Of a DNA stretch of 64,000 bases, positions 1 through 64,000 are shown in pieces. The translations under genes and the position numbers were made by a program. The notes below the pieces were generated by a model. It worked only from the letters and a program-made list of their open reading frames with translations. It was not told the DNA's origin and searched no databases. This stretch comes from Pseudohongiella acticola (GTDB taxonomy: Bacteria > Pseudomonadota > Gammaproteobacteria > Pseudomonadales > Pseudohongiellaceae), in contig NZ_MASR01000001.1 of NCBI RefSeq assembly GCF_001758195.1, forward strand, positions 1,922,001-1,986,000. The letters run 5' to 3'. Positions within the stretch are counted from its first letter, which is position 1. Each line of letters opens with the position of its first letter.

Positions 1-628
1 CGTGATCCACACCCAGGTCGAGCGCCAGCCGCAAAGCCAGGTCTGTCACTGCGGACGGCACCGGGCTGTAGTCAATCTGACCGCCCTGGGCAACGTTGTT
101 GTAAAACCCGCGGTCAGACTGCGTACGCCAATAGGCAGTAATGACTTTTGCGCCGACCACGACCACCCGTACATCACGATCAATGGGCAGATATTCCTGC
201 ACATACAGCACAGGTGAGCGGTCGCAATAGCGCTGCCAATCCTGACGATTCTCTATCAACCAGACGCCGTCTCCCATGCTGGCTTTGGGCAGTTTTGCAA
301 CAAAAGGCAAGGACATCAGCTGCCATAATCGGTCCTGAGCCTCGGCAGTATTGGCGTCGATTTCAGTCCAGGGCGTATGCGCCGGTGCTACCACCTGAAA
401 TGCTCGAGTCATCTCGACCTTGTCATGGCCTATTCGGTAACTCGCTTCACTGGGGAATACCCGGCACCCAAGCCCATAAACCAGTGCATTAAGCTGCCAG
501 TATTCGGGAAACAATACCCAGTCAGCCTGGCGCAACAGCTCTTTCTGACGGAACAGATCGTCCGGTTTGAGTACGGTTGTGCCCGGCAGGCCGAGGGTAC
601 GGAAAATATCGAACGAGACCAGGTTCAT
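1..628 (-). CDS. ATP-grasp (RimK-like) ligase-type protein, partial
   Basis: The reading frame starts at an ATG at 628 and is still open at the left edge, so at least 209 residues are present and the C-terminus is missing. About residues 95-150 look like the N-terminal part of an ATP-grasp fold: a nucleotide-binding lysine strand (PFVAKLPKASMGDGV) followed by YVQEYLPIDRDVRVVVV and a basic strand KVITAYWR. This is the pattern of RimK-type amino-acid ligases and related ATP-grasp enzymes, which join a carboxylate to an amine through an acyl phosphate. The substrate cannot be told. The missing C-terminal part should hold the metal-binding Glu/Asn residues. No partner gene is visible on the right; the next gene (752-1810, same strand) lies upstream by 123 bp. 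Confidence 0.75.
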   Translation of the reverse strand, partial: MNLVSFDIFRTLGLPGTTVLKPDDLFRQKELLRQADWVLFPEYWQLNALVYGLGCRVFPSEASYRIGHDKVEMTRAFQVVAPAHTPWTEIDANTAEAQDRLWQLMSLPFVAKLPKASMGDGVWLIENRQDWQRYCDRSPVLYVQEYLPIDRDVRVVVVGAKVITAYWRTQSDRGFYNNVAQGGQIDYSPVPSAVTDLALRLALDLGVDH

Positions 629-751
629 TTACAGGTTGGTACCATCAGAAAAAGGCGCATTCTATGCTTAATTCCGGCGTTGGCAAGCGCTATTTTAGCC
701 TGCCCGCCTCACCCTGATCACCAGGCCATAACATCGTACGACAATCATCAG

Positions 752-1810
752 TCAAAAAGGCGCACCGCTGTAAGTGGGCGCATAGGGCTGGCCCTCTGCT
801 TCCGCCCGCCGAGCCCCCGCGAGTATCCCCGGCATGGCGTAATTGCCCTCGTGACAGGCATATTCGTAAAGCCGGTCATCACTGCGGTTCATGGGCAGTT
901 CACCGCGCCATGGCTGTGAGTAGTTCTCCGGGTCAGTGACCTTAAACTGATAAAGAATCACATCCTCACTGACGCGAGTGAAACGCTCCACCACATGCAT
1001 GTCGGTAGATCCATAGAAACGATGGCGAAGCGACGACCGCAGTGTCTGTTGCGGATGAAAGTGACTGGTTTCCACCACCAGTGTATCGCCTTCATAGCGG
1101 CCCACCGAGTGGCCCAGCCAAGGGTTGGTGGGCGAGTTCGGCATGGCGCCCTCAAGCGGGATGATACGCGCGTCATGATTCATCTCGGCGAGCAACATGA
1201 CATAGTCGCGGGTTTGAACTATCTGCGTGAGGTTGTTATAGGCCACGGGCAATTTGGGTGGACCGGCGGTAGAGCCAAAACCCACAACGCAGCGCTCGCC
1301 CATGGGACGCACTTCCGGCCCGTCGTAGGACTCCCGCATCTGCATTGCAGCAATATGGTTGGCTCGCCCCTGTTCGTTATAAGGCAGTTGCCCATCCGGT
1401 GGATCAATAATAATGGACGTTCGCACTTCGCCATCAATGACTGCGAGTCGATCGCCGGGATCCATCCAGAAGGCATTGTATCCGCCCACATTGACACCGG
1501 ATGGCGGCGCGTCGCGCTCAGGGTCACCGGGTTGATCCGCGGCCCTGCTACGAGCCTGCACCTGTGCTTCGATCTCGCTGGCCTCTTCGGCAGTCAGCGA
1601 CTGCCGGCCGGCAAAACGATCCGGGCGCTCAAGGGTAGTCTGCGTCGCGATGGACCAGTTGCCCTGTAAATCGGGAATATCATTGTCAGTCTGAATCAGG
1701 CGAGTCTGACTATTGTCGGCCTGCGGGCTGAAGTCGACGGGTAGCAGCAGAACGGTAAGACAACCCAGGCCCAGTGTTGCGCGAAGAACAAACGAGCGAG
1801 ACACGTGCAT
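752..1810 (-). CDS. conserved exported protein of unknown function
   Basis: The 352-residue protein starts with a basic n-region and a hydrophobic stretch (residues 8-24), so it is probably exported. The mature part begins with a Pro/Asp/Leu-rich motif (IPDLQGNWS) and ends with YACHEGNYAMPGILAGAR. I recognise this pairing from a widespread family of hypothetical periplasmic proteins in marine and soil bacteria that has no assigned function. There are several Trp and Asn/Gly-rich turns consistent with a beta-rich fold. No catalytic motif is evident. It stands alone: the neighbour on its left is the ATP-grasp gene and the kinase gene lies 100 bp to its right on the same strand. The call is certain as a gene and weak as a function. 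Confidence 0.7.
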   Translation of the reverse strand: MHVSRSFVLRATLGLGCLTVLLLPVDFSPQADNSQTRLIQTDNDIPDLQGNWSIATQTTLERPDRFAGRQSLTAEEASEIEAQVQARSRAADQPGDPERDAPPSGVNVGGYNAFWMDPGDRLAVIDGEVRTSIIIDPPDGQLPYNEQGRANHIAAMQMRESYDGPEVRPMGERCVVGFGSTAGPPKLPVAYNNLTQIVQTRDYVMLLAEMNHDARIIPLEGAMPNSPTNPWLGHSVGRYEGDTLVVETSHFHPQQTLRSSLRHRFYGSTDMHVVERFTRVSEDVILYQFKVTDPENYSQPWRGELPMNRSDDRLYEYACHEGNYAMPGILAGARRAEAEGQPYAPTYSGAPF

Positions 1811-1909
1811 AACACTATCCCCTTGCTTTTTTTATTGTTGGTTCTTCATTTCGCCACATTTGACCGATCCAGTCAAAATGTTTCTTACCCACAGGCAGGC
1901 GAACCGGCG

Positions 1910-3928
1910 TCAGGTCGATTCCAGCACCAGGGCTTGAGGCAGGTGTAAATGCAGACGAAAAGGCGCACAATTTTCGGCATCGGGCTGTTCTGACAGTAGT
2001 TCTATGGACACGCCGCCGCCCAGTGCTTCCAGACTGGCACGCACTGCATCCATTCCCACGCCACGACCCGATGTCATACTGACCTGCTCTGCAGTGCTGA
2101 TACCGGCATGGAAAATCAGCTCCGCCAGTTCACCTGTTGTACTTTTGGCGGTGGCAATGCCTGCCTGTCTCGCTTTATCAGCCAGTCGCTTCAGGTTCAG
2201 ACCACGGCCGTCATCGCCGACCTGCAATACAAATTCATCACCCAATATTGCACCATGCCACTGCAACTGACCGGCCTCAGGTTTTCCCAGAGATACACGC
2301 TGTTCCGCAGGCTCAATGCCATGATCCATACTGTTGCGCATTATGTGTGTCAGCGCGCCTGCCAGTGCTGGCAGGCAGCTAGCGTCTAGCCGGATCTGTG
2401 CAAGCGGCCCGGACAAACTGACAACTGGCGCCGGCTTGTCCAGCTCCCTGGCCAGACGCGGCAAATCGCCGCTGAGCTCCAGCAGCCAATCCCGAAGCGA
2501 AGGCACACCAACCTGACTCAACAAATTAGTCAGCGCAGTATTTTTCTGTTCCAGCGCCAGCGCTTCAAGCTGCGCCAGCAGCGACGCCTCGATCTGTGTG
2601 CCGGTTGCCTTCTCGGCTTCCAGGTACCCAGATAACCGTTCCCTGTGCACCCGCCGATAACACTCCAGTGCCTGCATGACCACTTTCAGTTCTGTATGCA
2701 GCAACGGCGCATTGCGCTCCAGCACAGCCTGCTCCGATGCGTGCAGACTGTCCGTCACTGACAACAACCCCAGTGTTCTGGCGTTACCTTTGATGGTGTG
2801 CAGGTCGCGATAGGCCGTCTGCCATTCACCTTCATGATTGGCATAAACCCAGCTACTGACCTGCAGCAATAGGGCCGCAACGCAGTCGCAGGACTGCTGT
2901 ATAAAATCGACAAAGCGCGAAGGCGTCACCGCCAGGATTTCTTCCAGCAGTCGCATTTCACGCTGCTGCTCATCGGCCTTCAGCTGCAGCGCGCGTATCT
3001 GCGTGATGTCGCGCACCACCAGCATCAGCCTTTCGACACAGTCGTCATCATCCACTAACGGTCGCCAGTGCAATTCCAGCAATTTGCGCTCGCCATCAAA
3101 GTCCAGTGTGATCTCGGCGGGCAAGTGATGTGCGTTGCAATCATACAGCAGCACATCTTGTTCAAGCACCGCCATCAGTGCCGCAGCTACCTGCTGCCGT
3201 TGATCGGCTCCCAGCGTGCTACGGGTAAATAACAGGTCCATGACAGGCTTTCCGGCGAGGTCATCGAGGGCAAGAATGCTGGTTAGATGAGACGAATAAT
3301 CCTGGTTTAGGGTCAGGTCTGACTGAATGATACAGATACCCTGGCGCATATTCTGCAGGACTGACTGAATTTCACGATTTCTGGCATCCAGCCTGGCTGT
3401 ATGCTCGTTTACCACGGCCAGTTGCTGCTCGTGGGCCAGCTCCACCAGTGCTCGCGCGCGCAGGAATCCCACGTAGGACCCTTTCCAGGTGATGATGACA
3501 CCTTCGGCGTCTGGTTGAATGTGAACCTTCATGAGCACATGCTCAGTAATGGCATCAAGTTCCGCCACCGGGCAATTTGTCAAGAAATGCTCCAGTAACT
3601 TGGGTTGACCCTGATTCGCCAGTAGCGCCATACCGTACCGCGAATAGACGTACCCTTTAAGGCTGCGCTCACAAACCAGGCCCATCGGCTGCATGTCCGA
3701 ATCAAGTACCGGGAAAAAATGTTCCTGCTTGTGATCGCGAAAAACCTCCAACACCTGCAACATGTCTGTGCTGACATGAACGGGACGGATGACGTCCAGG
3801 CCTCGGAGAATCCCCGGGTTACCTACGCCCTCGAGACTGGCAAGCAAAGCCTCGGGATCATGAAATCGGCGATCGGATTGACCCGTGTAAGCGGTCTTGT
3901 CACTTATTGCAGTTGCTTGAGCAGGCAT
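1910..3928 (-). CDS. CheA-like sensor kinase (CBS-PAS-Hpt-HATPase)
   Basis: This 672-residue protein has a CBS-like N-terminal half (about 40-175, with FFPVLDSDMQPMGLV), a PAS-like segment (about 185-310), an Hpt domain carrying the phosphorylatable His in HTIKGNARTLG (about 375), and a CheA-type ATPase domain (about 535-665) with N box HIMRNSMDHGIEP, G1 GDDGRGL and G2 GRGVGMDAV. No CheW-like P5 domain follows; the chain ends just after the ATPase domain. The presence of Hpt plus an HATPase domain of the CheA type suggests that it phosphorylates its own Hpt and passes phosphate to the CheY-like receiver at 5409-5774. It has no transmembrane segment. It is divergent from the MCP-like gene (158 bp gap). 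A GAGGG ribosome site precedes the ATG at 3928. Confidence 0.85.
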   Translation of the reverse strand: MPAQATAISDKTAYTGQSDRRFHDPEALLASLEGVGNPGILRGLDVIRPVHVSTDMLQVLEVFRDHKQEHFFPVLDSDMQPMGLVCERSLKGYVYSRYGMALLANQGQPKLLEHFLTNCPVAELDAITEHVLMKVHIQPDAEGVIITWKGSYVGFLRARALVELAHEQQLAVVNEHTARLDARNREIQSVLQNMRQGICIIQSDLTLNQDYSSHLTSILALDDLAGKPVMDLLFTRSTLGADQRQQVAAALMAVLEQDVLLYDCNAHHLPAEITLDFDGERKLLELHWRPLVDDDDCVERLMLVVRDITQIRALQLKADEQQREMRLLEEILAVTPSRFVDFIQQSCDCVAALLLQVSSWVYANHEGEWQTAYRDLHTIKGNARTLGLLSVTDSLHASEQAVLERNAPLLHTELKVVMQALECYRRVHRERLSGYLEAEKATGTQIEASLLAQLEALALEQKNTALTNLLSQVGVPSLRDWLLELSGDLPRLARELDKPAPVVSLSGPLAQIRLDASCLPALAGALTHIMRNSMDHGIEPAEQRVSLGKPEAGQLQWHGAILGDEFVLQVGDDGRGLNLKRLADKARQAGIATAKSTTGELAELIFHAGISTAEQVSMTSGRGVGMDAVRASLEALGGGVSIELLSEQPDAENCAPFRLHLHLPQALVLEST

Positions 3929-4086
3929 GTTCAGCCCTCGCGTGAAGAATCACAAACACGCACTAAGTTATAGCTGAATTATTGCGACCGTATGACAGCC
4001 GTGGTTTTTATCTATCGTCATGAAAGTGACATTTAGATCAGCTAGCATCCTCGCTCCAAATGTACATTGCTTAGCAAGGAGGTGCC

Positions 4087-4872
4087 ATGTCCATCATTAT
4101 TCTCATGGCGTTGTCCATCCTGCTGGCGTTAGCTGGCATCATCGTTTATCGACTAAAAAGACAGCTCGAGGACCAACGTCTCAGAATCGCAGACCTTGTC
4201 CGGAACGGGGAAAGAGCGTTGCTGACTCAGGAAGAAGACGAAGCATGTCAACGTAACCTCCAGTCAGAGATTAACAGCCTGAAGGCACAGATTTCCCAAC
4301 AACAGCTGCAAATGCAACAAGAACAGAACAGGTTGCTTAGCGAACGTAATGCGGAAGAACGTCACGCAGAGCATCGACTCAATGTCATGCAGCAAGACAT
4401 GCAACGGGCGCAGTCACTGAACCATCGCTGGCAGGGCCTGAGCCGGGAGATAGACGAACTGGGTCAAATCGTGAACACTTTTGAGCGCTGGAATGCCAAC
4501 CTGGACGAGATGCTGCAACACAACCAGGCGATGCAGCAGGAAAGTCAGGCGTTTGCGGCCATCACCAAGCAAACGGTATTGCTTTCCCTTAACGCCAGTA
4601 TCGAAGCAGCGAGGGCCGGCGAGCACGGCCGCGGTTTTGCCATCGTTGCAGAAGAAGTTCGCGTACTGGCTAACCGATCAGAATTGCTGAACTCCGGCTA
4701 CTCCGAACGCTTGTTACAGAGTGCTGCCGTGACCACTACGACCTTCCAGGACATGCAGGCGTCAAGTCGCATGATTCATACGGCAATACAGGAGTTGCGC
4801 CTGCAGTGTCAGACACTGGCAGACGCTACCCGGGATCTGGAGGAAGAGCATGTTCACACCAGAGCAGCCTGA
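4087..4872 (+). CDS. minimal MCP-like signalling protein (TM anchor plus hairpin)
   Basis: The 261-residue protein has one N-terminal transmembrane helix (about 3-22), a long Gln/Glu/Arg-rich coiled coil (about 25-140) and the conserved methyl-accepting chemotaxis protein hairpin tip around residues 160-200 ([15 protein letters not shown], then [18 protein letters not shown]). No periplasmic sensing domain or HAMP domain is present and the hairpin is short, so it is not a classical chemoreceptor. It probably scaffolds or stimulates the divergent CheA-like kinase. The start is supported by a near-perfect ribosome site (AAGGAGGTGCC) directly before the ATG. Its last 23 bases overlap the next gene, indicating translational coupling. 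Confidence 0.82.
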
Positions 4873-5386
4873 ATCCGGGCACCTCGACTCGGCCACCCGT
4901 GACCAACTGGGCGTGTTGCTTTGCCGCGGCCTGAGCGACAGCACCACCAGTCTCAGCCAGCCCCAGACACGCTGCCCGAAGGACAGCGCAGGTGAGGCCA
5001 ACCAGAAAAACAGTTACCTGACTCTGCTCAGCCTGAGCAGTTACAGTTTTCATAGCCTGGCGCTGATTGTCGCCAACAGTTCCCGGGCGACAGTCGACGT
5101 CACGACTGACCTGCTGCTGGAAATGGGCAATACGTTTTGCGGCAGCCTGAAGCGACAATTATCCCAGCACCTGCCCAACCTGGGCATGTCCACACCCAAC
5201 GCCATGACGGCAGGCTGCCTGCCGGCGTTACTCGACAGATGGCCGCAATCATTTGTCGCGGAATGCCATGACAGCCGTGGCCTGCACGTGAGCGGATGGT
5301 TACTGCTGCCATCGAATTTTTCATTGCAGTTTGTTGCCGATGTAACTGACGACGTAGTCAGCACCGGCGAGCTGGAATTGTTTTAA
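4850..5386 (+). CDS. CheX/CheC-like protein (putative CheY-P phosphatase)
   Basis: This 178-residue soluble protein has the CheC/CheX signature in its middle: [16 protein letters not shown] at about 89-104, with the Glu and Asn separated by two residues as in the catalytic E-x-x-N pair of CheC/CheX phosphatases, followed by a Pro/Met-containing strand ([10 protein letters not shown]). CheX dephosphorylates the receiver aspartate of CheY. Its substrate here would be the CheY-like protein encoded 22 bp downstream. The first 50 residues are Ser/Gln-rich and not family-typical. The ATG at 4850 follows a GGAGGA ribosome site and overlaps the end of the MCP-like gene. Family assignment rests on the short motif, so confidence is moderate. 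Confidence 0.65.
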
Positions 5387-5408
5387 CCCATTACAGAGGA
5401 CTACCTTA

Positions 5409-5774
5409 ATGTCATCCATACTGGTTGTTGATGATTCTGCTACCGTACGCGACGATGTTGCCAACTTTTTGCGTCAGCACAGCCTGAATGTTGTGACCGC
5501 GAACGACGGGCGTGAAGGTTTGCAGCAACTGCAAGCCAACAACACAATCAAACTGGTCATCTGCGACGTCAACATGCCGCACATGGACGGCCTGACCATG
5601 GTGGAGAAATCCCGCGGGGAACTACGCAGCCAGGTCCCCATCATCATGCTGACCACCGAGAATTGCCCCAAGATGAAGGAACGGGGCAAGGCGGCCGGCG
5701 TCAAAGGCTGGATTGTGAAACCCTTTAATGGCCCCGGCATTCTGGGCGCCATTCAAAAGCTGATGGCCAGTTAA
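5409..5774 (+). CDS. CheY-like single-domain response regulator
   Basis: The 121-residue protein is a complete stand-alone receiver domain. Visible landmarks are the acidic pair D8-D9, the phospho-acceptor D53 (in ICDVNMPHMDG), T82/T83 and the invariant K104 followed by P105 (WIVKPFN). No output domain is attached, so it must act by protein-protein contact, as CheY does. It is the last gene of the MCP-like/CheX-like/receiver operon (22 bp gap) and the expected phosphate acceptor of the divergent CheA-like kinase. No flagellar genes lie in the window, so whether the target is motility or another process is open. Confidence 0.93.
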   Translation: MSSILVVDDSATVRDDVANFLRQHSLNVVTANDGREGLQQLQANNTIKLVICDVNMPHMDGLTMVEKSRGELRSQVPIIMLTTENCPKMKERGKAAGVKGWIVKPFNGPGILGAIQKLMAS

Positions 5775-5845
5775 GGCAAGTATCGACTCCATTTGGCGCC
5801 ACTGTGCGCAGCGGCGCGAATGCCTTTGAGCAGGGAGTCACGTTG

Positions 5846-6265
5846 TCACAGCAGGCTGTCCGTAATTCTGCGCAGGTGTTGCTGATCGTCCTCTGCCAGT
5901 GATGCCATGACCGAAGCGGCCACCTGCCGAAATGAAACGTCAGCATCCTTGAAAACTGTTTTTCCAGCGCCGGTCAGCGTCACCAGGCTAACCCGCGCAT
6001 CGCGTGCAGCCACTTCCTTGCTAATCAAACCGACTTTTTCCATCGGGTTCAGAAGGCGGGTGACCCCGGACGCGCTAAGTCCTACCTGCTGGGCGAGGTC
6101 GATTCGACGCATTTTCTGCGCTGGCGCACTATGCAACTGTTTCAGAACCTGAAACTCGGTGAAGCTGATGCCATGAAAGGACAACGGCCCCGACAGCTGC
6201 CTCTGGATTTTTGTATGCAACGCCACAAGTTTGAGCAGGAGCTCACTTTGTGATGAATTAGCCAT
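5846..6265 (-). CDS. MarR-family transcriptional regulator
   Basis: The start is placed at the ATG at 6265 (139 residues) because AAGGAT lies about 8 bases upstream; a 15-residue upstream extension (to 6310) would run through the promoter and operator described next. The protein has the MarR winged helix-turn-helix: helices around 45-90 (RRIDLAQQVGLSASGVTRLL), then a wing (DARVSLVTLTGAGKTVF). MarR proteins are dimeric repressors that release DNA on binding small aromatic ligands or on oxidation. It faces away from the cobalamin locus, and the palindrome in its own promoter suggests autorepression. Other targets are unknown. Confidence 0.9.
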   Translation of the reverse strand: MANSSQSELLLKLVALHTKIQRQLSGPLSFHGISFTEFQVLKQLHSAPAQKMRRIDLAQQVGLSASGVTRLLNPMEKVGLISKEVAARDARVSLVTLTGAGKTVFKDADVSFRQVAASVMASLAEDDQQHLRRITDSLL

Positions 6266-6298
6266 GATGATTATCCTTGCTTGATGTTTGAGGCAGCA

Positions 6299-6327
6299 AC
6301 TATATTGCAATATGCTTGACTGGTCAA
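6299..6327 (-). promoter_or_regulatory. marR-type gene promoter with palindromic operator
   Basis: On the minus strand a -35 element TTGACC (6327-6322) and a -10 element TATAGT (6304-6299) are separated by exactly 17 bp. A perfect 12-bp palindrome ATATTGCAATAT (6302-6313) sits over the spacer and the -10 box, and a second small inverted repeat (TTGAC-TG-GTCAA, 6316-6327) covers the -35. A MarR dimer on the palindrome would block RNA polymerase, so autorepression is the simplest reading. The elements are seen; the protein-DNA link is inferred. Confidence 0.6.
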
Positions 6328-6393
6328 CTATATTACAGGCCGGTGGTTAGCAAAGTTGCCTTCCAACCGCTAATCACCTACTATTGCGGCCGC

Positions 6394-6661
6394 TTCAGGT
6401 GTTCTGCCGTCAGTTGCAACCTGCCGCCCTGCTTCAACAAGGGTCGACCGAACTGACAGCAGAATTAAACGGGAAATTGGTGCGATGCGCTGTGATCATC
6501 ATGCGCTCAATGCCAACGCTGCCCCCGCAACGGTAAGCAAGTAAGCCACATCGATAAACCACTGTCAGTCAGCGCCAGGCGCAACAATTGATGGGAAGGT
6601 GATGAGGCTTGATAGACGTCAGCAGACGGCTATGACTTGCAAGCCCGGAGACCGGCCTGAT
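6394..6661 (+). promoter_or_regulatory. cobalamin (AdoCbl) riboswitch
   Basis: The region has the hallmarks of a class I cobalamin riboswitch in order: closing stem TCAGG (6395-6399) pairing with CCTGA (6656-6660), GGGAA with TGGTGCGATGC, the core CCCCCGCAACGGTAA, the CACTGTCAGTCAG segment, GGGAAGGTGATGAG, and the B12-box-like AGCCCGGAGACCGGCC near the 3' end. It lies 130 bp upstream of the BtuB gene on the same strand. When B12 is plentiful it should shut off expression of btuB and the two genes that follow. I cannot tell whether it acts on transcription or translation; no clear terminator follows. Confidence 0.92.
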
Positions 6662-6791
6662 GCCAACGACACGCTGCGGAGGGCAGTGCTGCGGAAAGTA
6701 GCGCCTGCTGTAGTGTATTATCACAGCTCCTTTCTGTTGCAGTTTCCTCGCCGCGTTTAACTACGTAACGCACTCGGGTGAGAGATTGCAC

Positions 6792-8663
6792 ATGTTGAAA
6801 AAACCTTCAAAAACAATTGATATCGCAGCGCTTAGCTGCGCCGCACTGTTCATTGCCACACTACCATTAGCCACTGCCGTCGCCGCGCAAGCGGATGCAT
6901 CTGCCAACGCTGAAACCCAGGAAGTCATTATCACTGCCAACCGGTTGAACCAGCCGCTGGGTGAAGCCATGGCCGCTGCCACCGTGTTTACGCTGGACGA
7001 TATCGAAGCGTCACAGGCGGAAAGCCTGTTCGAACTGCTCGCCGGTGCACCCGGCATCCAGATGGCCCGGACCGGAGGCCAGGGCACTCAGACCAGCCTG
7101 TTCATGCGTGGCACCAACTCCGACCACACACTGATTCTGATCGATGGCGTCAAAGCCAACACCGCCAGCGAGGGTTTCGCCCGGCTGGAGAACATCCCGG
7201 TGACCCAGATCCAGCGCATTGAAGTGGTACGTGGTCCTCAGTCCAGCCTCTACGGCGCCGATGCTATCGGTGGCGTCATCCAGATTTTTACCAAACAGGC
7301 CGAACTCGGCAATGCTGATACTGGCCTCAGTGGCAACCTCAGTGCGGCGGTAGGCACTGAGGCCACTGCCAATGGCAACGCTGGCATCAACATTCGCAGC
7401 AACAACACGGCACTGGCACTGAATGTGTCGCACCAGCAGACCGATGGTATCAGACCTATCCATACGCCAACGCCGAGCGCCCGTCGCAGCGCTTATGAAA
7501 ATGACGCAGCAAACCTGTCCATTTCACACCAGTTCAGCAACGGCGCCGCATTGCGTGGCGGCTACGATCTTCGGGATTCCGAATTGAACTACGACGGTGG
7601 CATCAACAACACTGAAGGTCGTACCGCCAACCTGGCACTGGCTTTGCCAATCAGTGATAGCTGGCGCACGGGTCTTCAGGTCGCGCGCTTTAATGACGAC
7701 AGCGTCAATGACAGCACCTTCTCTTCGCGCAGCCGTACGCGTCGAAATACCTTCAACTGGCAGAACCATGTGCAGGCCAATGACAACAACTCTTTGGTAG
7801 TGGGCGTGGACTTCGAGTCCGAAGACCTGCTTTATGAATCCAGTGGCGCCGTCCAGACTGACACAACGCGCGACAACAGAGCGGTGTTCGCGGTACTGGA
7901 TACAGACCTGAGCGCTTTTAATACTACCCTGTCCCTGCGCAGCGACGACAATGAGCAGTTTGGCCAGAAAACCACTGGCAAGGCTGCCATTGGTACAGAC
8001 CTGGGTGACAACCTACAAGTGTGGACCTCATACAGCACCGCGTTCAAGGCGCCCTCACTGGTGGAACTCTATGTCGACTTCCCGGGCTTTTTCTTTTTCG
8101 GTAATCCCGACCTGCAACCGGAAACGTCGCGCAACATTGAAGTCGGCCTGGAAGGCAGTCATGCCGGAGCCGCCTGGTCGGTTAACGCTTTCCGCAATGA
8201 GATCAAGAACCTGATTGCCACTAACGCGTCCTTTAACAGCCTGACCAACGTCGAACGCGCGACCATCAATGGCGTCGAACTGGCTGTTAATGGCACTCTG
8301 TTGGGCTGGAATGCCAATGCTGCACTGACGCTGCTTGATCACGAGAACAGCGAGACCGGACAGGAACTGTTACGGCGTCCCAACGAGATACTGAGTGCCG
8401 GCATTTCCCGCGAGTTCGATAAACTCAACGTTGGTCTGACCTGGCTTGTACGCGGCGCCCAAAAAGATGTTGATCCTGTGACATTCGGCACTTCGTCAGT
8501 TGCAGGCAACGCTGTATTCGACCTGGTCCTGGCCTATCAACTGCTCAACGATCTCAGCCTGCAACTGAAGGTCGGCAATCTGTTCGACAAGGACTACCAG
8601 GTGGTGGATGGATACAACACTTACGGACGCACTGCTCTGTTGACCACACGCTATCAATTCTGA
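6792..8663 (+). CDS. btuB: TonB-dependent vitamin B12 receptor BtuB
   Basis: A 623-residue outer-membrane receptor. Residues 1-34 form a signal peptide, followed by a TonB-box-like ETQEVIITANR, the plug domain (about 45-165, with FMRGTNSDHTLILIDG and VVRGPQSSLYGADAIGG) and a beta-barrel that ends in the terminal aromatic (TRYQF) needed for outer-membrane insertion. Its length, the strong match to BtuB-type plugs and its place behind a cobalamin riboswitch point to cobalamin uptake energised by TonB-ExbBD. I chose the ATG at 6792 over the TTG two codons earlier because of spacing from GGGTGAG. The next gene follows after 10 bp. Confidence 0.92.
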   Translation: MLKKPSKTIDIAALSCAALFIATLPLATAVAAQADASANAETQEVIITANRLNQPLGEAMAAATVFTLDDIEASQAESLFELLAGAPGIQMARTGGQGTQTSLFMRGTNSDHTLILIDGVKANTASEGFARLENIPVTQIQRIEVVRGPQSSLYGADAIGGVIQIFTKQAELGNADTGLSGNLSAAVGTEATANGNAGINIRSNNTALALNVSHQQTDGIRPIHTPTPSARRSAYENDAANLSISHQFSNGAALRGGYDLRDSELNYDGGINNTEGRTANLALALPISDSWRTGLQVARFNDDSVNDSTFSSRSRTRRNTFNWQNHVQANDNNSLVVGVDFESEDLLYESSGAVQTDTTRDNRAVFAVLDTDLSAFNTTLSLRSDDNEQFGQKTTGKAAIGTDLGDNLQVWTSYSTAFKAPSLVELYVDFPGFFFFGNPDLQPETSRNIEVGLEGSHAGAAWSVNAFRNEIKNLIATNASFNSLTNVERATINGVELAVNGTLLGWNANAALTLLDHENSETGQELLRRPNEILSAGISREFDKLNVGLTWLVRGAQKDVDPVTFGTSSVAGNAVFDLVLAYQLLNDLSLQLKVGNLFDKDYQVVDGYNTYGRTALLTTRYQF

Positions 8664-8673
8664 GGAGTCGATA

Positions 8674-9210
8674 ATGCCCATTTCCACACTAAGACACATG
8701 ACCCGGTCCGAGCTTCTGACCATTGCTGCACTGATCGTTGTGGTGGCCGCCATGCGGATGATGCCACACCCGATGAACGTGACGCCGATCGGGGCACTGG
8801 GCCTGTTCGCCGGTGCCATGCTGCCTTCGCGTCTGGCCTGGCTGTTACCTGTGGCTGCGCTGTTTCTTAGCGACATGATTGTCGGTTTCTATGCGTTGCC
8901 AGCCTTGACGCTGGTGTATGCCGGGTTCTGGTGCAGCGCCGTTATCGGGCGTGTGTGGCTGGCCCGGAAGCGAACGCCCGGGCGATACGTCGGTGCTGTG
9001 CTGGCGTCGGCCACGGTATTCTTTGTCATCTCCAACCTGAGTGCGTGGCTGATGTATTATCCTCGCACCCTGGAAGGGTTTGTGCAGTGTTATGTCAGCG
9101 CCATTCCTTTCTTCGGACGCTCATTGCTGGGCGATGCGATGTACACAACATTGCTGTTTGGTATCTACGGCTACGTTCGACGCTACCAGCCCCAGTGGCA
9201 GACCGCCTGA
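8674..9210 (+). CDS. small membrane protein of the B12 locus (DUF6580/ECF S-component-like)
   Basis: This 178-residue protein has about five hydrophobic helices. Its conserved start (NVTPIGALGLFAGAML, then PVAALFLSDMIVGFY) resembles the DUF6580 family of uncharacterised membrane proteins that look like substrate-binding (S) components of ECF vitamin transporters. Being between btuB and a cobalamin-binding protein, under the riboswitch, it is a candidate inner-membrane step of B12 uptake. A single Cys lies in a membrane helix at residue 87 (79 from Met9), roughly where solitary B12 transporters of the BtuM type use a cysteine; homology to BtuM is not shown. TGAGGAG overlapping the btuB stop codon supports the start. 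Confidence 0.7.
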   Translation: MPISTLRHMTRSELLTIAALIVVVAAMRMMPHPMNVTPIGALGLFAGAMLPSRLAWLLPVAALFLSDMIVGFYALPALTLVYAGFWCSAVIGRVWLARKRTPGRYVGAVLASATVFFVISNLSAWLMYYPRTLEGFVQCYVSAIPFFGRSLLGDAMYTTLLFGIYGYVRRYQPQWQTA

Positions 9211-9220
9211 GGCCAGTGTT

Positions 9221-10114
9221 ATGCGCATTGTTTCATTGCTGCCCAGCGCCACCGAAATTATCAGTGCACTGGGCGCACATCAAGGCAAACATCACGAGTT
9301 GGTCGGCATATCACATAGCTGTGACTATCCACCCGAAATCTGTGAACTTGATGTATTGACCAGCACACGGGTACCCGTGCATGAAAGCCAACTCGTCATT
9401 GACCAGTTTGTACGGCAGGAGCTGGCGGCTGGTCGCGGGCTCTATGCGCTCGATATCGACTTGCTGGAAAAGCTACGCGCCGATGTTATTGTCACGCAGA
9501 CTCTGTGCGATGTGTGCGCAGTTTCATCCGGGGATGTATATCAGGCGGTGTCCGCGCTGCCTGGCGACTGCAACCTGGTTGAGCTGGCGCCTTCCTGTCT
9601 GGAAGATGTCTACAACGACATCATTCGTGTGGGCGATGCAGTGCAGTCCGGAACCGCGGCACGTTATCTGGTAATGCAGTTACGCGGACGCGCGGAAGCT
9701 GTTGCCCGCCAGCAGATCCTGCAGGGCGAACGAGTGCTTTTCCTGGAATGGCTGGACCCACCATTCAGTGGCGGGCACTGGATACCTGATCTTATCGAGC
9801 TGCTCGGCGGCAACAGCTGCCTGGTGGAGTCCGGTCAGCGCTCAGGTACATTAAGCTGGCAGGCGATCTGCGACAGTGACCCGGATATTATCGTTGTGGG
9901 TTGCTGTGGTTATTCACTTGAGGAGTCCGAGGCAGCGCTGCAGTTGCTGTCCAGGCACGAAGCCTGGCTGTCGCTGCGGGCGGTGCGCGAGAACAGGGTG
10001 ATTGTGGGTGACGGGAACGCCCATTTCAGCCGGGCCGGGCCGCGGCTGATTGATGGGCTGGAATTGCTGGCAGCAAAACTGCTGCCAGCAAGTTCAAAGC
10101 TGACTGGCGCCTGA
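9221..10114 (+). CDS. cobalamin-binding protein (BtuF-like)
   Basis: The protein of 297 residues starts MRIVSLLPSATEI, the typical opening of BtuF-like cobalamin-binding proteins (helical-backbone periplasmic binding fold, class III), and continues with GISHSCDYPPE and a C-terminal lobe containing FLEWLDPPFSGGHWIPDL and DPDIIVVGCCGYS. There is no signal peptide, unlike periplasmic BtuF, so it may work in the cytoplasm or reach the periplasm by another route. It is the third gene of the riboswitch-controlled operon, 10 bp behind the membrane protein. No BtuCD permease/ATPase is nearby. The last 21 bp overlap the convergent lipoprotein gene. The start at 9221 was preferred over upstream in-frame codons that lie within the preceding gene. 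Confidence 0.85.
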   Translation: MRIVSLLPSATEIISALGAHQGKHHELVGISHSCDYPPEICELDVLTSTRVPVHESQLVIDQFVRQELAAGRGLYALDIDLLEKLRADVIVTQTLCDVCAVSSGDVYQAVSALPGDCNLVELAPSCLEDVYNDIIRVGDAVQSGTAARYLVMQLRGRAEAVARQQILQGERVLFLEWLDPPFSGGHWIPDLIELLGGNSCLVESGQRSGTLSWQAICDSDPDIIVVGCCGYSLEESEAALQLLSRHEAWLSLRAVRENRVIVGDGNAHFSRAGPRLIDGLELLAAKLLPASSKLTGA

Positions 10115-10369
10115 CGTATTCTCCCGGCAAAACTCATCCCGGGGTTTCAGGGAACCATCGTCACGGTAAAAGCTATCCAGAGCGTTGTAACGCACATAAA
10201 TTTCTCGGCGCGTTGCGCCCGTGCAAATGACGCGATAGCTATCATTGTCATACACCGTGGCGTAAGACGGTGCTTCGGGCCTGTCATCCGATGACGCGCA
10301 CGCGCTCAGCATTATTGCCGCTATCGCTGGGGCGATATATTTCAATCGATAAATCAGTGACTTAATCAT
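10094..10369 (-). CDS. small lipoprotein of unknown function
   Basis: A 91-residue protein with a hydrophobic leader and lipobox LSAC (Cys at about 24), so it is a lipoprotein. The mature part has two Cys residues (VICTGATRREIYVRYN and EFCREN) that could form a disulfide. I do not recognise a family. AAGGAGGACTT precedes the ATG, a very strong ribosome site. It is convergent with the cobalamin-binding gene and overlaps its end by 21 bp, so it is likely expressed independently. Confidence 0.7.
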   Translation of the reverse strand: MIKSLIYRLKYIAPAIAAIMLSACASSDDRPEAPSYATVYDNDSYRVICTGATRREIYVRYNALDSFYRDDGSLKPRDEFCRENTSGASQL

Positions 10370-10421
10370 AAGTCCTCCTTTTCGATGATTGCTCCATACA
10401 CTTCACCTTAACATCTTTGAC

Positions 10422-11213
10422 CTATTTTGTTCCAACCACGGCGAACGCCGCCCCCGTTGGATCCAACCCGACAACGATAAAGTCACCACCGGGCACCTCT
10501 TGCGGCGGCATTAGCACCTGACCACCGTTTTCAGTGATCGTGGTCACCACGGCCTCTATTGACGCTACGCGGAAGTAAAACTGCCAACAGGCCACTGGTT
10601 GCTGCTCGGGTTTGTGCATCATCGCGCCAATCACGCCACCGTGACGAATGAAATCGTAGGTGCCCATCGGTCCCATGTCCATTTCGCCGTCTTTAGACCA
10701 GCCGAAGTGCTTGCTGTAGAACTCCCAGGCGGCTGTCTGATCGGTTGTGTACAATTCGTTCCAGGCACAATGGCCGATTCGGGGTTTATCTGCAGCGAAC
10801 GCCAGGCTGTGACCGCCGCTGGTATCCTGCATGATATAGAAGATCACCCCTTGCGGGTCATGGATCATGGCAAACCGCCCGATACCTGGAATATCGGTTG
10901 GCGGAATATGTTCGCCGCCGCCATCAGCCTTGACAGCTGCCACCGTGGCATCGGCATTGTCGACCCCGATATAGCCCATCCAGGCAGGCTGGGCGCCCGC
11001 CTCCAGCATGTCAGGAGTGAGTTCCATAACACCTGCTATTTCATGGCTCTCACCGGTGTCTGCGTCCTTTGCTGTAGCCAGCCAGTAGCTGAAACCGTCC
11101 ATCGCATTATCGGTATATGTCCAACCCAATATTTTGCTATAGAATTCTCTGGCCTTAGCTGAATCAGTGGTCAGCAACTCGTACCAGACAAAATCACCCT
11201 CTTTGTTACTCAT
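10422..11213 (-). CDS. tandem VOC (glyoxalase/bleomycin-resistance fold) protein
   Basis: The protein of 263 residues holds two vicinal-oxygen-chelate repeats: the first begins FVWYELLTTDSAKAREFYSK and the second (about residue 140) WNELYTTDQTAAWEFYSK. Each has the beta-alpha-beta-beta-beta arrangement used by glyoxalases, dioxygenases and thiol transferases. Substrate is unknown. Two adjacent ATG codons (11216 and 11213) are possible; the second has the better spacing from AGGAG. It lies 37 bp downstream of the DUF1428 gene and is probably transcribed with it from the promoter at 11652-11678, which matches the one in front of the DGPF operon at 58471. Confidence 0.88.
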   Translation of the reverse strand: MSNKEGDFVWYELLTTDSAKAREFYSKILGWTYTDNAMDGFSYWLATAKDADTGESHEIAGVMELTPDMLEAGAQPAWMGYIGVDNADATVAAVKADGGGEHIPPTDIPGIGRFAMIHDPQGVIFYIMQDTSGGHSLAFAADKPRIGHCAWNELYTTDQTAAWEFYSKHFGWSKDGEMDMGPMGTYDFIRHGGVIGAMMHKPEQQPVACWQFYFRVASIEAVVTTITENGGQVLMPPQEVPGGDFIVVGLDPTGAAFAVVGTK

Positions 11214-11250
11214 CATTTTTCTCCTTGATGAACGTGACGTTTTACTCCGC

Positions 11251-11616
11251 CTACAGTTCCACAACGGGCATGAAGCCACCATATATCATGCGTTTGCCGT
11301 CAAACGGCATCGGATTGGTGTTGGGGTCCATTCTGGGATCACTGCTCATGATTTCATGCAGCTTTTCCATCGCAGCGTCGCGGGTCGCCTTGTCTGGCCA
11401 TTCAATAAATGAAAACACGACTGCTTCCTCTTCAGTCGCCTTCACGGCACTGTAAAAATCCGTGACCTTGCCTTTAGGCACGTCATCCTGCCAGCATTCC
11501 AGTACGCGAACCGCGCCACACTCCATGAATATCGGGTCTGCCAGCCTGGCGTGGTCGATAAATGCCTGTTTGTTAGCTTTGGGTACCGCGAGCACAAATC
11601 CGTCAATATAAGACAT
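11251..11616 (-). CDS. DUF1428 family protein
   Basis: This 121-residue protein matches the DUF1428 family (MSYIDGFVLAVP, then FSFIEWPDKATRDAAM and FDGKRMIYGGF). Members have a dimeric alpha/beta-barrel (ferredoxin-like) fold related to YCII and ABM proteins; the function is unknown. It starts an operon with the tandem VOC gene. AGGAGA lies before the ATG. The promoter 36 bp upstream carries TGTCGA-N17-CGAC, the same pattern as in front of the sigma-factor-linked DGPF genes, so it may belong to the ECF42 regulon. Confidence 0.9.
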   Translation of the reverse strand: MSYIDGFVLAVPKANKQAFIDHARLADPIFMECGAVRVLECWQDDVPKGKVTDFYSAVKATEEEAVVFSFIEWPDKATRDAAMEKLHEIMSSDPRMDPNTNPMPFDGKRMIYGGFMPVVEL

Positions 11617-11651
11617 AGCATTCTCCTGTTAGTTGCATTCAGTACTCATTG

Positions 11652-11678
11652 GTCGCTTGAGTAGAGCGCAAATCGACA
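11652..11678 (-). promoter_or_regulatory. putative ECF42-type promoter of the DUF1428/VOC operon
   Basis: On the minus strand TGTCGA (11678-11673) is followed after exactly 17 bp by CGAC (11655-11652). The pair lies 36 bp upstream of the DUF1428 start. The identical arrangement occurs at 58543-58517 next to the ECF sigma gene. From memory, ECF42 promoters described in Streptomyces have TGTCGA at -35 and CGA/TC at -10; that should be checked. No sigma-70 type promoter is obvious in this 144-bp gap. The sequence is seen; recognition by the sigma factor at 58551-59852 is inferred. Confidence 0.55.
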
Positions 11679-11760
11679 GGCAATAGCAAATTATCGTCTT
11701 GGGGACACGGGGGCTTGAAGGGAAAGGCTTAGTGCGCTGCGTGTCTGACAACGGCGGTGA

Positions 11761-12945
11761 TCAGGATTTAGCCACCGCCGTGCTGCCATGACTCACCAAA
11801 GCGCCAATAAACATCAGCATGGCGCTGACTGCAAAGGTCAGCCGAAAGTCCTGTTGCCAGTCGATCAACAGTCCGGCCAGGGCCGGGCCGACCAGTTGTC
11901 CCAGCGCAAAGAACACAGTGACAAAACTGACTGCCATGGCAGCATGTTGTGGTTTTACGGTGCTGGTCGCGGCCGCCAGTACCGACGTGAACAGACCGGT
12001 CACCGACAGCCCGACCAGGACAAAATGCACCGTGAACGCCCAGGTCTGCGGCCAGATTACCGGCAGTAAGGTGGCAACAATGGCGACGGTCATACAAAAC
12101 GTCAGCGCACGGCCGTGGCCTACCTTATCGGCCAGCCAGCCCCAGACCGGCCCGGAGAATATCGAGACAAAGCCCATCACAGCAACCAGCCGACCGGCGA
12201 TGGGCGCGGCCACGCCTGCGTCCAGGGCAAAACTGTACATGAACAGCACCTGCACGATATAGGTCAGGCCGACCACACCGTAGATAAGTGCCATACGCAC
12301 GACATGCGGGTTGCGGTAAGCGATCGCCAGACCCTGGCGCATGGAAATCGTTTCTTCGTGCTGCGGCGGATCGCGCAGAAAAATGCTCACCAGCACTATG
12401 GCAAGTACCGCGATACCGGCAAAGCTGGCCCAGATCAGTCGCCAGGATGCTTCGTCACCCGACTGGGTGATGATCGGCACCAGGGCACCTGCCAGCAGTA
12501 TACCAATGCCCACGCCGCTACCGGCAAAGCCGATGACCATGCCACGACGTTCCGGATACCAGGCTCCGAGCAGAGAGACCAGTGGAGTAAAGGTAAACGC
12601 AGTGCCAAACCCCATCAGCGTCATGCAAAGCATTAACAGGGGGTAAGCAGAGAACAGACTGAGACCGGCATAACCAATGGCCCCAAGCGATAGCCCCAGC
12701 AGTATTGAACGCTTGCCACCGTAGCGCCCTGCAAACACGCCGGCATAAAGCAACAAAACCAGATAACCCAACGCCGTCAACGTGCCCAGATTGGCCGCCT
12801 GTGAGTAGCTAAGCGCCAGCGTCTCACGCATGACGGGCAATACCAGCCCGTACGCAAGACGGCCAAAGACCACCGCGACCAACGTGCAAAGCATGCTGAT
12901 GGGGACGAGCACAAAGACAGGAGGCCGGCTGGCGGAGATAGACAT
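11761..12945 (-). CDS. MFS transporter
   Basis: The 394-residue protein has 12 predicted hydrophobic helices and the major facilitator pattern: FGRLAYGLVLPVMRETL in helix 1, AGVFAGRYGGKRSILLG in the loop between helices 2 and 3, and a second-half counterpart GWLADKVGHGRALT. It resembles small drug/sugar or organic-acid MFS carriers (YbfB/MFS_1 type); the substrate cannot be told. It stands alone with no partner, divergent from the pterin dehydratase gene. Confidence 0.88.
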   Translation of the reverse strand: MSISASRPPVFVLVPISMLCTLVAVVFGRLAYGLVLPVMRETLALSYSQAANLGTLTALGYLVLLLYAGVFAGRYGGKRSILLGLSLGAIGYAGLSLFSAYPLLMLCMTLMGFGTAFTFTPLVSLLGAWYPERRGMVIGFAGSGVGIGILLAGALVPIITQSGDEASWRLIWASFAGIAVLAIVLVSIFLRDPPQHEETISMRQGLAIAYRNPHVVRMALIYGVVGLTYIVQVLFMYSFALDAGVAAPIAGRLVAVMGFVSIFSGPVWGWLADKVGHGRALTFCMTVAIVATLLPVIWPQTWAFTVHFVLVGLSVTGLFTSVLAAATSTVKPQHAAMAVSFVTVFFALGQLVGPALAGLLIDWQQDFRLTFAVSAMLMFIGALVSHGSTAVAKS

Positions 12946-13088
12946 AAATCAGGGCTTCTCAAAAAACCGGCGATTGTAGCACAGCTGACGGATCGGACTC
13001 GACGGCGCCAACACCTTACTGGCATTTGACTCGGTGCCGGGGGCTCGCGTTAACATGTATGAACACTTTGAGAAGAAGGAATCTGACC

Positions 13089-13424
13089 ATGAGTGATCTG
13101 ACAACACGAAAATGTAAACCGTGTGCAAAAGATGCCAGCCCGATGGGCGCCGAACAGGTGAAACAATACCTGGCCATGATCGACGCCGGGTGGAAAGTGG
13201 AAAACGAAGGCAAACAGATCAGTCGCACGTTCAAATTCGACAACTATTATCAGACATCAGCCTTTGTGAATGCGGTGGTGTGGATCGCTCACGGTGAAGA
13301 CCACCATCCCGACATCACCTTTGGTTACAACAAGGCCACTGTGGTTTACAGTACGCATGCGATCGGCGGGCTGTCGGAGAACGATTTTATATCGGCCGCC
13401 AAGGTTGATGCACTGACTCAGTGA
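13089..13424 (+). CDS. phhB: 4a-hydroxytetrahydrobiopterin dehydratase (PCD)
   Basis: The protein of 111 residues carries the pterin-4a-carbinolamine dehydratase signature with the His-rich active site EDHHPDITFGYN and the terminal GLSENDFISAAKVD. The enzyme dehydrates 4a-hydroxy-tetrahydropterin formed by aromatic amino-acid hydroxylases so that the cofactor can be recycled. The ATG at 13089 was chosen over an upstream in-frame one because AAGGA lies just before it. No phenylalanine hydroxylase gene is nearby. The gene overlaps the convergent ZIP gene by 7 bp. Confidence 0.93.
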   Translation: MSDLTTRKCKPCAKDASPMGAEQVKQYLAMIDAGWKVENEGKQISRTFKFDNYYQTSAFVNAVVWIAHGEDHHPDITFGYNKATVVYSTHAIGGLSENDFISAAKVDALTQ

Positions 13425-14128
13425 ATCAGCATCGTTCCGATCATTCCCAACAGGAATCCGATGATGGCACCAACTGCTGGAAACCCCTCTCCGGTGGTTC
13501 GTGCGTCGGGGGCAATGTCTTCAAAAATCAGATAAAGAATGCCACCACTACAAAACATCAAAACCATGGCCAACGTCTGCTCATTACCTGATAACCAGGC
13601 AAAACCGACCCACGCCGACATCGGGCCCAGGAAAGGCGTCAATAAAAATATCAACCACAGGTGCTTGCGGGAAATTCCGCTGCTTTGCATTTCCTGATGG
13701 GCTGCAAATCCTTCAGGCAGGTTCTGCAGCGCGATCAATGCGGCCAGCAGATACGCACTGATTGAATTATGCGCGGCAGCAACACCAATCAGGATTGCTT
13801 CGGGCAAAAAATCAAGCGTCATACCCATAAACAACGAGGCAGTATTTTTGGTACGTTCAGCCCAGATACTGAACTGCCAGAACGCAAGCCCTCCGAACGC
13901 AAAGGCCACGGCGGCCGGCAGCACTGACAAACTCTCCATGCCGCGTGGCAATAACACCAGTGAAATGGCAGCCAGCAGCGCGCCGCCACCAAAATACGTC
14001 ACAAAACTGTCCAGCTCACGTTGTGTGCAGAAAGTTGCCCAGGAAGATCTGGAAGAGATCAGCGCGCCCAGGGGTATGGAGAGGCCCGCCAGCAGCGCCA
14101 GTACCAGAGCTATTTCCAGCGATATCAT
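13418..14128 (-). CDS. ZIP-family metal transporter
   Basis: The 236-residue membrane protein has about eight helices and the ZIP signature helix with ALQNLPEGFAAHQEM, where His/Asn/Glu line the metal path. ZIP proteins bring Zn(II), Fe(II) or other divalent ions into the cytoplasm; which one is unknown. An early motif, YFGGGALLAAISLVLLP, is nearly repeated in the partial ZIP gene at the right edge of the window (63791). It overlaps the end of the pterin dehydratase gene by 7 bp. Confidence 0.9.
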   Translation of the reverse strand: MISLEIALVLALLAGLSIPLGALISSRSSWATFCTQRELDSFVTYFGGGALLAAISLVLLPRGMESLSVLPAAVAFAFGGLAFWQFSIWAERTKNTASLFMGMTLDFLPEAILIGVAAAHNSISAYLLAALIALQNLPEGFAAHQEMQSSGISRKHLWLIFLLTPFLGPMSAWVGFAWLSGNEQTLAMVLMFCSGGILYLIFEDIAPDARTTGEGFPAVGAIIGFLLGMIGTMLIH

Positions 14129-14143
14129 CCGTGTGCCACCTCG

Positions 14144-14255
14144 TTACTGTTGCGTGCTCAATTGACCGTAACACTCGACGCGGTTGCGGCCGGCCGCTTT
14201 GGCTGCATACAAAGCCTGATCAGCGTGATCGAATCCGATAAAGCTGTCTATGCGC
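14144..14255 (-). pseudogene. remnant of a diguanylate cyclase (GGDEF C-terminal tail)
   Basis: The minus strand encodes DHADQALYAAKAAGRNRVECY and a short tail ending at a TAA (14146-14144). This is the typical end of a GGDEF domain (ADQALYxAKxxGRNRV). Upstream in the same frame only about 15 unrelated codons are open before a TGA (14284-14282). No GGDEF motif, start codon or ribosome site is present. It is therefore the leftover 3' end of a deleted cyclase gene, just upstream of the ZIP gene on the same strand. Confidence 0.8.
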
Positions 14256-14420
14256 TGAAAAACATGGCTACTACAATAATATCATAATGCCCATTCGCGA
14301 TTTGACAAGCCATTCTATATTTGGCAGCATTTTTACTCACGAAGCTGATCAAAGGGCTTTGTTCATCCCTTCGTCGGCTTCTGACATATTCACACATACA
14401 CTCGAATTAAGGAGCCGACC

Positions 14421-15071
14421 ATGACTAGCATGAAACTACTGGCGTCCTTAGGCGCCGCAATTTTTTCTGTATCCACCGTTGCACAGACACAGTCTCCATA
14501 TCTGCAACCCGACGACACCTGGATCAGTCTCAGTGGCACGGTCGAGTCAGTTCATGAGGACGCATTCCTGCTGGATTACGGACGCGGGTCCGTCACGGTG
14601 GAAATGGACGACGGTGATCGTGACGCAGATGCTTACGCGCTTCTCAAAGGCGACAACGTGGTTGTCAATGGCTTAATTGACGATGATTTTTTCGAAATGA
14701 CTACCATTGAAGCCAGCAGTGTTTATGTGGAATCCATCAGCGCCTATTTCTACGCCAGCGCAATGGATGAAGAGTCCATGCCGATAGTCTATGACCCGAT
14801 TGTTACCGTGCATGGCCCACTTGTAGTGGGCAATACTACGCTGCAGGGTACGATCACCTCGGTCGACCCTGATGCGCAGGAGCTCACACTGAATACCGGC
14901 GCGACAATGCTGACCGTCGAGGTGGACGACCTGGGGTATAACCCGCTGGACAATGAAGGCTATCTGCAGCTGGACCCTCAGGATGTGGTCACCTTGCGCG
15001 GTTCAATATCGCAGGACCTGTTTGACGGTCGTGTGTTTGAGGCCGACGATATTATCAGCGTCAATTCATAA
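14421..15071 (+). CDS. exported protein with two OB-like repeats
   Basis: The 216-residue protein has an N-terminal signal peptide (cleavage near VAQTQS) and two similar halves: ISLSGTVESVHEDAFLLDYG... with VEMDDGD and KGDNVVVNG, and LQGTITSVDPDAQELTLNTG with VEVDDLGY and DVVTLRGS. This is the pattern of small beta-barrel (OB-like, YgiW/DUF5666-type) periplasmic domains. The mature chain is very acidic. The function is unknown. AAGGAG precedes the ATG and a strong terminator follows the stop codon, so it is a single-gene unit. Confidence 0.75.
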   Translation: MTSMKLLASLGAAIFSVSTVAQTQSPYLQPDDTWISLSGTVESVHEDAFLLDYGRGSVTVEMDDGDRDADAYALLKGDNVVVNGLIDDDFFEMTTIEASSVYVESISAYFYASAMDEESMPIVYDPIVTVHGPLVVGNTTLQGTITSVDPDAQELTLNTGATMLTVEVDDLGYNPLDNEGYLQLDPQDVVTLRGSISQDLFDGRVFEADDIISVNS

Positions 15072-15085
15072 TTCTGAGCGAGGTC

Positions 15086-15114
15086 AACCCGGTGCTTTAT
15101 CTGCACCGGGTTTT
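15086..15114 (+). terminator. rho-independent terminator
   Basis: A perfect 10-bp inverted repeat AACCCGGTGC / GCACCGGGTT with a 7-nt loop is followed by TT. It lies 15 bp after the stop of the OB-like protein gene. Being near-symmetrical it may also help to end the convergent ABC permease transcript, whose stop is at 15167. Confidence 0.8.
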
Positions 15115-15166
15115 GGCTCGGGGGCTTGCTGAGTTTCGCTTTTTGGTGCGGCGTCGCAAAGTCAGA

Positions 15167-17620
15167 TTACTCCGAACGCAGCGACTTGACCGGATCTGAG
15201 GTCGCCGTTCTGAAGCACTGCGCCGCCACCGTCAGGATGGACAGTATGATGGTACCGGCAATAACCAGCACAAAAACCCAGAGGCTCAAATTCGCTGGTG
15301 CCGAGAACTGTTGGAAGTAGTAGGAGGTTGCCAGATACGCCAGACCACTGGCCAGCACACAGGCAAGCAAAACTGGCTTGATGAAATCGAGCGTCAGCAG
15401 TTCAACAATCGAGCGCGCCGACGCACCCAGCACTTTGCGTACACCAATTTCCTTGGTGCGGCGTTCGGTTGAATAGAAGGCTAAGGCGTATAAACCCAGT
15501 GCCGCAATCACAATCGTTATAAATGCAGCAAACTGGGCCGCGCGATTGATGCTGTTGGTCTCCTCATAAATCTGCTGATTGAACGTCTGCTCATAGAACT
15601 CACGATTGATGGGCGCGTCGGGACGGTGTCTGGCCCAGACCGTGTCGATGTGATTTAGCGCGCTGGTGCGCTGTAAAGGGTCAATTCTCACCAGCAAAGC
15701 ATTCATTGGCTGGCGAGTAGCACGCAGAATCGCGGTCGACCGCATGGTGTCTTCCATGCCGCCGGACAGCCTGAAGTCGTTGACAACACCCACCACCCGG
15801 AAATTCAGATCGTTAATGATCAACACTTCGTCGATGGCCTCGTCAACACTGCCGAGACCAAATTTTTCCACCGCTGCCGGTGTGATCAGAATCCCGAAAG
15901 TCTGTTCACTGTCAGGCTGGCCATTGGGCATGTAGTCTGCAGGGAAGTCCTGTGAAAAGTTGCGCCCTGCCAGGATCTGTAGTTGCAGAGCATCAACGTA
16001 ATTCTCGTCCACGCCTAGATGACTGACCGCTTGCGCCTGCTCAATGGGCTGGCTGGAGTGCCGCCAGGGATTAAACCCACCATTATTGGGTGGTGCACTC
16101 TGGGCCTTGCCCAAGGTAGTGATACCCGGATGCTGTCGCAATTCGTCAACCAGGGCATCGTAATTGAACTGCTCGGGATTTCTCGGGTTGTACATGGCGT
16201 CGATCACCACCAGATTACTACGGTTGAACCCAATATCAATTTCATTCAGGTATCGCACCTGCACGCTAATGCCGATGGCAAGAATGACCAGTATCACGGC
16301 AAAGGTGAACTGAATCACCGTCAGCCCTGAACGCACCAGTCGACTGGATCTGCCGCCGTCCCGTTTGCCGCTGATCGCATCTGTTGGCGCGAACCGGGAC
16401 ATGCGCAACGCTGGTACCAGGCCTGACAGAAAGCCGGTCACTAATACGAACAGCGTAATGATAAATGCCTGCGAAGAGCCAAACATGCTTGAGAAAGTGA
16501 AGGCCGTGCCAGTCAGCGCGTTATAGGGACCGATGGCAAGATAGATGACCGGTAATGCGACTACCAGCGCCAGCAGGGTCAACAGCATGGACTCCACCAG
16601 AAATTGCGTCAGCAGATCGTTTCGGGTTGCTCCCAGGGTTTTACGCACGCCGGTCTCTTTGCCCCGCTGCTGCATTTGCGCCAGCGACAGGTTGGCAAAG
16701 TTGATACAGGAGCTCAACAGGATCAGTGCGGCAAAGGTGACCAGACCGCCTAGCACCAGTGTGCGACTATAGTCGGCAACCGCGAAGCCCTGGCGCGGCG
16801 ACAATTGCAGATCGGCCAGTGGTTCAAGGTCCAGCGTGATATCAATACGTTGTACAAAGTCGCGCTGCGTATCGGGGACATTGCGTTCAACAAAGTTTTC
16901 GAAGTCGGCACGTATGGCCTCAACTGAAGCGGGATCCGGTATGACTACATACGCCATGGTGCCACCAAAGCCAGCCCAGGCCGTGCTGTTCATAAAGTTT
17001 TCCCCGGCAATCTGTTGACCGGTCGGACTGCCGATCATGATTTCGATATCGATATGGGTATTAGGGGGCAGGTCTCTTATCACGCCTGTCACCCGCAGAT
17101 CAGCCAGATTGTCGATAGTCAACACTTTGCCCATGGGGTCTTCCGGGCCAAAGTACTTGCGTGCAGTGCTTTGCGTCAGAACAACCGTATTAGGTTCGAC
17201 CAGTGCTGTCTCTGAATCGCCCTGAATAAAATCGAACGTGAAAATCTTCAGGAACTCAGGCGTTACCCACCAGTACTCGTTGGTTGCCGACACATCGCCG
17301 TAGACAAACAGGCCGCTGCCCTGATTTATCTTCGCCGCCTCTTCTATCTGGCCGTAATCCTGAAGCAAGGGATTGAATATGCCCTCGGCGATTAAACTGG
17401 CATCAATGCGCTGGCCTGAGGTCGAAGTCAGGCTGGTCACCACCCGATAGATATTCTCGTGGTTGTCGAAATGTTTGTCATAACTGTTGGTGTACTGCAC
17501 ATGCATCAACACCAGTATGCTGCAGATCAGCCCCAGGCTGAGGCTGAGTACCTTGATGGCAGTAAAACCAGGTTGCTTGCGAAGATTACGTAAGGCAACG
17601 ATCAAATAATTCAGGAACAC
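15167..17620 (-). CDS. MacB/FtsX-type ABC transporter permease (fused two-half form)
   Basis: This 817-residue protein repeats the MacB permease plan twice: a first helix (about 21-41), a large periplasmic MacB_PCD domain, then three FtsX helices (ending near residue 410), followed by a second copy with helix at about 435 and FtsX helices from about 690 to the end. The cytoplasmic motifs after the FtsX helices are TGVRKTLGAT and EIGVRKVLGASARS. Such proteins use ATP hydrolysis in the cytoplasm to drive mechanotransmission across the membrane for export of peptides or toxins. It is the last gene of the operon with an ATPase and an adaptor protein. Confidence 0.92.
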   Translation of the reverse strand: MFLNYLIVALRNLRKQPGFTAIKVLSLSLGLICSILVLMHVQYTNSYDKHFDNHENIYRVVTSLTSTSGQRIDASLIAEGIFNPLLQDYGQIEEAAKINQGSGLFVYGDVSATNEYWWVTPEFLKIFTFDFIQGDSETALVEPNTVVLTQSTARKYFGPEDPMGKVLTIDNLADLRVTGVIRDLPPNTHIDIEIMIGSPTGQQIAGENFMNSTAWAGFGGTMAYVVIPDPASVEAIRADFENFVERNVPDTQRDFVQRIDITLDLEPLADLQLSPRQGFAVADYSRTLVLGGLVTFAALILLSSCINFANLSLAQMQQRGKETGVRKTLGATRNDLLTQFLVESMLLTLLALVVALPVIYLAIGPYNALTGTAFTFSSMFGSSQAFIITLFVLVTGFLSGLVPALRMSRFAPTDAISGKRDGGRSSRLVRSGLTVIQFTFAVILVILAIGISVQVRYLNEIDIGFNRSNLVVIDAMYNPRNPEQFNYDALVDELRQHPGITTLGKAQSAPPNNGGFNPWRHSSQPIEQAQAVSHLGVDENYVDALQLQILAGRNFSQDFPADYMPNGQPDSEQTFGILITPAAVEKFGLGSVDEAIDEVLIINDLNFRVVGVVNDFRLSGGMEDTMRSTAILRATRQPMNALLVRIDPLQRTSALNHIDTVWARHRPDAPINREFYEQTFNQQIYEETNSINRAAQFAAFITIVIAALGLYALAFYSTERRTKEIGVRKVLGASARSIVELLTLDFIKPVLLACVLASGLAYLATSYYFQQFSAPANLSLWVFVLVIAGTIILSILTVAAQCFRTATSDPVKSLRSE

Positions 17621-17671
17621 GGTGGATACCCCCGCTGGGAGAATGGGATCAACTGTTTACAGAGCTGCGTC

Positions 17672-18367
17672 TTACAGAACGGCGTCGGCATCCGCTTTGG
17701 CATTGGCATCGACAATCTGGCCGTCGAGCAGACGCACCACCCGTGTGCCGTAGGCCGCGTAGTGTTCCGAGTGCGTGACCATGATGACGGTAGCGCCTTC
17801 CTGGTTCAGCTCTTTCAACAGCGCCATGACCTCGTCACCATTTTTTGTATCCAGGTTACCGGTTGGTTCGTCCGCCAGCAGAACTTTGGGGTTGGTCACG
17901 ATGGCACGAGCGATGGCAACACGTTGCTGCTGACCACCTGATAACTGCTGGGGATAATGTTTGCTGCGATGATCGATGGCAACTCGTTTAAGCACCTTTT
18001 CCACGCGAGCCTTGCGCTCGTCAGCGGGTACCTTTTGATATAACAGCGCCAGGTCTACGTTTTGTGCCACGGTGAGCTCATCGATCAGATTGAAGCTCTG
18101 AAAGATCACCCCGATATTGGCTTTGCGGATACTGGCGCGCTGCGACTCATTGTAGCCGGCCAGGTCTTCGTCGTTGAAATAATAGTGACCACTGCTCGGC
18201 GTATCCAGCAGCCCGAGCATATTCAGCAGTGTAGACTTGCCACAACCGGACGGGCCCATGATGGAGACAAACTCGCCTTTTTCCACGGTCATGCTGATGT
18301 CATCCAGCGCGGCGGTTTCGATATCTTCGGTTCGGTGTACCTTGCAAATATTCTCGAGCTTAATCAT
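17672..18367 (-). CDS. MacB/LolD-type ABC transporter ATPase
   Basis: The 231-residue protein is a complete ABC ATPase: Walker A GPSGCGKSTLLN (about 40), Q loop GVIFQSFNLI, signature LSGGQQQRVAIARAI and Walker B VLLADEPTGNLD. Its type is that of LolD/MacB/FtsE transporters. It lies between the adaptor gene (30 bp) and the permease gene (52 bp), on the same strand, so all three form one export machine. Confidence 0.95.
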   Translation of the reverse strand: MIKLENICKVHRTEDIETAALDDISMTVEKGEFVSIMGPSGCGKSTLLNMLGLLDTPSSGHYYFNDEDLAGYNESQRASIRKANIGVIFQSFNLIDELTVAQNVDLALLYQKVPADERKARVEKVLKRVAIDHRSKHYPQQLSGGQQQRVAIARAIVTNPKVLLADEPTGNLDTKNGDEVMALLKELNQEGATVIMVTHSEHYAAYGTRVVRLLDGQIVDANAKADADAVL

Positions 18368-18396
18368 GGTCTGCGTTCCCTGGTGTCACACTTTAG

Positions 18397-19656
18397 TTAT
18401 TGACTTAGCTGCACACGATCGGCTTCAGCAATGGCGCCATACCCGGAGGTAATCACCCGCTCGCCCGCGCTCAGACCGTCCCTTACTTCGATAAACCGGT
18501 TGTTGCGTCGACCCACACTGATATCCCGACGATAGGCGTTCTCGCCGGCGTCATCCAACACAAAGACCCAGTTGCCACCGGTCTCCTGCACAAAACTGCC
18601 AACCGGTAACAACAGGGTTTCCTGTGGACTGCCCAGCACCAGCTCCAATTGCAGGGTTTGACCGCGACGAAGATTCTCCGGCACGTCAGTGTCAAAAATC
18701 AGATCGACTGTGAAAAGCCCGCTGGTGATTTCCGGGTAAACCTTGTCAACCACCACACTGTAGTTGCTGCCGGCCAGCTGGAAGCGTGCACTCTGTCCTG
18801 GTGCCACCCGGGACACGTAAAATTCATCAACCTGGGCGGCAATCTTGTACTGGTTGACCACATCAATCTGACCCAGGCGCTCACCGTTGATTTTGCTTTC
18901 ACCAATCTGTACAGGCATTGAGGTCAGTTGTCCGGTAATGGGCGCACGCACCAACAGGCTCTCAAAGCTGCTTTGAGACAGGGCCAGGTTCTCTTCCAGC
19001 TTCTCGATCTGCTGGGCTATCTGTAACTGGCGATCCTGACGAATGCGATCCTCCAGCGCCTGACGAGCTTCGGTGTTGGCGAGCAGGCGCCGGTTAAACT
19101 CAAGGTCATCAATAATAACGTCAAAATTTTCCTGTGATATCAGCCGCTCAGCCACCAATTCCTGCTGCCTGCGCATCTGACGCTCCAGGGTGATAATACG
19201 GTACTCCAGATTGATAATCTCTCGCTCGGTGCTGAGCTGGGTGGTCTCGAGGCCGTTGGCAATATTGGTAAGGTTGTTGAGCTGTTCGGTGATGGCGGTA
19301 TCGTTGCCGGCGACGCTCAGACGCAGAGAGGTGTTGCTAAGCTGCAGCAATGGTTGACCGGCCTCGACAAAAGCCCCTTCCTCAACAAAGATGCGCTCTA
19401 CGACACCGCCGTTAACGGCGTCCAGAAACACGCTGTTCAGCGGTTGAACGGTGCCCCTGACCGACACCACGTCTTCCAGCGTGCCCATTTGCACATTGCT
19501 GATGATCAATTGATTGAGGGGAACACGTGCGGTACGGACTGACGCATTGCTTATCGCCTGGTACACAAACCAGATCACGGCACAGGCGACAACAAGCGCT
19601 ATTGCCCATTGCCACCAGGGTCGGCCCTGCTTCTGGATAACCTTATCCATCGCCAT
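18397..19656 (-). CDS. HlyD/MacA-type periplasmic adaptor subunit
   Basis: The 419-residue protein has one N-terminal membrane helix (about 16-35), a lipoyl-like half motif (VERIFVEEGAFVEAGQPLLQL), a long coiled-coil hairpin (about 115-225), a second lipoyl half (FESLLVRAPITGQL) and beta-barrel and membrane-proximal domains (about 255-415). It should bridge the inner-membrane ABC permease and an outer-membrane TolC-like channel, which is not encoded here. It heads the operon; repeats and a palindrome in the long upstream region suggest regulated expression. Confidence 0.92.
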   Translation of the reverse strand: MAMDKVIQKQGRPWWQWAIALVVACAVIWFVYQAISNASVRTARVPLNQLIISNVQMGTLEDVVSVRGTVQPLNSVFLDAVNGGVVERIFVEEGAFVEAGQPLLQLSNTSLRLSVAGNDTAITEQLNNLTNIANGLETTQLSTEREIINLEYRIITLERQMRRQQELVAERLISQENFDVIIDDLEFNRRLLANTEARQALEDRIRQDRQLQIAQQIEKLEENLALSQSSFESLLVRAPITGQLTSMPVQIGESKINGERLGQIDVVNQYKIAAQVDEFYVSRVAPGQSARFQLAGSNYSVVVDKVYPEITSGLFTVDLIFDTDVPENLRRGQTLQLELVLGSPQETLLLPVGSFVQETGGNWVFVLDDAGENAYRRDISVGRRNNRFIEVRDGLSAGERVITSGYGAIAEADRVQLSQ

Positions 19657-19740
19657 ATTGTTATTCCATTATTCTTGTTCTGTGCCGTTCGATGCGGACG
19701 GCTAACGATAATTCAATTATTAACGGAGCTCAACCTTGAG

Positions 19741-19756
19741 TGTTAAATTATTAACA
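19741..19756. promoter_or_regulatory. inverted repeat, possible operator of the ABC efflux operon
   Basis: TGTTAA-ATTA-TTAACA is a 6-bp inverted repeat with a 4-bp spacer, 85 bp upstream of the adaptor gene's start. A second copy of the right half (AATTATTAAC) occurs at about 19712. It is a plausible regulator site; no regulator gene sits next to the operon. Confidence 0.35.
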
Positions 19757-19777
19757 TTCCGGCAGCGCCACGGCCTG

Positions 19778-19804
19778 TTGTACCTGTTGTACCTTTTGTA
19801 CTTG
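19778..19804. repeat. three tandem 9-bp repeats (TTGTACCTG-like)
   Basis: Three back-to-back 9-mers, TTGTACCTG, TTGTACCTT and TTGTACTTG, lie 120-150 bp upstream of the adaptor gene. The spacing of about one helical turn per repeat is typical of sites for cooperatively binding regulators. The rest of the 367-bp gap between 19657 and 20023 is AT-rich and shows no gene except the ribosome site of the DUF3309 gene. Confidence 0.45.
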
Positions 19805-20023
19805 CAGCAATATCCGGGCCAGATATTAAATTATCGAAAATACAATGGCCTACGAAAATTCAAGGAATGGAAAGCCACTCAATGGTAGCGAAAGTGAATA
19901 AGTAGTGGCGAAACGGGAACAATTTGCGACTCATCAACAACCCGCCATTTGAACGATTTCGTTGGACGGAACATCGGGATTAGTGTCAACTAGCTGGACA
20001 GTTACTACAAGGAGTAGTTGAAA

Positions 20024-20182
20024 ATGAGCGTTGGAACGATTCTCTTGATTGTGCTTGTTCTTATACTGGTAGGGGCGCTTCCGGCATGGCCGCACAGCCG
20101 AAGCTGGGGTTATGCACCAACCGGCGTCCTGGGGACGGTACTGGTAATCGTGCTGATTCTGGTGCTTCTCGGCAGAGTGTAG
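20024..20182 (+). CDS. DUF3309 family miniprotein
   Basis: A 52-residue, almost wholly hydrophobic protein, MSVGTILLIVLVLILVGALP followed by a short WPHSRSWGY linker and a second helix ending in LLGRV. This matches DUF3309, a family of tiny two-helix membrane proteins of unknown function that are common in proteobacteria and often stress-related. AGGAG lies 11 bp before the ATG. It is oriented away from the efflux operon and convergent with the DksA-like gene. Confidence 0.85.
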   Translation: MSVGTILLIVLVLILVGALPAWPHSRSWGYAPTGVLGTVLVIVLILVLLGRV

Positions 20183-20221
20183 TCGGAACGGGTCGGCAGG
20201 GCCGGTATCAGCCGAGAAGTA

Positions 20222-20488
20222 TTATCTCAGTTGACTGTCCTTGCTGCCCCGGCGATTGAGGCCCGGGGCTTGAGACGCCTCTTCTTCAAGCGCCGACTGG
20301 CAGCTGATGCACAATTGCACACCAGGGATGGCCTTGCGCCGTGCCTCGGGAATTTTATTGCCGCACTCCTCGCACAGCCTGGCACTTTTGCCATGTGTCA
20401 GCCCCTGACGAGCGCGCTCGACAGCTTCTTCAACACTGGCATCTATCTGATCCTGTACGGCGCCATCGCGCGACCAGCCACCGGCCAT
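20222..20488 (-). CDS. DksA/TraR-type C4 zinc-finger protein
   Basis: The 88-residue protein has MAGGWSRDGAVQDQI at its start and the zinc finger CEECG...CISCQ (about 38-62), as in the small YbiI-like DksA/TraR family. It lacks the long coiled coil of DksA, so a direct role on RNA polymerase is uncertain. The ATG at 20488 has GGAG at good spacing; six residues of upstream frame were left out. It is 30 bp behind the FkbM gene on the same strand and may be co-transcribed. Confidence 0.88.
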   Translation of the reverse strand: MAGGWSRDGAVQDQIDASVEEAVERARQGLTHGKSARLCEECGNKIPEARRKAIPGVQLCISCQSALEEEASQAPGLNRRGSKDSQLR

Positions 20489-20518
20489 GAGTATTCTCCA
20501 ACACAACGCTGACCCATA

Positions 20519-21286
20519 TTAGTCCTCACCGGGCCTGTCATCAACCAGCCGGGCATACACATCGCCGCTGCCATCACGTACCTGACCAAGGTGCTGGCTC
20601 ATGTCCCCGGCCGACAGCCAGCTCCCGAACTGCAGTCGGTGTGTTTCGCCAGGCGCCAGGTTGTACTGGTATTGACCCAGTTCTTCCAACCGGCTGATAC
20701 AGGCCAGCGCCATGTCGATGGCAGCGGGGATATATTCAAAGGACAGCGCCGCCAGTGGCCGGGACAAGCCCTGCAGCACAGCCAGTTCAAAGCCTTCGAC
20801 ATCAATTTTGCAGAAACGTGGTTCTCCCCAGGTGTCAATCAGGTCATCCAGCGTGGTCACCGGCACTGTTACCTGCCGGTCCCACTGCACCTTGCTGAAC
20901 GAGGCGTCCTGTTGCACGCGCGCGATCCAGTCCTGCGACAGGGTAGTGACCGTCGGTGTGCGAGTGCTGATGTGCAGCGTTGCTTCACCGGGCTGGGCGC
21001 CGACGGCTTTTTCTTCCAGAATGATGGCGACATCTTTGCCATAACGGCGCTGCAGGGTCTGCATGAACAACGGTTGCGGTTCCATGGCCACCACCCGGGC
21101 CCCCAGCGTACGCCAGGCCATCAACCGGTTGCCAACATGGGCGCCCACTTCAAAGCACAGATCATCACGCTGGATAAACTGGCCATAAAGTCGGCGCATG
21201 CGTGCCTGTCGGCCGGGAATGCCGTAGTACATCAGCAAGGATCGCCACAGACCCAAACGTGCCCGCCAGCCTGGTGTTGCTGTCAC
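20519..21286 (-). CDS. FkbM-family SAM-dependent methyltransferase
   Basis: The start is set at a GTG (21286) that overlaps the TGA of the upstream gene (GTGA) and has AGGAGG 7 bases before it; a longer frame (to 21355) would need no ribosome site. The 255-residue protein has the SAM-binding loop LCFEVGAHVGN, the acidic end of strand 2 (VVAMEPQP), and CKIDVEGFELAVLQGL, the FkbM hallmark. FkbM enzymes O-methylate sugars or polyketides. Coupling with the sulfatase-like membrane enzyme suggests modification of a surface glycan, but this is inference. Confidence 0.88.
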   Translation of the reverse strand: MTATPGWRARLGLWRSLLMYYGIPGRQARMRRLYGQFIQRDDLCFEVGAHVGNRLMAWRTLGARVVAMEPQPLFMQTLQRRYGKDVAIILEEKAVGAQPGEATLHISTRTPTVTTLSQDWIARVQQDASFSKVQWDRQVTVPVTTLDDLIDTWGEPRFCKIDVEGFELAVLQGLSRPLAALSFEYIPAAIDMALACISRLEELGQYQYNLAPGETHRLQFGSWLSAGDMSQHLGQVRDGSGDVYARLVDDRPGED

Positions 21287-22908
21287 TGCAAGCCCTCCTG
21301 CTGCCTGTTGGAAAATGCTTCGATGAACTGATCGCGCAGCCGATCCATACGCCATACCGGCGCATCGTCATCAGGCAACAGACCCGGCTGCCATTGCCAG
21401 TCTGCGACCGCCTCAATGACGGCAGGGTCATGTGCAAGCAGATGCACGGGCACCTGTTTGTCCTCGCTGTCTCCGGTAATAAAAGGCGCTGCCGGATGAT
21501 CGCCCAATACCATGACCACCAGATCTTCATCACCATATTCCTGAACGTAGGACACCAGGGTCTGCAACATATATTCAATTGATTGCCGGTAATGGTCACG
21601 AATACTGTCAACATCAGCCCAGACCTCTTCCGGGCTGAGCCCGGATTGCGCCTGAATATCAAAGGCCCGGCCATCGCCCACTTGTTCCCAGGGCAGTAAC
21701 TGCGCCACTGGGGTCCAGGGTGCATGCGAGGAAATCAGCGCCAGCTCTGCCATGACTGGACGCCGGATGCCATCGCCGCGCTCGCGCTCATGCAGCGCGG
21801 ACCACACGTACTGGTCGGGCATGGTGACCCAATTAAAAGGCAGGCCCTGGTAGCCAAAATTGTGTGCGTCGTAAATTTTGTCATAACCGTAATAACCACC
21901 CTCTGGCCAAACCAGACTGATAGCAGGCATGGCTGCAACGGTGCGCCAACCGGCATCACGAAACAGACGGTTAAGGGTCGCACGCTGACTGATGACGAGA
22001 CTTTGATAGCGGGTTTCGCTGTCAATCCAGGCACCGGAAAGCGCTGAGGCGTGCGCCAGCCAGCTCAGCCCACCGACGGTGGGTGCAGTCAGGAACGCGC
22101 TACGCATATGGACACCGTCAGCCGCCAGTGATGATTGCGCCTGACTCAGCGTTGCCCGCACGGAATCAGCAAATGGCTCGCGCTCAAGCAAGGCCCGACC
22201 ATAGGATTCAGCGAACACAATGTAGACATCCTTGCCTTGCAGACGGCCGAACAGGCCTGCGCCGGAGCGACCGCTCCATTCATCTTCGTTCACGATGGCG
22301 GCAAATTGACGAATATCGCGAACACTGAACACCGTTTGCTGCCCGTGCAGTACGAGTTGATCCCAGGCAAATGTGCCCGTGCGCCGCCACCCCGACATGT
22401 CGAGACTTATGCCCACCAGCAACAGGGTGACTAACACAGCGCCTGCCAGGCGCGGTGCTTTTCGAAGGCAGTGTTGGATACGTCGAAGCGTGACATAGGC
22501 CAGCCAGCACAACAGCCCCGCCGCCACCGCGAGCATCAGTCCTACGGCCAGCGCCGCAAAATCACCGAGCACGCCGGTCAGCAGGCGACTGCCATCGGCC
22601 AACAGATTACTGTCAAACACCAGATTGAACGGCCGGGCAAAGATTTCATGGGTGACCAGGTCTGACCCGCGCAGCAATACAGCCAATCCCAGCAGCACGG
22701 TCAATACCCAGCGACACAGATCGCCGGCACGGCCGGGCACCAGCAACAGCAGACCGATGACCATGAACTCCAGCGGCAGGAAAACGAACGCCTGAGGACT
22801 GATCCAGACCAGTCGATTGGGCAGGGTTAGCGCCACAAACAAGCCGACAAAGGCGGTCAGTGTCAGGACTTGGCGGGCAGTTGGAAGGTAACGCAATTTG
22901 AGGGCCAT
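21283..22908 (-). CDS. sulfatase-like membrane enzyme (LTA synthase/phosphoethanolamine transferase fold)
   Basis: The start is placed at the ATG at 22908 (541 residues). Four to five N-terminal helices (to about 175) are followed by an alkaline-phosphatase-fold domain: DVYIVFAESYGR (metal site), TAPTVGG with the likely Thr nucleophile, SSHAPW and LGDHP near the C-terminus. Enzymes of this group transfer phosphoglycerol or phosphoethanolamine to surface glycans or lipids in the periplasm. The C-terminal residues are translationally coupled to the FkbM methyltransferase gene. The substrate is unknown. Confidence 0.8.
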   Translation of the reverse strand: MALKLRYLPTARQVLTLTAFVGLFVALTLPNRLVWISPQAFVFLPLEFMVIGLLLLVPGRAGDLCRWVLTVLLGLAVLLRGSDLVTHEIFARPFNLVFDSNLLADGSRLLTGVLGDFAALAVGLMLAVAAGLLCWLAYVTLRRIQHCLRKAPRLAGAVLVTLLLVGISLDMSGWRRTGTFAWDQLVLHGQQTVFSVRDIRQFAAIVNEDEWSGRSGAGLFGRLQGKDVYIVFAESYGRALLEREPFADSVRATLSQAQSSLAADGVHMRSAFLTAPTVGGLSWLAHASALSGAWIDSETRYQSLVISQRATLNRLFRDAGWRTVAAMPAISLVWPEGGYYGYDKIYDAHNFGYQGLPFNWVTMPDQYVWSALHERERGDGIRRPVMAELALISSHAPWTPVAQLLPWEQVGDGRAFDIQAQSGLSPEEVWADVDSIRDHYRQSIEYMLQTLVSYVQEYGDEDLVVMVLGDHPAAPFITGDSEDKQVPVHLLAHDPAVIEAVADWQWQPGLLPDDDAPVWRMDRLRDQFIEAFSNRQQEGLQ

Positions 22909-23126
22909 CGTTGTTGTGTCAGTGACAGAATACGCAGTGTACCCCATGCTGGACCATGTCGTATCTGCACAACTGACCCCACACCGCAAAATAAGGCGAC
23001 ATACGTTTACCAGAAGCGATAGATGCTATACTGCTGACAACTTGTCAGCGCTGATGTTTGACCTCTCGTCTCAATCAGCCGCACCGCACACTCTTTAACT
23101 CGTTAAACTCCCTCAGGAAACCTCAT

Positions 23127-24314
23127 ATGAGACCACGCTACCAGCTACTGACCGCGCTATTTGCCATTCACATGACGGGCGCTGGATTCGTGCATGCGCA
23201 GGGTCGTCCAACGCCCTATCCGTTGCCGGATACACCAGTGGCACTGGCCACTGCTAATGCGGAGATGACTGCCACCGTCATCGCCCAGGGCATTCCCCGG
23301 CCGTTCGGATTTGAGGTTCTGACCAATGGCGACATCCTGATCACCGATCGTTACACCCCGGCGCTACGCGTGATTCGCAACGACGTGCTTGATCCGCAGC
23401 CGCTTGGCGGACTGCCTGAGATCCGCACCGGCTTCCATTCCGGATTGCTGGATGTCATTGCGCATCCGCAATTTGCTGACAACGGCTGGATTTATCTCAC
23501 TTACCACACCGCGCTGGCCAGCGACGGCGAGTATGCCATCACCTTGGGCCGTGGTCGCTATGACGGCAGCAACGAACTGAAGGATTTTGAGCAGCTCTTC
23601 ATTGGCACGCCGATGACCATTTCCGGTGGCTCCCGTATGGTGTTTGCCCATGACGGCACACTCTTCATTACCGTTGGCGGCGCCATGGACAGACGCCCCC
23701 TGGCGCAGGATCTGACGCGACTGGAAGGCAAAGTACTGCGGCTGAACGATGATGGCAGTGTGCCGGCGGATAACCCCTTTGTCGATCAGGCCGATGTTCG
23801 ACCGGAGATCTATTCGTACGGTCACCGCGACCAGTATGCCGTTGCCATTCATCCCGTCACCGGTGAACTGTTTCACGCCGAACTGGGTCCATTGGGCGGC
23901 GATAAGCTCAACGTCATCAAGGCCGGTGGTAACTACGGTTGGCCGCTGTATGGTTATGGCAGTTACAACGATGGCGAGCCCATGAAGAAACTGCCCCAGG
24001 AAGGGTTTGAGTCTGCGCTGCTGATCTGGCAACCGGGTATTGTGCCTTCCGGCCTGATGTTCTACACCGGCGATGCATTTCCCCAGTGGCAGGGCAACAT
24101 GCTCACAGGCAGCATTCAGCGAGGACGCCTGCCTGGCAGCGGCGGCCTGGAGCGCATCGTGTTCAACGAAAACATGTGGGAACTGCAGCGCGAAACCATG
24201 GCAACGGAATTGCACCAGCGTATCCGCGATGTCGCGCAAGGGTCAGATGGATCTATTTATCTGCTGACCGAAGAAGATAACGGCGCCGTGATCAAACTGC
24301 AACCAGCGCAATAA
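23127..24314 (+). CDS. PQQ-dependent sugar dehydrogenase-like exported protein
   Basis: A 395-residue protein with a signal peptide (to about residue 25, HAQG) and a six-bladed beta-propeller of the glucose/sorbosone dehydrogenase type (YliI/Asd): HSGLLDVIAHPQF, GGSRMVFAHDGTLFITVGG, YGHRDQYAVAIHP, GGDKLNVIKAGGNYGWPLY. Such enzymes oxidise aldose sugars in the periplasm with pyrroloquinoline quinone. The ATG at 23127 was preferred over an upstream one because only it gives a signal peptide at the N-terminus. No PQQ synthesis genes are present in the window. Confidence 0.9.
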   Translation: MRPRYQLLTALFAIHMTGAGFVHAQGRPTPYPLPDTPVALATANAEMTATVIAQGIPRPFGFEVLTNGDILITDRYTPALRVIRNDVLDPQPLGGLPEIRTGFHSGLLDVIAHPQFADNGWIYLTYHTALASDGEYAITLGRGRYDGSNELKDFEQLFIGTPMTISGGSRMVFAHDGTLFITVGGAMDRRPLAQDLTRLEGKVLRLNDDGSVPADNPFVDQADVRPEIYSYGHRDQYAVAIHPVTGELFHAELGPLGGDKLNVIKAGGNYGWPLYGYGSYNDGEPMKKLPQEGFESALLIWQPGIVPSGLMFYTGDAFPQWQGNMLTGSIQRGRLPGSGGLERIVFNENMWELQRETMATELHQRIRDVAQGSDGSIYLLTEEDNGAVIKLQPAQ

Positions 24315-24325
24315 ACACGATTGAC

Positions 24326-24350
24326 TGGCGCGCTGTGCACCGGCGCGCCA
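24326..24350. terminator. GC-rich hairpin after the sugar dehydrogenase gene
   Basis: TGGCGCGC / GCGCGCCA (8-bp arms, 9-nt loop) lies 12 bp after the stop codon. There is no U-tract, so it could be a terminator or an mRNA 3' stabiliser. Confidence 0.35.
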
Positions 24351-24375
24351 CCTTAACACTTCCTGGAGAGTGCAT

Positions 24376-24765
24376 ATGCAAGATGCAAACAATAAACGTC
24401 GAATAGCTGCCTGGGTACTGGTTGTGCCGGCAACACTGTTTTTACTGATGGCGGGCACAACCAAAGTCCTGGGGGCCAATCCGCTGGCCAGTATCGATGC
24501 GATGGCGCCGTGGGTGTTCTGGATCGGTCTTGGTGAAGTAACTGCGGCGGTTCTTTACGCCGTGCCAAGAACATCAATCATCGGCGTGCTGTTCCTGAGT
24601 GCGCATCTGGGTGGCGCCATTCTGTTTCACATTATCAGAGGCGAAAATTTTGTTGGCCCCGTGCTGACCAGTTTCTGGTTTCAGTCACTGCTGCTCGTCA
24701 GCGTCTGGGTCGTGGTTTTGCTGCGTTACCCGGTAATCGTCAGGCTTGTCACTCAGGGCAAGTAA
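24376..24765 (+). CDS. small four-helix membrane protein (DoxX-like)
   Basis: The 129-residue protein has four hydrophobic segments, with a small-residue-rich loop (LMAGTTKVLGANPLAS) after the first and GLGEVTAAVLYAVPRTSIIG in the middle, as in DoxX/DUF4345-like proteins. Function is unknown. The ATG at 24376 follows TGGAG; an upstream GTG is two codons earlier. It is convergent with and overlaps the RidA gene by 17 bp. Confidence 0.65.
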   Translation: MQDANNKRRIAAWVLVVPATLFLLMAGTTKVLGANPLASIDAMAPWVFWIGLGEVTAAVLYAVPRTSIIGVLFLSAHLGGAILFHIIRGENFVGPVLTSFWFQSLLLVSVWVVVLLRYPVIVRLVTQGK

Positions 24766-25138
24766 GCCGTGCTGTGACTTCAATTTCTATTTTCATTTTG
24801 TCGTCCAGCAAGCCAGCTTCGATCATCATGGCTGCTGGACGAACCTGACCAAGGTGTTTCTTCAGTACAGGCCAGCAAGGTTCAAAATCCGTTTTATCGG
24901 GCAGCACGTAGGTGACTCGGACGATGTCCGACAGATCGCTGCCTGCCTCCTGCAACGCTTTTTGAATATTCAGGAAACATTGCTCGGTCTGTTCAACAAC
25001 GTTGTCCGAAATCGTCATGTTATCGTAGTTATAGCCTGTGGTTCCGGAGACAAAAACGTAGTCTCCGTCCACCACAGCTCTTGAATACCCGATCATGGCT
25101 TCGAAGTCAGAGCCACTGGAAATCAATTTTCGACTCAT
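24749..25138 (-). CDS. RidA/YjgF/UK114-family protein
   Basis: The 129-residue protein is of the YjgF/RidA fold: VVDGDYVFVSGTTG, NVVEQTEQCFLNIQKALQEAG, VRVTYVLPDKTDF, MMIEAGLLDDKMKIEIEVTA, where the usual catalytic Arg of enamine deaminases (RxA/RPAxT) is represented by RPAAM. RidA hydrolyses reactive imines/enamines such as 2-aminoacrylate. The ATG at 25138 was preferred to the TTG at 25153, which would abut the upstream stop codon. It follows the hydrolase gene on the same strand with 15 bp between. Confidence 0.88.
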   Translation of the reverse strand: MSRKLISSGSDFEAMIGYSRAVVDGDYVFVSGTTGYNYDNMTISDNVVEQTEQCFLNIQKALQEAGSDLSDIVRVTYVLPDKTDFEPCWPVLKKHLGQVRPAAMMIEAGLLDDKMKIEIEVTARLTCPE

Positions 25139-25153
25139 CAATATCCCATCCAA

Positions 25154-25993
25154 TTAGTCTGTCTGTATTGTCCATCTTTCATCTTCGCACAGCACACAAC
25201 CGTCACCTTCAAACATGCGGGCGGCCTGGTCGTCACCGCGCAGATGCATTCTTAACCAGGCCGTCATTACGCCCCGGTAACTGCCGCCAGTCTGCATCGG
25301 CGCCAGGTGAGTGGCTCCGCGCAGCGTCAACCAGGTTACCGGCACATCGGTGTTTTCGTAGATCGGCTTCTGGTGTGTTTCGGGTGGCGAAGTGACATCC
25401 TCGGCACCCGACAACAGCAACATGGGGCCATGTTGCCCACGCACGGCGGTCGGATTGAACTGCACGCCCTGAATGTACGGCTGTAGCGCAACCACTGTGT
25501 TAATGCGCATGTCGCGGCCCAGGTAGATGGCGCCCTCACCGCCCTGCGAATGCCCGGCAACCCCGATGCGCGCGGGATCCAGTCGTCCCTGAAACGGACC
25601 GCGCTCACTGTTCAGGTTGAGCGCGACATCCAGGCAACGGCTCATGTCACGACCGCTACCCGGATTTGGCGTCATGGCGGCAACCACAACAAAACCGTGA
25701 CTGGCCCAGTGTTCCAACAGATCGCGATAGGCGGCCGGGCTGGTGCCTGTACCATTGCCCCAGATAATAATGGGGTGACGACCATAATCCATATTGATGG
25801 GATGGAAAATGCGGCAATGGCGCCCGCCCTGTGTTACGTCCACACCGGCGTAAGGACCGGGATCAAAAAAGGATTGATGCAGCGCCTGGTTATCCAGATA
25901 GGGCGCCGGCGCCACTGCGCACGCCACAAGCATCGATAAAACCAGAGATGCCAATATTGCGTGCGTCCCGACACTTACCGGTTTGTCAGGCAT
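25154..25993 (-). CDS. alpha/beta-hydrolase lipoprotein (cutinase/PET-hydrolase-like)
   Basis: The 279-residue protein starts with a lipobox (LSMLVAC, Cys about 26), so it is membrane-anchored. The alpha/beta-hydrolase core shows a nucleophile elbow GHSQGGEGAI, an acid in SGAEDVTSPP and a catalytic His in RGATHLAP, as in polyester hydrolase, cutinase and chlorophyllase-like enzymes. Two Cys pairs (CLDVAL; C-terminal VLCEDE) could bond. Substrate unknown. It overlaps the diguanylate cyclase gene stop by 8 bp; AGGAAG precedes its ATG. Confidence 0.82.
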   Translation of the reverse strand: MPDKPVSVGTHAILASLVLSMLVACAVAPAPYLDNQALHQSFFDPGPYAGVDVTQGGRHCRIFHPINMDYGRHPIIIWGNGTGTSPAAYRDLLEHWASHGFVVVAAMTPNPGSGRDMSRCLDVALNLNSERGPFQGRLDPARIGVAGHSQGGEGAIYLGRDMRINTVVALQPYIQGVQFNPTAVRGQHGPMLLLSGAEDVTSPPETHQKPIYENTDVPVTWLTLRGATHLAPMQTGGSYRGVMTAWLRMHLRGDDQAARMFEGDGCVLCEDERWTIQTD

Positions 25994-27500
25994 GCTTCTT
26001 CCTGCGCTTTTGCTTGATCGCGTACATGGCCTTATCCGCACTGGCCAGCAGCTCGTCGGCATCTGGCACCTCGTTTCCCTGCCAACTGATAACGCCGACG
26101 CTGGGGCCGTCGTACTGCAGATCCAGACCTGGCAAAACAAACGTGCCGGACATGGCGTCTGTTATCCGCGCCGCGATGACACCTTCGGCGTTATCAATCT
26201 GCTCACCATGGTTGACTGCTACCAGAATGAACTCGTCTCCACCATAACGCGCGGTCAGGTCACCACTTCGGGCCGTACTTTGCAGGCGCTGGGCAATCTC
26301 CTGCAGAAAGTCATCGCCGACGTCGTGGCCATGGGTATCGTTGATGACCTTGAAGTTATCCAGATCGACAAACGCCACATACACGGTCTCCCTGGTGCGT
26401 GCAGCATGACCCAGCAGACGTTTCATTTCGTCGACCAGATAACGTCGATTGGGCAACTGCGTCAAAGGGTCATGACGCGCGTGCAGGGTCAGGGTGGCAT
26501 TGGCAGCTTCGAGCAGCTCATGCTCATGATGACGCTCAGCAAACAGCGTCAGTATCTGCCAACAGCTTTGCACCATGGCCTGCTCCGAGTCGCTGATGCT
26601 GTTCTCGCCCCCTATCAGCAGCACACCACCGAGCAACTCGTCACCGCTGGCAGCTGACATCAGGAACAGCAGACTCTTTTCGGATTGGCCGGTTAACGCC
26701 AGCGCCTCCTGAATGAGAGGATCGGCATAGTTGGCTTTGACAAACAGCGGCTGGAATCCGACTGAGGCACGAGCATCGCCCAGCATGGTGGCTATCAGCT
26801 CATGATAAGGCGCCTGGTCATCCTGCAGGAGACGCGTTGAGCCCCGTTCGGCAACAAAAGGCACTGCCCCTTGCCAGAAATTTCGCGCAGTAAAACTACG
26901 CGTGAGACCACGTAGCAATGTCGGCAATTCCGAGGCCGACAGACACATGGCACCTATTTCTGCAACGAACTGCATTTCCCTGGCACGCAACTCGGCGGCC
27001 AGTGCACGCTCGGTGGCTTCGCGGGCGACCTTTTCCCGAGACGCCTGTTGCGAAATCAAGCGGGTGAAGAGCTCCAGGATTTTGCTGACATCCGGGCTGA
27101 CATCAACTTCTTTGGCGCTGGCTCCACACAATGTGCCGTACAGCTCGCCATCGTCGGTATAAACTGCGCTGCTCAGGTAAGTCTGCAGGCCCAGGGCAGC
27201 AGCGGCCTCGGAATCGCCCCACACGCCGGGCACGTCTCTGGTCAGGAAACTCTTCTCGTCCAGCGCACGTTTGCAAAGGGTGTCGCTCCAGGGCACCAAG
27301 AGACCTTCAGGAATGTTAAGGTCACCCATGTTGCGGGAATAAAGAATGCGCTGTACACCTGCCGCTTCATCAATCGTGGTGAGGTAGGTACTTTCAAGAT
27401 GCGTCATCTTTTCCAGAAGCTCCAGCATGGGTCGCGTCAGCTCTTCCAGATTATTTGCCCGCGACACCGAGTTCGCCAGGTATTCCAGAGTGTCTACCAT
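25986..27500 (-). CDS. GAF-GGDEF diguanylate cyclase
   Basis: The 504-residue soluble protein has an N-terminal GAF domain (about 10-150), an Ala/Arg/Glu-rich connector helix (155-190), a second GAF-like region (190-335) and a GGDEF domain (about 340-500) with the intact motif ARYGGDEF and DLDNFKVIND. It should make c-di-GMP in response to a ligand or redox signal. There is no RxxD inhibitory site in the usual place just before GGDEF (TARSGDLTARYGGDEF). It is linked to the hydrolase gene by overlap. Confidence 0.92.
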   Translation of the reverse strand: MVDTLEYLANSVSRANNLEELTRPMLELLEKMTHLESTYLTTIDEAAGVQRILYSRNMGDLNIPEGLLVPWSDTLCKRALDEKSFLTRDVPGVWGDSEAAAALGLQTYLSSAVYTDDGELYGTLCGASAKEVDVSPDVSKILELFTRLISQQASREKVAREATERALAAELRAREMQFVAEIGAMCLSASELPTLLRGLTRSFTARNFWQGAVPFVAERGSTRLLQDDQAPYHELIATMLGDARASVGFQPLFVKANYADPLIQEALALTGQSEKSLLFLMSAASGDELLGGVLLIGGENSISDSEQAMVQSCWQILTLFAERHHEHELLEAANATLTLHARHDPLTQLPNRRYLVDEMKRLLGHAARTRETVYVAFVDLDNFKVINDTHGHDVGDDFLQEIAQRLQSTARSGDLTARYGGDEFILVAVNHGEQIDNAEGVIAARITDAMSGTFVLPGLDLQYDGPSVGVISWQGNEVPDADELLASADKAMYAIKQKRRKKHA

Positions 27501-27524
27501 ACACCCTCCGGTTCATTGGCCCGT

Positions 27525-29303
27525 CTAGAAATGGGCACGATCAGTCAGGATGACGTCGGCATCTTTCCACGCCATGAGTAGACGTTGTCGAGCCAGGTCG
27601 GCCTCTTCGGTTTCTCCGAGCTGCTCAAGCGCTTCGGTCAGCCCATATAAAGCCCAGCCGTTCTCCTGCAACAGTATCAGGTCTCTTTCAAATACATTAA
27701 TCGCCTGATTGTATTCGCCGGCATCCAGATGCGCCTGCCCCAGAAACAGACGCATGGACTGAAGCCAATCCGGCGGCTCCATGTAACGCAAGGCATCCTG
27801 CAGGGCAACCGCCTGACGAAACGCCTGAATGGCTTCATCGTAATTGCCTCTGGCGCTGGCTATTTCGCCGGCGAGCGCGTAGGACGCAACCGCCAGCATG
27901 TCAGCGGTGGTATTGACGGCCGCCCGCTGGCGGTCCAGAACCGGTTCGTTGCGCAGTTCCTGCAGATTGTCATACTCCGCCTGTGCGGCATCGATATCAT
28001 CCTGGTTCAGATACGCCGAGCCATGCATGTAATTGAGCATTCCCGCCAGGTATGGCTGGTCTGGCGCAGGGTTCTCCAGCGCCAGCAACTCATCAAATTG
28101 GCCGAATGCTCTAAGGGTCATCCAGTGCGCCACCAGATTGCGCAGTCCCCGCCCTTCAGCCAACGCTTCCGGGTCTGCCATCGCCGCCATGGGGCCGGAA
28201 ATGGCCAGCGCTCGTTCACTGTTTCCCTGCAGGATGCCGGCCCAATGGATGAACATGGTGGCATGACCGCCGTGATTGGTAGCCGACAAAGAGTCTGTGC
28301 CGGTGCGAGGCAGTGCACGATTGCCCCAGGCAGCGACCACCTCATCATCGGCGCTTAAAGAACGCTGGTTGGTGTTGATGGCATCCTGATATCGACCAAG
28401 GCGCATGTAGATGTGACCGGGCATGTGTACCATATGCCCGGCCATTGGTGTCAGCGATTCCAGACGATCAGCCGAATCTTCAGCCCGACCTGGCTCAAGC
28501 GAAGCTTCCAGCAGATGGATGTGCAGGTGGGTCAGCCCCGGATGAGCGGGATTCTGCTCCATGCCGGTTTCCATGACCTCCAGCGCGCGCTCTACACCAG
28601 GCATCGCACTGCCGTCATCCTGGTCATAATAGGTCCATGGCGTGGACATCATGATGCCGTGTGCGACCAGGAAAGCCGCTTCCAGGTCATCGGGGTTGTT
28701 GGCGTAGTTGGTTTCTGCCGCGTCGATAAACGCCTGGGTGCGTGCCGCTGTGTCAGGGTAGGTGTCAGTATCAAACAGGGGCGCCAGCGCCTCGATCAGG
28801 CCCTGCTCGGCTTCCGGTCGGGTATTGCGGGCCGCCATGGCGGCATTAATGGCATTGCGACCAGTGCCCATGGGGTCATCCGGTGCCGCGCCATAGCGAC
28901 TGTTGGGATTGGGTCCGCTGGCCAGCGCTTTACCCCAAAGGATCATGGGGTTGCCGGGTTCAAAGCACAGCGCAGCGTTAAACGAGGCGATGGCCTCTGG
29001 GAAATAGTAGCTGTAGGTCAGGCGCAGGCCCTGATCAAAGTAGACCTGGGTTGATTCCATGGCTGTGCGGATGCTGCGCCGATAAGTGCCGGCGTCAGAC
29101 AGAACCGGCGCCAGGTCGTCAGCGCAGGCCGCCATGTCCTGCAGGGCAATCTGACTGATGGCCGGCGCGGGAGCACGCACAGCAACAGCTTCCTGAGGCT
29201 CCGGCTCATCGCTGCCGCAGCCAGCCAGAACGGCCAGCGCGATGGCGCCCAGCAGTATTGGGAATTTGCGATGGTTGTTTTCTGATTTCATGGTGAACTG
29301 CAT
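27525..29303 (-). CDS. TPR-repeat lipoprotein
   Basis: The 592-residue protein has a lipobox LAVLAGC (Cys about 29) and many tetratricopeptide-like helix pairs, such as AIASFNAALCFEPGNPM, GRYQDAINTNQRSLSADD, NYDEAIQAFRQAVALQD and EYNQAINVFERDLILLQ. An unusual feature is a cluster of His/Met residues (AGHMVHMPGHIYMRLG) in the middle, which could bind metal. The second ATG at 29291 is an alternative start. It lies 24 bp from the cyclase gene on the same strand. TPR proteins act as scaffolds; the partner is unknown. Confidence 0.82.
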   Translation of the reverse strand: MQFTMKSENNHRKFPILLGAIALAVLAGCGSDEPEPQEAVAVRAPAPAISQIALQDMAACADDLAPVLSDAGTYRRSIRTAMESTQVYFDQGLRLTYSYYFPEAIASFNAALCFEPGNPMILWGKALASGPNPNSRYGAAPDDPMGTGRNAINAAMAARNTRPEAEQGLIEALAPLFDTDTYPDTAARTQAFIDAAETNYANNPDDLEAAFLVAHGIMMSTPWTYYDQDDGSAMPGVERALEVMETGMEQNPAHPGLTHLHIHLLEASLEPGRAEDSADRLESLTPMAGHMVHMPGHIYMRLGRYQDAINTNQRSLSADDEVVAAWGNRALPRTGTDSLSATNHGGHATMFIHWAGILQGNSERALAISGPMAAMADPEALAEGRGLRNLVAHWMTLRAFGQFDELLALENPAPDQPYLAGMLNYMHGSAYLNQDDIDAAQAEYDNLQELRNEPVLDRQRAAVNTTADMLAVASYALAGEIASARGNYDEAIQAFRQAVALQDALRYMEPPDWLQSMRLFLGQAHLDAGEYNQAINVFERDLILLQENGWALYGLTEALEQLGETEEADLARQRLLMAWKDADVILTDRAHF

Positions 29304-29462
29304 CAGGTGTGTACTCGTGTTGTGACCAGATTAAGGCGTGTGCTGATCTCAGATTCCGTCATTATTGGCCTGAAATCAGACATTTGATGCCTATGACTAT
29401 ACGCCTGTGCGCTGCAGGCGCCAAGCCATTGGCGGGGCGCTGGACTGAGCGAGTCCGGCCTG

Positions 29463-29927
29463 TCAGTCGAAATCAACCGACATGATGGTAACCGGTGTCC
29501 CGTTGAATAACTCTTCGCTGAATATCTGCCATCCCAGCCCAGCATAAAGCTGGGCCTGATCCGGTGTGTACAGATACAGGCGTTTGACGCCGTTTTCCTG
29601 TGCGTGCTGCATGACACGTTTTACCAGTGTTGAGCCTATGCCTTTTTTGCGATGATCTTCGGCAACATAAACACTGGCCAGCCAGGGGCTGAGCTCAGGG
29701 TGGCTGCTCATGTCGTCGGCCAGAATACAGGCGGAGCCCAGCAGCTCACCGTCCTGCTCGGCCACATACGTCGTCGGTATCACCTTGCCTTCCAGATCTT
29801 CCTGCATTTCTTCGATACGCGCGTCCAGTGAGCGATGCGGATTCAGATACGACCACTCGGCATGATGCCACTGCGCCAGCGGCCGCAGGTGGTGGGGTTT
29901 GTCTTTGAGTGTACTGATCAGCGTCAT
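29463..29927 (-). CDS. GNAT-family N-acetyltransferase
   Basis: The 154-residue protein has the GNAT core: a strand LLGSACIL, then the acetyl-CoA loop DHRKKGIGSTLVKRVM (R/Q-x-x-G-x-G/A type) and LYLYTPDQAQLYAGLGWQIF. It should transfer an acetyl group from acetyl-CoA to an amine; the substrate is unknown. It is a single-gene unit. The 159 bp between it and the TPR gene hold nothing I recognise. Confidence 0.88.
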   Translation of the reverse strand: MTLISTLKDKPHHLRPLAQWHHAEWSYLNPHRSLDARIEEMQEDLEGKVIPTTYVAEQDGELLGSACILADDMSSHPELSPWLASVYVAEDHRKKGIGSTLVKRVMQHAQENGVKRLYLYTPDQAQLYAGLGWQIFSEELFNGTPVTIMSVDFD

Positions 29928-30027
29928 GCGGCAGGTTCCGGTGATTAATAAAGAATCGGCAGGTTAGAAGTCGTGGCGTATATGTAATAGCATTGCTCTC
30001 CCGTTTTCAAGCCGAGAGCTTTTCCTG

Positions 30028-30624
30028 ATGCGCCCACGCAAGATTCACCGCCTGGTCGGCATACTGCTGTTATTGCCGTTCGTCGCCTGGTCAACAACCG
30101 CCATATTCTTTCTGGTCCGCCCCGCCTACACCGATGCCTATGAACAACTGCAAGTGCAGCAACTGCCCATGGGCAACATCATTCAGTTTGTGCCTGACCC
30201 GTCATGGCTGGAAGCGCGATTCTCCCGCACGGTTCTGGGCGAGCATCTGCTGGTGCGTGATGCTCAGGGCTGGCAGCATCTGGACGCCTTTGCCCTGGAC
30301 CCAAAGCCGGCACCCTCAGGCGAGGAGCTACGCCTGCTGATTAACGATGCCATTGCTCATAATCGGGAACGGTACGGCACCGTCGACAGCCTCTCAGGCA
30401 TGACCGCCGTGACCGACACGGGCGTTGAGATCAGCGTGAACTGGGAGTCGCTGACAATGTCACAACACGGCCCGAATACTCGCTGGATAGACAAAGTCTA
30501 TGACATTCACTACCTGCGCTGGACCGGGTTCGAGAATTTTGATCGCATTTTTGGCCTGTTTGGCTTATTTTTGTTGATCTACATGACCTACAGCGGCGCG
30601 CGTATGGCGTTGGGGCGACGATAA
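30028..30624 (+). CDS. PepSY-like membrane protein
   Basis: The 198-residue protein has one helix near the N-terminus (about 9-30), a periplasmic middle domain with a PepSY-like arrangement (RLLINDAIAHNRERYGTVDS), and a C-terminal helix (about 170-192). The segment KVYDIHYLRWTGFENFDRIFGLFGL resembles the PepSY-associated TM motif of iron-reductase-like proteins. It may take part in redox or metal handling; this is a guess. The SGNH hydrolase gene lies 40 bp downstream in the same direction. Confidence 0.65.
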   Translation: MRPRKIHRLVGILLLLPFVAWSTTAIFFLVRPAYTDAYEQLQVQQLPMGNIIQFVPDPSWLEARFSRTVLGEHLLVRDAQGWQHLDAFALDPKPAPSGEELRLLINDAIAHNRERYGTVDSLSGMTAVTDTGVEISVNWESLTMSQHGPNTRWIDKVYDIHYLRWTGFENFDRIFGLFGLFLLIYMTYSGARMALGRR

Positions 30625-30664
30625 CAGAAATAAAACAACTGATAACAGTTGGGGAGAATGCTGG

Positions 30665-31396
30665 ATGTACGCTGACAAGAGAAAAGTTCAATCACTGGCA
30701 ATTGCACTGATGACATCCTGGCTGGCACTGACTGTCGGCAACGCACAGGCCCAATCGGACGATTCCTATGAACTGCCAGATCCGGCCCGTTATGAGGAGG
30801 CTATACAGCGCTTTGAGCAGATGGACGAGCAGTCTCCTCCACCGGAGGACGCCATTGTCCTGACCGGCAGTTCCAGCATCATGTTCTGGAATCAGGACGC
30901 CCCTGCAGATCTGGCGCCACTGACGGTTATCCCGCGCGGTTTCGGCGGCAGCGTGATGCATGATATCGTGCATTTTCTGGATCGTGTTGCGTTGACTTAC
31001 AAACCACGCGCCGTGCTGATCTATGAAGGCGACAATGACACCGGGCGTAATGACATTCCTAACGATGTTATTATTGAGCAACTGGAATCCATCATTGATC
31101 GCATTCACGCGGAACTGCCGGACGCTCGCGTGTATGTTCTGTCAGTCAAACCCAGCGTCGCACGCGAAGCCACCTGGCCAATTGCACAGGCGTTGAACGA
31201 GCGCTACCAGCAGGTGGCCGCGTCGGATCCATTGGTGCATTACATTGATGTCGCCACCCCCTTCCTGCAGGCCGATGGCACCGTGATGACAGACATCTTT
31301 GTTGACGACAATCTGCACCTGAACGAAAAAGGCTATGACATCTGGGCGGCCAGCATACGCGAGGTGCTGATGCAACACGAAGCCCAATACGAATAA
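30665..31396 (+). CDS. exported SGNH/GDSL hydrolase
   Basis: The 243-residue protein has a signal peptide (to about residue 30, AQAQS) and the SGNH blocks: nucleophile Ser in LTGSSSIMFW, Gly in RGFGGSVMHD, Asn in YEGDNDTG and the Asp-x-x-His in VDDNLHLNEKGYD. It should cleave esters of lipids or polysaccharides in the periplasm. The PepSY-like gene precedes it; a 56-bp REP-like palindrome follows its stop codon. Confidence 0.88.
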   Translation: MYADKRKVQSLAIALMTSWLALTVGNAQAQSDDSYELPDPARYEEAIQRFEQMDEQSPPPEDAIVLTGSSSIMFWNQDAPADLAPLTVIPRGFGGSVMHDIVHFLDRVALTYKPRAVLIYEGDNDTGRNDIPNDVIIEQLESIIDRIHAELPDARVYVLSVKPSVAREATWPIAQALNERYQQVAASDPLVHYIDVATPFLQADGTVMTDIFVDDNLHLNEKGYDIWAASIREVLMQHEAQYE

Positions 31397-31407
31397 GTAT
31401 GGCGAAA

Positions 31408-31463
31408 GAATGGGGACGGAGGGGATACTTTCTGGTCAGAAAGTATCCCCTCCGTCCCCATTC
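31408..31463. repeat. REP-like palindrome, copy 1
   Basis: A perfect 27-bp inverted repeat with a 2-bp centre: the left arm begins GAATGGGGACGGAGGGGATA and the right arm is its exact complement. It sits between two convergent genes and could end transcription from both. The same core recurs at 32885-32957 and 33930-33954, so it is a repeated element rather than a private terminator. Confidence 0.75.
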
Positions 31464-31480
31464 TCATACAGTAGAATAAT

Positions 31481-32170
31481 TTATGACCCCTGCCTTTGCA
31501 TTCCCCAACTCTTCAGTTTACCGATTGCCCAGTCCCAGACGTATATCTGGAACGATATTTTGAGAATATCGCCTATCATCAGGATGCGTCCCAGGAGGCC
31601 CGCAAACAGACCGTATTTTTGCTCCTTGATGTGATGCACGGTTCCGTCAATCAATTCGAAACCCATCTTGCCGTCGAACTGCTTGGACGTATGGTTCAGT
31701 GCAATCTCAATCTTGAAACCTTCCCGGTATCTGCCAGGCACTGCATCCCACAGTCTACGTGTGACGGCTCGCTCGCCACCGATAATGGGCGTGTAGCGGA
31801 GCAGTTTGTTGAGCCAGATGGTTTTGCGCATGCGTACGCCCACATACATTTCAACGCGCCCGTCGACGACCGGTTCTACGATGCGAGACAGCATCTGTGG
31901 CGTGACACCCGTGACGTCAGCGTCGAGAAACAGAATCACATCGTGTTTCGCCGCCTGTACTCCGGCCGCCATGGCCGCGGCTTTGCCACTGTTCTGGTTC
32001 AGCACCAGCACGCTGGTCGCCCCCGCCTGCCTCGCAAGTTCAGCGGTGTTGTCGCTTGACCCGTCGTCAACGACAATCACTTCCCTGGCATACGTACATT
32101 GAAGTGCTTCCTGCACGCACTGACCTACAGTGGCAGCTTCGTTAAAGGCTGCAATAACTACAGAGACCAT
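31481..32170 (-). CDS. family 2 glycosyltransferase
   Basis: The 229-residue protein has the GT-A fold of family GT2: MVSVVIAAFNEAATV at the start, VIVVDDGSSDNT and the DxD motif FLDADVTG. A GGERAVTRRLWDAVPG segment follows, as in small dolichol-phosphate-mannose-synthase-like enzymes, without C-terminal membrane domain. It should pass a sugar to a lipid carrier or surface glycan. It overlaps the DedA gene by 13 bp and is therefore co-translated with it. Confidence 0.88.
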   Translation of the reverse strand: MVSVVIAAFNEAATVGQCVQEALQCTYAREVIVVDDGSSDNTAELARQAGATSVLVLNQNSGKAAAMAAGVQAAKHDVILFLDADVTGVTPQMLSRIVEPVVDGRVEMYVGVRMRKTIWLNKLLRYTPIIGGERAVTRRLWDAVPGRYREGFKIEIALNHTSKQFDGKMGFELIDGTVHHIKEQKYGLFAGLLGRILMIGDILKISFQIYVWDWAIGKLKSWGMQRQGS

Positions 32171-32763
32171 TGTTTTCTCAACCTGTTGCCCACCAAAATG
32201 TATCCACCAATTGTGACCAGCACAAACAGCAGAAAGGCGACTTCCACGTATTGCATGACTTCCCCCAGCCGATACGTGGTGCCGATAACCGAATAGGCGA
32301 TAACTGTCAGCACAACCGTCACCGCAATGACACCTGCGGTATTGACGACCAGGTAGCTGCGCAGCGGCATACGGTGCACGCCGGCCAGGACCTGAGCCAG
32401 TGCCCGGGTGCCATAAATGAATTTGGACATGAAGAGTAACCGTTTGCCACCCGCCGAGAACGCTTTCTCCGCACCGGCAAAAAATCCCTCGCCGACTTTG
32501 CCGGACACGCGCGCCAGTGTCGACGCGGGGAAACGACGACCGAGACCATACCAGAGACAGTCGGACAGCATGGTTGCGATGATCGCCAGCAACAGTACGG
32601 CTGCAAGATCGATACGCTGAGTGGCAGCGAGATAAATGGCCGGCAACAACACCAGTTCACCGGCGATAATCATACCGACAAAAAGGGCCATGTAGGGATA
32701 GGCAGAAAACATGTCCAGAAAGGACAAAATGTATTCCTGAAAAAGACGCATAGAGTGTGACAT
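32158..32763 (-). CDS. DedA-family (VTT domain) membrane protein
   Basis: The 201-residue protein has the DedA/SNARE-associated pattern: MIIAGELVLLPAIYLAAT, DCLWYGLGRRFP, FMSKFIYGTRALAQVLAG and several C-terminal helices. DedA proteins are flippase-like and take part in recycling of undecaprenyl phosphate or other lipid carriers. Overlap with the glycosyltransferase gene suggests a joint job in glycolipid transport. The ATG at 32763 is preferred over 32820 because the longer form has no membrane-protein-like start. Confidence 0.82.
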   Translation of the reverse strand: MSHSMRLFQEYILSFLDMFSAYPYMALFVGMIIAGELVLLPAIYLAATQRIDLAAVLLLAIIATMLSDCLWYGLGRRFPASTLARVSGKVGEGFFAGAEKAFSAGGKRLLFMSKFIYGTRALAQVLAGVHRMPLRSYLVVNTAGVIAVTVVLTVIAYSVIGTTYRLGEVMQYVEVAFLLFVLVTIGGYILVGNRLRKQWSL

Positions 32764-32863
32764 CCTGTTAACAAAGCTCCTGCTGATTCCGATGCTATCT
32801 AAAAAACGACCAGGAGGCAAAGCAGTTTGTCACTCAATTGAAATGGTTTGCGCGCAGCAATGG

Positions 32864-32957
32864 GATCAAGAATGGGGACGGATCAAGAATGGGGACGGAG
32901 GGAATACTTTTTGCTCAAACTTTTTGCTCAAAAAGTATTCCCTCCGTCCCCATTCTT
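32864..32957. repeat. REP-like palindrome, copy 2
   Basis: A perfect 29-bp inverted repeat (arms 32885-32913 and 32929-32957, core GGGGACGGAGGGAATA) with a 15-nt loop. The loop repeats the end of the left arm (ACTTTTTGCTCA). A 17-bp direct repeat (GATCAAGAATGGGGACG, 32864-32880 and 32881-32897) extends the left side, as if slippage or insertion had occurred. It lies between DedA and dehalogenase genes. Confidence 0.75.
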
Positions 32958-32966
32958 TCATTCTTT

Positions 32967-33890
32967 TTAGGAAGGAAACAGGGTTTTGAGGGCTTCGCGG
33001 GCGACCAGATCGCCGTGTTCCTGTACAAAATGACCGGCGTCGGCCACTTCCAGTGGCTCCGGGCAGCCACGAATGAGTTTACGCACGTTCTTCATCACCT
33101 TGGGCCCCAATACCGGATCACGCATACCCACGGCCATGAAACTGCGCCCCTGCCACTCGTCGCGCCACCAGTCACGCGCGCGTCGGGAAATCTCGGCACC
33201 GTCTGCATTCAGATGATCGGGCACCAGGTTGGGGAAGCGGCGCACACCGGCCTTGTAGCGCAGGCTAGGGTAAGGCGCGGCATAGGCCTGCGCCTCGGCA
33301 TCGGTCAGCGCCGGTTCGGCGCGCTTCATCAAGGCTGCGATATCCAGATCCGGCCGGCTTGTGCAGTACGCACGCCAGTCTTCAAAGCCCTGACCCAGGG
33401 GGACGTCTCCAGTCCCCAGACTCGTGTTCATGATCAGCAAATGCGTAAACAACTGGCCAAACTCCATGGGCAAGGTCAGCCCCAACAGGCCACCCCAGTC
33501 CTGCACCACCAGTGTCACCAGTTGATCTTCGCGTCGGGTATCAATCACTGCGCGGATAAACGCCAGCAGCATGTCACGGTGACGGCTGAAGGTGTATATG
33601 GCGTCGTCTTCGGGTTTGTCGGAACGGCCAAATCCAATCAGATCAGGCGCAATCACACGCTGCCCGGCCGCCACAAAAACCGGCACCATTTTCCGGTACA
33701 GATAACTCCACGTCGGCTGCCCATGCAGGCACAACACAATGGAACTGGCATCGGCAGGGCCTTCGTCAAGGTAGTGCACCCGTACACCCTCAAAGCCCGG
33801 CAGGTTGTCCAGGTAGTGAGGTTGATAGTCGTACCCCGGCAGCTCTGCAAAGTTTTCATCGGGTGTACGCAATACGTTCTCATTCAACAT
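32967..33890 (-). CDS. haloalkane dehalogenase (HLD-I type)
   Basis: The 307-residue alpha/beta hydrolase has HGQPTWSYLYRKM (oxyanion region), the nucleophile D131 in VVQDWGG followed by the halide-stabilising W132, and a catalytic His near 287 (DAGHFVQEHG). This Asp-Trp pair and the WSYLYRK motif are typical of subfamily I haloalkane dehalogenases, which hydrolyse C-halogen bonds in haloalkanes. A halide-binding second Trp is not certain from sequence alone. REP-like palindromes flank it on both sides. No start ribosome site is clear. Confidence 0.9.
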   Translation of the reverse strand: MLNENVLRTPDENFAELPGYDYQPHYLDNLPGFEGVRVHYLDEGPADASSIVLCLHGQPTWSYLYRKMVPVFVAAGQRVIAPDLIGFGRSDKPEDDAIYTFSRHRDMLLAFIRAVIDTRREDQLVTLVVQDWGGLLGLTLPMEFGQLFTHLLIMNTSLGTGDVPLGQGFEDWRAYCTSRPDLDIAALMKRAEPALTDAEAQAYAAPYPSLRYKAGVRRFPNLVPDHLNADGAEISRRARDWWRDEWQGRSFMAVGMRDPVLGPKVMKNVRKLIRGCPEPLEVADAGHFVQEHGDLVAREALKTLFPS

Positions 33891-33929
33891 GTTCAGTCTC
33901 TCTCAATCGTTGATGGGAGTGGAATGGTT

Positions 33930-33954
33930 AAAAAGTATTCACTCCGTCCCCATT
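33930..33954. repeat. REP-like element, single-arm copy 3
   Basis: A 25-bp stretch matches the right arm of copy 2 with one mismatch (C to A in the middle), core ACTCCGTCCCCATT. The partner arm is missing, so it is a half-element. Its end overlaps the stop codon of the cupin gene. Confidence 0.65.
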
Positions 33955-34303
33955 AATAGAAAACAGCGAGCCATACGGTGTCAGTGTCAGGCAGGGTCCA
34001 GGCAACACGGTGGCGGCAATGCGCAGGAATGTCGACATAGTCACCGGCTCGCAGATGCAGGTCGTCGCGTTCGCTGTCAAACGCGATAATGGCCTCTCCC
34101 TGCACCACCATCACCCACTCGTGTCGGGTCTGGTCGTACCATTCATGCAACGGCGTGGCGTGACCGTGCGACACAATTCGCTCGATTTTGACGCCATTGC
34201 CTGCATGGCTGGCCAGCACCTGGATCAGCTCGTCCGTGCCGGGCGTTGCTGGCAGGTCTGCCAGCAGGTTGCCTGAACTGAACGCTTGCCTGTGAACCAC
34301 CAT
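33953..34303 (-). CDS. cupin-domain protein
   Basis: The 116-residue protein has a single cupin: HGHATPLHEWYDQTRHEWVMVV with His/His/Glu-like ligands, then AGDYVDIPAHCRHRV with the second-motif His. Cupins bind a metal and act as dioxygenases, isomerases or sensors; the substrate is unknown. The ATG at 34303 has GGAGAGG; the longer frame (to 34513) would run over the divergent transporter's start and was rejected. Its stop overlaps the copy-3 repeat. Confidence 0.85.
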   Translation of the reverse strand: MVVHRQAFSSGNLLADLPATPGTDELIQVLASHAGNGVKIERIVSHGHATPLHEWYDQTRHEWVMVVQGEAIIAFDSERDDLHLRAGDYVDIPAHCRHRVAWTLPDTDTVWLAVFY

Positions 34304-34383
34304 GTCAGCCTCTCCGTTGCGTTTAGCTGTTATCATACCTGTGCGGGCACAGCTCGCCCAGCCATGACTTAGCAGGAAACGTT

Positions 34384-35853
34384 TTGACATCATCGGGCGC
34401 CGACACGACTCCATCACCTGAAGCGACCGCCGCGCTGCGCCGTGTGCTGCTGCTGATGATACTGCTGAATGCCTTTGCCACACCGCTGATGCTGTCCTCA
34501 GCCAACGTGGCACTGCCCTCCATCGCCACAGACCTCAGCCTGGACGCTGTGATATTGGCCTGGGTACCCATGGCTTACCTGATGGCGAGCACCATATTCG
34601 TGCTGATTTTTGGTCGTATTGCCGACAGTGTCGGCCGCAAACGCATCTTCCTGTTTGGCACCGCCGCCGTTGTGGTCAGCTCCGTTTATGCCGCCTTTGC
34701 CGTCAACAGCACCATGCTGCTGAGTGCGCGTTTTCTGCAGGGTGTCAGCGCGGCAATGCTGTATGCCACTCAAATGGCACTGGTGACCTCGGCGTTCCCC
34801 GCCAAAGAGCGCGGCAAGATGATCGGCCTGGTGGTCAGCTGCATTTATGTGGGCCTCTCCGCCGGACCCTTGCTGGGCGGTTATGTTATTGACCTTCTGG
34901 GCTGGCGCGCCGCCTTTCTGCTCCAGGTGCCGCTTGCCCTGGTGGTGCTGGCCCTGGGCGTGTTCAAGGTCCAGGGTGAATGGCGCGGCCGCACCCGGGT
35001 ACCCTTTGACCTGCCCGGCGCCATCGGCTGGGCGATCAGCATTGTATTGTTCTGTGTCGGCGTTTCGCGCCTGCCAGCGCTCAGCGGCCTGCTGATACTG
35101 TCCGCCAGCGCCGTGAGCTTTACGCTGTTCCTGCGTCATGCCCGGCGCAGCGCCAACCCGATCTGGGATGTGAATCTGTTCTTTAACAATCGTGTCTTCA
35201 CCGTGTCCAACCTGGTGTCCTTGCTGATGTACAGCGCCACCTACGCCATCGTGGTGCTGATGAGTCTGTACCTGCAGACCCTGCAGGGCCTGTCGGCAAC
35301 CAGCGCCGGCATGGTACTGATGATCCAGCCCATCATCATGGCCGCGCTGGCACCGGTCACCGGACGTCTGTCAGACAGGGTAGAGCCACGCATACTGGCA
35401 ACCGCCGGGATCACCATCACCACGATGGGCCTGTTTCTGTTATCGCGGCTGGATGCTGACAGCAGCCTGCTCTATGTCATCGGTTCACTGGTGATGACTG
35501 GCAGTGGCTTCAGCCTGTTCTCGCCGCCTAACGTCAATGCGATCATGAGCTCAGTCAGTGATGAACATGCCGGCACGGCCTCCGGAGCGGTCGCCACCAC
35601 CCGACTGCTGGGCCAGCTTAACAGCATGGTGCTGGTGACGCTGGCGCTGGCGTTGATGATGGGCAACACACCGATCAGCCCGGAAACCTATCCTGACCTG
35701 GCCCAAGCCGTGGAGCTGAGTTTCAGCATAGGCGTGGCTCTGTGTGTTCCGGCCATCGTCCTGTCGCTGCTGCGTGGGCGCGTTCACCCTCGCCAGCATG
35801 CCGCTGACAAACCGAAACATCCCACTCACAAACACCCCACTCACAAACAATAG
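34384..35853 (+). CDS. DHA2-type MFS exporter (EmrB/QacA-like)
   Basis: The 489-residue protein has about 14 helices and DHA2 motifs: NVALPSIATDLSLDAVILAW, IFGRIADSVGRKRIF (motif A) and GLSAGPLLGGYVIDLLGWR (motif C). It should export drugs or metabolites by proton antiport. The start is a TTG with AGGAAA close by; the only ATG upstream is closed by a stop codon. The C-terminus carries an odd HPTHKHPTHKQ tail made by a 12-bp direct repeat. The homoserine kinase gene begins 13 bp downstream. Confidence 0.85.
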   Translation: MTSSGADTTPSPEATAALRRVLLLMILLNAFATPLMLSSANVALPSIATDLSLDAVILAWVPMAYLMASTIFVLIFGRIADSVGRKRIFLFGTAAVVVSSVYAAFAVNSTMLLSARFLQGVSAAMLYATQMALVTSAFPAKERGKMIGLVVSCIYVGLSAGPLLGGYVIDLLGWRAAFLLQVPLALVVLALGVFKVQGEWRGRTRVPFDLPGAIGWAISIVLFCVGVSRLPALSGLLILSASAVSFTLFLRHARRSANPIWDVNLFFNNRVFTVSNLVSLLMYSATYAIVVLMSLYLQTLQGLSATSAGMVLMIQPIIMAALAPVTGRLSDRVEPRILATAGITITTMGLFLLSRLDADSSLLYVIGSLVMTGSGFSLFSPPNVNAIMSSVSDEHAGTASGAVATTRLLGQLNSMVLVTLALALMMGNTPISPETYPDLAQAVELSFSIGVALCVPAIVLSLLRGRVHPRQHAADKPKHPTHKHPTHKQ

Positions 35854-35866
35854 GCGAGCTGTCGAT

Positions 35867-36841
35867 ATGTCAGTGTTTACGCAACTCAGCGATACGGAAA
35901 TTGCCCGGTTTGTCAGCCGTTTTGATGCCGGCGCCTTTGTTACCGCCGAGGGCGTCAGTGGCGGCAGCGAAAACACCAACTATTTTGTTGACTGCAGCGG
36001 CGGCCGTTTTGTGCTGACACTGGTAGAACGCGGCCCCAGCGCCGACCTGCCATTTTTTGTCAGACTGCTCGACTGCCTGCATGCTGCCGGGCTGCCCGTG
36101 CCTCATGCCATCACCGATCGCGATGGAAACGCCCTGCACACGCTCCGCAACAAACCCGCGCTACTGCAGCCCAGGCTCAGTGGCAGCCATGTCGAGCACG
36201 TCAATGCCAACCAGTGCGCGGCACTGGGCACAATGCTGGCGAAATTGCATAACTCAGCCTGTGACCTTGAGCGCACCAGTGATCGCGGCGCCGACTGGAC
36301 CGTGCAGAAAGCAATGAGCTTACTGGATACCGTTTGGAAGTCGCATACGCCGTGGCTGGAGCCGGCGCTGCTGGTGCTCAAAGAGTGGCTGGATTTCTCG
36401 GGCAGCGAAGGCTTCAAGAACACCGACCCGGACACCAGCCTGCCGACATCCATCATTCATGGCGACCTGTTCCGCGACAACGTGTTATTTGAAGGCGACC
36501 GCATTACTGGCGTCATTGATTTTTACAACGCCGCCACCGGCTGGACCCTGTTTGATATAGCGGTCTGTGTGAACGACTGGTGTGTTGACGACTTTTGCCT
36601 GAATACAGATCGCACGGATGCGCTGCTGACAGCCTATGCCAGCGTCCACCCGTTCAGTGCGCAGGAACGGGCGTGCTGGTCACAAATGTTGCAACTGGCG
36701 GCGCTGCGCTTCTGGGTGTCGCGCCAGCAGTATGCGCTGGAACATAAAAACCAGGCCGGCGTGCTGGTGAAAGATCCAGAGTATTTTCATCGCGTCATGA
36801 AGATGCATGTGCAGAGCGGCCAGACTGTTGATCTGCCCTGA
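35867..36841 (+). CDS. thrB: homoserine kinase (ThrB, choline kinase-like)
   Basis: The 324-residue protein is of the APH/choline-kinase fold used by Pseudomonas-type homoserine kinases: MSVFTQLSDTEIARFVSRF, GGSENTNYFVDC, SIIHGDLFRDNVLFEGD (catalytic HGDLxxDN), VIDFYNAATGW (metal Asp). It phosphorylates L-homoserine for threonine synthesis. The other thr genes are not in the window. The ATG at 35867 was chosen because the longer frame would run into the transporter gene. It follows that gene closely. Confidence 0.9.
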   Translation: MSVFTQLSDTEIARFVSRFDAGAFVTAEGVSGGSENTNYFVDCSGGRFVLTLVERGPSADLPFFVRLLDCLHAAGLPVPHAITDRDGNALHTLRNKPALLQPRLSGSHVEHVNANQCAALGTMLAKLHNSACDLERTSDRGADWTVQKAMSLLDTVWKSHTPWLEPALLVLKEWLDFSGSEGFKNTDPDTSLPTSIIHGDLFRDNVLFEGDRITGVIDFYNAATGWTLFDIAVCVNDWCVDDFCLNTDRTDALLTAYASVHPFSAQERACWSQMLQLAALRFWVSRQQYALEHKNQAGVLVKDPEYFHRVMKMHVQSGQTVDLP

Positions 36842-36877
36842 TTCCTTTTTTGGCTCTTTTCCTGATTCTTGTCCTGA

Positions 36878-36901
36878 TTCCGGTTCCGGTTCCGGTTCCG
36901 G
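36878..36901. repeat. TTCCGG hexanucleotide microsatellite
   Basis: Four perfect TTCCGG units lie 37 bp after the thrB stop codon, preceded by a degenerate TCCTGATTC repeat. The rest of the 157-bp gap before the next gene holds no other element I can name. Confidence 0.8.
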
Positions 36902-36998
36902 TTCTGCGGCAAACACATGAATATGTCTTTATGACCACCAGTTTGTTAATGTTTGACCCTGTCGCCCGTTACGACTAAATCAACAGGACAACAATAAA

Positions 36999-38603
36999 AT
37001 GCCTGACAATCAGCCCCCTCGTCTGCCAGCCAAACCCATACTGGCCCCCTTTGCCCTGTTCCTGCTGGCCAGCCTGCTGATGTACGCAGCACTGTTTCCG
37101 TTACTGTCGTGGACGGTGTTCTCCGAGGACGACTCCCACCTGATGCGCGTGGCCATCGACTACGCCTGGTGGCAGCACTTTTTTATGCCGGAAATTTACC
37201 GTGAACTGTCTGCGGCCAACTACACTCCGATTCCACTGGTGATCTACAAGACCCTGGTGTCATCGTTCGGTTTTAGCACCCATGCCTTCCTGATCTTCAT
37301 GCTCGTGGCCATCAGCCTGGTGTCGGCACTCGCAGCCGTACTGACCGAGCTGATGACGCGTAACCGGATGGCGTCCTGGGCAGTCATGCTGCTGATTTTC
37401 TCCAGCATGTCCATGCACACACTGATCACCCGCTTCTACACCATGCATTATCTGATTGGCGGCATATTCGCGCTGGCAACGCTGGTGGTGATTTTTCGGC
37501 GGGATGTCAAAGACTGCTCACCGTGGCTGCCCTCGCTGCTGTTGTTGCTGGCGCTGGTGTCGAAAGAGGTCTACCTGGTGCTGGCACCACTGGTGGTGCT
37601 GATCGCACTGTACCGCCGCAACATCAGACTGGTCGTCGGCGCTGGCCTGGCATTATTGGTTTATCTGGCTTTGCGCACCTGGATGCTCGGCATGTCGGTC
37701 GACATTGGCGGCGAAAGCAGTTATTTCGCCGGCTTCTGGGGCATCAGCAGCGAAGCCTGGATCAGCTTTATCGCCTGGTACATGAAAACCAGGATGTTCA
37801 TTCTGGCGGCGCTGGTACTGGCCCTGTTCATGAACTTCTGGCGCACGCTGCTGTTGTTGCCGCTGGCCCTGATTTTTGCCGCCCCGGGGCTGGCCGTCTC
37901 GCATGGTATCGTTGAACACACCCTGCATGGCGATCGCATATTTTTTGCCGTCGATTGTGCACTGGCGCTGGTTGCCATTATCTCGCTGTCGCAGTCGGCG
38001 TTCTTCCAGCGCGTTGCCCGGCCACTGCCACTGCTGGCTGCGTTCGCACTGTTCCTGGCCGTGTATGTGTTCAACAACGCCAGCTACCGTACCCAACTGG
38101 AACAGACCGCAGATTTTCGTATTACCCAGTTCCTGCTCGACAATCTGGCAGACCTTGAAGGCGCCACCCTGTTTGTTCCCATGAACTTCATTCAGGGTGA
38201 CCTGATGCGGGTGAATGATGCCCTGGAGCAACCACGTTTTCTCATCACCCAGAACTGTGTCGCGGCACTGGGCGCCGCCGAAGGTGAGCTGTTCATGTTC
38301 AACGGCGCCGGTGAAGCCATCACTCGCGCCGAGCTGACAGCCAACTGCGTACCGGCCAGTGTCAATCCGGTGGTGGACATCGCGCCGCGTTACAACAACG
38401 GTCTGCTGCAATGGCAGCTGCAGTTCCCGGAAGGTTTCAGCGGCGGCGTGCTGTTTGTGGACCGTGCGTTTGCTGTGCCGATTCCGGCGTTCTCCCAGCA
38501 ACTGGTGAAACCAGCGCCGGGCGAACGCTACCAGCTGTTTGCCAACAACGGCGTCAACTGGTGGTTCTCCGAGATCGCGCCGATGGACATCATCACTGAC
38601 TGA
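36999..38603 (+). CDS. multi-pass membrane protein (GT-C glycosyltransferase-like)
   Basis: The 534-residue protein has about ten hydrophobic helices (20-360) and a C-terminal periplasmic tail (about 360-534). Its first loop FSEDDSHLMRVAIDY contains an Asp pair after helix 1, as in GT-C enzymes (ArnT/PMT family), and a conserved Tyr/Asn motif ANYTPIPLV. It may transfer a sugar from a lipid carrier to an outside acceptor. No exact family can be named. It is a stand-alone gene with a hairpin right after it. Confidence 0.65.
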   Translation: MPDNQPPRLPAKPILAPFALFLLASLLMYAALFPLLSWTVFSEDDSHLMRVAIDYAWWQHFFMPEIYRELSAANYTPIPLVIYKTLVSSFGFSTHAFLIFMLVAISLVSALAAVLTELMTRNRMASWAVMLLIFSSMSMHTLITRFYTMHYLIGGIFALATLVVIFRRDVKDCSPWLPSLLLLLALVSKEVYLVLAPLVVLIALYRRNIRLVVGAGLALLVYLALRTWMLGMSVDIGGESSYFAGFWGISSEAWISFIAWYMKTRMFILAALVLALFMNFWRTLLLLPLALIFAAPGLAVSHGIVEHTLHGDRIFFAVDCALALVAIISLSQSAFFQRVARPLPLLAAFALFLAVYVFNNASYRTQLEQTADFRITQFLLDNLADLEGATLFVPMNFIQGDLMRVNDALEQPRFLITQNCVAALGAAEGELFMFNGAGEAITRAELTANCVPASVNPVVDIAPRYNNGLLQWQLQFPEGFSGGVLFVDRAFAVPIPAFSQQLVKPAPGERYQLFANNGVNWWFSEIAPMDIITD

Positions 38604-38609
38604 CCGGCC

Positions 38610-38626
38610 GAGCCCGATCCGGGCTC
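38610..38626. terminator. short GC hairpin after the membrane protein gene
   Basis: GAGCCCG-ATC-CGGGCTC is a perfect 7-bp stem 7 bp after the stop codon. It lacks a T-run and could be an intrinsic or factor-assisted terminator. Confidence 0.4.
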
Positions 38627-38645
38627 ACCATCCGCAAACAGCCTG

Positions 38646-38693
38646 TTGACAGGCTGAACCCTCACTGTATATAGTGTGTATATGGATATACAC
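38646..38693 (+). promoter_or_regulatory. promoter and palindromic operator of the GntR operon
   Basis: A consensus -35 TTGACA (38646-38651) is followed after 18 bp by TATAGT (38670-38675). A perfect 18-bp palindrome GTGTATAT-GG-ATATACAC (38676-38693) begins right after the -10 and covers the ATG at 38682. The expected transcription start is at or very near that ATG, so the mRNA may be leaderless. A second inverted repeat (CAGCCTGT-TG-ACAGGCTG, 38639-38656) covers the -35. Autorepression by the GntR protein is the simplest explanation. Confidence 0.6.
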
Positions 38694-39080
38694 ACTGACC
38701 TGACATTGTCACAGACCGACCACCGCCCGATGTATCTGCAGATCATGGACCAGATACGTCATCGCGTGGCTGCGGGTGACTGGCCGCCGGGCCGGGAGAT
38801 CCCTTCCATCCGTGCCATGGCCGCCGGCCTCAGCATCAGTGTCATCACCGTCAAACGGGCCTACCTGGAACTGGAGCGCGACGGTGTGATCATCACCCGT
38901 CAGGGTAAAGGCTCCTTCATTTCCGACAACCCGGGCCTGGGTTCATCACTGCAGCAACAGGCGCTGGACGCTCACCTGCAGGATGCCATCGACAGCGCCA
39001 GTTTGCTGGGCCTGGATGACCAGGCACTGCTGAAGCGCCTGCAATCCCTACAGCAGCTGCGCAAGGAGAAAAAAGTATGA
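38682..39080 (+). CDS. GntR-family (YtrA-type) regulator
   Basis: The 132-residue protein has an N-terminal winged helix (DHRPMYLQIMDQIRHRVAAGD, PSIRAMAAGLSISVITVKRA, TRQGKGSFIS) and only a short C-terminal helix region, the plan of YtrA-type GntR repressors. These control ABC transporter operons in response to membrane or cell-wall stress. The start is at ATG 38682, which lies inside the palindromic operator; no ribosome site is present before it. It is followed by the ABC genes with 4-bp overlaps. Confidence 0.9.
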   Translation: MDIHTDLTLSQTDHRPMYLQIMDQIRHRVAAGDWPPGREIPSIRAMAAGLSISVITVKRAYLELERDGVIITRQGKGSFISDNPGLGSSLQQQALDAHLQDAIDSASLLGLDDQALLKRLQSLQQLRKEKKV

Positions 39081-39988
39081 CGCACACCGCCATAGCGCTG
39101 CAGGGGGTCTGCAAACGTTACCCGTTCTTTCAGCTGAACGATCTGTCGTTTTCGCTGGAGGAAGGCCAGATCATGGGTTTTGTCGGCCCCAATGGCGCCG
39201 GCAAAAGCACTACCATTCGCCTGATCATGGGCCTGCTGCAGCCCGACGCCGGGCAGGTCTCGGTGCTCGGCCAGCGCATGACCGATCAGCAGGCCCAGGC
39301 GAAGCGTGATATCGCCTTTGTGGCCGATGGCATGGGTCTGCACGCCAACGCGACACTGGGCTGGCACATCGATTTTGTTCGCACCATGGTGCCGTATTGG
39401 GACAAACACTATGCTGATCAGTTGCTGAAAAGATTCAACCTGCACCTGCCACAGACCATCAAAAGCCTGTCCACCGGCGAGCGGGTCAAAGCGCTGCTGT
39501 TGCTGGCCCTGGCTCGCCGCCCGCGCCTGCTGGTGCTTGATGAACCAACCACGGGACTGGATCCGGTGGCCCGGCACGAGATTCTGGCAGAACTGACCGA
39601 TGTGCTGCTGGATGATTCACGCTCGGTGCTGTTTTCCTCTCACAACACCCGGGATGTGGAGCAGATCTCCGATCAGATTACCTTTATCGATCGCGGCCGC
39701 CTGATCGAATCCAGCGACAGGGATTCATTTATTGAACGCTGGCGCCGCATTCATCTGAATGTGCCCGACCATGTCGTGCTGCCAGCAGATCAGGGCCGGG
39801 CCGATGTGGTGACCAGCGGACACACGACCACCATCACTACGGGTAACTGGAGTCCGTCACTGGAGCAGGCCTATATCAACAGCGGCGCAGTCATTCACGA
39901 GGTGCAGCGCATGAACCTGGAAGAAATTTTTATCGCCAGTGTCCTGAGCAAGCGCCGGCAGATTGAAGCCGAGGAGTCAGCCGCATGA
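39077..39988 (+). CDS. ABC transporter ATPase (YtrB-like)
   Basis: The 303-residue protein has Walker A GPNGAGKSTTIR, a degenerate signature LSTGERVKALLLLAL and Walker B LLVLDEPTTGLD, followed by a C-terminal domain of about 80 residues (VLPADQGRADVVTSGHTTTI). Its neighbours are a GntR regulator (4-bp overlap, ATGA) and a permease (4-bp overlap), so it powers this exporter. The odd signature (T in place of the second G) occurs in YtrB/ABC-2 type families. Confidence 0.9.
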   Translation: MTHTAIALQGVCKRYPFFQLNDLSFSLEEGQIMGFVGPNGAGKSTTIRLIMGLLQPDAGQVSVLGQRMTDQQAQAKRDIAFVADGMGLHANATLGWHIDFVRTMVPYWDKHYADQLLKRFNLHLPQTIKSLSTGERVKALLLLALARRPRLLVLDEPTTGLDPVARHEILAELTDVLLDDSRSVLFSSHNTRDVEQISDQITFIDRGRLIESSDRDSFIERWRRIHLNVPDHVVLPADQGRADVVTSGHTTTITTGNWSPSLEQAYINSGAVIHEVQRMNLEEIFIASVLSKRRQIEAEESAA

Positions 39989-40647
39989 TCAGTCCCGTTA
40001 TTGCCCAATTGATTAAGAAGGACCTTTCCCTGCATCTGCGCTTTGTACCGGTGGTCGTCGTCGCTGGCGTGATCTCCCTGGCGGCGGCAGCGATTGACGG
40101 CATCATCAGCTCGGTCATGTATATCACCACACTGGTAGCATTCGGGCTGCTGATTGGCATGTATAACGTCGCCCAGGAACGGGATAAACAGATTCACCTG
40201 TTCATGCTGAGCCTGCCAGTTACCGCTCTGCAATACACGCTGTCAAAGACCCTATCGTCCCTGCTGTGCTTCCTGTTGCCCTGGACCATACTGACAGCAA
40301 TGACCGTGGTGGCCATCCTTGCCATCGACGCGGTGCCCGATGGCTTGCTGCCTTTTACGCTGCTGATGCAACTCTATTTTGTTGCAAACTTCTGTGTCTT
40401 TCTGGCCGTGGTTCTGACCACCAGTTCGGAGAAGGTTGTTATTTCCACCATCATCATCACCAATATGAGTATTACCCTGATCATCAACCTGCTCAGCCGG
40501 TTGCCTGCCATCGCACAGACCATGGAAACCGATGTCATTCTGTGGTCGCCCGCGATAGTCGCGATACTGCTGGCCGAGCTCGCCTTGTGTGTTGTACCCC
40601 TGTTGCTGGCTGTTGCCATGCAAAACAAAAAACTGGATGTTTACTGA
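39985..40647 (+). CDS. ABC-2 type permease
   Basis: The 220-residue protein has six hydrophobic helices and starts SPVIAQLIKKDLSLHLRF, like the integral part of ABC-2 transporters. It has an early AQERDKQIHLFMLSLPVT segment, typical of the first cytoplasmic loop. It overlaps the ATPase gene by 4 bp and so forms the membrane part of the complex. Substrate unknown. Confidence 0.85.
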   Translation: MISPVIAQLIKKDLSLHLRFVPVVVVAGVISLAAAAIDGIISSVMYITTLVAFGLLIGMYNVAQERDKQIHLFMLSLPVTALQYTLSKTLSSLLCFLLPWTILTAMTVVAILAIDAVPDGLLPFTLLMQLYFVANFCVFLAVVLTTSSEKVVISTIIITNMSITLIINLLSRLPAIAQTMETDVILWSPAIVAILLAELALCVVPLLLAVAMQNKKLDVY

Positions 40648-40660
40648 GGAGGCTCCTGTC

Positions 40661-41866
40661 ATGGTTGCCGTTACCAATGATCCGAACCGTTTGCACGCCC
40701 TGGATGCTGTACGTGCCTTTGCGCTACTGGCAGGTATTGTGCTGCATGCGACGATGTCGTTTTTCCTGCCTATTCCTGCCATGGATGTGTCACAAAGCAC
40801 GAGTCTGGGTGTGCTGTTCTATGTCATTCACATTTTTCGCATGACGCTGTTCTTTATGATCGCCGGCCTGTTTGCGCACAAGGTGTTTCACCGTCGGGGA
40901 CTGCCCGCCTTTGCCCGTGACCGAGGACGCCGCATTGTCCTGCCCATGTTTGTCGGCTGGCTGATTCTGTCTCCCCTGCTGGGCGTGATTGTCGTGTGGG
41001 GATTGATTCGCACCTTCGGAGCGGCCGCCGCTGAAGGTGCGCCGACTGCGCCTGCAATGGGTTTACCGCTGACCCACCTATGGTTCCTGTATTATCTTTG
41101 TATCTTTTATGTGGGCTTCCTGACACTCAGACAATTGTTTGTGGCAGTAGCCGGTAGCAACACCTTCCTGCACAGGATCGTCGATAAAGTGGTTGCCGGA
41201 TTAACCTCCACCGTTGTCGGCCCCGTGGTCTTTGGCCTGCCATTGGCGGCAGTATTTCTAAGCAGTCCAGCCTGGGCTGCATGGCTAGGGCTGCCCACAC
41301 CCGACTACGGTCTGACCCCGCAGCTGCCGGCAATGGTGGGCTACGGTGGCGCCTTTGCGCTGGGCTGGATGCTGGATCGCCAGGGTGAACTGTTACACGT
41401 GATCCGCCGCAACGGGCTGATCAATCTGGGCTTGGCCGTGGTGCTGACGGTGGTCAGTCTGATGCTGGTAGGCCTGACGCCCCCGCTGGCGCCCGATCCC
41501 TTTGTGGATAATGCCGCCTGGCAGCGCCCCGTGTATATTCTGTGTTACACCAGCGCCATGTGGTTCTGGACCTTTGGCATCATCGGCACGGCACTGCGCT
41601 TTTTATCCCAACCCAGTGCGCGCTGGCGCTACCTGGCTGATGCCTCCTACTGGATGTACCTGATCCACCTGCCGGTGGTGTTCTTCCTGCAGGTGGTAGT
41701 GGCACAACTGCCGCTGCACTGGAGCATCAAGTTCCCGTTCATACTGGTGGTGGCCACGGCGGTCTTGTTGCTCAGCTATCACTGGCTGGTACGCCCGACC
41801 CGGCTGGGCAAGGCACTGAACGGCAAAGCAATCCCGCGGGCACAGCCAGTGCCGGTTACTACCTAA
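40661..41866 (+). CDS. acyltransferase 3 family membrane protein
   Basis: The 401-residue protein has about ten helices and an acyltransferase-3 start: RLHALDAVRAFALLAGIVLHATMSF, with the Arg/His pattern of helix 1. Other motifs are FFMIAGLFAHKVFHRRG and SYWMYLIHLPVVF near the end. Such enzymes O-acylate sugars on the cell surface (OpgC-like). The ATG at 40661 follows GAGGAGG; the longer frame would run into the permease gene. It is the last gene of the GntR operon. Confidence 0.85.
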   Translation: MVAVTNDPNRLHALDAVRAFALLAGIVLHATMSFFLPIPAMDVSQSTSLGVLFYVIHIFRMTLFFMIAGLFAHKVFHRRGLPAFARDRGRRIVLPMFVGWLILSPLLGVIVVWGLIRTFGAAAAEGAPTAPAMGLPLTHLWFLYYLCIFYVGFLTLRQLFVAVAGSNTFLHRIVDKVVAGLTSTVVGPVVFGLPLAAVFLSSPAWAAWLGLPTPDYGLTPQLPAMVGYGGAFALGWMLDRQGELLHVIRRNGLINLGLAVVLTVVSLMLVGLTPPLAPDPFVDNAAWQRPVYILCYTSAMWFWTFGIIGTALRFLSQPSARWRYLADASYWMYLIHLPVVFFLQVVVAQLPLHWSIKFPFILVVATAVLLLSYHWLVRPTRLGKALNGKAIPRAQPVPVTT

Positions 41867-43390
41867 TCAATCAGTGGCCTGTTCTGTTGCTGTCATCGCC
41901 GCCAACACCGACTCGGCCAGCGTCCACACCGGGCGCGGGCCACGGGTGGTGACGCCCATGCGCATCACGATCAGGTCCTGGTCGGGGAACATCAGAATGT
42001 TCTGCCCTTCAAAGCCTGACAGGTAATACATGTTGGCAGGCAGATTCGACAGCGGCCGGCTGTCAGGATCATCCGGGGCGCCGGCATTCAGCCACATCTG
42101 CACACCATACTGACCTCGCTCGGCGGCAGGCGCCGGGGTCAGGCTGTAGTCCACCCAGCCTTCAGGCAGAATACGCTCGCCATTCCACAGGCCGTCCTGC
42201 ATGTACAGCAGACCGAACTTTGCCCAGTCGCGCGGTGTCGCATACATGTACGATGATCCGACAAAGGTGCCGCTGGCATCGGGCTCGATCACCGCCGATG
42301 TCATGCCTAGTTTGCTGAACAGCCGCTCCTGCGGAAAGTTAAAATAGTCCTGATAGTTGGTGAACAACTGTCGCTGGATGCGGGCGATGATATTGCTGGT
42401 ACCGCTGTTGTAGTAAAACGTGCTACCTGGCTCATGTGCCAGTGGCTTATCGATGGTAAACGCCGCCGTGTCACCGGTGGTGTACAACATCAGAATCACA
42501 TCAGACATGGAACCGGATGTATAAACCTCCGAGTACTGCATACCGCTGGTCATGTGCAGCAACTGCTCCATCGTGATGCTGCGACGCTCGTCGCCATCGT
42601 TACGCCATTCCGGCACGTTGGCGGGTGCATCCACATGCAGCAAGCCATCGGCGGCCAGTATGCCAGTGAGCGCGGCAGTCACGGTTTTGGTCATCGACCA
42701 GCCCAATTGCGGCATGTCAGCTGTAAAAGGTTCCGCATATTGTTCGGCAATGATTTTGCCATCGTGAATCACCAGCACGGCACGGGTATCAATGTTCTGA
42801 TCTGGCTCCATGTCCTCAAACGCCTGATCCACAGCTGCCCGAACGGCGGTCATATCAAAACCGGGCACTTCCTCTGGCAACGCCACCTGATTGCCAATCG
42901 GCCAGGGCTGGTCAGCGACGTCCGGTTTTTGCGGATACAGTTCGGGATCAAACTGTGCGCGCAAACTGATCGGCGAGGCGTTCTTCAGCAGAGTGCAGCC
43001 AATCTGATCGCGGTACAGCGCACGGACGGTCATGGTGCCGCCATTGACGGCCATGGCGCCGCTGACAATATCGTCGTCAAAATTGAAGTCGGCGTCGCTT
43101 AAGGCCGGACTGTTAAGCTCATTGGCCATGACATGGTCAACTGTTCTGCCGCCCACCAGCACAGACGAACACAGGCGTTTGACCGCGCTGCCCAATGCAA
43201 TCTCGGCGGCAACGGCGGCTTCTGCCATCGCTTGCGGATCTGTCGCTGATTCCTGCTCGGCAACCTGTTCGGCCATGGTATCCACGGCAGAAGGCGATGC
43301 CATTGCTGGTGCTTCAGGTTCCGAGCAGGCGGCAATAAGACCCGCCAGACTGGCGGTTAGTGACAAGGCGATAATACGGGTATGTTTCAA
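41867..43390 (-). CDS. serine hydrolase lipoprotein (class C beta-lactamase-like)
   Basis: The 507-residue protein has a lipobox (ASLAGLIAAC, Cys 22) and a beta-lactamase/transpeptidase fold: active-site Ser and Lys in GWSMTKTV, with YxN-type motif YYNSGTSN and DWAKFGLLYMQDGLWNGERIL. It resembles 6-aminohexanoate-dimer hydrolases and esterase EstB-type enzymes. A long first domain (about 25-170) is not conserved. It is 5 bp downstream of the SGNH hydrolase gene, on the same strand. Confidence 0.88.
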   Translation of the reverse strand: MKHTRIIALSLTASLAGLIAACSEPEAPAMASPSAVDTMAEQVAEQESATDPQAMAEAAVAAEIALGSAVKRLCSSVLVGGRTVDHVMANELNSPALSDADFNFDDDIVSGAMAVNGGTMTVRALYRDQIGCTLLKNASPISLRAQFDPELYPQKPDVADQPWPIGNQVALPEEVPGFDMTAVRAAVDQAFEDMEPDQNIDTRAVLVIHDGKIIAEQYAEPFTADMPQLGWSMTKTVTAALTGILAADGLLHVDAPANVPEWRNDGDERRSITMEQLLHMTSGMQYSEVYTSGSMSDVILMLYTTGDTAAFTIDKPLAHEPGSTFYYNSGTSNIIARIQRQLFTNYQDYFNFPQERLFSKLGMTSAVIEPDASGTFVGSSYMYATPRDWAKFGLLYMQDGLWNGERILPEGWVDYSLTPAPAAERGQYGVQMWLNAGAPDDPDSRPLSNLPANMYYLSGFEGQNILMFPDQDLIVMRMGVTTRGPRPVWTLAESVLAAMTATEQATD

Positions 43391-43395
43391 ATCAG

Positions 43396-44658
43396 TTACT
43401 CCTGTTCAAAAAGGGTCAGGTCTATGCTGTTGGCCATGGCGGCATACCCAGCGTCATTGGGGTGCAGGTTGTCAGCGGTAAAGTCAGCGGGCAGACGCGC
43501 CGGAGTGTCCGGGTCGGCGATGGCTGCATCAAAGTCGATGACACCATCAAAAAATCCGCTGTTACGGATCCAGGCATTGACCTGCTGGCGTTTACGCTCC
43601 CCTGCTTCGGAGAAATAGCCGGCGCCTTCAAACGGTGTCAGTGTGGCACCAATCACTTTGATACCATGCGCACGCGCACGCTCAGCAACCTGCCGGTAGC
43701 CGGCAATAATCTGTTCGGCGCTGACTTCCTGGTCGGTGGCCATGCTCACTGACATACCCATGTCGTTGATGCCTTCCAGCAACACCAAGTGGCTGACATT
43801 GCTCAGTGCCAACACATCTCGCTCAAAGCGCGCCAGCAGGTTTTCGCCAAACATCGGGGAGCGCTCGTGCAACACCCGATTGCCACTGAGGCCGGCATTG
43901 GCTACGGCATAGGCCGGCATGTCTGACGCATCACGCAAGCGCAGTGCCAGCAGATTGGGCCAACGGTTATTGCTGTTTACGGTAGAGCCAACGCCATCGG
44001 TAATTGAATCGCCGACAGTGACGATGGTCGACACCGCTTCACCACCGTTGACGTCAATGGCGCTGAGGTAATGCCAAAAGGAGATTTCCTGCGCGTCGGC
44101 TATGTCTGGCGCACGCGTCTGGTCACCGGCCGTGCTGGCATACCCGGTCTGCATGGCCGCACGATGCGAGGTGGGCAGCCCGCTGGCCTCTGGCAGGTAC
44201 AGACTGATGCTCAGATTGGTGAAGGCTTCCACGGGGAACGGTAACGGGTCACTGAACACGGTCGCACCGCGGGGGATAATGACTCCAGCCTGATCACCGA
44301 AACTGAGACTCTGCAGTGAGGCAACGTCAATGCCGGCGCCACTTGTCTGTTCAGCAATGGTCGCCGCACCGATGCGCAAGGGTCGGTTGCCATGAGTATT
44401 GGACAGGCGAACGCGAAGGGTATCGCCCGACGCGGTGACGTGAGCAATCTGGCGCAGGGTCTGATCGTCAAATTCGTTGTGGCTGGCCATGTCGGCGGCC
44501 AGCATGCCGGGCGGCAGAGTACTGGGGCTCATGGCCCAGGCGGTGACCCAGTGATCAGTGTCCGACTGCTGTGCCTGCGCACCCGCAGCAAATCCGCTCG
44601 CCAAAACCAGCGCCAGTAACCATGTCGAGAGGTTGAACGTGATGCGGGTCAATTTCAT
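43396..44658 (-). CDS. exported SGNH/GDSL hydrolase with beta-rich N-terminal domain
   Basis: The 420-residue protein has a signal peptide (cleavage near AQAQQSD), a beta-rich domain (about 50-190) and an SGNH catalytic part: VTVGDSITDGVGS, SGNRVLHE, LLEGINDMG and DNLHPNDAGY. It should deacylate exported esters or polysaccharides. The ATG at 44658 was chosen because the longer frame lacks a signal peptide at its end. It forms an operon with the serine hydrolase gene. Confidence 0.9.
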   Translation of the reverse strand: MKLTRITFNLSTWLLALVLASGFAAGAQAQQSDTDHWVTAWAMSPSTLPPGMLAADMASHNEFDDQTLRQIAHVTASGDTLRVRLSNTHGNRPLRIGAATIAEQTSGAGIDVASLQSLSFGDQAGVIIPRGATVFSDPLPFPVEAFTNLSISLYLPEASGLPTSHRAAMQTGYASTAGDQTRAPDIADAQEISFWHYLSAIDVNGGEAVSTIVTVGDSITDGVGSTVNSNNRWPNLLALRLRDASDMPAYAVANAGLSGNRVLHERSPMFGENLLARFERDVLALSNVSHLVLLEGINDMGMSVSMATDQEVSAEQIIAGYRQVAERARAHGIKVIGATLTPFEGAGYFSEAGERKRQQVNAWIRNSGFFDGVIDFDAAIADPDTPARLPADFTADNLHPNDAGYAAMANSIDLTLFEQE

Positions 44659-44835
44659 GCGCTTCGACTCCTGCCTGTTTTTGTTGTCTTGTACCCGGAA
44701 TTCATCATACGCCATGCCAACCGGTCTGTCTGCCTGGTCAGCGCGCGGAGTTTGTTTACATTATTCTCGAAAGTGCCGTAAAATCATGCGCTTATTTTTC
44801 ATTCTGTGTTCATGCCATTGGGGAAGTTAACAATC

Positions 44836-47076
44836 ATGTCCTTTAAAAATACCGTTGCGTCTGGCGTATGTGTTTTATTTTGTGCGTCAGCCCATGCGCA
44901 ACCCGCCCTGCCGGCGGATGGCGATGCGGCATCGCTTCCCACCAATGCACCCAGGCAATTCCGGGCCGTGCGTGTTACCCAGCCACCGGTCATTGATGGC
45001 ATTATTGATGATGCGGTATGGCAACAGGCGGAAGCGATTACTGACTTCCACCAGACCCGGCCCGGCAATGGCACCCCGACCTCTGAGCGCACCGAAGTTT
45101 ATGTGGTCTATGACGATGACGCCCTGTACGTCGCCGCTCGAATGTTTGACAGCGATCCCGAGCTGATTGCAGCGCCGGTGATCCGCCATGGCCAGGGCAT
45201 GCCCTCCGACGATCGCCTGGTGGTTATTCTGGACCCATTCAATACCGGCCGTGCCGGCTACCGTTTTGAAACCAACCTCAATGCCGCGCGACACGATTCG
45301 CTGTACACCAGCGTCAGCAGTTTTTCACTGGACTGGAATACCATCTGGGATGTCGCCACCAGTGTCGATGGCCAGAGCTGGGTCGCCGAAATCGAAATAC
45401 CGTTCAAGTCGATTCCCTTTGACCCAGCCATCGAAACCTGGGGTTTCAATTTTGGCCGCGCCATCCGTCGACGCGGCGAGGAAATGGCATGGGTCTCGCA
45501 GAACCGCACCTACAACCCCAGCATTGTCGGCCAGATGACCGGCATCAGTGGCATCAGCAAAGGCGTGGGCCTGGATCTGGTACCGTCGCTGTCGGTGAAC
45601 CGTCGCCGGGATTACGACCCGACCAGCAAGGAAACCACCACCGAACCGTCACTGGATGCGTTCTATCGCATTACACCCTCACTCAATGCGGCGCTCACCC
45701 TCAACACCGATTTCTCGGCCACTGAGGTCGACAGCCGTCAGGTCAACCTGACGCGCTTCAACCTGTTCTTCCCGGAAAAGCGTGACTTCTTTCTGAATGA
45801 TTCCGACCTGTTTCAGTTCGGCAACATCGGCGGCATGGCCGGTGGCAACGATGCCACGTCGCTGGGCAGCCGTGAAAATGCGCGACCTTTTTTCTCACGC
45901 CGCCTGGGGCTGAGTGAAAACGGTGCACCGGTGGATATCAACTTCGGTGGTCGCATCAGTGGCCGTGTCGGACGCTGGAACATCGGCACCCTGGCCATAC
46001 GTCAGGATGAGTTCGGCCCAGTGGACGCTTCCGACCTGTTTGTCACCCGGGTCTCCGCCAACGTACTGGAAGATTCCGGCATCGGTTTTATCTACACCAA
46101 TGGCGACCCCGCCTCCAATGTCGACAACAGTGTTGTTGGTGTCGACTTCAAATACCTGAACAATCGATTACAGAACGGACGTACCTTTGAAGCCGATGCC
46201 TGGTACCAGCAGTCAGATACGCCCGGCCTGGTGGGCGACGACGCGTCATTCGGCTTTGGCCTGCGCATGCCCAATGCCACTGGCCTGCGCGGTCGCATGG
46301 CGTACAAGGAAGTACAGCAGAACTTTAATCCGGCCATGGGTTATATCAACCGCTCCGATATCCGTGACCTGACCATGGATGCCGGTTACACCCATTTTTT
46401 TGGTGGCGATGTGCTGCAGACAGTGTTCTCCGGCATAGATGCGCAGCGTATCGAACGCATTGAAGGTGGGCTGCAGAGTCAGACGCTGGTGTACCGGCTG
46501 GCGGAATTACAAACCAATACCCGTGACAGCCTGAACCTTACCTTCAAGAGTAATGAAGAGAACGTGCAACGGCCTTTTGTCATTTATTCTGATCAGAACC
46601 GTCAGGTGGCCATTCAGCCGGGCCGCTATCAGTTCAACGAACAGGAGATCAGCGCCAGCACCGGTGGTCAACGCGAATTCTCAGGCAGTGTCAGCTATCT
46701 GCAGGGCGACTTCTACAACGGCGAGCGCACCAACATTCGCGGCTCGGTGTCCTGGAATCAGTCGCGTTTCTTTGTGATGTCTGCCAGCTACGACTGGAAT
46801 GACATCAGTCTGCCTCAGGGTGACTTTGTTGCACGCCTGACCTCGGTGTCCACCCAGGTTGCGTTCTCGTCCACGCTGTACTGGATCACGCTGACGCAGT
46901 ACGACAACCTGTCAGAAGAACTGGGCATCAATACCCGCCTGCAGTGGATACCACGCGCCGGCCAGGAAGGCTTTATTGTGCTGAACTACAATATGCAGGA
47001 CCGCGACAAGGACAACACCTTTGAATCGGCGTTCTCCGACCTGACTGTCAAATTCCGCTATACGTTCAGGTTCTGA
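44836..47076 (+). CDS. DUF5916 outer-membrane protein with CBM9-like domain
   Basis: The 746-residue protein has a signal peptide (to about residue 22), an N-terminal domain that starts PPVIDGIIDDAVWQQAEAI and continues WVAEIEIPFKSIPF (a carbohydrate-binding family 9-like fold), and a long C-terminal part rich in alternating strands, ending in the aromatic FRYTFRF typical of beta-barrels. DUF5916 proteins occur in marine gamma- and Bacteroidota and may take up or bind oligosaccharides. The ATG at 44836 follows GGGGAAG; an earlier ATG at 44806 is possible. Confidence 0.9.
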   Translation: MSFKNTVASGVCVLFCASAHAQPALPADGDAASLPTNAPRQFRAVRVTQPPVIDGIIDDAVWQQAEAITDFHQTRPGNGTPTSERTEVYVVYDDDALYVAARMFDSDPELIAAPVIRHGQGMPSDDRLVVILDPFNTGRAGYRFETNLNAARHDSLYTSVSSFSLDWNTIWDVATSVDGQSWVAEIEIPFKSIPFDPAIETWGFNFGRAIRRRGEEMAWVSQNRTYNPSIVGQMTGISGISKGVGLDLVPSLSVNRRRDYDPTSKETTTEPSLDAFYRITPSLNAALTLNTDFSATEVDSRQVNLTRFNLFFPEKRDFFLNDSDLFQFGNIGGMAGGNDATSLGSRENARPFFSRRLGLSENGAPVDINFGGRISGRVGRWNIGTLAIRQDEFGPVDASDLFVTRVSANVLEDSGIGFIYTNGDPASNVDNSVVGVDFKYLNNRLQNGRTFEADAWYQQSDTPGLVGDDASFGFGLRMPNATGLRGRMAYKEVQQNFNPAMGYINRSDIRDLTMDAGYTHFFGGDVLQTVFSGIDAQRIERIEGGLQSQTLVYRLAELQTNTRDSLNLTFKSNEENVQRPFVIYSDQNRQVAIQPGRYQFNEQEISASTGGQREFSGSVSYLQGDFYNGERTNIRGSVSWNQSRFFVMSASYDWNDISLPQGDFVARLTSVSTQVAFSSTLYWITLTQYDNLSEELGINTRLQWIPRAGQEGFIVLNYNMQDRDKDNTFESAFSDLTVKFRYTFRF

Positions 47077-47118
47077 CCCGATCTTTTTGGGGGATGATAC
47101 CGCTCACTGGCGCTGGCA

Positions 47119-47886
47119 TCAGGTTGCAAGACCGTTATTGGTGTCGTTGACGTTATCGTAGGTCAGCACCACCCGAGTGTCCGGCTGTACCAGTGACTCA
47201 TCCTTACCGTCGTAGCGCAGCCGCGTCAGGATGTCGCTGATCACATTAAGCCGCGCCTGGCGCTTGTCATCCGCGTGCACTCCGGTCCATGGCGCCTCAG
47301 CAGTATGGGTGCGCGCCAGCATCTCGTCCCGGGCCAGCGAATAGTCTTGCCAGTGCTCCAGCGCTTTGGCATCAATGGGACTTGTCTTCCATTGTTTTAA
47401 CGGATTCTTTTTGCGCGCCAGCAAACGTTTTTCCTGTACCGGCCGGGAAATATCCAGATAGTATTTCATCATCTTGACGCCCGAGCGCACCAGCATGGCC
47501 TCAAACTCAACGACAGAGCCCATGAACTCTTCATACTGATCCAGTGAGCAGAACCCCATGACGCGCTCAACACCCGCGCGGTTGTACCAGCTACGGTTGA
47601 ACAGCACGAGTTCGCCAGCGGCAGGCAGGTGGGGCACATAACGCTGAAAGTACCACGCGGACTGCTCACGATCTGATGGTTTACCCAGCGCAACGACACG
47701 GGTTTCGCGCGGACTGAGATGTTGCACGATACGCTTGATGACGCCATCCTTGCCGGCTGCATCCCGCCCTTCCAGAATGATCAGGATTTTGTCGTCGTGG
47801 GCCATAAAATGCCGTTGCAACTTGACCAGCTCAATTTGCAGGTCATGTAGGCGTTTCTTGTACACGGACTTGGATATGGAAGACAT
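47119..47886 (-). CDS. ppk2: polyphosphate kinase 2 (PPK2)
   Basis: The 255-residue protein has the PPK2 plan: Walker A EGRDAAGKDGVIKR (about 40), Walker B-like LFNRSWYNRAGVERVMG and lid region ARKKNPLKQWKTSPID. PPK2 enzymes use polyphosphate to phosphorylate GDP/ADP or AMP, or run in reverse; which one cannot be told. It is a single-gene unit, divergent from the methyltransferase gene. Confidence 0.95.
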   Translation of the reverse strand: MSSISKSVYKKRLHDLQIELVKLQRHFMAHDDKILIILEGRDAAGKDGVIKRIVQHLSPRETRVVALGKPSDREQSAWYFQRYVPHLPAAGELVLFNRSWYNRAGVERVMGFCSLDQYEEFMGSVVEFEAMLVRSGVKMMKYYLDISRPVQEKRLLARKKNPLKQWKTSPIDAKALEHWQDYSLARDEMLARTHTAEAPWTGVHADDKRQARLNVISDILTRLRYDGKDESLVQPDTRVVLTYDNVNDTNNGLAT

Positions 47887-47976
47887 CGGTGTCCCGCATT
47901 TGTTTTAAAAAATGTCATTGTATCTTGCCCCCGCCCCCGTACAATTGCAATGTAGCCGCCCAAACGGGAGAACGCC

Positions 47977-48651
47977 ATGGATGACGACAACAGGATTATT
48001 CGATCGTGGCAGACCAACGCTGAGCCATGGATTACAGCTGTGCGCGAACAACAGATCGAGTCGCGCGCCGTCACTGACCAGGCCATCATAGACGCTATCG
48101 TGGCCCACTCACCCGGCACGGTGCTTGACATCGGCTGTGGCGAAGGCTGGCTGGCACGGGCGCTCAACAAATACGGCATCAACGTGACGGGCGTGGATGT
48201 TGTACCCGAACTGGTTGCCGCTGCCAACCAAGCCGGCGGAGGCGAATTTCACGAACTGCCTTATGAAGAATTGGCGACCTACTCGCTTACGCATCGCTTT
48301 GACGCGCTGGTCTGCAACTTCTCCCTGCTTGGCGATCGCTCAACCGAACATGTCTTTCGGGCAGCATCACAACTATTGAAACCGGGCGGCCTGATGTTTG
48401 TACAGACCCTGCACCCGGTGTCTGCCTGCGGCAATCAATCCTACGTCGATGGCTGGCGTGAAGGCTCATGGGAAGGTTTTAGCGAGGCGCTGGGCGAGAC
48501 CTTCAAGGAAGCACCGCCGTGGTATTTCCGCACCATGGAGAGCTGGCAGGACCTGTTTGTTGATGGCAGATTGACGCTGATTGAAACCCGGACGCCGGTT
48601 CGTTCAGCTGGCAGTCAGCCAGTGTCCGTTATCTTCGTGGCTAAATGTTAA
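47977..48651 (+). CDS. class I SAM-dependent methyltransferase
   Basis: The 224-residue protein has the SAM loop VLDIGCGEGWLARAL (motif I), VTGVDVVPELVAAA (acidic loop) and LKPGGLMFVQTLHPV. The first 40 residues (WQTNAEPWITAVREQQIES) are typical of UbiE/Methyltransf_11-type small-molecule enzymes. The substrate is unknown. The SIMPL gene follows after 26 bp and may be co-transcribed. Confidence 0.92.
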   Translation: MDDDNRIIRSWQTNAEPWITAVREQQIESRAVTDQAIIDAIVAHSPGTVLDIGCGEGWLARALNKYGINVTGVDVVPELVAAANQAGGGEFHELPYEELATYSLTHRFDALVCNFSLLGDRSTEHVFRAASQLLKPGGLMFVQTLHPVSACGNQSYVDGWREGSWEGFSEALGETFKEAPPWYFRTMESWQDLFVDGRLTLIETRTPVRSAGSQPVSVIFVAKC

Positions 48652-48677
48652 CGTCATTTAGACCATGAGGAACGGCT

Positions 48678-49409
48678 GTGAAAAATATCTCCCGTACCAG
48701 CGCCATTGCGCTGGGTTTAACGCTCGGCCTGTCCCTGATCGTGGGCCTCAGCAGCCTGGGTTACCTGCTGGGCAGTTTTGCTGTTACCGTGAAGGAATAC
48801 GAACGCACCGTCACCGTTAAAGGCCTGGCCGAGCAGGAGCATACTGCTGACATCGTGATCTGGCCGATCCAGTACACAGCCGCTGACAATGATTTGAGCG
48901 CACTGTATGCCACGCTGGACGAAAACAACGCCAGCATCCGTAATTTTCTGCAAAGCAATGGCCTGCCCGACGATGCGATCAGCCTGGCGCCACCCGCCAT
49001 CACGGACCGGTTGGCACAATCCTACGGCGACGGTTCCCGTGCCGAGTTTCGTTATACCGCCACGCAGGCGTTAACGGTATACTCACCCGAGATTGATCTG
49101 GTGCGCGGGCTGATGAGCTCACTGTCTGATCTGGGACGCGAAGGCATTGTATTCTCGGGTGCGGAGTATCGCTTGCAACCGGAATATCTGTTCACACGCC
49201 TGAATGACATCAAACCGGCAATGATTGAAGAAGCCACCCGGGAAGCACGTGCGGCCGCTATCAAATTTGCCGATGATTCCAACAGCGCGCTGGGCAAGAT
49301 CAGAAATGCATCGCAGGGCCAGTTCAGCATCAGCGACCGCGATCGCAATAACCCCCATATCAAGAATGTGCGCGTGGTGGTGTCGGTGGAATACTATCTC
49401 TCTGACTAA
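48678..49409 (+). CDS. SIMPL-domain (DUF541) protein
   Basis: The 243-residue protein has one N-terminal membrane helix (about 15-37) and a SIMPL domain: RTVTVKGLAEQEHTADIVIW at the start, YRLQPEYLFTRLNDIKPAMI and ATREARAAAIKFADDSNS later. SIMPL proteins are periplasmic or anchored and of uncertain function (oxidative stress in E. coli YggE). The start is at a GTG (48678), with GAGGAACGG upstream. Confidence 0.9.
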   Translation: MKNISRTSAIALGLTLGLSLIVGLSSLGYLLGSFAVTVKEYERTVTVKGLAEQEHTADIVIWPIQYTAADNDLSALYATLDENNASIRNFLQSNGLPDDAISLAPPAITDRLAQSYGDGSRAEFRYTATQALTVYSPEIDLVRGLMSSLSDLGREGIVFSGAEYRLQPEYLFTRLNDIKPAMIEEATREARAAAIKFADDSNSALGKIRNASQGQFSISDRDRNNPHIKNVRVVVSVEYYLSD

Positions 49410-49433
49410 GCAGTCAGGCCTGCCGTATTAGAA

Positions 49434-49922
49434 CTATTTACAGAGCCGCTGCTCGTGCGCCAGCAACCACTGTTTGCGCGCGATACCACCACCATAACCC
49501 GTGAGCGCACCACTGGCGCCCAACACCCGATGGCAGGGTACAATGATGCCAATCGGGTTGCGACCGTTGGCCATACCAACGGCTCGAGGTGCCGAGGGTT
49601 TGCCCAGACGCATTGCCAGCGCGCCATAACTCTCGGTGACGCCAAACGGGATATCGCACAGGGCCTGCCAGACTTGTTGCTGAAAGTCGGTGCCCTTCCC
49701 TGCCAGTGGCACATCAAAGCATTGCAGTTCCCCGGCAAAATAAGCCGCCAGTTGTTCGCGTACTTGCACAAAGCGTTTGTCATCCCGCACACTGCGAGCC
49801 GGCAACGCCGGTCGATGCTTTTGCGCTGTCATGTACAGACCGGTCAATGCGTCGCCATTGCCGGTCAGGGTCAACACGCCCAGCGGAGAATCGACCTCAC
49901 TGTAATAGCTGTTTCTTATCAT
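49434..49922 (-). CDS. ogt: methylated-DNA-protein-cysteine methyltransferase
   Basis: The 162-residue protein has the active-site motif IIVPCHRVLG with acceptor C130, the recognition helix region TESYGALAMRLGKPSAPRAV and Asn/Gly hinge ANGRNPIG. It removes methyl groups from O6-methylguanine or O4-methylthymine in a suicide reaction. It lies 38 bp downstream of the Ada-AlkA gene on the same strand, so both probably respond to alkylation damage. Confidence 0.95.
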   Translation of the reverse strand: MIRNSYYSEVDSPLGVLTLTGNGDALTGLYMTAQKHRPALPARSVRDDKRFVQVREQLAAYFAGELQCFDVPLAGKGTDFQQQVWQALCDIPFGVTESYGALAMRLGKPSAPRAVGMANGRNPIGIIVPCHRVLGASGALTGYGGGIARKQWLLAHEQRLCK

Positions 49923-49960
49923 GCCACCTGGCTCCTTAGTTCTTTAATCGCAACAATCTC

Positions 49961-51403
49961 TCAGCCACCAGCACTCAGCGAGTGCCACACATGGATTGCG
50001 GCATAAGCACGCCATGGCCGCCATGCTTCTGCTTCGGCCTGCAATACTTTGGGTTTGTCCGTCCCCATGATTTTCATCAGTGCCAGATCCGAGGCCGGAA
50101 ACGCATCGGGATCACCCAGCGCACGCATGGCAATATATTCTGTGGTCCACGGACCGATACCGGGCAGCGCCAGCAACCTGGCCCGCACCTGTTCAGAGTC
50201 AGCCGAGGGGGCAAGTAGTATTTCTTTTTCTGCCACAGCCCGGGCCAGTGCCAGCACGGTGGCAGCACGTTTGCCGGTCAGTCCCAGTGCAATCAGTTGT
50301 GACAGATCGGCCCTGGCGACTGCCTCCGCCGTTGGCGCCAGTCGATCCAGCTGCGGAAACGGGGTGACCATGCTACGACCAAAACATTCAACAAAACGTG
50401 CAAAAACCGTGGTCGCCGATTTCACACTGACCTGCTGGCCGACAATGGCGCGCAATGCCAATTCAAAGCCGTCCATGGCACCCGGCACTCGCAAACCCGG
50501 TGTGCGCAATACCATGTCACGTAGACGCGGGTTGCTACCAAGCTGCTGATCAATGATCAGGGGGCTGGCATCGAGATCGAACAGTCGTCGCAGCCGAATC
50601 TGCAGCTGCGGCAATACCGGCAACAACGACAGCGATACCTCGACTTTAAGTACGGAACCGGTGTCCGGTTGTGCCGCAATCCAGCCCTCATGCTCATCGA
50701 TCGCCACCGTGCGAACATATTGCCGACTCTGCAACATCTCCGTGCGGCCACTGCCACGTCCGGCCAGAAACCCGGCCAGTGCATCCCAGGCCAACGGGCC
50801 GCGAAAACCCAGCTTGATGGGGACACTGTCACCCGACTGGACACCTTTGTTGCGCCGCAATGTGTGTGGGTTGAGCCGGTAGTGTTGCGCAAAAATGCGA
50901 TTAAACTGGCGCACGCTGGCAAAACCGCAGGCGAAGGCAACATCGACAATGCGCAAAGGCGAGTCCGTCAACAATTGTTTGGCCAGCAGCAGCCGGCGCG
51001 TACGCTCAAGCGCCAGCGGCGTGACGCCATACTCGGTGCTTACAATGCGGCGCAACTGGCGGGAGCTTAGACCAAAATCCGCTGCCAGATCTTCCACATT
51101 CCCGGTGGCAAGCGCCCCGGCCTGAATCGCATCAAATAAAAGACCGGCGCTTTGCCTGACACTGTCTATGGGGGCCCGCCCCGGCGCCAGCTCCGGGCGG
51201 CAGCGCAGACAGGGCCGATAGCCGGCGGCTTCAGCACTGGCCGCATTGGCATAGAAGGTACAACGCTGCCGGCCCGGTGTGCGCACTGTGCACACCGGAC
51301 GGCAGTAGACGCCGGTGGAAGACACACCAACAAAAAACAGGCCGTCAAAGCGCGCGTCGCGTGCCTGAACGATGGGGTAACAATGCTCGGTTGCAAGATT
51401 CAT
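49961..51403 (-). CDS. Ada-type regulator fused to AlkA 3-methyladenine glycosylase
   Basis: The 480-residue protein has an Ada zinc domain with acceptor Cys in GVYCRPVC and second pair CLRC (about 30-75), an AraC helix-turn-helix (about 95-185), an AlkA N-terminal domain (190-275) and an HhH-GPD glycosylase (about 290-475) with LPGIGPWTTEYIAMRALGD and likely catalytic Asp in FPASDLALM. It should sense methylphosphotriesters, activate transcription and excise alkylated bases. The ATG at 51403 fits the Ada family start; a longer frame is unsupported. Confidence 0.92.
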   Translation of the reverse strand: MNLATEHCYPIVQARDARFDGLFFVGVSSTGVYCRPVCTVRTPGRQRCTFYANAASAEAAGYRPCLRCRPELAPGRAPIDSVRQSAGLLFDAIQAGALATGNVEDLAADFGLSSRQLRRIVSTEYGVTPLALERTRRLLLAKQLLTDSPLRIVDVAFACGFASVRQFNRIFAQHYRLNPHTLRRNKGVQSGDSVPIKLGFRGPLAWDALAGFLAGRGSGRTEMLQSRQYVRTVAIDEHEGWIAAQPDTGSVLKVEVSLSLLPVLPQLQIRLRRLFDLDASPLIIDQQLGSNPRLRDMVLRTPGLRVPGAMDGFELALRAIVGQQVSVKSATTVFARFVECFGRSMVTPFPQLDRLAPTAEAVARADLSQLIALGLTGKRAATVLALARAVAEKEILLAPSADSEQVRARLLALPGIGPWTTEYIAMRALGDPDAFPASDLALMKIMGTDKPKVLQAEAEAWRPWRAYAAIHVWHSLSAGG

Positions 51404-51531
51404 GACCAGCAGAATAGCACCCCTGCACCGGCGTGGCTGGCCCTTTTCGGACGTCATCCTGCAGACCACCCTCCTTGCGCGCACTGATTGATGTTAAGGT
51501 AACGGCCTAAACAAATCAGACCGAGGATGCC

Positions 51532-52650
51532 ATGACTGCACAACAATCCCGCCAGATCCGCTCCACCATTACTGCCGAAGGCAAATTACGCCTCAACCTG
51601 GAAACCACCTCTGTGCCCGAACCCAAGGCCAATGAGGTGGTGATCCGTGTGCAGGCCACACCGATCAACCCATCCGACCTGGGCCTGCTCATTGGCCCGG
51701 CCGATGTCAGCAGCCTGCAGGTATCCGGCAGCGCCGATGACCCGGTGGTCACCATGGATGTACCCAAAGCCATGTTGCCGGCGCTGGCTGCGCGCCTGGA
51801 CGAGTCCATGCCGGTGGGCAATGAAGGCGCCGGAGAAGTGGTCGCTGCCGGCAGCGGTGCCGAGCACCTGATAGGCAAGATTGTGGGTATTGCCGGTGGC
51901 GCCATGTACAGCGAATACGTGGTGAAACCAGCCGCCGCCTGCCTGGTCATGAACTCGGGTACGACCGCCGAGCAGGCTGCGTCCTGTTTCGTCAACCCGC
52001 TGACCTCACTGAGCATGGTGGAAACCATGCGCAAGGAAGGCCACACCGGGCTGGTACATACCGCTGCCGCGTCCAACCTGGGCCAGATGCTGGTGAAGAT
52101 CTGTCAGGCCGACAACGTGCCGCTGGTCACCATTGTGCGCAAGGCCGAGCAGGTAAAAATCCTGAAAGACCTGGCCGCGGAACATATCTGCAATTCCAGC
52201 GACGACGACTTCATGGAGCAACTGGTGAAGGCACTGTCAGCCACTGGCGCAACGCTGGCCTTTGACGCCATCGGCGGTGGTGAGCTGGCCAGTCAGATTC
52301 TCGCCGGCATGGAAACTGCTGCCAACCTGAACGCCAAAGAGTACAGCCGTTACGGCTCTTCGGTGCACAAACAGGTTTACATCTACGGTGGTCTGGATCG
52401 CAGCCCCACGGTGCTGAAACGTTCCTACGGCATGATCTGGAGCGTCGGTGGCTGGTTGCTGACGCCGTTCCTGCAGGGCCTGGGTCAGGAAAAAGTGCAG
52501 CAGTTGCGCCAGCGTGTGGTGGACGAGATCGATACCACGTTTGCCAGCCACTACGACAAGCGTCTGAGCATGGCGGAAGTGCTGTCTGAAGATGCCATCA
52601 AGGCTTACTCAAAGCAGGCCACGGGTGAGAAATATCTGATTACGCCCTGA
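51532..52650 (+). CDS. zinc-free MDR-type NAD(P)H-dependent oxidoreductase
   Basis: The 372-residue protein has a GroES-like N-terminal half (KANEVVIRVQATPINPSDLG) and a Rossmann half (HTAAASNLGQMLVKICQADN, TLAFDAIGGG). No catalytic zinc ligands are in place, so it belongs with quinone oxidoreductase/enoyl-reductase-like MDR proteins. It starts 128 bp from the divergent Ada-AlkA gene. A strong terminator follows its stop codon. Confidence 0.88.
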   Translation: MTAQQSRQIRSTITAEGKLRLNLETTSVPEPKANEVVIRVQATPINPSDLGLLIGPADVSSLQVSGSADDPVVTMDVPKAMLPALAARLDESMPVGNEGAGEVVAAGSGAEHLIGKIVGIAGGAMYSEYVVKPAAACLVMNSGTTAEQAASCFVNPLTSLSMVETMRKEGHTGLVHTAAASNLGQMLVKICQADNVPLVTIVRKAEQVKILKDLAAEHICNSSDDDFMEQLVKALSATGATLAFDAIGGGELASQILAGMETAANLNAKEYSRYGSSVHKQVYIYGGLDRSPTVLKRSYGMIWSVGGWLLTPFLQGLGQEKVQQLRQRVVDEIDTTFASHYDKRLSMAEVLSEDAIKAYSKQATGEKYLITP

Positions 52651-52682
52651 TTAAAACCTGATCGCGTACAGGTTACATTGTT

Positions 52683-52716
52683 AAAAGGCCGGTTCCATGG
52701 AACCGGCCTTTTTTTT
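52683..52716 (+). terminator. rho-independent terminator
   Basis: AAAAGGCCGGTT-CCATGG-AACCGGCCTTTT is a perfect 12-bp stem with a self-complementary centre, ending in a run of eight T. It can end the MDR gene transcript and, on the other strand, the convergent GST transcript. Confidence 0.9.
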
Positions 52717-52734
52717 GATCAGCCCTAGCTGGTT

Positions 52735-53355
52735 TCAGTCCTGTTTTATCAGCGCATCGTCCAGCTCATTGGCACGTTTGGCCGCCTCGCGCCCGTCCAC
52801 CCGTGCCAGGTATTCAGTGAAGGCCGGCAGGGGTTCCAGTGTTTTCTGCATGATGCCCCAGCCAATAAAGCTGCCGGCGAGCACATCAGCCGCGGTAAAT
52901 TGTTCACCACAAATGTACGGACCGTTTGCCAGCGCCAGGACCATGGCGTCAATCGCATCCTGATAATGGCCACAACCCACGGACACCGCGCTTTCATCGC
53001 TAATGTCCCAGCCAAAGGCTTTGCAGGTGGCCGCCATCTCCAGCGGCCCGGCAACAAAAAACAGCCAGCGATAGTAGGTACCGCGCAGTTTGCTGCCGGA
53101 AGGCGGTGCCAGCTTTTTCTCCGGAAACTGATCGGCCAGATAGGCACAGATCGCCGACACTTCGGTGACCACGGTGTCGCCATGTTTGATCGCCGGCACT
53201 TTCCCCATGGGGTTGATAGCGAGGTATTCCGGCGCTTTCATGCTGGCGCCGTATTCCAGCAGTTTCACATCATAGGGCACGCCCAGTTCTTCCAGCATCC
53301 AGCGCACAATGCGACCACGAGAATGGGGATGGGTATAAAACGTCAGATCAGCCAT
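52735..53355 (-). CDS. glutathione S-transferase
   Basis: The 206-residue protein has a thioredoxin-like N-terminal domain (FYTHPHSRGRIVRWMLEELG, NPMGKVPAI, VTEVSAICAYLADQFPEKKL with the Glu/Ser of the GSH site) and an alpha-helical C-terminal domain (FTAADVLAGSFIGWG). It conjugates glutathione to electrophiles. The start at 53355 has no upstream competitor. It is divergent from the WYL regulator, which may control it. Confidence 0.92.
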   Translation of the reverse strand: MADLTFYTHPHSRGRIVRWMLEELGVPYDVKLLEYGASMKAPEYLAINPMGKVPAIKHGDTVVTEVSAICAYLADQFPEKKLAPPSGSKLRGTYYRWLFFVAGPLEMAATCKAFGWDISDESAVSVGCGHYQDAIDAMVLALANGPYICGEQFTAADVLAGSFIGWGIMQKTLEPLPAFTEYLARVDGREAAKRANELDDALIKQD

Positions 53356-53479
53356 GATTTTTGTCCTTGTTGTGTGATTAGTTAACGAACGAATGGCATA
53401 ATAAAGTTTAATTAGGACAGATTACGCCCTTATAATTTGCGATGATCAAAATTCTCTGAAATGCGCCGGAGCATCTCTT

Positions 53480-54439
53480 ATGTCAGGTCCCACCACTCGC
53501 GTTCTCGCACTGCTGGAACTGCTGCAGACCCATGGCCTGCTCAGCGGCGGCGAGCTGGCGGAGCGCCTGGATGTCGACCGGCGCACTATCCGGCGTTACA
53601 TCAGGGTACTCGAAGAACTTGGCATTCCGGTGACCACCGAGCAGGGACGTTATGGTGGCTACAGGCTGGTGGCCGGTTTTAAACTGCCGCCGCTGATGTT
53701 CACCGATGAAGAAACGCTGGCTGTGTCGCTGGGATTGCTGGCAGCGCAACAACTGGGGCTGGCCGAATCCACTCCTGCCATTGCCAGTGTACAGGCAAAA
53801 CTGGAACGGGTGATGCCAGCTAACCTGAAACGCCGGGTGCGTGCTGTCAGCGATACCACCAAACTGATTCTGCCGAAAGTGGAACCCAGCTATGACCATC
53901 GCACTCTGCTGACACTGACCACGGCGATTCAGTCAGAACAGGGTATCGATTTTGTTTATCAGAGCCCGGACCAGAACATCATGCCGCGCAGCATCGACCC
54001 CTACGGCCTGGTGTTTCGCCGCGGTCGCTGGTATGTCAGTGGCCACTGCCATCTGCGCAACGAACTGCGCTCATTCCGGCTGGACCGGATCACCTCGGTG
54101 AAAATGCTGACGCGGCGTTTTACCCGGCCCCGCGACTTTGACGCCGCCGAACACCTGAGTCGCAGCCTCAGCCAGATGCCACGCGCGTTGCCGGTGTCCG
54201 TGTTGCTGCACACCGATGCCGACACCGCCGCCCGACTGTTTGGTTGTCATCCCGCCATGACAGACCTGTTTCAGCAACAGGACGATGGTCTGCTGCTGAC
54301 CACTCACACCGACAGTTATCAATGGTTCGCCTGGTGGTTGTCGCACGCCTCATTCCCCTTTACAGTGCAGGGCCCACCGGAACTGAAACAGGCGTTACGC
54401 GAGCAGGCCCAGCGCCTGCTTGATGCGGCCGGAAGCTGA
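53480..54439 (+). CDS. WYL-domain transcriptional regulator (YafY-like)
   Basis: The 319-residue protein has an N-terminal helix-turn-helix (about 5-60: LLSGGELAERLDVDRRTIRR), a linker and a WYL domain (about 140-230: IDFVYQSPDQN, YGLVFRRGRWYVSGHC, RSFRLDRITSV). WYL regulators sense nucleotides or small ligands and often act on neighbours. The AEC transporter gene starts 2 bp downstream, so the two are one operon. Confidence 0.9.
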   Translation: MSGPTTRVLALLELLQTHGLLSGGELAERLDVDRRTIRRYIRVLEELGIPVTTEQGRYGGYRLVAGFKLPPLMFTDEETLAVSLGLLAAQQLGLAESTPAIASVQAKLERVMPANLKRRVRAVSDTTKLILPKVEPSYDHRTLLTLTTAIQSEQGIDFVYQSPDQNIMPRSIDPYGLVFRRGRWYVSGHCHLRNELRSFRLDRITSVKMLTRRFTRPRDFDAAEHLSRSLSQMPRALPVSVLLHTDADTAARLFGCHPAMTDLFQQQDDGLLLTTHTDSYQWFAWWLSHASFPFTVQGPPELKQALREQAQRLLDAAGS

Positions 54440-54440
54440 T

Positions 54441-55349
54441 ATGGAAAACTTTGCACTGATTCTGATTTACCTGATCATCGGTACGCTGCTGCGCCGGATC
54501 CGGCAGTTTCCCGTCGACACCGGCACGGTGCTGAATCAATATGTGCTGTTTGTGGCGCTGCCAGCACTGGTGCTGCAGAAAATGCCGCTGCTGACATTCT
54601 CCAGCCAGCTGTGGATTCCAGCCGTGATGCCCTGGTTACTGCTGCTGCTCACTGCCGGTGCCGTGCTGCTGGCTGGCCGACTGTTGCACTGGGATCGCAA
54701 TGTGGTGGGCGCGCTCATGGTGGTGCTGCCACTGGGCAATACCTCGTTTCTGGGTTATCCCATGGTGGAAGCGTTTTATGGCGACACCGGACTGCCCTTT
54801 GCCATCATCTACGATCAGGCCGGATCGTTTCTGGCGCTGGTCACTTACGCTGCGATTGTTGCTGCCTGGTTTAATCCCGCGTCCGACGCCCGACCCAGTG
54901 CCTCGCAGATACTGCGCAAGATCCTTTTATTCCCCGCCTTTATCGCGCTGCTACTGGGTCTGGCCCTAAAAGGCACGAGCTACCCACCGTTTATGGAACT
55001 GTTACTGGATTCGCTGGCGGCGACGCTGGTGCCGGTGGTGATGATTGCGGTGGGTTTCCAGTTGCGCCTGAAACTGGAAACCGGGCAGACCACGCCGCTG
55101 ATGCTGGCGCTGGGTTTTAAACTGTTGCTGATGCCGGCAATCGCACTGGGTTTGCTGGCGCTGTTGCAACCACATCTGCTGTTGGCGCAGGTGGTAGTGC
55201 TTCAGGCCGCGATGCCGCCGATGATCACTGCCGGCGCTGTGGCCATCGGGGCGTCACTGGCACCCCGCTTTGTTGCCGCGCTGGTCGGGGTAGGACTGCT
55301 GTGCAGCTTTGTCACCCTGCCCCTGTGGTTCTGGTTGCTGGGCGCCTGA
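54441..55349 (+). CDS. AEC-family transporter
   Basis: The 302-residue protein has about ten helices in two halves. It has an AEC-like first half (LILIYLIIGTLLRRIRQFPVD with a bipartite QYVLFVALPALVLQKMPLL) and a second half with GTSYPPFMELLLDSLAATLVP. AEC carriers move organic acids, auxin-like compounds or amino acids. The start is two bases after the stop of the WYL regulator. Substrate unknown. Confidence 0.88.
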   Translation: MENFALILIYLIIGTLLRRIRQFPVDTGTVLNQYVLFVALPALVLQKMPLLTFSSQLWIPAVMPWLLLLLTAGAVLLAGRLLHWDRNVVGALMVVLPLGNTSFLGYPMVEAFYGDTGLPFAIIYDQAGSFLALVTYAAIVAAWFNPASDARPSASQILRKILLFPAFIALLLGLALKGTSYPPFMELLLDSLAATLVPVVMIAVGFQLRLKLETGQTTPLMLALGFKLLLMPAIALGLLALLQPHLLLAQVVVLQAAMPPMITAGAVAIGASLAPRFVAALVGVGLLCSFVTLPLWFWLLGA

Positions 55350-55378
55350 AGTTAACCGCCCGGCTGCAATAAGACGGC

Positions 55379-56140
55379 TTACACCTTGATCTTGTAACCG
55401 GTGCGGAAGATCCACCAGATAATGCCCAGGCATATCAGCATAAACAGGAAGATCATACCAAGGCTGAAGCCCGCGTTGACATCCGACACGCCATAAAACG
55501 CCCAGCGGAAACCACTCACCAGATACACCACCGGGTTGAACAGCGTGATGGTCTGCCACAGCGGCGGCAGCATGCTGATGGAATAAAAGCTGCCACCCAG
55601 AAAGGTCAGCGGCATCACCACCATCATCGGTACAATCTGCAGACGCTCAAAGCCATCGGCCCACACGCCCAGGATAAACCCGAACAGACAGAAAGTGACA
55701 GAAATCAGCACCAGAAAAGCCAGCATCCACAGCGGATACATCACCGTGAAATCAACAAAGAAGCGCGCCGTCAGCAGAATGATCAAGCCCAGCATCACCG
55801 ACTTGGTAGCGGCCGCACCCACATAACCCAGCACAATCTCAAAGGCCGAAATCGGCGCTGCCAGCACTTCATAGATGGTGCCGGTAAACTTGGGCATGTA
55901 AATGCCAAATGCCGAATTGTTGACACTCTCCACCAGCACTGTCAAAAGAATCAGACCCGGCACAATAAACGCCGCATAACTGATGCCGTCGATCGCTGTC
56001 ATGCGCGAACCTATGGCGGACCCGAACACAATGAAATACAGCGAGGTGGTCAGTACCGGCGAGGCAATGCTCTGAAATGCAGTACGAAAAGTACGCTTCA
56101 TCTCAAACTTGTAAATTGCTTTGATGGCCTGGAAATTCAT
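55379..56140 (-). CDS. ABC-2 type permease (YadH-like)
   Basis: The 253-residue protein has six helices and the ABC-2 pattern: [20 protein letters not shown] at the start, [12 protein letters not shown]-like region, [17 protein letters not shown] near the C-terminus. It is the membrane part of the YadGH/DrrB-type exporter. Its start overlaps the ATPase gene stop by 4 bp (ATGA), so the two are translated together. Substrate unknown. Confidence 0.9.
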
Positions 56141-57099
56141 GATGTGGCTCCTGCAGTGCGTGCCCGGGCATCATCGCTTGACACCAGACTGACAAATATC
56201 TCTTCCAGTGAACTTTGTGAGGTCTGCAGGTCGCGGAACTCAATGCCGTGGTCATACAGCGTACGCACCACCCGACCAATCTCGCCGTAGTCGCTGCGGG
56301 TATCATAGGTATACACCAGCTTGCTGCCATCATCGCTGAGCACCAGCCCATCGATGCTCAGTCCGCTCGGCAGTGCTGACAGTGGCTCCGGCAACTCCAT
56401 CACCATCTCGCGTTTTCCCAGTTTTTTCATCAGCTCGGCCTTTTCTTCCACCAGCACAATCTGACCCTTGTTGATGACACCAATACGGTCAGCCATATCT
56501 TCGGCTTCCTCGATATAGTGCGTGGTCAGAATGATGGTGACACCCTCCTCGCGCAGCTGGCGAATCATCTGCCACATGTCACGGCGCAGCTCAACATCCA
56601 CCCCCGCCGTGGGCTCATCCAGAAACAGGATCTGCGGCTGATGCGACAACGCCTTGGCAATCAGCACCCGACGCTTCATGCCACCGGACAGTGCCATGAT
56701 CTTGCTGTCTTTTTTGTCCCACAGACTGAGGCTGCGCAGCAGCTTCTCCAGATAGGCGTTGTCAGGCTTGCGGCCATACAGACCCCGCGTCAGGGTTACC
56801 GTGTCCCAGACCGACTCAAACATACTGACCGCCAACTCCTGCGGTACCAGGCCTATTTTCTTGCGCACCGGCCGATAGTCACGAATGATATCCAGGCCAT
56901 CAACTTTCAGCTCACCCTCGCCCGGATTGACCAGGCCACACAGGATGCTAATCAGCGTGGTCTTGCCGGCGCCATTGGGGCCGAGCAACGCAAAAATCTC
57001 GCCGCGCTTGATGCTCAGGTCGACGTTGTCCAGCGCCCGGAAACCTGAGGGGTACACCTTGCTCAGACCTTTGACGCTGATGATGGGTGCTTCGGTCAT
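56137..57099 (-). CDS. ABC transporter ATPase (YadG-like)
   Basis: The 320-residue protein has Walker [13 protein letters not shown], signature [15 protein letters not shown], Walker [13 protein letters not shown] and an H loop [11 protein letters not shown], followed by a C-terminal extension (about 225-320). The ATG at 57099 follows AGGAGAAAAACA; a longer frame (to 57129) was rejected. It pairs with the YadH-like permease gene. Confidence 0.93.
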
Positions 57100-57229
57100 T
57101 GTTTTTCTCCTTGACTGACAGTCGGGCAAGCTTACGCGACAATCAGGTCAAAATCTGTCCTGATTGGTAAAACAAAAAAGCATGAGGCATCGCTGATTCT
57201 GTTACCAGTGCCAGTGGTCACTGCCGTTG

Positions 57230-57589
57230 TTATACTTTCGGCGGCAGTTCCCGGATCGGCCGCAGCTCAATGCTGCCCAACCGTGCCGGCGGAATATTGC
57301 CCGCCAGTTGGATAGCCTCGTTCAGGTCGCGCGCGTCGAGCAGATAGAACCCGGCCAGCTGCTCCTTTGTTTCCGCGAAGGGACCATCGGACACCAGCGT
57401 CTCGCCATTACGTACGCGCAGGGTGGTGGCGGATTCGACCGGGTGCAGCGCCTGGCCGGCAAGATAATTGCCCGTGCCGCTGAGTTTTTCCACACAACGT
57501 ATGCACTCCTGATTCAGATCCTGCCATTCCTGCTCACTCATGGCGTTAATGATGCTTTCCTGATAATACACCAGTGCCAGGTATTTCAT
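57230..57589 (-). CDS. YCII/DGPF-domain protein
   Basis: The 119-residue protein has the YCII-related fold and the DGPF motif: KYLALVYYQESIINAMSEQE, VSDGPFAETKEQLAGFYLLD. DGPF proteins accompany ECF42 sigma factors in many bacteria; their role is not known. It is the last gene of the operon that starts with the sigma factor and lies 51 bp downstream of the fused YCII-VOC gene. Confidence 0.92.
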   Translation of the reverse strand: MKYLALVYYQESIINAMSEQEWQDLNQECIRCVEKLSGTGNYLAGQALHPVESATTLRVRNGETLVSDGPFAETKEQLAGFYLLDARDLNEAIQLAGNIPPARLGSIELRPIRELPPKV

Positions 57590-57640
57590 TTTAATGCTCC
57601 TTCTTCATGTTTCTTCTTTATGTTCCTTGGAATTTTCCGA

Positions 57641-58471
57641 TCATGCATCGGGGCTGCCCGCGTTGATCATCCAGTGAATGCCGTATTTGTCTGTCAGCAT
57701 GCCAAAGCCTTTGGCCCAGAAGGTTTCGGCAAAGGGCATGGTGGCTGAGCCACCGGCCGCCAGGTCATCAAACACCTGTCTGGCAATGGCGACATCATCA
57801 TAGTGCAGTTGCACCGAAGCACCTGCGGGTTTTTCATACATGCCCGGCGGTGCATCGGCGCCCATCAGCAGACGGCCACCCAGATTCACCGTGGCATGCA
57901 GGATTTTGTCCTGCAGAGCAGCGTCGACCTGATCTTTCATCGGTGAATCGGCATAGGCCAGCATGAAGGTGACCTCACCTGACAACACCTCGGCATAAAA
58001 CGCCATGGCTTCGCGGCAATCACCATTAAACGATAAATGCGTGGAGATGCTGGTGGGCTGACGCGCCAGACGCCGCTGCGCGCGTTTGTGTTTTTCGATG
58101 CCCTCGCCTTCAACAAAATCTTCCATCTCGAACAGCACACGCAGTTCCAGGGTCACGTTGCCGTCGCTGTCCATGCGCGGCCACTTTTTGGCCCAGGTAA
58201 TGGCCTCATCCATTGACGCCACGTTGATCATGGTAAACCCGGCCAGCAGTTCCCTGGTTTCCGCGAAAGGCCCATCAATCACCGTAGGCTCACCGTCTTT
58301 AAATTGCACTCGTGCGCCGGTTGAAGTGGGTTTCAGACCGGTGCCGTCAATCAGAATGCCAGCGTTCAACATCTGTTCATTGTAATCGGCCATCGCCTGC
58401 AACATGTCGTCTGAGGGCATGACACCATTCTCGGTGTCGGTATCGGCCTTGCGCATTATCATTACTTTCAT
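57641..58471 (-). CDS. fused YCII/DGPF and PhnB-like VOC protein
   Basis: The 276-residue protein is a fusion. Residues 1-125 are a YCII domain (VMIMRKADTDTENG, TVIDGPFAETRELLAGFTMI). Residues 140-276 are a PhnB/3-demethylubiquinone-like VOC domain (STHLSFNGDCREAMAFYAE, FAETFWAKGFGMLTDKYGIH). Fusing two dimeric alpha/beta folds in one chain is unusual. A promoter matching ECF42 sites lies 46 bp upstream, so it is likely controlled by the neighbouring sigma factor. Confidence 0.92.
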   Translation of the reverse strand: MKVMIMRKADTDTENGVMPSDDMLQAMADYNEQMLNAGILIDGTGLKPTSTGARVQFKDGEPTVIDGPFAETRELLAGFTMINVASMDEAITWAKKWPRMDSDGNVTLELRVLFEMEDFVEGEGIEKHKRAQRRLARQPTSISTHLSFNGDCREAMAFYAEVLSGEVTFMLAYADSPMKDQVDAALQDKILHATVNLGGRLLMGADAPPGMYEKPAGASVQLHYDDVAIARQVFDDLAAGGSATMPFAETFWAKGFGMLTDKYGIHWMINAGSPDA

Positions 58472-58516
58472 AATTGTGCTCTCTGCTATAAGTCTGTGTA
58501 GTTTCTGTACGCAGTA

Positions 58517-58543
58517 GTCGTGTAGGCACGGCGGTAATCGACA
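58517..58543 (-). promoter_or_regulatory. putative ECF42-type promoter of the DGPF operon
   Basis: On the minus strand TGTCGA (58543-58538) is followed after exactly 17 bp by CGAC (58520-58517). It starts 8 bp beyond the stop codon of the sigma gene and 46 bp upstream of the DGPF-VOC start. The identical pattern precedes the DUF1428/VOC operon at 11678-11652. From memory this matches ECF42 promoters (TGTCGA, CGA/TC). The sequence is seen, sigma control is inferred. Confidence 0.65.
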
Positions 58544-58550
58544 CAGGGCA

Positions 58551-59852
58551 TCAAACTTTTTTTGCGATGCCAGTCAGGGCCGCCAGCCGCGCCTGCAAAA
58601 ACGCCCGTTCCGGTGCCTGCTCGGTCAGGGCCAGCGCCTTTTCATAAGCGTCACGGGCCGCAGCACCGTTGCCCATGCGGCGATAGAAGTCAGCGCGCGC
58701 GGCATGCAGCAGATGATAATTCTGCAGCCGACCGGCGCTGGCCAGTTCATCCACCAGCTGCAGGCCGGCTTCGGGGCCGTCAACCATGGCCACCGCCACT
58801 GCCCGGTTCAGGGCGATGACCGGCGAGGGCGACAATCGGTACAGGGCGTCATACAGACCTACAATCTGGCGCCAGTCGGTATCCTGATAACTGGCGGCCT
58901 GCGCATGCAACGCAGCTATCGCCGCCTGCAATGTGTAAATACCTGCTGGCCCCTGCGTCAACGCACGGTTCAGGCATTGCACACCCTCGGCTATCTGGGC
59001 ATGGTTCCAGCGCTGACGATCCTGCTCCTCCAACGTGATCAGGCGACCGGTGTCATCCTGCCGCGCAGCCCGGCGGGAATCCTGCAACAGCAGCAACGCC
59101 AGCAAGCCGGTGATGTCAGCGCGTTGCGACGGGTTGGGCGCCTCTGTTTGCGAAAATGTCTGCAACATCGACTGTAATAGCGCTTGCAACAAACGGGTCA
59201 GGCGTATGGCTTCCGCCGCCAGGTCGACGTTGACGATCACATCACCCTGACTGCTGGAATAGGCCTCGTTGAACATCAGGTAGATCACCTGCAATACCGC
59301 GTTCAGCCGTGCGGGCAGCGCCTCGGCATCCGGGACTTCATAGGGAATACCGGCATCGCGGATCTTGCGTTTGGCACGCACAATGCGCTGCGCCACGGTT
59401 GACGGCTGCTGCAGCAGACCACGCGCCACCTGCTCCGTGGTCAGACCACACATCTCGCGCAGGGTCATGGCCAGCTGGGTTTCCGTCGCCAGGGCAGGAT
59501 GGCAACAGGTGAAAATCAGACGCAGACGGTCGTCTTCAATGCCGGGAGCATCGTAGTCAAGCTCAGCGGCTTCGTCTTCCGGCTCTTCCTGATCCGCCAG
59601 CAGCGGTGCATAACGCCGGGCGGTCTGATTACGCCGTATCTGGTCAATGGCGCGAAAACGGCCGGTGCTGATCAGCCAGGCGGTGGGATTGGCGGGCACA
59701 CCGTCCTGCGCCCACTGCTGCAGCGCCAGAGCAAAAGCCTCATGCATGGCTTCTTCCGCCAGCTCAAACTCGCCCAGTAGCCGGATCAGCGTCGCCAGTA
59801 TGCGACGGGAGTGATTCTGATAAAGTGTATCCAGCTCGCTGGCTACCGACAT
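58551..59852 (-). CDS. ECF42-type RNA polymerase sigma factor
   Basis: The 433-residue protein has sigma-70 region 2 (about 10-75: LIRLLGEFELAEEAMHEAFA, WLISTGRFRAIDQIRR) and region 4 (about 110-170: LTTEQVARGLLQQPSTVAQR), then a long C-terminal extension (about 180-433) with a DUF6596-like part and TPR-like helices (AARDAYEKALALTEQAPERAF). This plan plus the adjacent DGPF genes is typical of group ECF42, in which no anti-sigma factor is known and the extension is needed for activity. The ATG at 59852 gives the family-typical start. Confidence 0.92.
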   Translation of the reverse strand: MSVASELDTLYQNHSRRILATLIRLLGEFELAEEAMHEAFALALQQWAQDGVPANPTAWLISTGRFRAIDQIRRNQTARRYAPLLADQEEPEDEAAELDYDAPGIEDDRLRLIFTCCHPALATETQLAMTLREMCGLTTEQVARGLLQQPSTVAQRIVRAKRKIRDAGIPYEVPDAEALPARLNAVLQVIYLMFNEAYSSSQGDVIVNVDLAAEAIRLTRLLQALLQSMLQTFSQTEAPNPSQRADITGLLALLLLQDSRRAARQDDTGRLITLEEQDRQRWNHAQIAEGVQCLNRALTQGPAGIYTLQAAIAALHAQAASYQDTDWRQIVGLYDALYRLSPSPVIALNRAVAVAMVDGPEAGLQLVDELASAGRLQNYHLLHAARADFYRRMGNGAAARDAYEKALALTEQAPERAFLQARLAALTGIAKKV

Positions 59853-59893
59853 GGCCCCTTCCCTGCTTTGCTTGCCGTAGATCACTGCCTATA

Positions 59894-60931
59894 ATGCCCG
59901 AATCCGATGCCAACGAACATGACCCCGTGACCATAGATAACAACCTCAACACACCTGAACCCCGTGACCCGGCAGGCGCGCCCCGCGACTGGCCGCTGCA
60001 CTTTCTGGTGTTCTCGTTCAACCGCGGCGAGTTTCTGGCCCACTGCATCAACAGCATTCAGCGCTGCGCGCCCGGCTGTGCCGTCACCGTCCATGATGAC
60101 AACAGCAGCGATGCCCACACACAGCAAGTCCTGGCCGAACTGGTCAAAGCCGATAACGGCATTGCCGTGGTGCAACCGCCTGCCGACAACGGCGACAGCA
60201 AACACGGCGGCCTGTACGGCAACATGCAACGCGCCTGCGCCGCCGTCGACGACAACACCCTGATCTGCACCCTGCAGGACGACATGCAACTGGTGCGCCC
60301 CCTGCGCCGCGCCGATCTCGACCAGTGGCTGGCGCTATACAATCAACAGGACAGCAACCAGCAGCACCACGGCTTCCTGCAGCCCGCCTTTCTCAAAAGC
60401 CTGGGCGCAAAGGTCAGCACTGACGATGTCAGCTATGAAAGCAACAAACAAGTGTACCTGATCAACCGGCAGAAACGCAGTGCCGGCGCCTGGTACTCTG
60501 ATGTGTTCATGATCCAGGCAAAGCTGTTGCGGCAGCACAACTGGCAGTTCGCCACCCGAGAATCCGGCAACGAACAACAAGCACGGCAGCATTTTGAACA
60601 AATGGGTTACTTACGCAATCCTTTTGTGGCCTGGCTGCCCGGCGCCCCCGCCTGGCGCGGAAAACGCCGCACGCTGGCGATGAAGCTGGCCGAACACAAT
60701 CGCCACTGTGGTTTTTATCCGTTCAGTATTATGAGCGATGAGCAAAGTAATGCTTTTTGTGCCCGCGATGCCGGGCAATTGCCTATTGCGGAAGAATGGC
60801 TGTCACTTCAAGCTAACCACGGGGAGCCTTCTCTGGCCAAGCCCTGGTTCTATTATCCCCTGCAGGATCAGCGCGCCCTGAAACTGGCCAACCGGCTGGA
60901 GTTGCAGCTGGGCAAGTTAGTCGGTCGCTGA
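59894..60931 (+). CDS. family 2-like glycosyltransferase
   Basis: The 345-residue protein has a GT-A-like nucleotide-binding start (PLHFLVFSFNRGEFLAHCIN, VTVHDDNSSD) and a LICTLQDDMQLVRP motif in the place of the DxD motif. The second half (about 170-345) has no family I can name. It probably adds a sugar to an extracellular glycan. The ATG at 59894 is preferred over an upstream ATG that overlaps the divergent sigma gene. It is the last typical chromosomal gene before the cassette region. Confidence 0.75.
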   Translation: MPESDANEHDPVTIDNNLNTPEPRDPAGAPRDWPLHFLVFSFNRGEFLAHCINSIQRCAPGCAVTVHDDNSSDAHTQQVLAELVKADNGIAVVQPPADNGDSKHGGLYGNMQRACAAVDDNTLICTLQDDMQLVRPLRRADLDQWLALYNQQDSNQQHHGFLQPAFLKSLGAKVSTDDVSYESNKQVYLINRQKRSAGAWYSDVFMIQAKLLRQHNWQFATRESGNEQQARQHFEQMGYLRNPFVAWLPGAPAWRGKRRTLAMKLAEHNRHCGFYPFSIMSDEQSNAFCARDAGQLPIAEEWLSLQANHGEPSLAKPWFYYPLQDQRALKLANRLELQLGKLVGR

Positions 60932-61255
60932 TCAGGCATATCGAATCCTGACGGTTTCTGTGTTGTACGTCTCAAAATCGACGCAATTGAGCCCTAATTC
61001 GACCCATGGCGTATTGCCTCATGCGTTCTGATCTGGTTCTATTGAGGTCAGCCTCTCCCTTGATCGAAGTTAAAACTCTGGGCGGCGCACCTATGTGGAC
61101 GAGCCTGCAGGGCGGTAGCGTGTCTGGATACCGGGACTGCACGGATAACATACCTGCGACGACATAGCATGCATGCACACATATCAAGATATGCGACGGC
61201 ACGCTGAACGAGCGTTTCCGCGCGGCCAGCAAACGACTGGTCGGAGTATCAGGGA
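60932..61255. other. intergenic region left of the cassette array
   Basis: The region has GC content near that of the chromosome and stops in all frames. It contains a small inverted repeat (CATATC-AA-GATATG near 61180) and a GCATGCATGC stretch. I see no integrase gene, tRNA gene or complete attC here. It may be degraded sequence from an earlier event. Confidence 0.5.
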
Positions 61256-61285
61256 GTTAGGATGATTTTTTCAGATCATGCTGTA

Positions 61286-61331
61286 TTGACATATCGTGCA
61301 GTGAAACCTGCTAATCGTGCGTGCGCACGAT
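61286..61331 (+). promoter_or_regulatory. promoter and palindrome upstream of the first cassette gene
   Basis: A consensus -35 TTGACA (61286-61291) is followed after 18 bp by GCTAAT (61110-type weak -10, at 61110+200 = 61310-61315). A perfect palindrome ATCGTGCG-TG-CGCACGAT (61314-61331) begins at the -10 and covers the expected transcription start. It lies 55 bp upstream of the ClpP-like gene and inside the first cassette. It could drive the array, and the palindrome could be an operator. Confidence 0.45.
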
Positions 61332-61385
61332 ACAAATTTTATGAAAGCTGAATTGTGCAATCATTTAGAACGAGAGAATTAGCTA

Positions 61386-61934
61386 ATGAGCCTACATCTC
61401 ATACATTTTATGCGAAGCATCAATGCAGAGTCCTTAGCAGTATTGCAAAATGCAGCGCTATCCGCGGTTAGAAGTGGAGCCACCGCAATCCATATCCATA
61501 TCTCTAGTGATGGAGGAGCCAATGATCACGGATTTGCCGCCTATCATTTTCTACGCTCCCTACCCGTTCCAGTCACAACGCATTGCATTGGAAACGTGGA
61601 GTCGATGGCAGTCATTATGTACCTTGCAGGAACACACAGAATTATTGTTCCACACGGCAAAATCAAAATTCATCCTATGCATTGGGGTTTTGCTAACGGA
61701 ACCATCGATCATGACCGCCTAGCTGAGTTCGTGTCTAGTTTAGATTTCGACGCAGTCCGATATGCGGCGATCTTTAAGGAGCGAACTCAGGGTTCTACCA
61801 AGACTGTTAAAGTGAAATCCCATCTTGCCGGAAAAGCTAGAATATTAGGCGCAGAGTCTGCTTTAGATAACGGAATTTCCACCGTCATTGGCGAAGCAAA
61901 AATTCCACCGGAAGCAGTCATCTGGTGGGTATAG
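61386..61934 (+). CDS. ClpP-like serine protease (cassette 1)
   Basis: The 182-residue protein has the ClpP/SDH fold: AIHIHISSDGGANDHGFAAY (the oxyanion strand, with SDGG in place of SPGG), the nucleophile S73 in GNVESMAVIMYLAG and the catalytic His H96 in KIKIHPMHW. The Ser-His spacing (23 residues) is near that of ClpP (25). The N-terminal axial region is short and no ClpX/ClpA-type partner is nearby. It may be a stand-alone peptidase, a ClpP-like toxin or a defence effector. AT-rich codon use supports transfer. A GAGAGAA lies before the ATG, which is weak. Confidence 0.8.
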   Translation: MSLHLIHFMRSINAESLAVLQNAALSAVRSGATAIHIHISSDGGANDHGFAAYHFLRSLPVPVTTHCIGNVESMAVIMYLAGTHRIIVPHGKIKIHPMHWGFANGTIDHDRLAEFVSSLDFDAVRYAAIFKERTQGSTKTVKVKSHLAGKARILGAESALDNGISTVIGEAKIPPEAVIWWV

Positions 61935-61977
61935 CTCTCATTCATGTAATTATTCGGCGATTCCGAGATGTAAATGT

Positions 61978-62094
61978 TTCATAACAAGCGCTTCCAGACT
62001 GTCGTCAAAACCTACGCGTTGTTGTGTTACTCGCTGGGCTCGAACAATAACACAAAACACTCCGGCTTCGGCGCAGCTGAAGCGAGCGTTAGGC
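61978..62094 (+). other. attC site 1
   Basis: The left core TCATAAC (one mismatch to RYYYAAC) and right core GTTAGGC (62088-62094) bracket a 117-bp imperfect inverted repeat. The arms CGCTTCCAGACTGTCG and CGGCGCAGCTGAAGCG pair apart from unpaired C, A and T on one side, the extrahelical bases typical of attC hairpins. It starts 44 bp after the ClpP-like gene. Confidence 0.78.
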
Positions 62095-62166
62095 TTCTTT
62101 AGCCATCAACCCTAGAGCAGTTGTTGGCCATGTGTAAATGCTCTGTAAAACTTAGAGGATTTGAAA

Positions 62167-62751
62167 ATGTTTAGAGCGTTCGCAGTTTTATTATTAGTTT
62201 TATTACTTTCAGGGTGTGAAACACTCGGTGGTGCATGGGTGAAGAAATCGTCGATAGCTTTTGTCAAAGATTCGGGTGGAAGTCTATCAATTTGGAATGC
62301 CGAAATGTCCGCTGCGGTCGCTTACAATTCTGGGCAAATCTGCATGCAAAGGGCTTTGGCAGTCAAAACAATTGACGCTAAAACCTCTTTGAAAGTGTCA
62401 GAGGCTATGCTTGCGTTATCTGAAACAGCTAGAGCAGCCGCAGCTAGTGGCAGCTCCGCGGACTTAGTATCAGTAACCAGCTCCTTAACAGAAACAGCGC
62501 AACTTTTAACGACTAGCACTGAACGTACAACATTTCTTGATTTAGGTATGTTCTACACATGCCAAATATCGGCAAACGGTGGGCTTACCGATACTCAAAC
62601 AGCTGAACTTATAAGGGTGATATCAATTTCAGGTGCAGCAATAGGTGGGCCTAATTCAGATCAGGTTATAAAAGACGCAAACAGCAAAACAATAACTCCT
62701 GGTGATAATACGTCTACACCAAAGTCAGCAGTACTCACAGCGAAACAATAA
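62167..62751 (+). CDS. small lipoprotein (cassette 2)
   Basis: The 194-residue protein has a signal peptide with lipobox LLLSGC (Cys about 17) and an Ala/Ser/Thr-rich mature part with alternating helices (SEAMLALSETARAAAASGSS). Two further Cys (GQICMQRA and YTCQIS) could pair. I do not recognise a family. A TTG two codons earlier is an alternative start; GAGGAT lies upstream. The stop codon touches attC site 2, as in a compact cassette. Confidence 0.7.
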   Translation: MFRAFAVLLLVLLLSGCETLGGAWVKKSSIAFVKDSGGSLSIWNAEMSAAVAYNSGQICMQRALAVKTIDAKTSLKVSEAMLALSETARAAAASGSSADLVSVTSSLTETAQLLTTSTERTTFLDLGMFYTCQISANGGLTDTQTAELIRVISISGAAIGGPNSDQVIKDANSKTITPGDNTSTPKSAVLTAKQ

Positions 62752-62752
62752 T

Positions 62753-62871
62753 GCCTAACAAAAGCTGCACTCGGACACATATTACTACGCTCGTTTTTGT
62801 GTATGTCGCACTGCTCCATTTTCACACAAAAACGATCCCTGCAATATGTGCTAGCGTGCTTGGCGTTAGGC
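62753..62871 (+). other. attC site 2
   Basis: The perfect complementary cores GCCTAAC (62753-62759) and GTTAGGC (62865-62871) bracket a 119-bp imperfect inverted repeat with arms CACATATT/AATATGTG and CGTTTTTGTGT/ACACAAAAACG. This is a canonical long attC. It directly follows the lipoprotein gene's stop codon. Confidence 0.9.
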
Positions 62872-62895
62872 TGTCAATTATATCTAGGTAACAGA

Positions 62896-63696
62896 ATGAA
62901 GGTACCACTTAAACATTTAGCTAAACCAGCTCTTTTCGTATCATTCGTATGCTTGACAATAATTCCAGCATTTTTAATTTCTGATAGATATGGTATTTCA
63001 TACAGTTCGGAAGTTGAGACTATCACCGCTAGCGTGAGTACAGAGTGTGAAAATGTTGATAATCTTGAATTTTTCGTAACAACAGAAGAAGGTTTCGATG
63101 ATAGTAGAGTCCAAGTAGCCATTAACTTAAAGGATGGTAATTCATATATATCGCATGATTGTGAAAAAGTTGTTATCGCTTTAGGTAAAAACTCTCCCAG
63201 CAGGGTTGTATTAACTGATTACTTTAGCGAAGAGATTCTATTAGATAACGTAATAAAGGAAGATGGAGATGAAAATTATTCCTTGACCCTCAATTATGAA
63301 GAAACTCCAATTCTAGCCGGTATTGTTTTTAGTTACGATGATTCAATAGATCGGTCGGGCATAGCAAACTATGCAATTAGAGGGCGGTTTCGTATCTCAG
63401 ATCATAACGTCACGCCAGAAGTAAGTGAGGTGCAATCAAAAGTATTCTTCTCATTGCCGTATATATTCTCTCCCAATGGTCATTTTCCACAATCTACCAG
63501 TCAAACAGTTGATAGCAATTTCGATCATATTAAATATAACTTTCCCAGCGACACAGAAACAATTATTGTTAAGTGGACGGATCAAGACAGACAAGACCGA
63601 AGTGTTCTTGAGATGCTACTCTTATCCGCTCTATTTGGTGTAGGAATTTCAGGGCTAATTGAATTTGCATTAAGCCGTTTGAAAGCCAAAATCTAG
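62896..63696 (+). CDS. two-TM membrane protein of unknown function (cassette 3)
   Basis: The 266-residue protein has a helix near the N-terminus (about 10-28), an acidic, beta-rich middle that should lie outside the cytoplasm (about 30-230), and a C-terminal helix (about 238-258) ending in SRLKAKI. Two Cys in the first part (STECEN and SHDCEK) may form a disulfide. No family is recognised. The ATG at 62896 was chosen because the longer frame would include attC site 2. The stop codon TAG shares its G with attC site 3. Confidence 0.7.
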   Translation: MKVPLKHLAKPALFVSFVCLTIIPAFLISDRYGISYSSEVETITASVSTECENVDNLEFFVTTEEGFDDSRVQVAINLKDGNSYISHDCEKVVIALGKNSPSRVVLTDYFSEEILLDNVIKEDGDENYSLTLNYEETPILAGIVFSYDDSIDRSGIANYAIRGRFRISDHNVTPEVSEVQSKVFFSLPYIFSPNGHFPQSTSQTVDSNFDHIKYNFPSDTETIIVKWTDQDRQDRSVLEMLLLSALFGVGISGLIEFALSRLKAKI

Positions 63697-63767
63697 CCTA
63701 ACAAGGCGCTTCTGTCGGACAATTTTTCCGCTGCGGGCCAAAATTTCCGCAGAGCGAAACATTATGC
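63696..63767 (+). other. attC site 3 (degenerate right core)
   Basis: The left core GCCTAAC (63696-63702) is perfect. The right core reads ATTATGC (63761-63767) in place of GTTATGC. In between, CGCTTCTGTCGG pairs with CCGCAGAGCG with two unpaired T (extrahelical), and AATTTT/AAAATT pairs inside. It is 72 bp long, a short attC. The mutated G would weaken recombination at this end. Confidence 0.72.
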
Positions 63768-63790
63768 ACTAAAAATCGTCGTAAACTGTT

Positions 63791-64000
63791 ATGAATGAAT
63801 TAGCCCAAATCGTGTTATTAACCCTAATCGCAGGATGTGCCATGCCACTTGGTGCGTCGATTGCTTCGGTTGAGCGAATCAGTCCGCGTTGGTTAGAAAC
63901 CGAAGTTCGCCATGGCGTTATTGCTTTTGGTGGTGGTGCACTTTTATCCGCAGTCGCGCTGGTTCTTGTTCCTCAGGGCGTGAATAATTTGTCTTCGGTT
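63791..64000 (+). CDS. ZIP-family metal transporter, N-terminal part
   Basis: The frame begins with an ATG at 63791 and is open to the right edge (70 residues). MNELAQIVLLTLIAGCAMPLGASI and FGGGALLSAVALVLVPQGV match the start of the chromosomal ZIP protein at 13418-14128 (FGGGALLAAISLVLLP). ZIP carriers import divalent metals. It follows attC site 3 on the same strand, so it may be a fourth cassette. No clear ribosome site is seen before the ATG. Confidence 0.75.
   Translation, partial: MNELAQIVLLTLIAGCAMPLGASIASVERISPRWLETEVRHGVIAFGGGALLSAVALVLVPQGVNNLSSV

Follow-up and report, generated by a model that had tools for sequence, protein, structure and literature searches.

Does an ECF42 sigma factor serve only the genes beside it, or does its reach extend to an operon 47 kb away? 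The question is raised by a 64,000-nucleotide stretch of the Pseudohongiella acticola genome (contig NZ_MASR01000001.1, positions 1,922,001 to 1,986,000; hereafter the window), in which the same promoter-like sequence, TGTCGA-N17-CGAC, stands both beside an ECF42 gene (site P1) and before a gene of the DUF1428 family (site P2). We take the ECF42 promoter consensus to be TGTCGA with a -10 element CG[A/T]C; the original prediction, made from the window by itself, gave the latter as CGA-TC, which is wrong, both forms of CG[A/T]C being seen at DUF1428 sites. Here we argue, with a probability of about 0.88, that RNA polymerase with the ECF42 factor encoded at 58551-59885 uses P2 (11652-11678) as a promoter, a reading that draws on comparison of sequences across genomes.

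The sigma factor locus and the two sites

The sigma factor gene (58551-59885, minus strand) starts with GTG, an ATG at 59852 being also possible, and its 444-residue product has, as is typical of ECF factors, only the Sigma70_r2 and Sigma70_r4_2 domains in Pfam and no sigma3. These are followed by a C-terminal extension of about 200 residues and TPR character, with DUF6596 at residues 193-308 (E 6.4e-28) and a TPR-like tail that is weak, the TPR_21 match at 394-438 falling under its cut-off. P1 (58517-58543, minus strand) lies 7 bp past the stop codon of this gene, and its -10 end is 45 bp from the ATG of a gene encoding a DGPF-type YCII domain fused to a 3-dmu-9_3-mt/VOC domain (57641-58471, Pfam). 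A second DGPF-type YCII gene (57230-57589, Pfam) comes next, so that two YCII genes follow the sigma gene on the same strand. Beyond them, an ABC transporter ATPase (56137-57099, minus strand) and its partner, an ABC-2 type permease (55379-56140, minus strand), may be further members of the P1 unit. No anti-sigma family was found with Pfam among those neighbours of the sigma gene whose proteins were scanned.

The site between ECF42 and YCII recurs in four other genomes (G014, G029, G039, G087), and the corresponding gap in G011 holds TGTCGA-N17-CGAT, with one -10 change. The window ATPase is 70% identical to an ABC gene of G029 (L343) before which, at a distance of 49 bp, stands an ECF42-type site, and in G014 a site occurs 313 bp before a gene whose start resembles that of the window ABC gene (L270). 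Before the window ABC gene itself, and before a GST gene (52735-53355), no such site was found with up to two mismatches allowed; nor, allowing one -35 mismatch, was the motif found in the 315 bp before ECF42 or between the genes of either unit. The other YCII gene of the genome (G000:C1:384183, L014) showed no motif by eye in its 350 bp upstream.

P2 (11652-11678, minus strand; -35 at 11678-11673, -10 at 11655-11652) precedes the DUF1428 gene, as first noted, with TGTCGA and CGAC 17 bp apart and the -10 end 35 bp from the ATG. The gene (11251-11616, minus strand) encodes a clear YbaA-like protein (Pfam PF07237, 143.3 bits against a cut-off of 27, E 3.4e-42; related solved structure 2okq, YbaA, E 1.6e-38). 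A gap of 34 bp separates it from a gene for a tandem glyoxalase/VOC protein with two Pfam Glyoxalase stretches (10422-11216, minus strand), and from spacing and strand we infer that the two form one operon. The related dimeric alpha/beta-barrel folds that had been ascribed to the genes behind the two sites may suit DUF1428 and YCII, though not VOC.

Conservation before DUF1428 within the genus

We compared 15 genomes of the window's genus, examining the best DUF1428 match in each. A close DUF1428 gene was found in 11, six of which have ECF42. Five of these six (G000, G007, G009, G011, G012) carry the exact motif before DUF1428, although G007 and G009 are nearly identical in this region and are not independent, and the sixth (G014) carries it with one mismatch. 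The motif was absent before DUF1428 from all five genomes without ECF42 (G001, G002, G004, G008, G010), even with one mismatch allowed. In a 124-bp stretch compared between G000 and G011, all 10 fixed bases agree, against 62 of the 114 other positions. The comparison called for at the outset, between relatives that have or lack the sigma gene, thus favours the prediction: the motif is kept before DUF1428 and tracks the sigma gene (5/6 versus 0/5).

Association with ECF42 beyond the genus

From 582 confirmed named DUF1428 loci we took the best 80, a sample that therefore leans to close relatives of the window protein; by record titles it includes Xanthomonas, Stenotrophomonas, Lysobacter, Burkholderiales, Marinobacter, Parahaliea, Aestuariicella and Alphaproteobacteria. 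Within 250 bp upstream, TGTCGA-N17-CG[AT]C was present in sense orientation at 33 of these best 80 loci and in antisense orientation at none. Other spacers (12-16, 18, 19, 21-23) gave 0-2 loci each in the same 80, except for a spacer of 20 with five, probably an echo of CGTCGTC. The 17-bp spacer was itself rare elsewhere at these 80 loci (none in the gene body, one at 750-1000 bp upstream). Distances from the -10 end to the ATG ranged from 34 to 133 bp at the DUF1428 sites of the best 80, and the -10 element was CGTC in 28 of the 33 and CGAC in five.

With ECF42 scored in the 80 genomes through its DUF6596 domain, it was present in 30 of the 33 genomes whose locus has the exact motif, versus 13 of the 47 others (best 80 of 582). 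A larger set of 136 DUF1428 genes comprised 38 with motif and ECF42, three with the motif only, 29 with ECF42 only (one gene, L094 and L187, being counted twice among these, without motif and with ECF42) and 66 with neither (Fisher p 5e-12), and 45, 3, 22 and 66, respectively, when one -35 mismatch was allowed. The relative and class draws alone (58 genes) gave 10, 0, 16 and 32 (p 1e-4); both tests ignore descent, and dereplication is incomplete. Left out before counting were L034 (19 bp upstream only), L102 (the same gene as L020), and L152 and L175 (the same genomes as G009 and G087). Five loci with uncertain start codons were kept (L033, L038, L046, L048, L108), L038 (G039) being scored as lacking the motif on account of an N at the -35 place. 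The motif counts cover fetched loci, which leaves outside them further DUF1428 matches in G002, G008, G024, G029, G038, G039, G046, G049, G052, G131, G185, G248, G303 and G350.

A few records in this collection deserve comment. The frame of the DUF1428 gene behind the exact motif is shifted or broken at L046 and L329 (G029:C9). The title 'Verrucomicrobiaceae' of L175 looks doubtful, as this record shares the site of G087, which is placed in the window's order; so does the title Bacillus subtilis of L209, where the motif precedes DUF1428 and the genome has ECF42. The DUF1428 gene of Sinorhizobium meliloti Ak57 has TGTCGG-N17-CGTC 35 bp upstream (L017:2439-2465), in a record labelled pSymB, yet 3.7 Mb long and containing rpoD.

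The motif follows the sigma factor in the larger set as well: 38 of the 41 motif-bearing genes lie in ECF42 genomes, versus 29 of the 95 without it. For the three exceptions (L139, L194, L210), a recent loss of ECF42, a gap in the assembly or the action of a different sigma factor could each be the explanation; a repeated search of the L139 and L194 genomes with the whole ECF42 protein gave no full-length match. Conversely, the exact direct motif is absent from 29 of the 67 DUF1428 genes in ECF42 genomes, of which seven have it with one mismatch and at least six others belong to an ECF42 cluster in which such a site is present.

Descent was addressed with a tree of 104 DUF1428 proteins (124 columns), which is poorly resolved. 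Over all branches of the best tree, 26 independent pairs differ in ECF42, and the exact motif differs in the same direction in about 10.7 of them and in the opposite direction in 1 (median p 0.006); with one mismatch allowed, the figures are about 12.8 and 0 (median p 0.0002). Well-supported branches offer six pairs, with on average 2.2 (exact) or 3.5 (one mismatch) in the same direction and 0.0 opposite, too few for significance. Promoter and sigma factor are thus conserved together across the tree, although on well-supported branches alone the effect is not significant.

The -10 variant and gene order

The -10 box differs between genomes, being CGAC in some and CGTC in others, and within a genome its form is the same at the ECF42 locus and at DUF1428. 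This held in all 18 genomes (12 CGTC, six CGAC) in which a site at the ECF42 locus could be attributed to a gene for YCII, tandem VOC or ECF42 and a separate DUF1428 site was present; the window genome belongs to the CGAC group, a mismatch in the -35 of the DUF1428 site was allowed in G014, G335 and G461, and G011, with CGAT at its ECF42 locus, lies outside the count. The forms also agree in seven genomes whose ECF42-locus site is unassigned (G419, G462, G474, G476, G479, G481, G486). The agreement is confounded with lineage, which accounts for part of it. We also looked for a sigma factor residue that tracks the choice of CGAC or CGTC: no alignment column fully separates the two groups, and the best columns follow lineage.

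Of the explanations other than an ECF42 promoter, the one that survives best is that another ECF sigma factor, of similar preference, reads what is a genuine promoter, with ECF42 merely co-occurring. The three motif-bearing genes in genomes without detected ECF42 would fit this, as would the other ECF factors that weak matches of the ECF42 protein reveal in the genomes. Against it, the same motif heads the YCII genes beside ECF42 with the same -10 variant in each genome, and the promoters listed for the S. meliloti ECF42 factor RpoE10 read TGTCGG-N17-CGTC (PMC6180224, Table 1); we regard this explanation as improbable.

Gene order at the ECF42 loci suggests rearrangement. Among 54 such loci, annotated via similarity, a common order is promoter, YCII, ECF42, some loci being without a site. 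DUF1428 occurs on the same strand within the ECF42 neighbourhood in nine genomes (G009, G012, G064, G110, G239, G334, G365, G408, G454), and likewise near ECF42 in Aestuariicella (L412), Marinobacter (L413), Hyphomicrobiaceae (L409), Stenotrophomonas (L407) and Xanthomonas (L396). In four of these (G009, G012, Marinobacter, Aestuariicella) ECF42 is followed by the promoter, then by DUF1428 and the tandem VOC gene, and at a greater distance by YCII, Aestuariicella having in addition a BNR gene before the promoter and an extra YCII gene before ECF42; in G007, DUF1428 directly follows ECF42. Since the same kinds of genes are clustered in these relatives and lie in two units in the window, an ancestral cluster may have split, or two units may have joined elsewhere, the pattern being compatible with either direction. 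A transporter gene that flanks the window's DUF1428 unit is shared only with G011 (88% identical) among 11 loci tried.

From the window one might expect the tandem VOC gene to be a constant partner of motif-bearing DUF1428 genes. This was not borne out: it follows DUF1428 at three of 30 motif loci and at eight of 46 loci without the motif. The claim that the regulon includes tandem VOC proteins stands to the extent that the window's gene would be reached from P2 as second gene of the operon, and fails for such genes as general companions of DUF1428. In Parahaliea (G468, L297), a tandem-VOC homologue is itself preceded, at 39 bp, by an ECF42-type site.

Operator or accident

The motif might also be the two-fold operator of a classical regulator, given that GTCG and CGAC are reverse complements and, in the CGAC form, make up an inverted repeat, GTCG-N18-CGAC. 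The symmetry is broken, however, by the CGTC of 28 of the 33 DUF1428 sites (best 80 of 582), and even at the five CGAC sites of that sample the next base is T in four and A in one, where symmetry with the leading T needs A. The fixed spacing, the 34-133 bp to the ATG and the tie to the sigma gene fit a promoter, and an operator is in our view highly unlikely.

How far the number of matches can serve as evidence depends on the scale at which they are counted. The window has exactly two matches to TGTCGA-N17-CGAC on both strands, as had been claimed, versus 0.06 expected from dinucleotide shuffles, one in 100 of which had two or more. Genome-wide, there are 13 matches versus 14 for a reversed control, and four for the CGTC form, each under a long open frame, versus 17 for its control. 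As this is the level of chance, the window count by itself proves little and we do not treat it as significant; the evidence lies in position and conservation. Nine of the 13 genomic sites lie within larger open frames, and under a stricter rule the two window sites are the only ones that do not. By the looser rule, sites 49 bp before a gene for a PEGA/FGE-sulfatase protein (L008) and 68 bp before cstA (CstA, L013) are also clear of larger frames, and another (L009) lies 45 bp before a 246-residue frame and within an upstream frame. A full-genome search of the kind proposed as a check showed no enrichment overall, with the two window sites as the only exact sites in the genome before DUF1428, YCII or VOC-type genes.

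Accident, with one or both matches fortuitous and the DUF1428 operon under an ordinary promoter, would agree with this genome-wide count, most of whose matches lie inside genes, but we give it very little credence in view of the conservation of the motif before the same gene in relatives, its specificity of spacer and strand at the best 80 of 582 loci, its association with ECF42 among 136 genes, and the sigma-70-like matches in the region, which are at chance level (two found versus 1.5 expected in shuffles).

Further candidate targets

To the extent that the motif marks ECF42 promoters, other genes behind it are candidates for the same control. Across G000 and nine other ECF42 genomes we examined 111 exact sites, of which 44 overlap no other open frame. 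Among the genes that follow, Pfam identifies members of AHSA1 (L251, L253, L287, L299), Polyketide_cyc2 (L282), YCII (L276, L281, L319, L333), VOC types (L261, L297, L342), GST (L275, L283, L322), BNR-repeat proteins (L305, L314, L323) and ABC ATPases (L343), with more distant sites before GFA (L280, 161 bp) and DUF899 (L292, 210 bp) genes. Sites before such families, including the DUF1428 sites, L007 and L265, number 32 of the 111, and 28 of them are clear of other frames (the exceptions being L249, L280, L282 and L314). Other clear sites precede unrelated genes, for example luciferase-like (L293), phosphorylase-like (L330), kinase (L341), CstA (L013) and PEGA (L008).

Because some of these families were found through the sites themselves, a fairer count is limited to families that the window or the S. 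meliloti gene SMb20475 defines. In the nine other ECF42 genomes, 15 of 98 exact sites have a gene of the DUF1428, YCII, tandem-VOC or SMb20475-like kind 10-250 bp downstream, versus none of 30 spacer-20 control sites fetched from 104 found (p 0.02).

Two local patterns were seen along the way. In G012, G007, G014, G011 and G029, ECF42-type sites stand 45-92 bp before genes of a family whose proteins start with GT[RK]KG (L305, L314, L320, L323, L337), and BNR repeats are present in the three members scanned (L305, L314, L323). In G014 (contig C20), a pair of nearly identical ECF42-type sites, separated by 2 kb, precedes GST-like starts, one of which is seemingly broken (L321, L322), perhaps through local duplication.

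We lean towards the view that proteobacterial ECF42 is no mere local switch of DGPF genes and heads a scattered regulon for the handling of small molecules, whose genes move between the cluster and many loci while keeping their promoter. Its members in that case would be DUF1428/YbaA, YCII, single and tandem VOC, AHSA1/SRPBCC, GST and BNR-repeat proteins and an ABC exporter.

A model for the window

Because the motif stands before DUF1428 almost only in those sampled genomes that have ECF42, the DUF1428-VOC operon is very probably a target activated by this factor. We envisage that ECF42, once activated (published work sees its TPR-type C-terminal part as probably under the control of a further protein), would direct transcription from P1 of the YCII-VOC fusion, YCII and perhaps the ABC exporter, and from P2 of DUF1428 and the tandem VOC gene. 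Going by family names, both units probably encode enzymes that bind small molecules or modify them.

The joint substrate range of the YCII, VOC, DUF1428, AHSA1 and GST families would give a lead to the signal that ECF42 factors sense. The shared promoter also ties DUF1428 (YbaA), an uncharacterised family, to ECF42 in the sampled proteobacterial genomes and names more candidate targets.

Comparison with known systems

The ECF42 factors of Streptomyces venezuelae, the subject of a 2018 study by Liu that PMC8999054 cites, are said to act on DGPF/YCII targets beside the sigma gene through a promoter with TGTCGA and CG[A/T]C. Whereas those targets are reported to be DGPF genes, the window adds DUF1428 and VOC genes 47 kb away. 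Escherichia coli YbaA (2okq) belongs to the same DUF1428 family as the product of 11251-11616; the E. coli control genomes differ from the window in that DUF1428 was found in them and the ECF42 domain DUF6596 was not.

Several published ECF42 factors bear on the proposal. The TPR-rich extension of ECF42 is described as essential and probably regulated through protein interaction (PMC8999054), and ECF-10 of Pseudomonas putida (Tettmann 2014), an ECF42 factor tied to antibiotic and oxidative stress, is said to have a gene neighbourhood that resembles that of RpoE10 (PMC8999054, PMC6180224). Within the portions of the literature searched, whose scope excluded the 2019 ECF41/42 paper, the 2018 ECF42 paper, the ECF-10 paper and the 2021 ECF reclassification, no link between DUF1428 and ECF42 was found.

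The nearest parallel is RpoE10 of S. meliloti. In the parts of PMC6180224 drawn on here, overexpression of this ECF42 factor raises six genes, four of which form the operons SMc01149-SMc01148 and SMb20475-SMb20474, the latter unlinked, with ECF42-type TGTCGG motifs at mapped transcript starts. The same parts leave two of the six induced genes unnamed and name no DUF1428 target, in which RpoE10 differs from the factor studied here. SMb20474 was considered as a DUF1428 protein and rejected, being a 73-residue protein without likeness to that family by eye; SMb20475 is a VOC protein that resembles one behind a motif of G014 (L261). The idea that DUF1428 and tandem VOC proteins are not usual ECF42 targets needs tempering, as an unlinked VOC target is already published (SMb20475, PMC6180224) and DUF1428 genes lie inside many of the ECF42 clusters that we fetched. 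An unlinked VOC target of ECF42 is prior art to that extent, and the operon behind P2 is likely an added member of the regulon and no new kind of system, comparable to S. meliloti in both the ECF42 factor and the unlinked operon with a glyoxalase-like product (SMb20475-SMb20474; PMC6180224, in the parts drawn on here).
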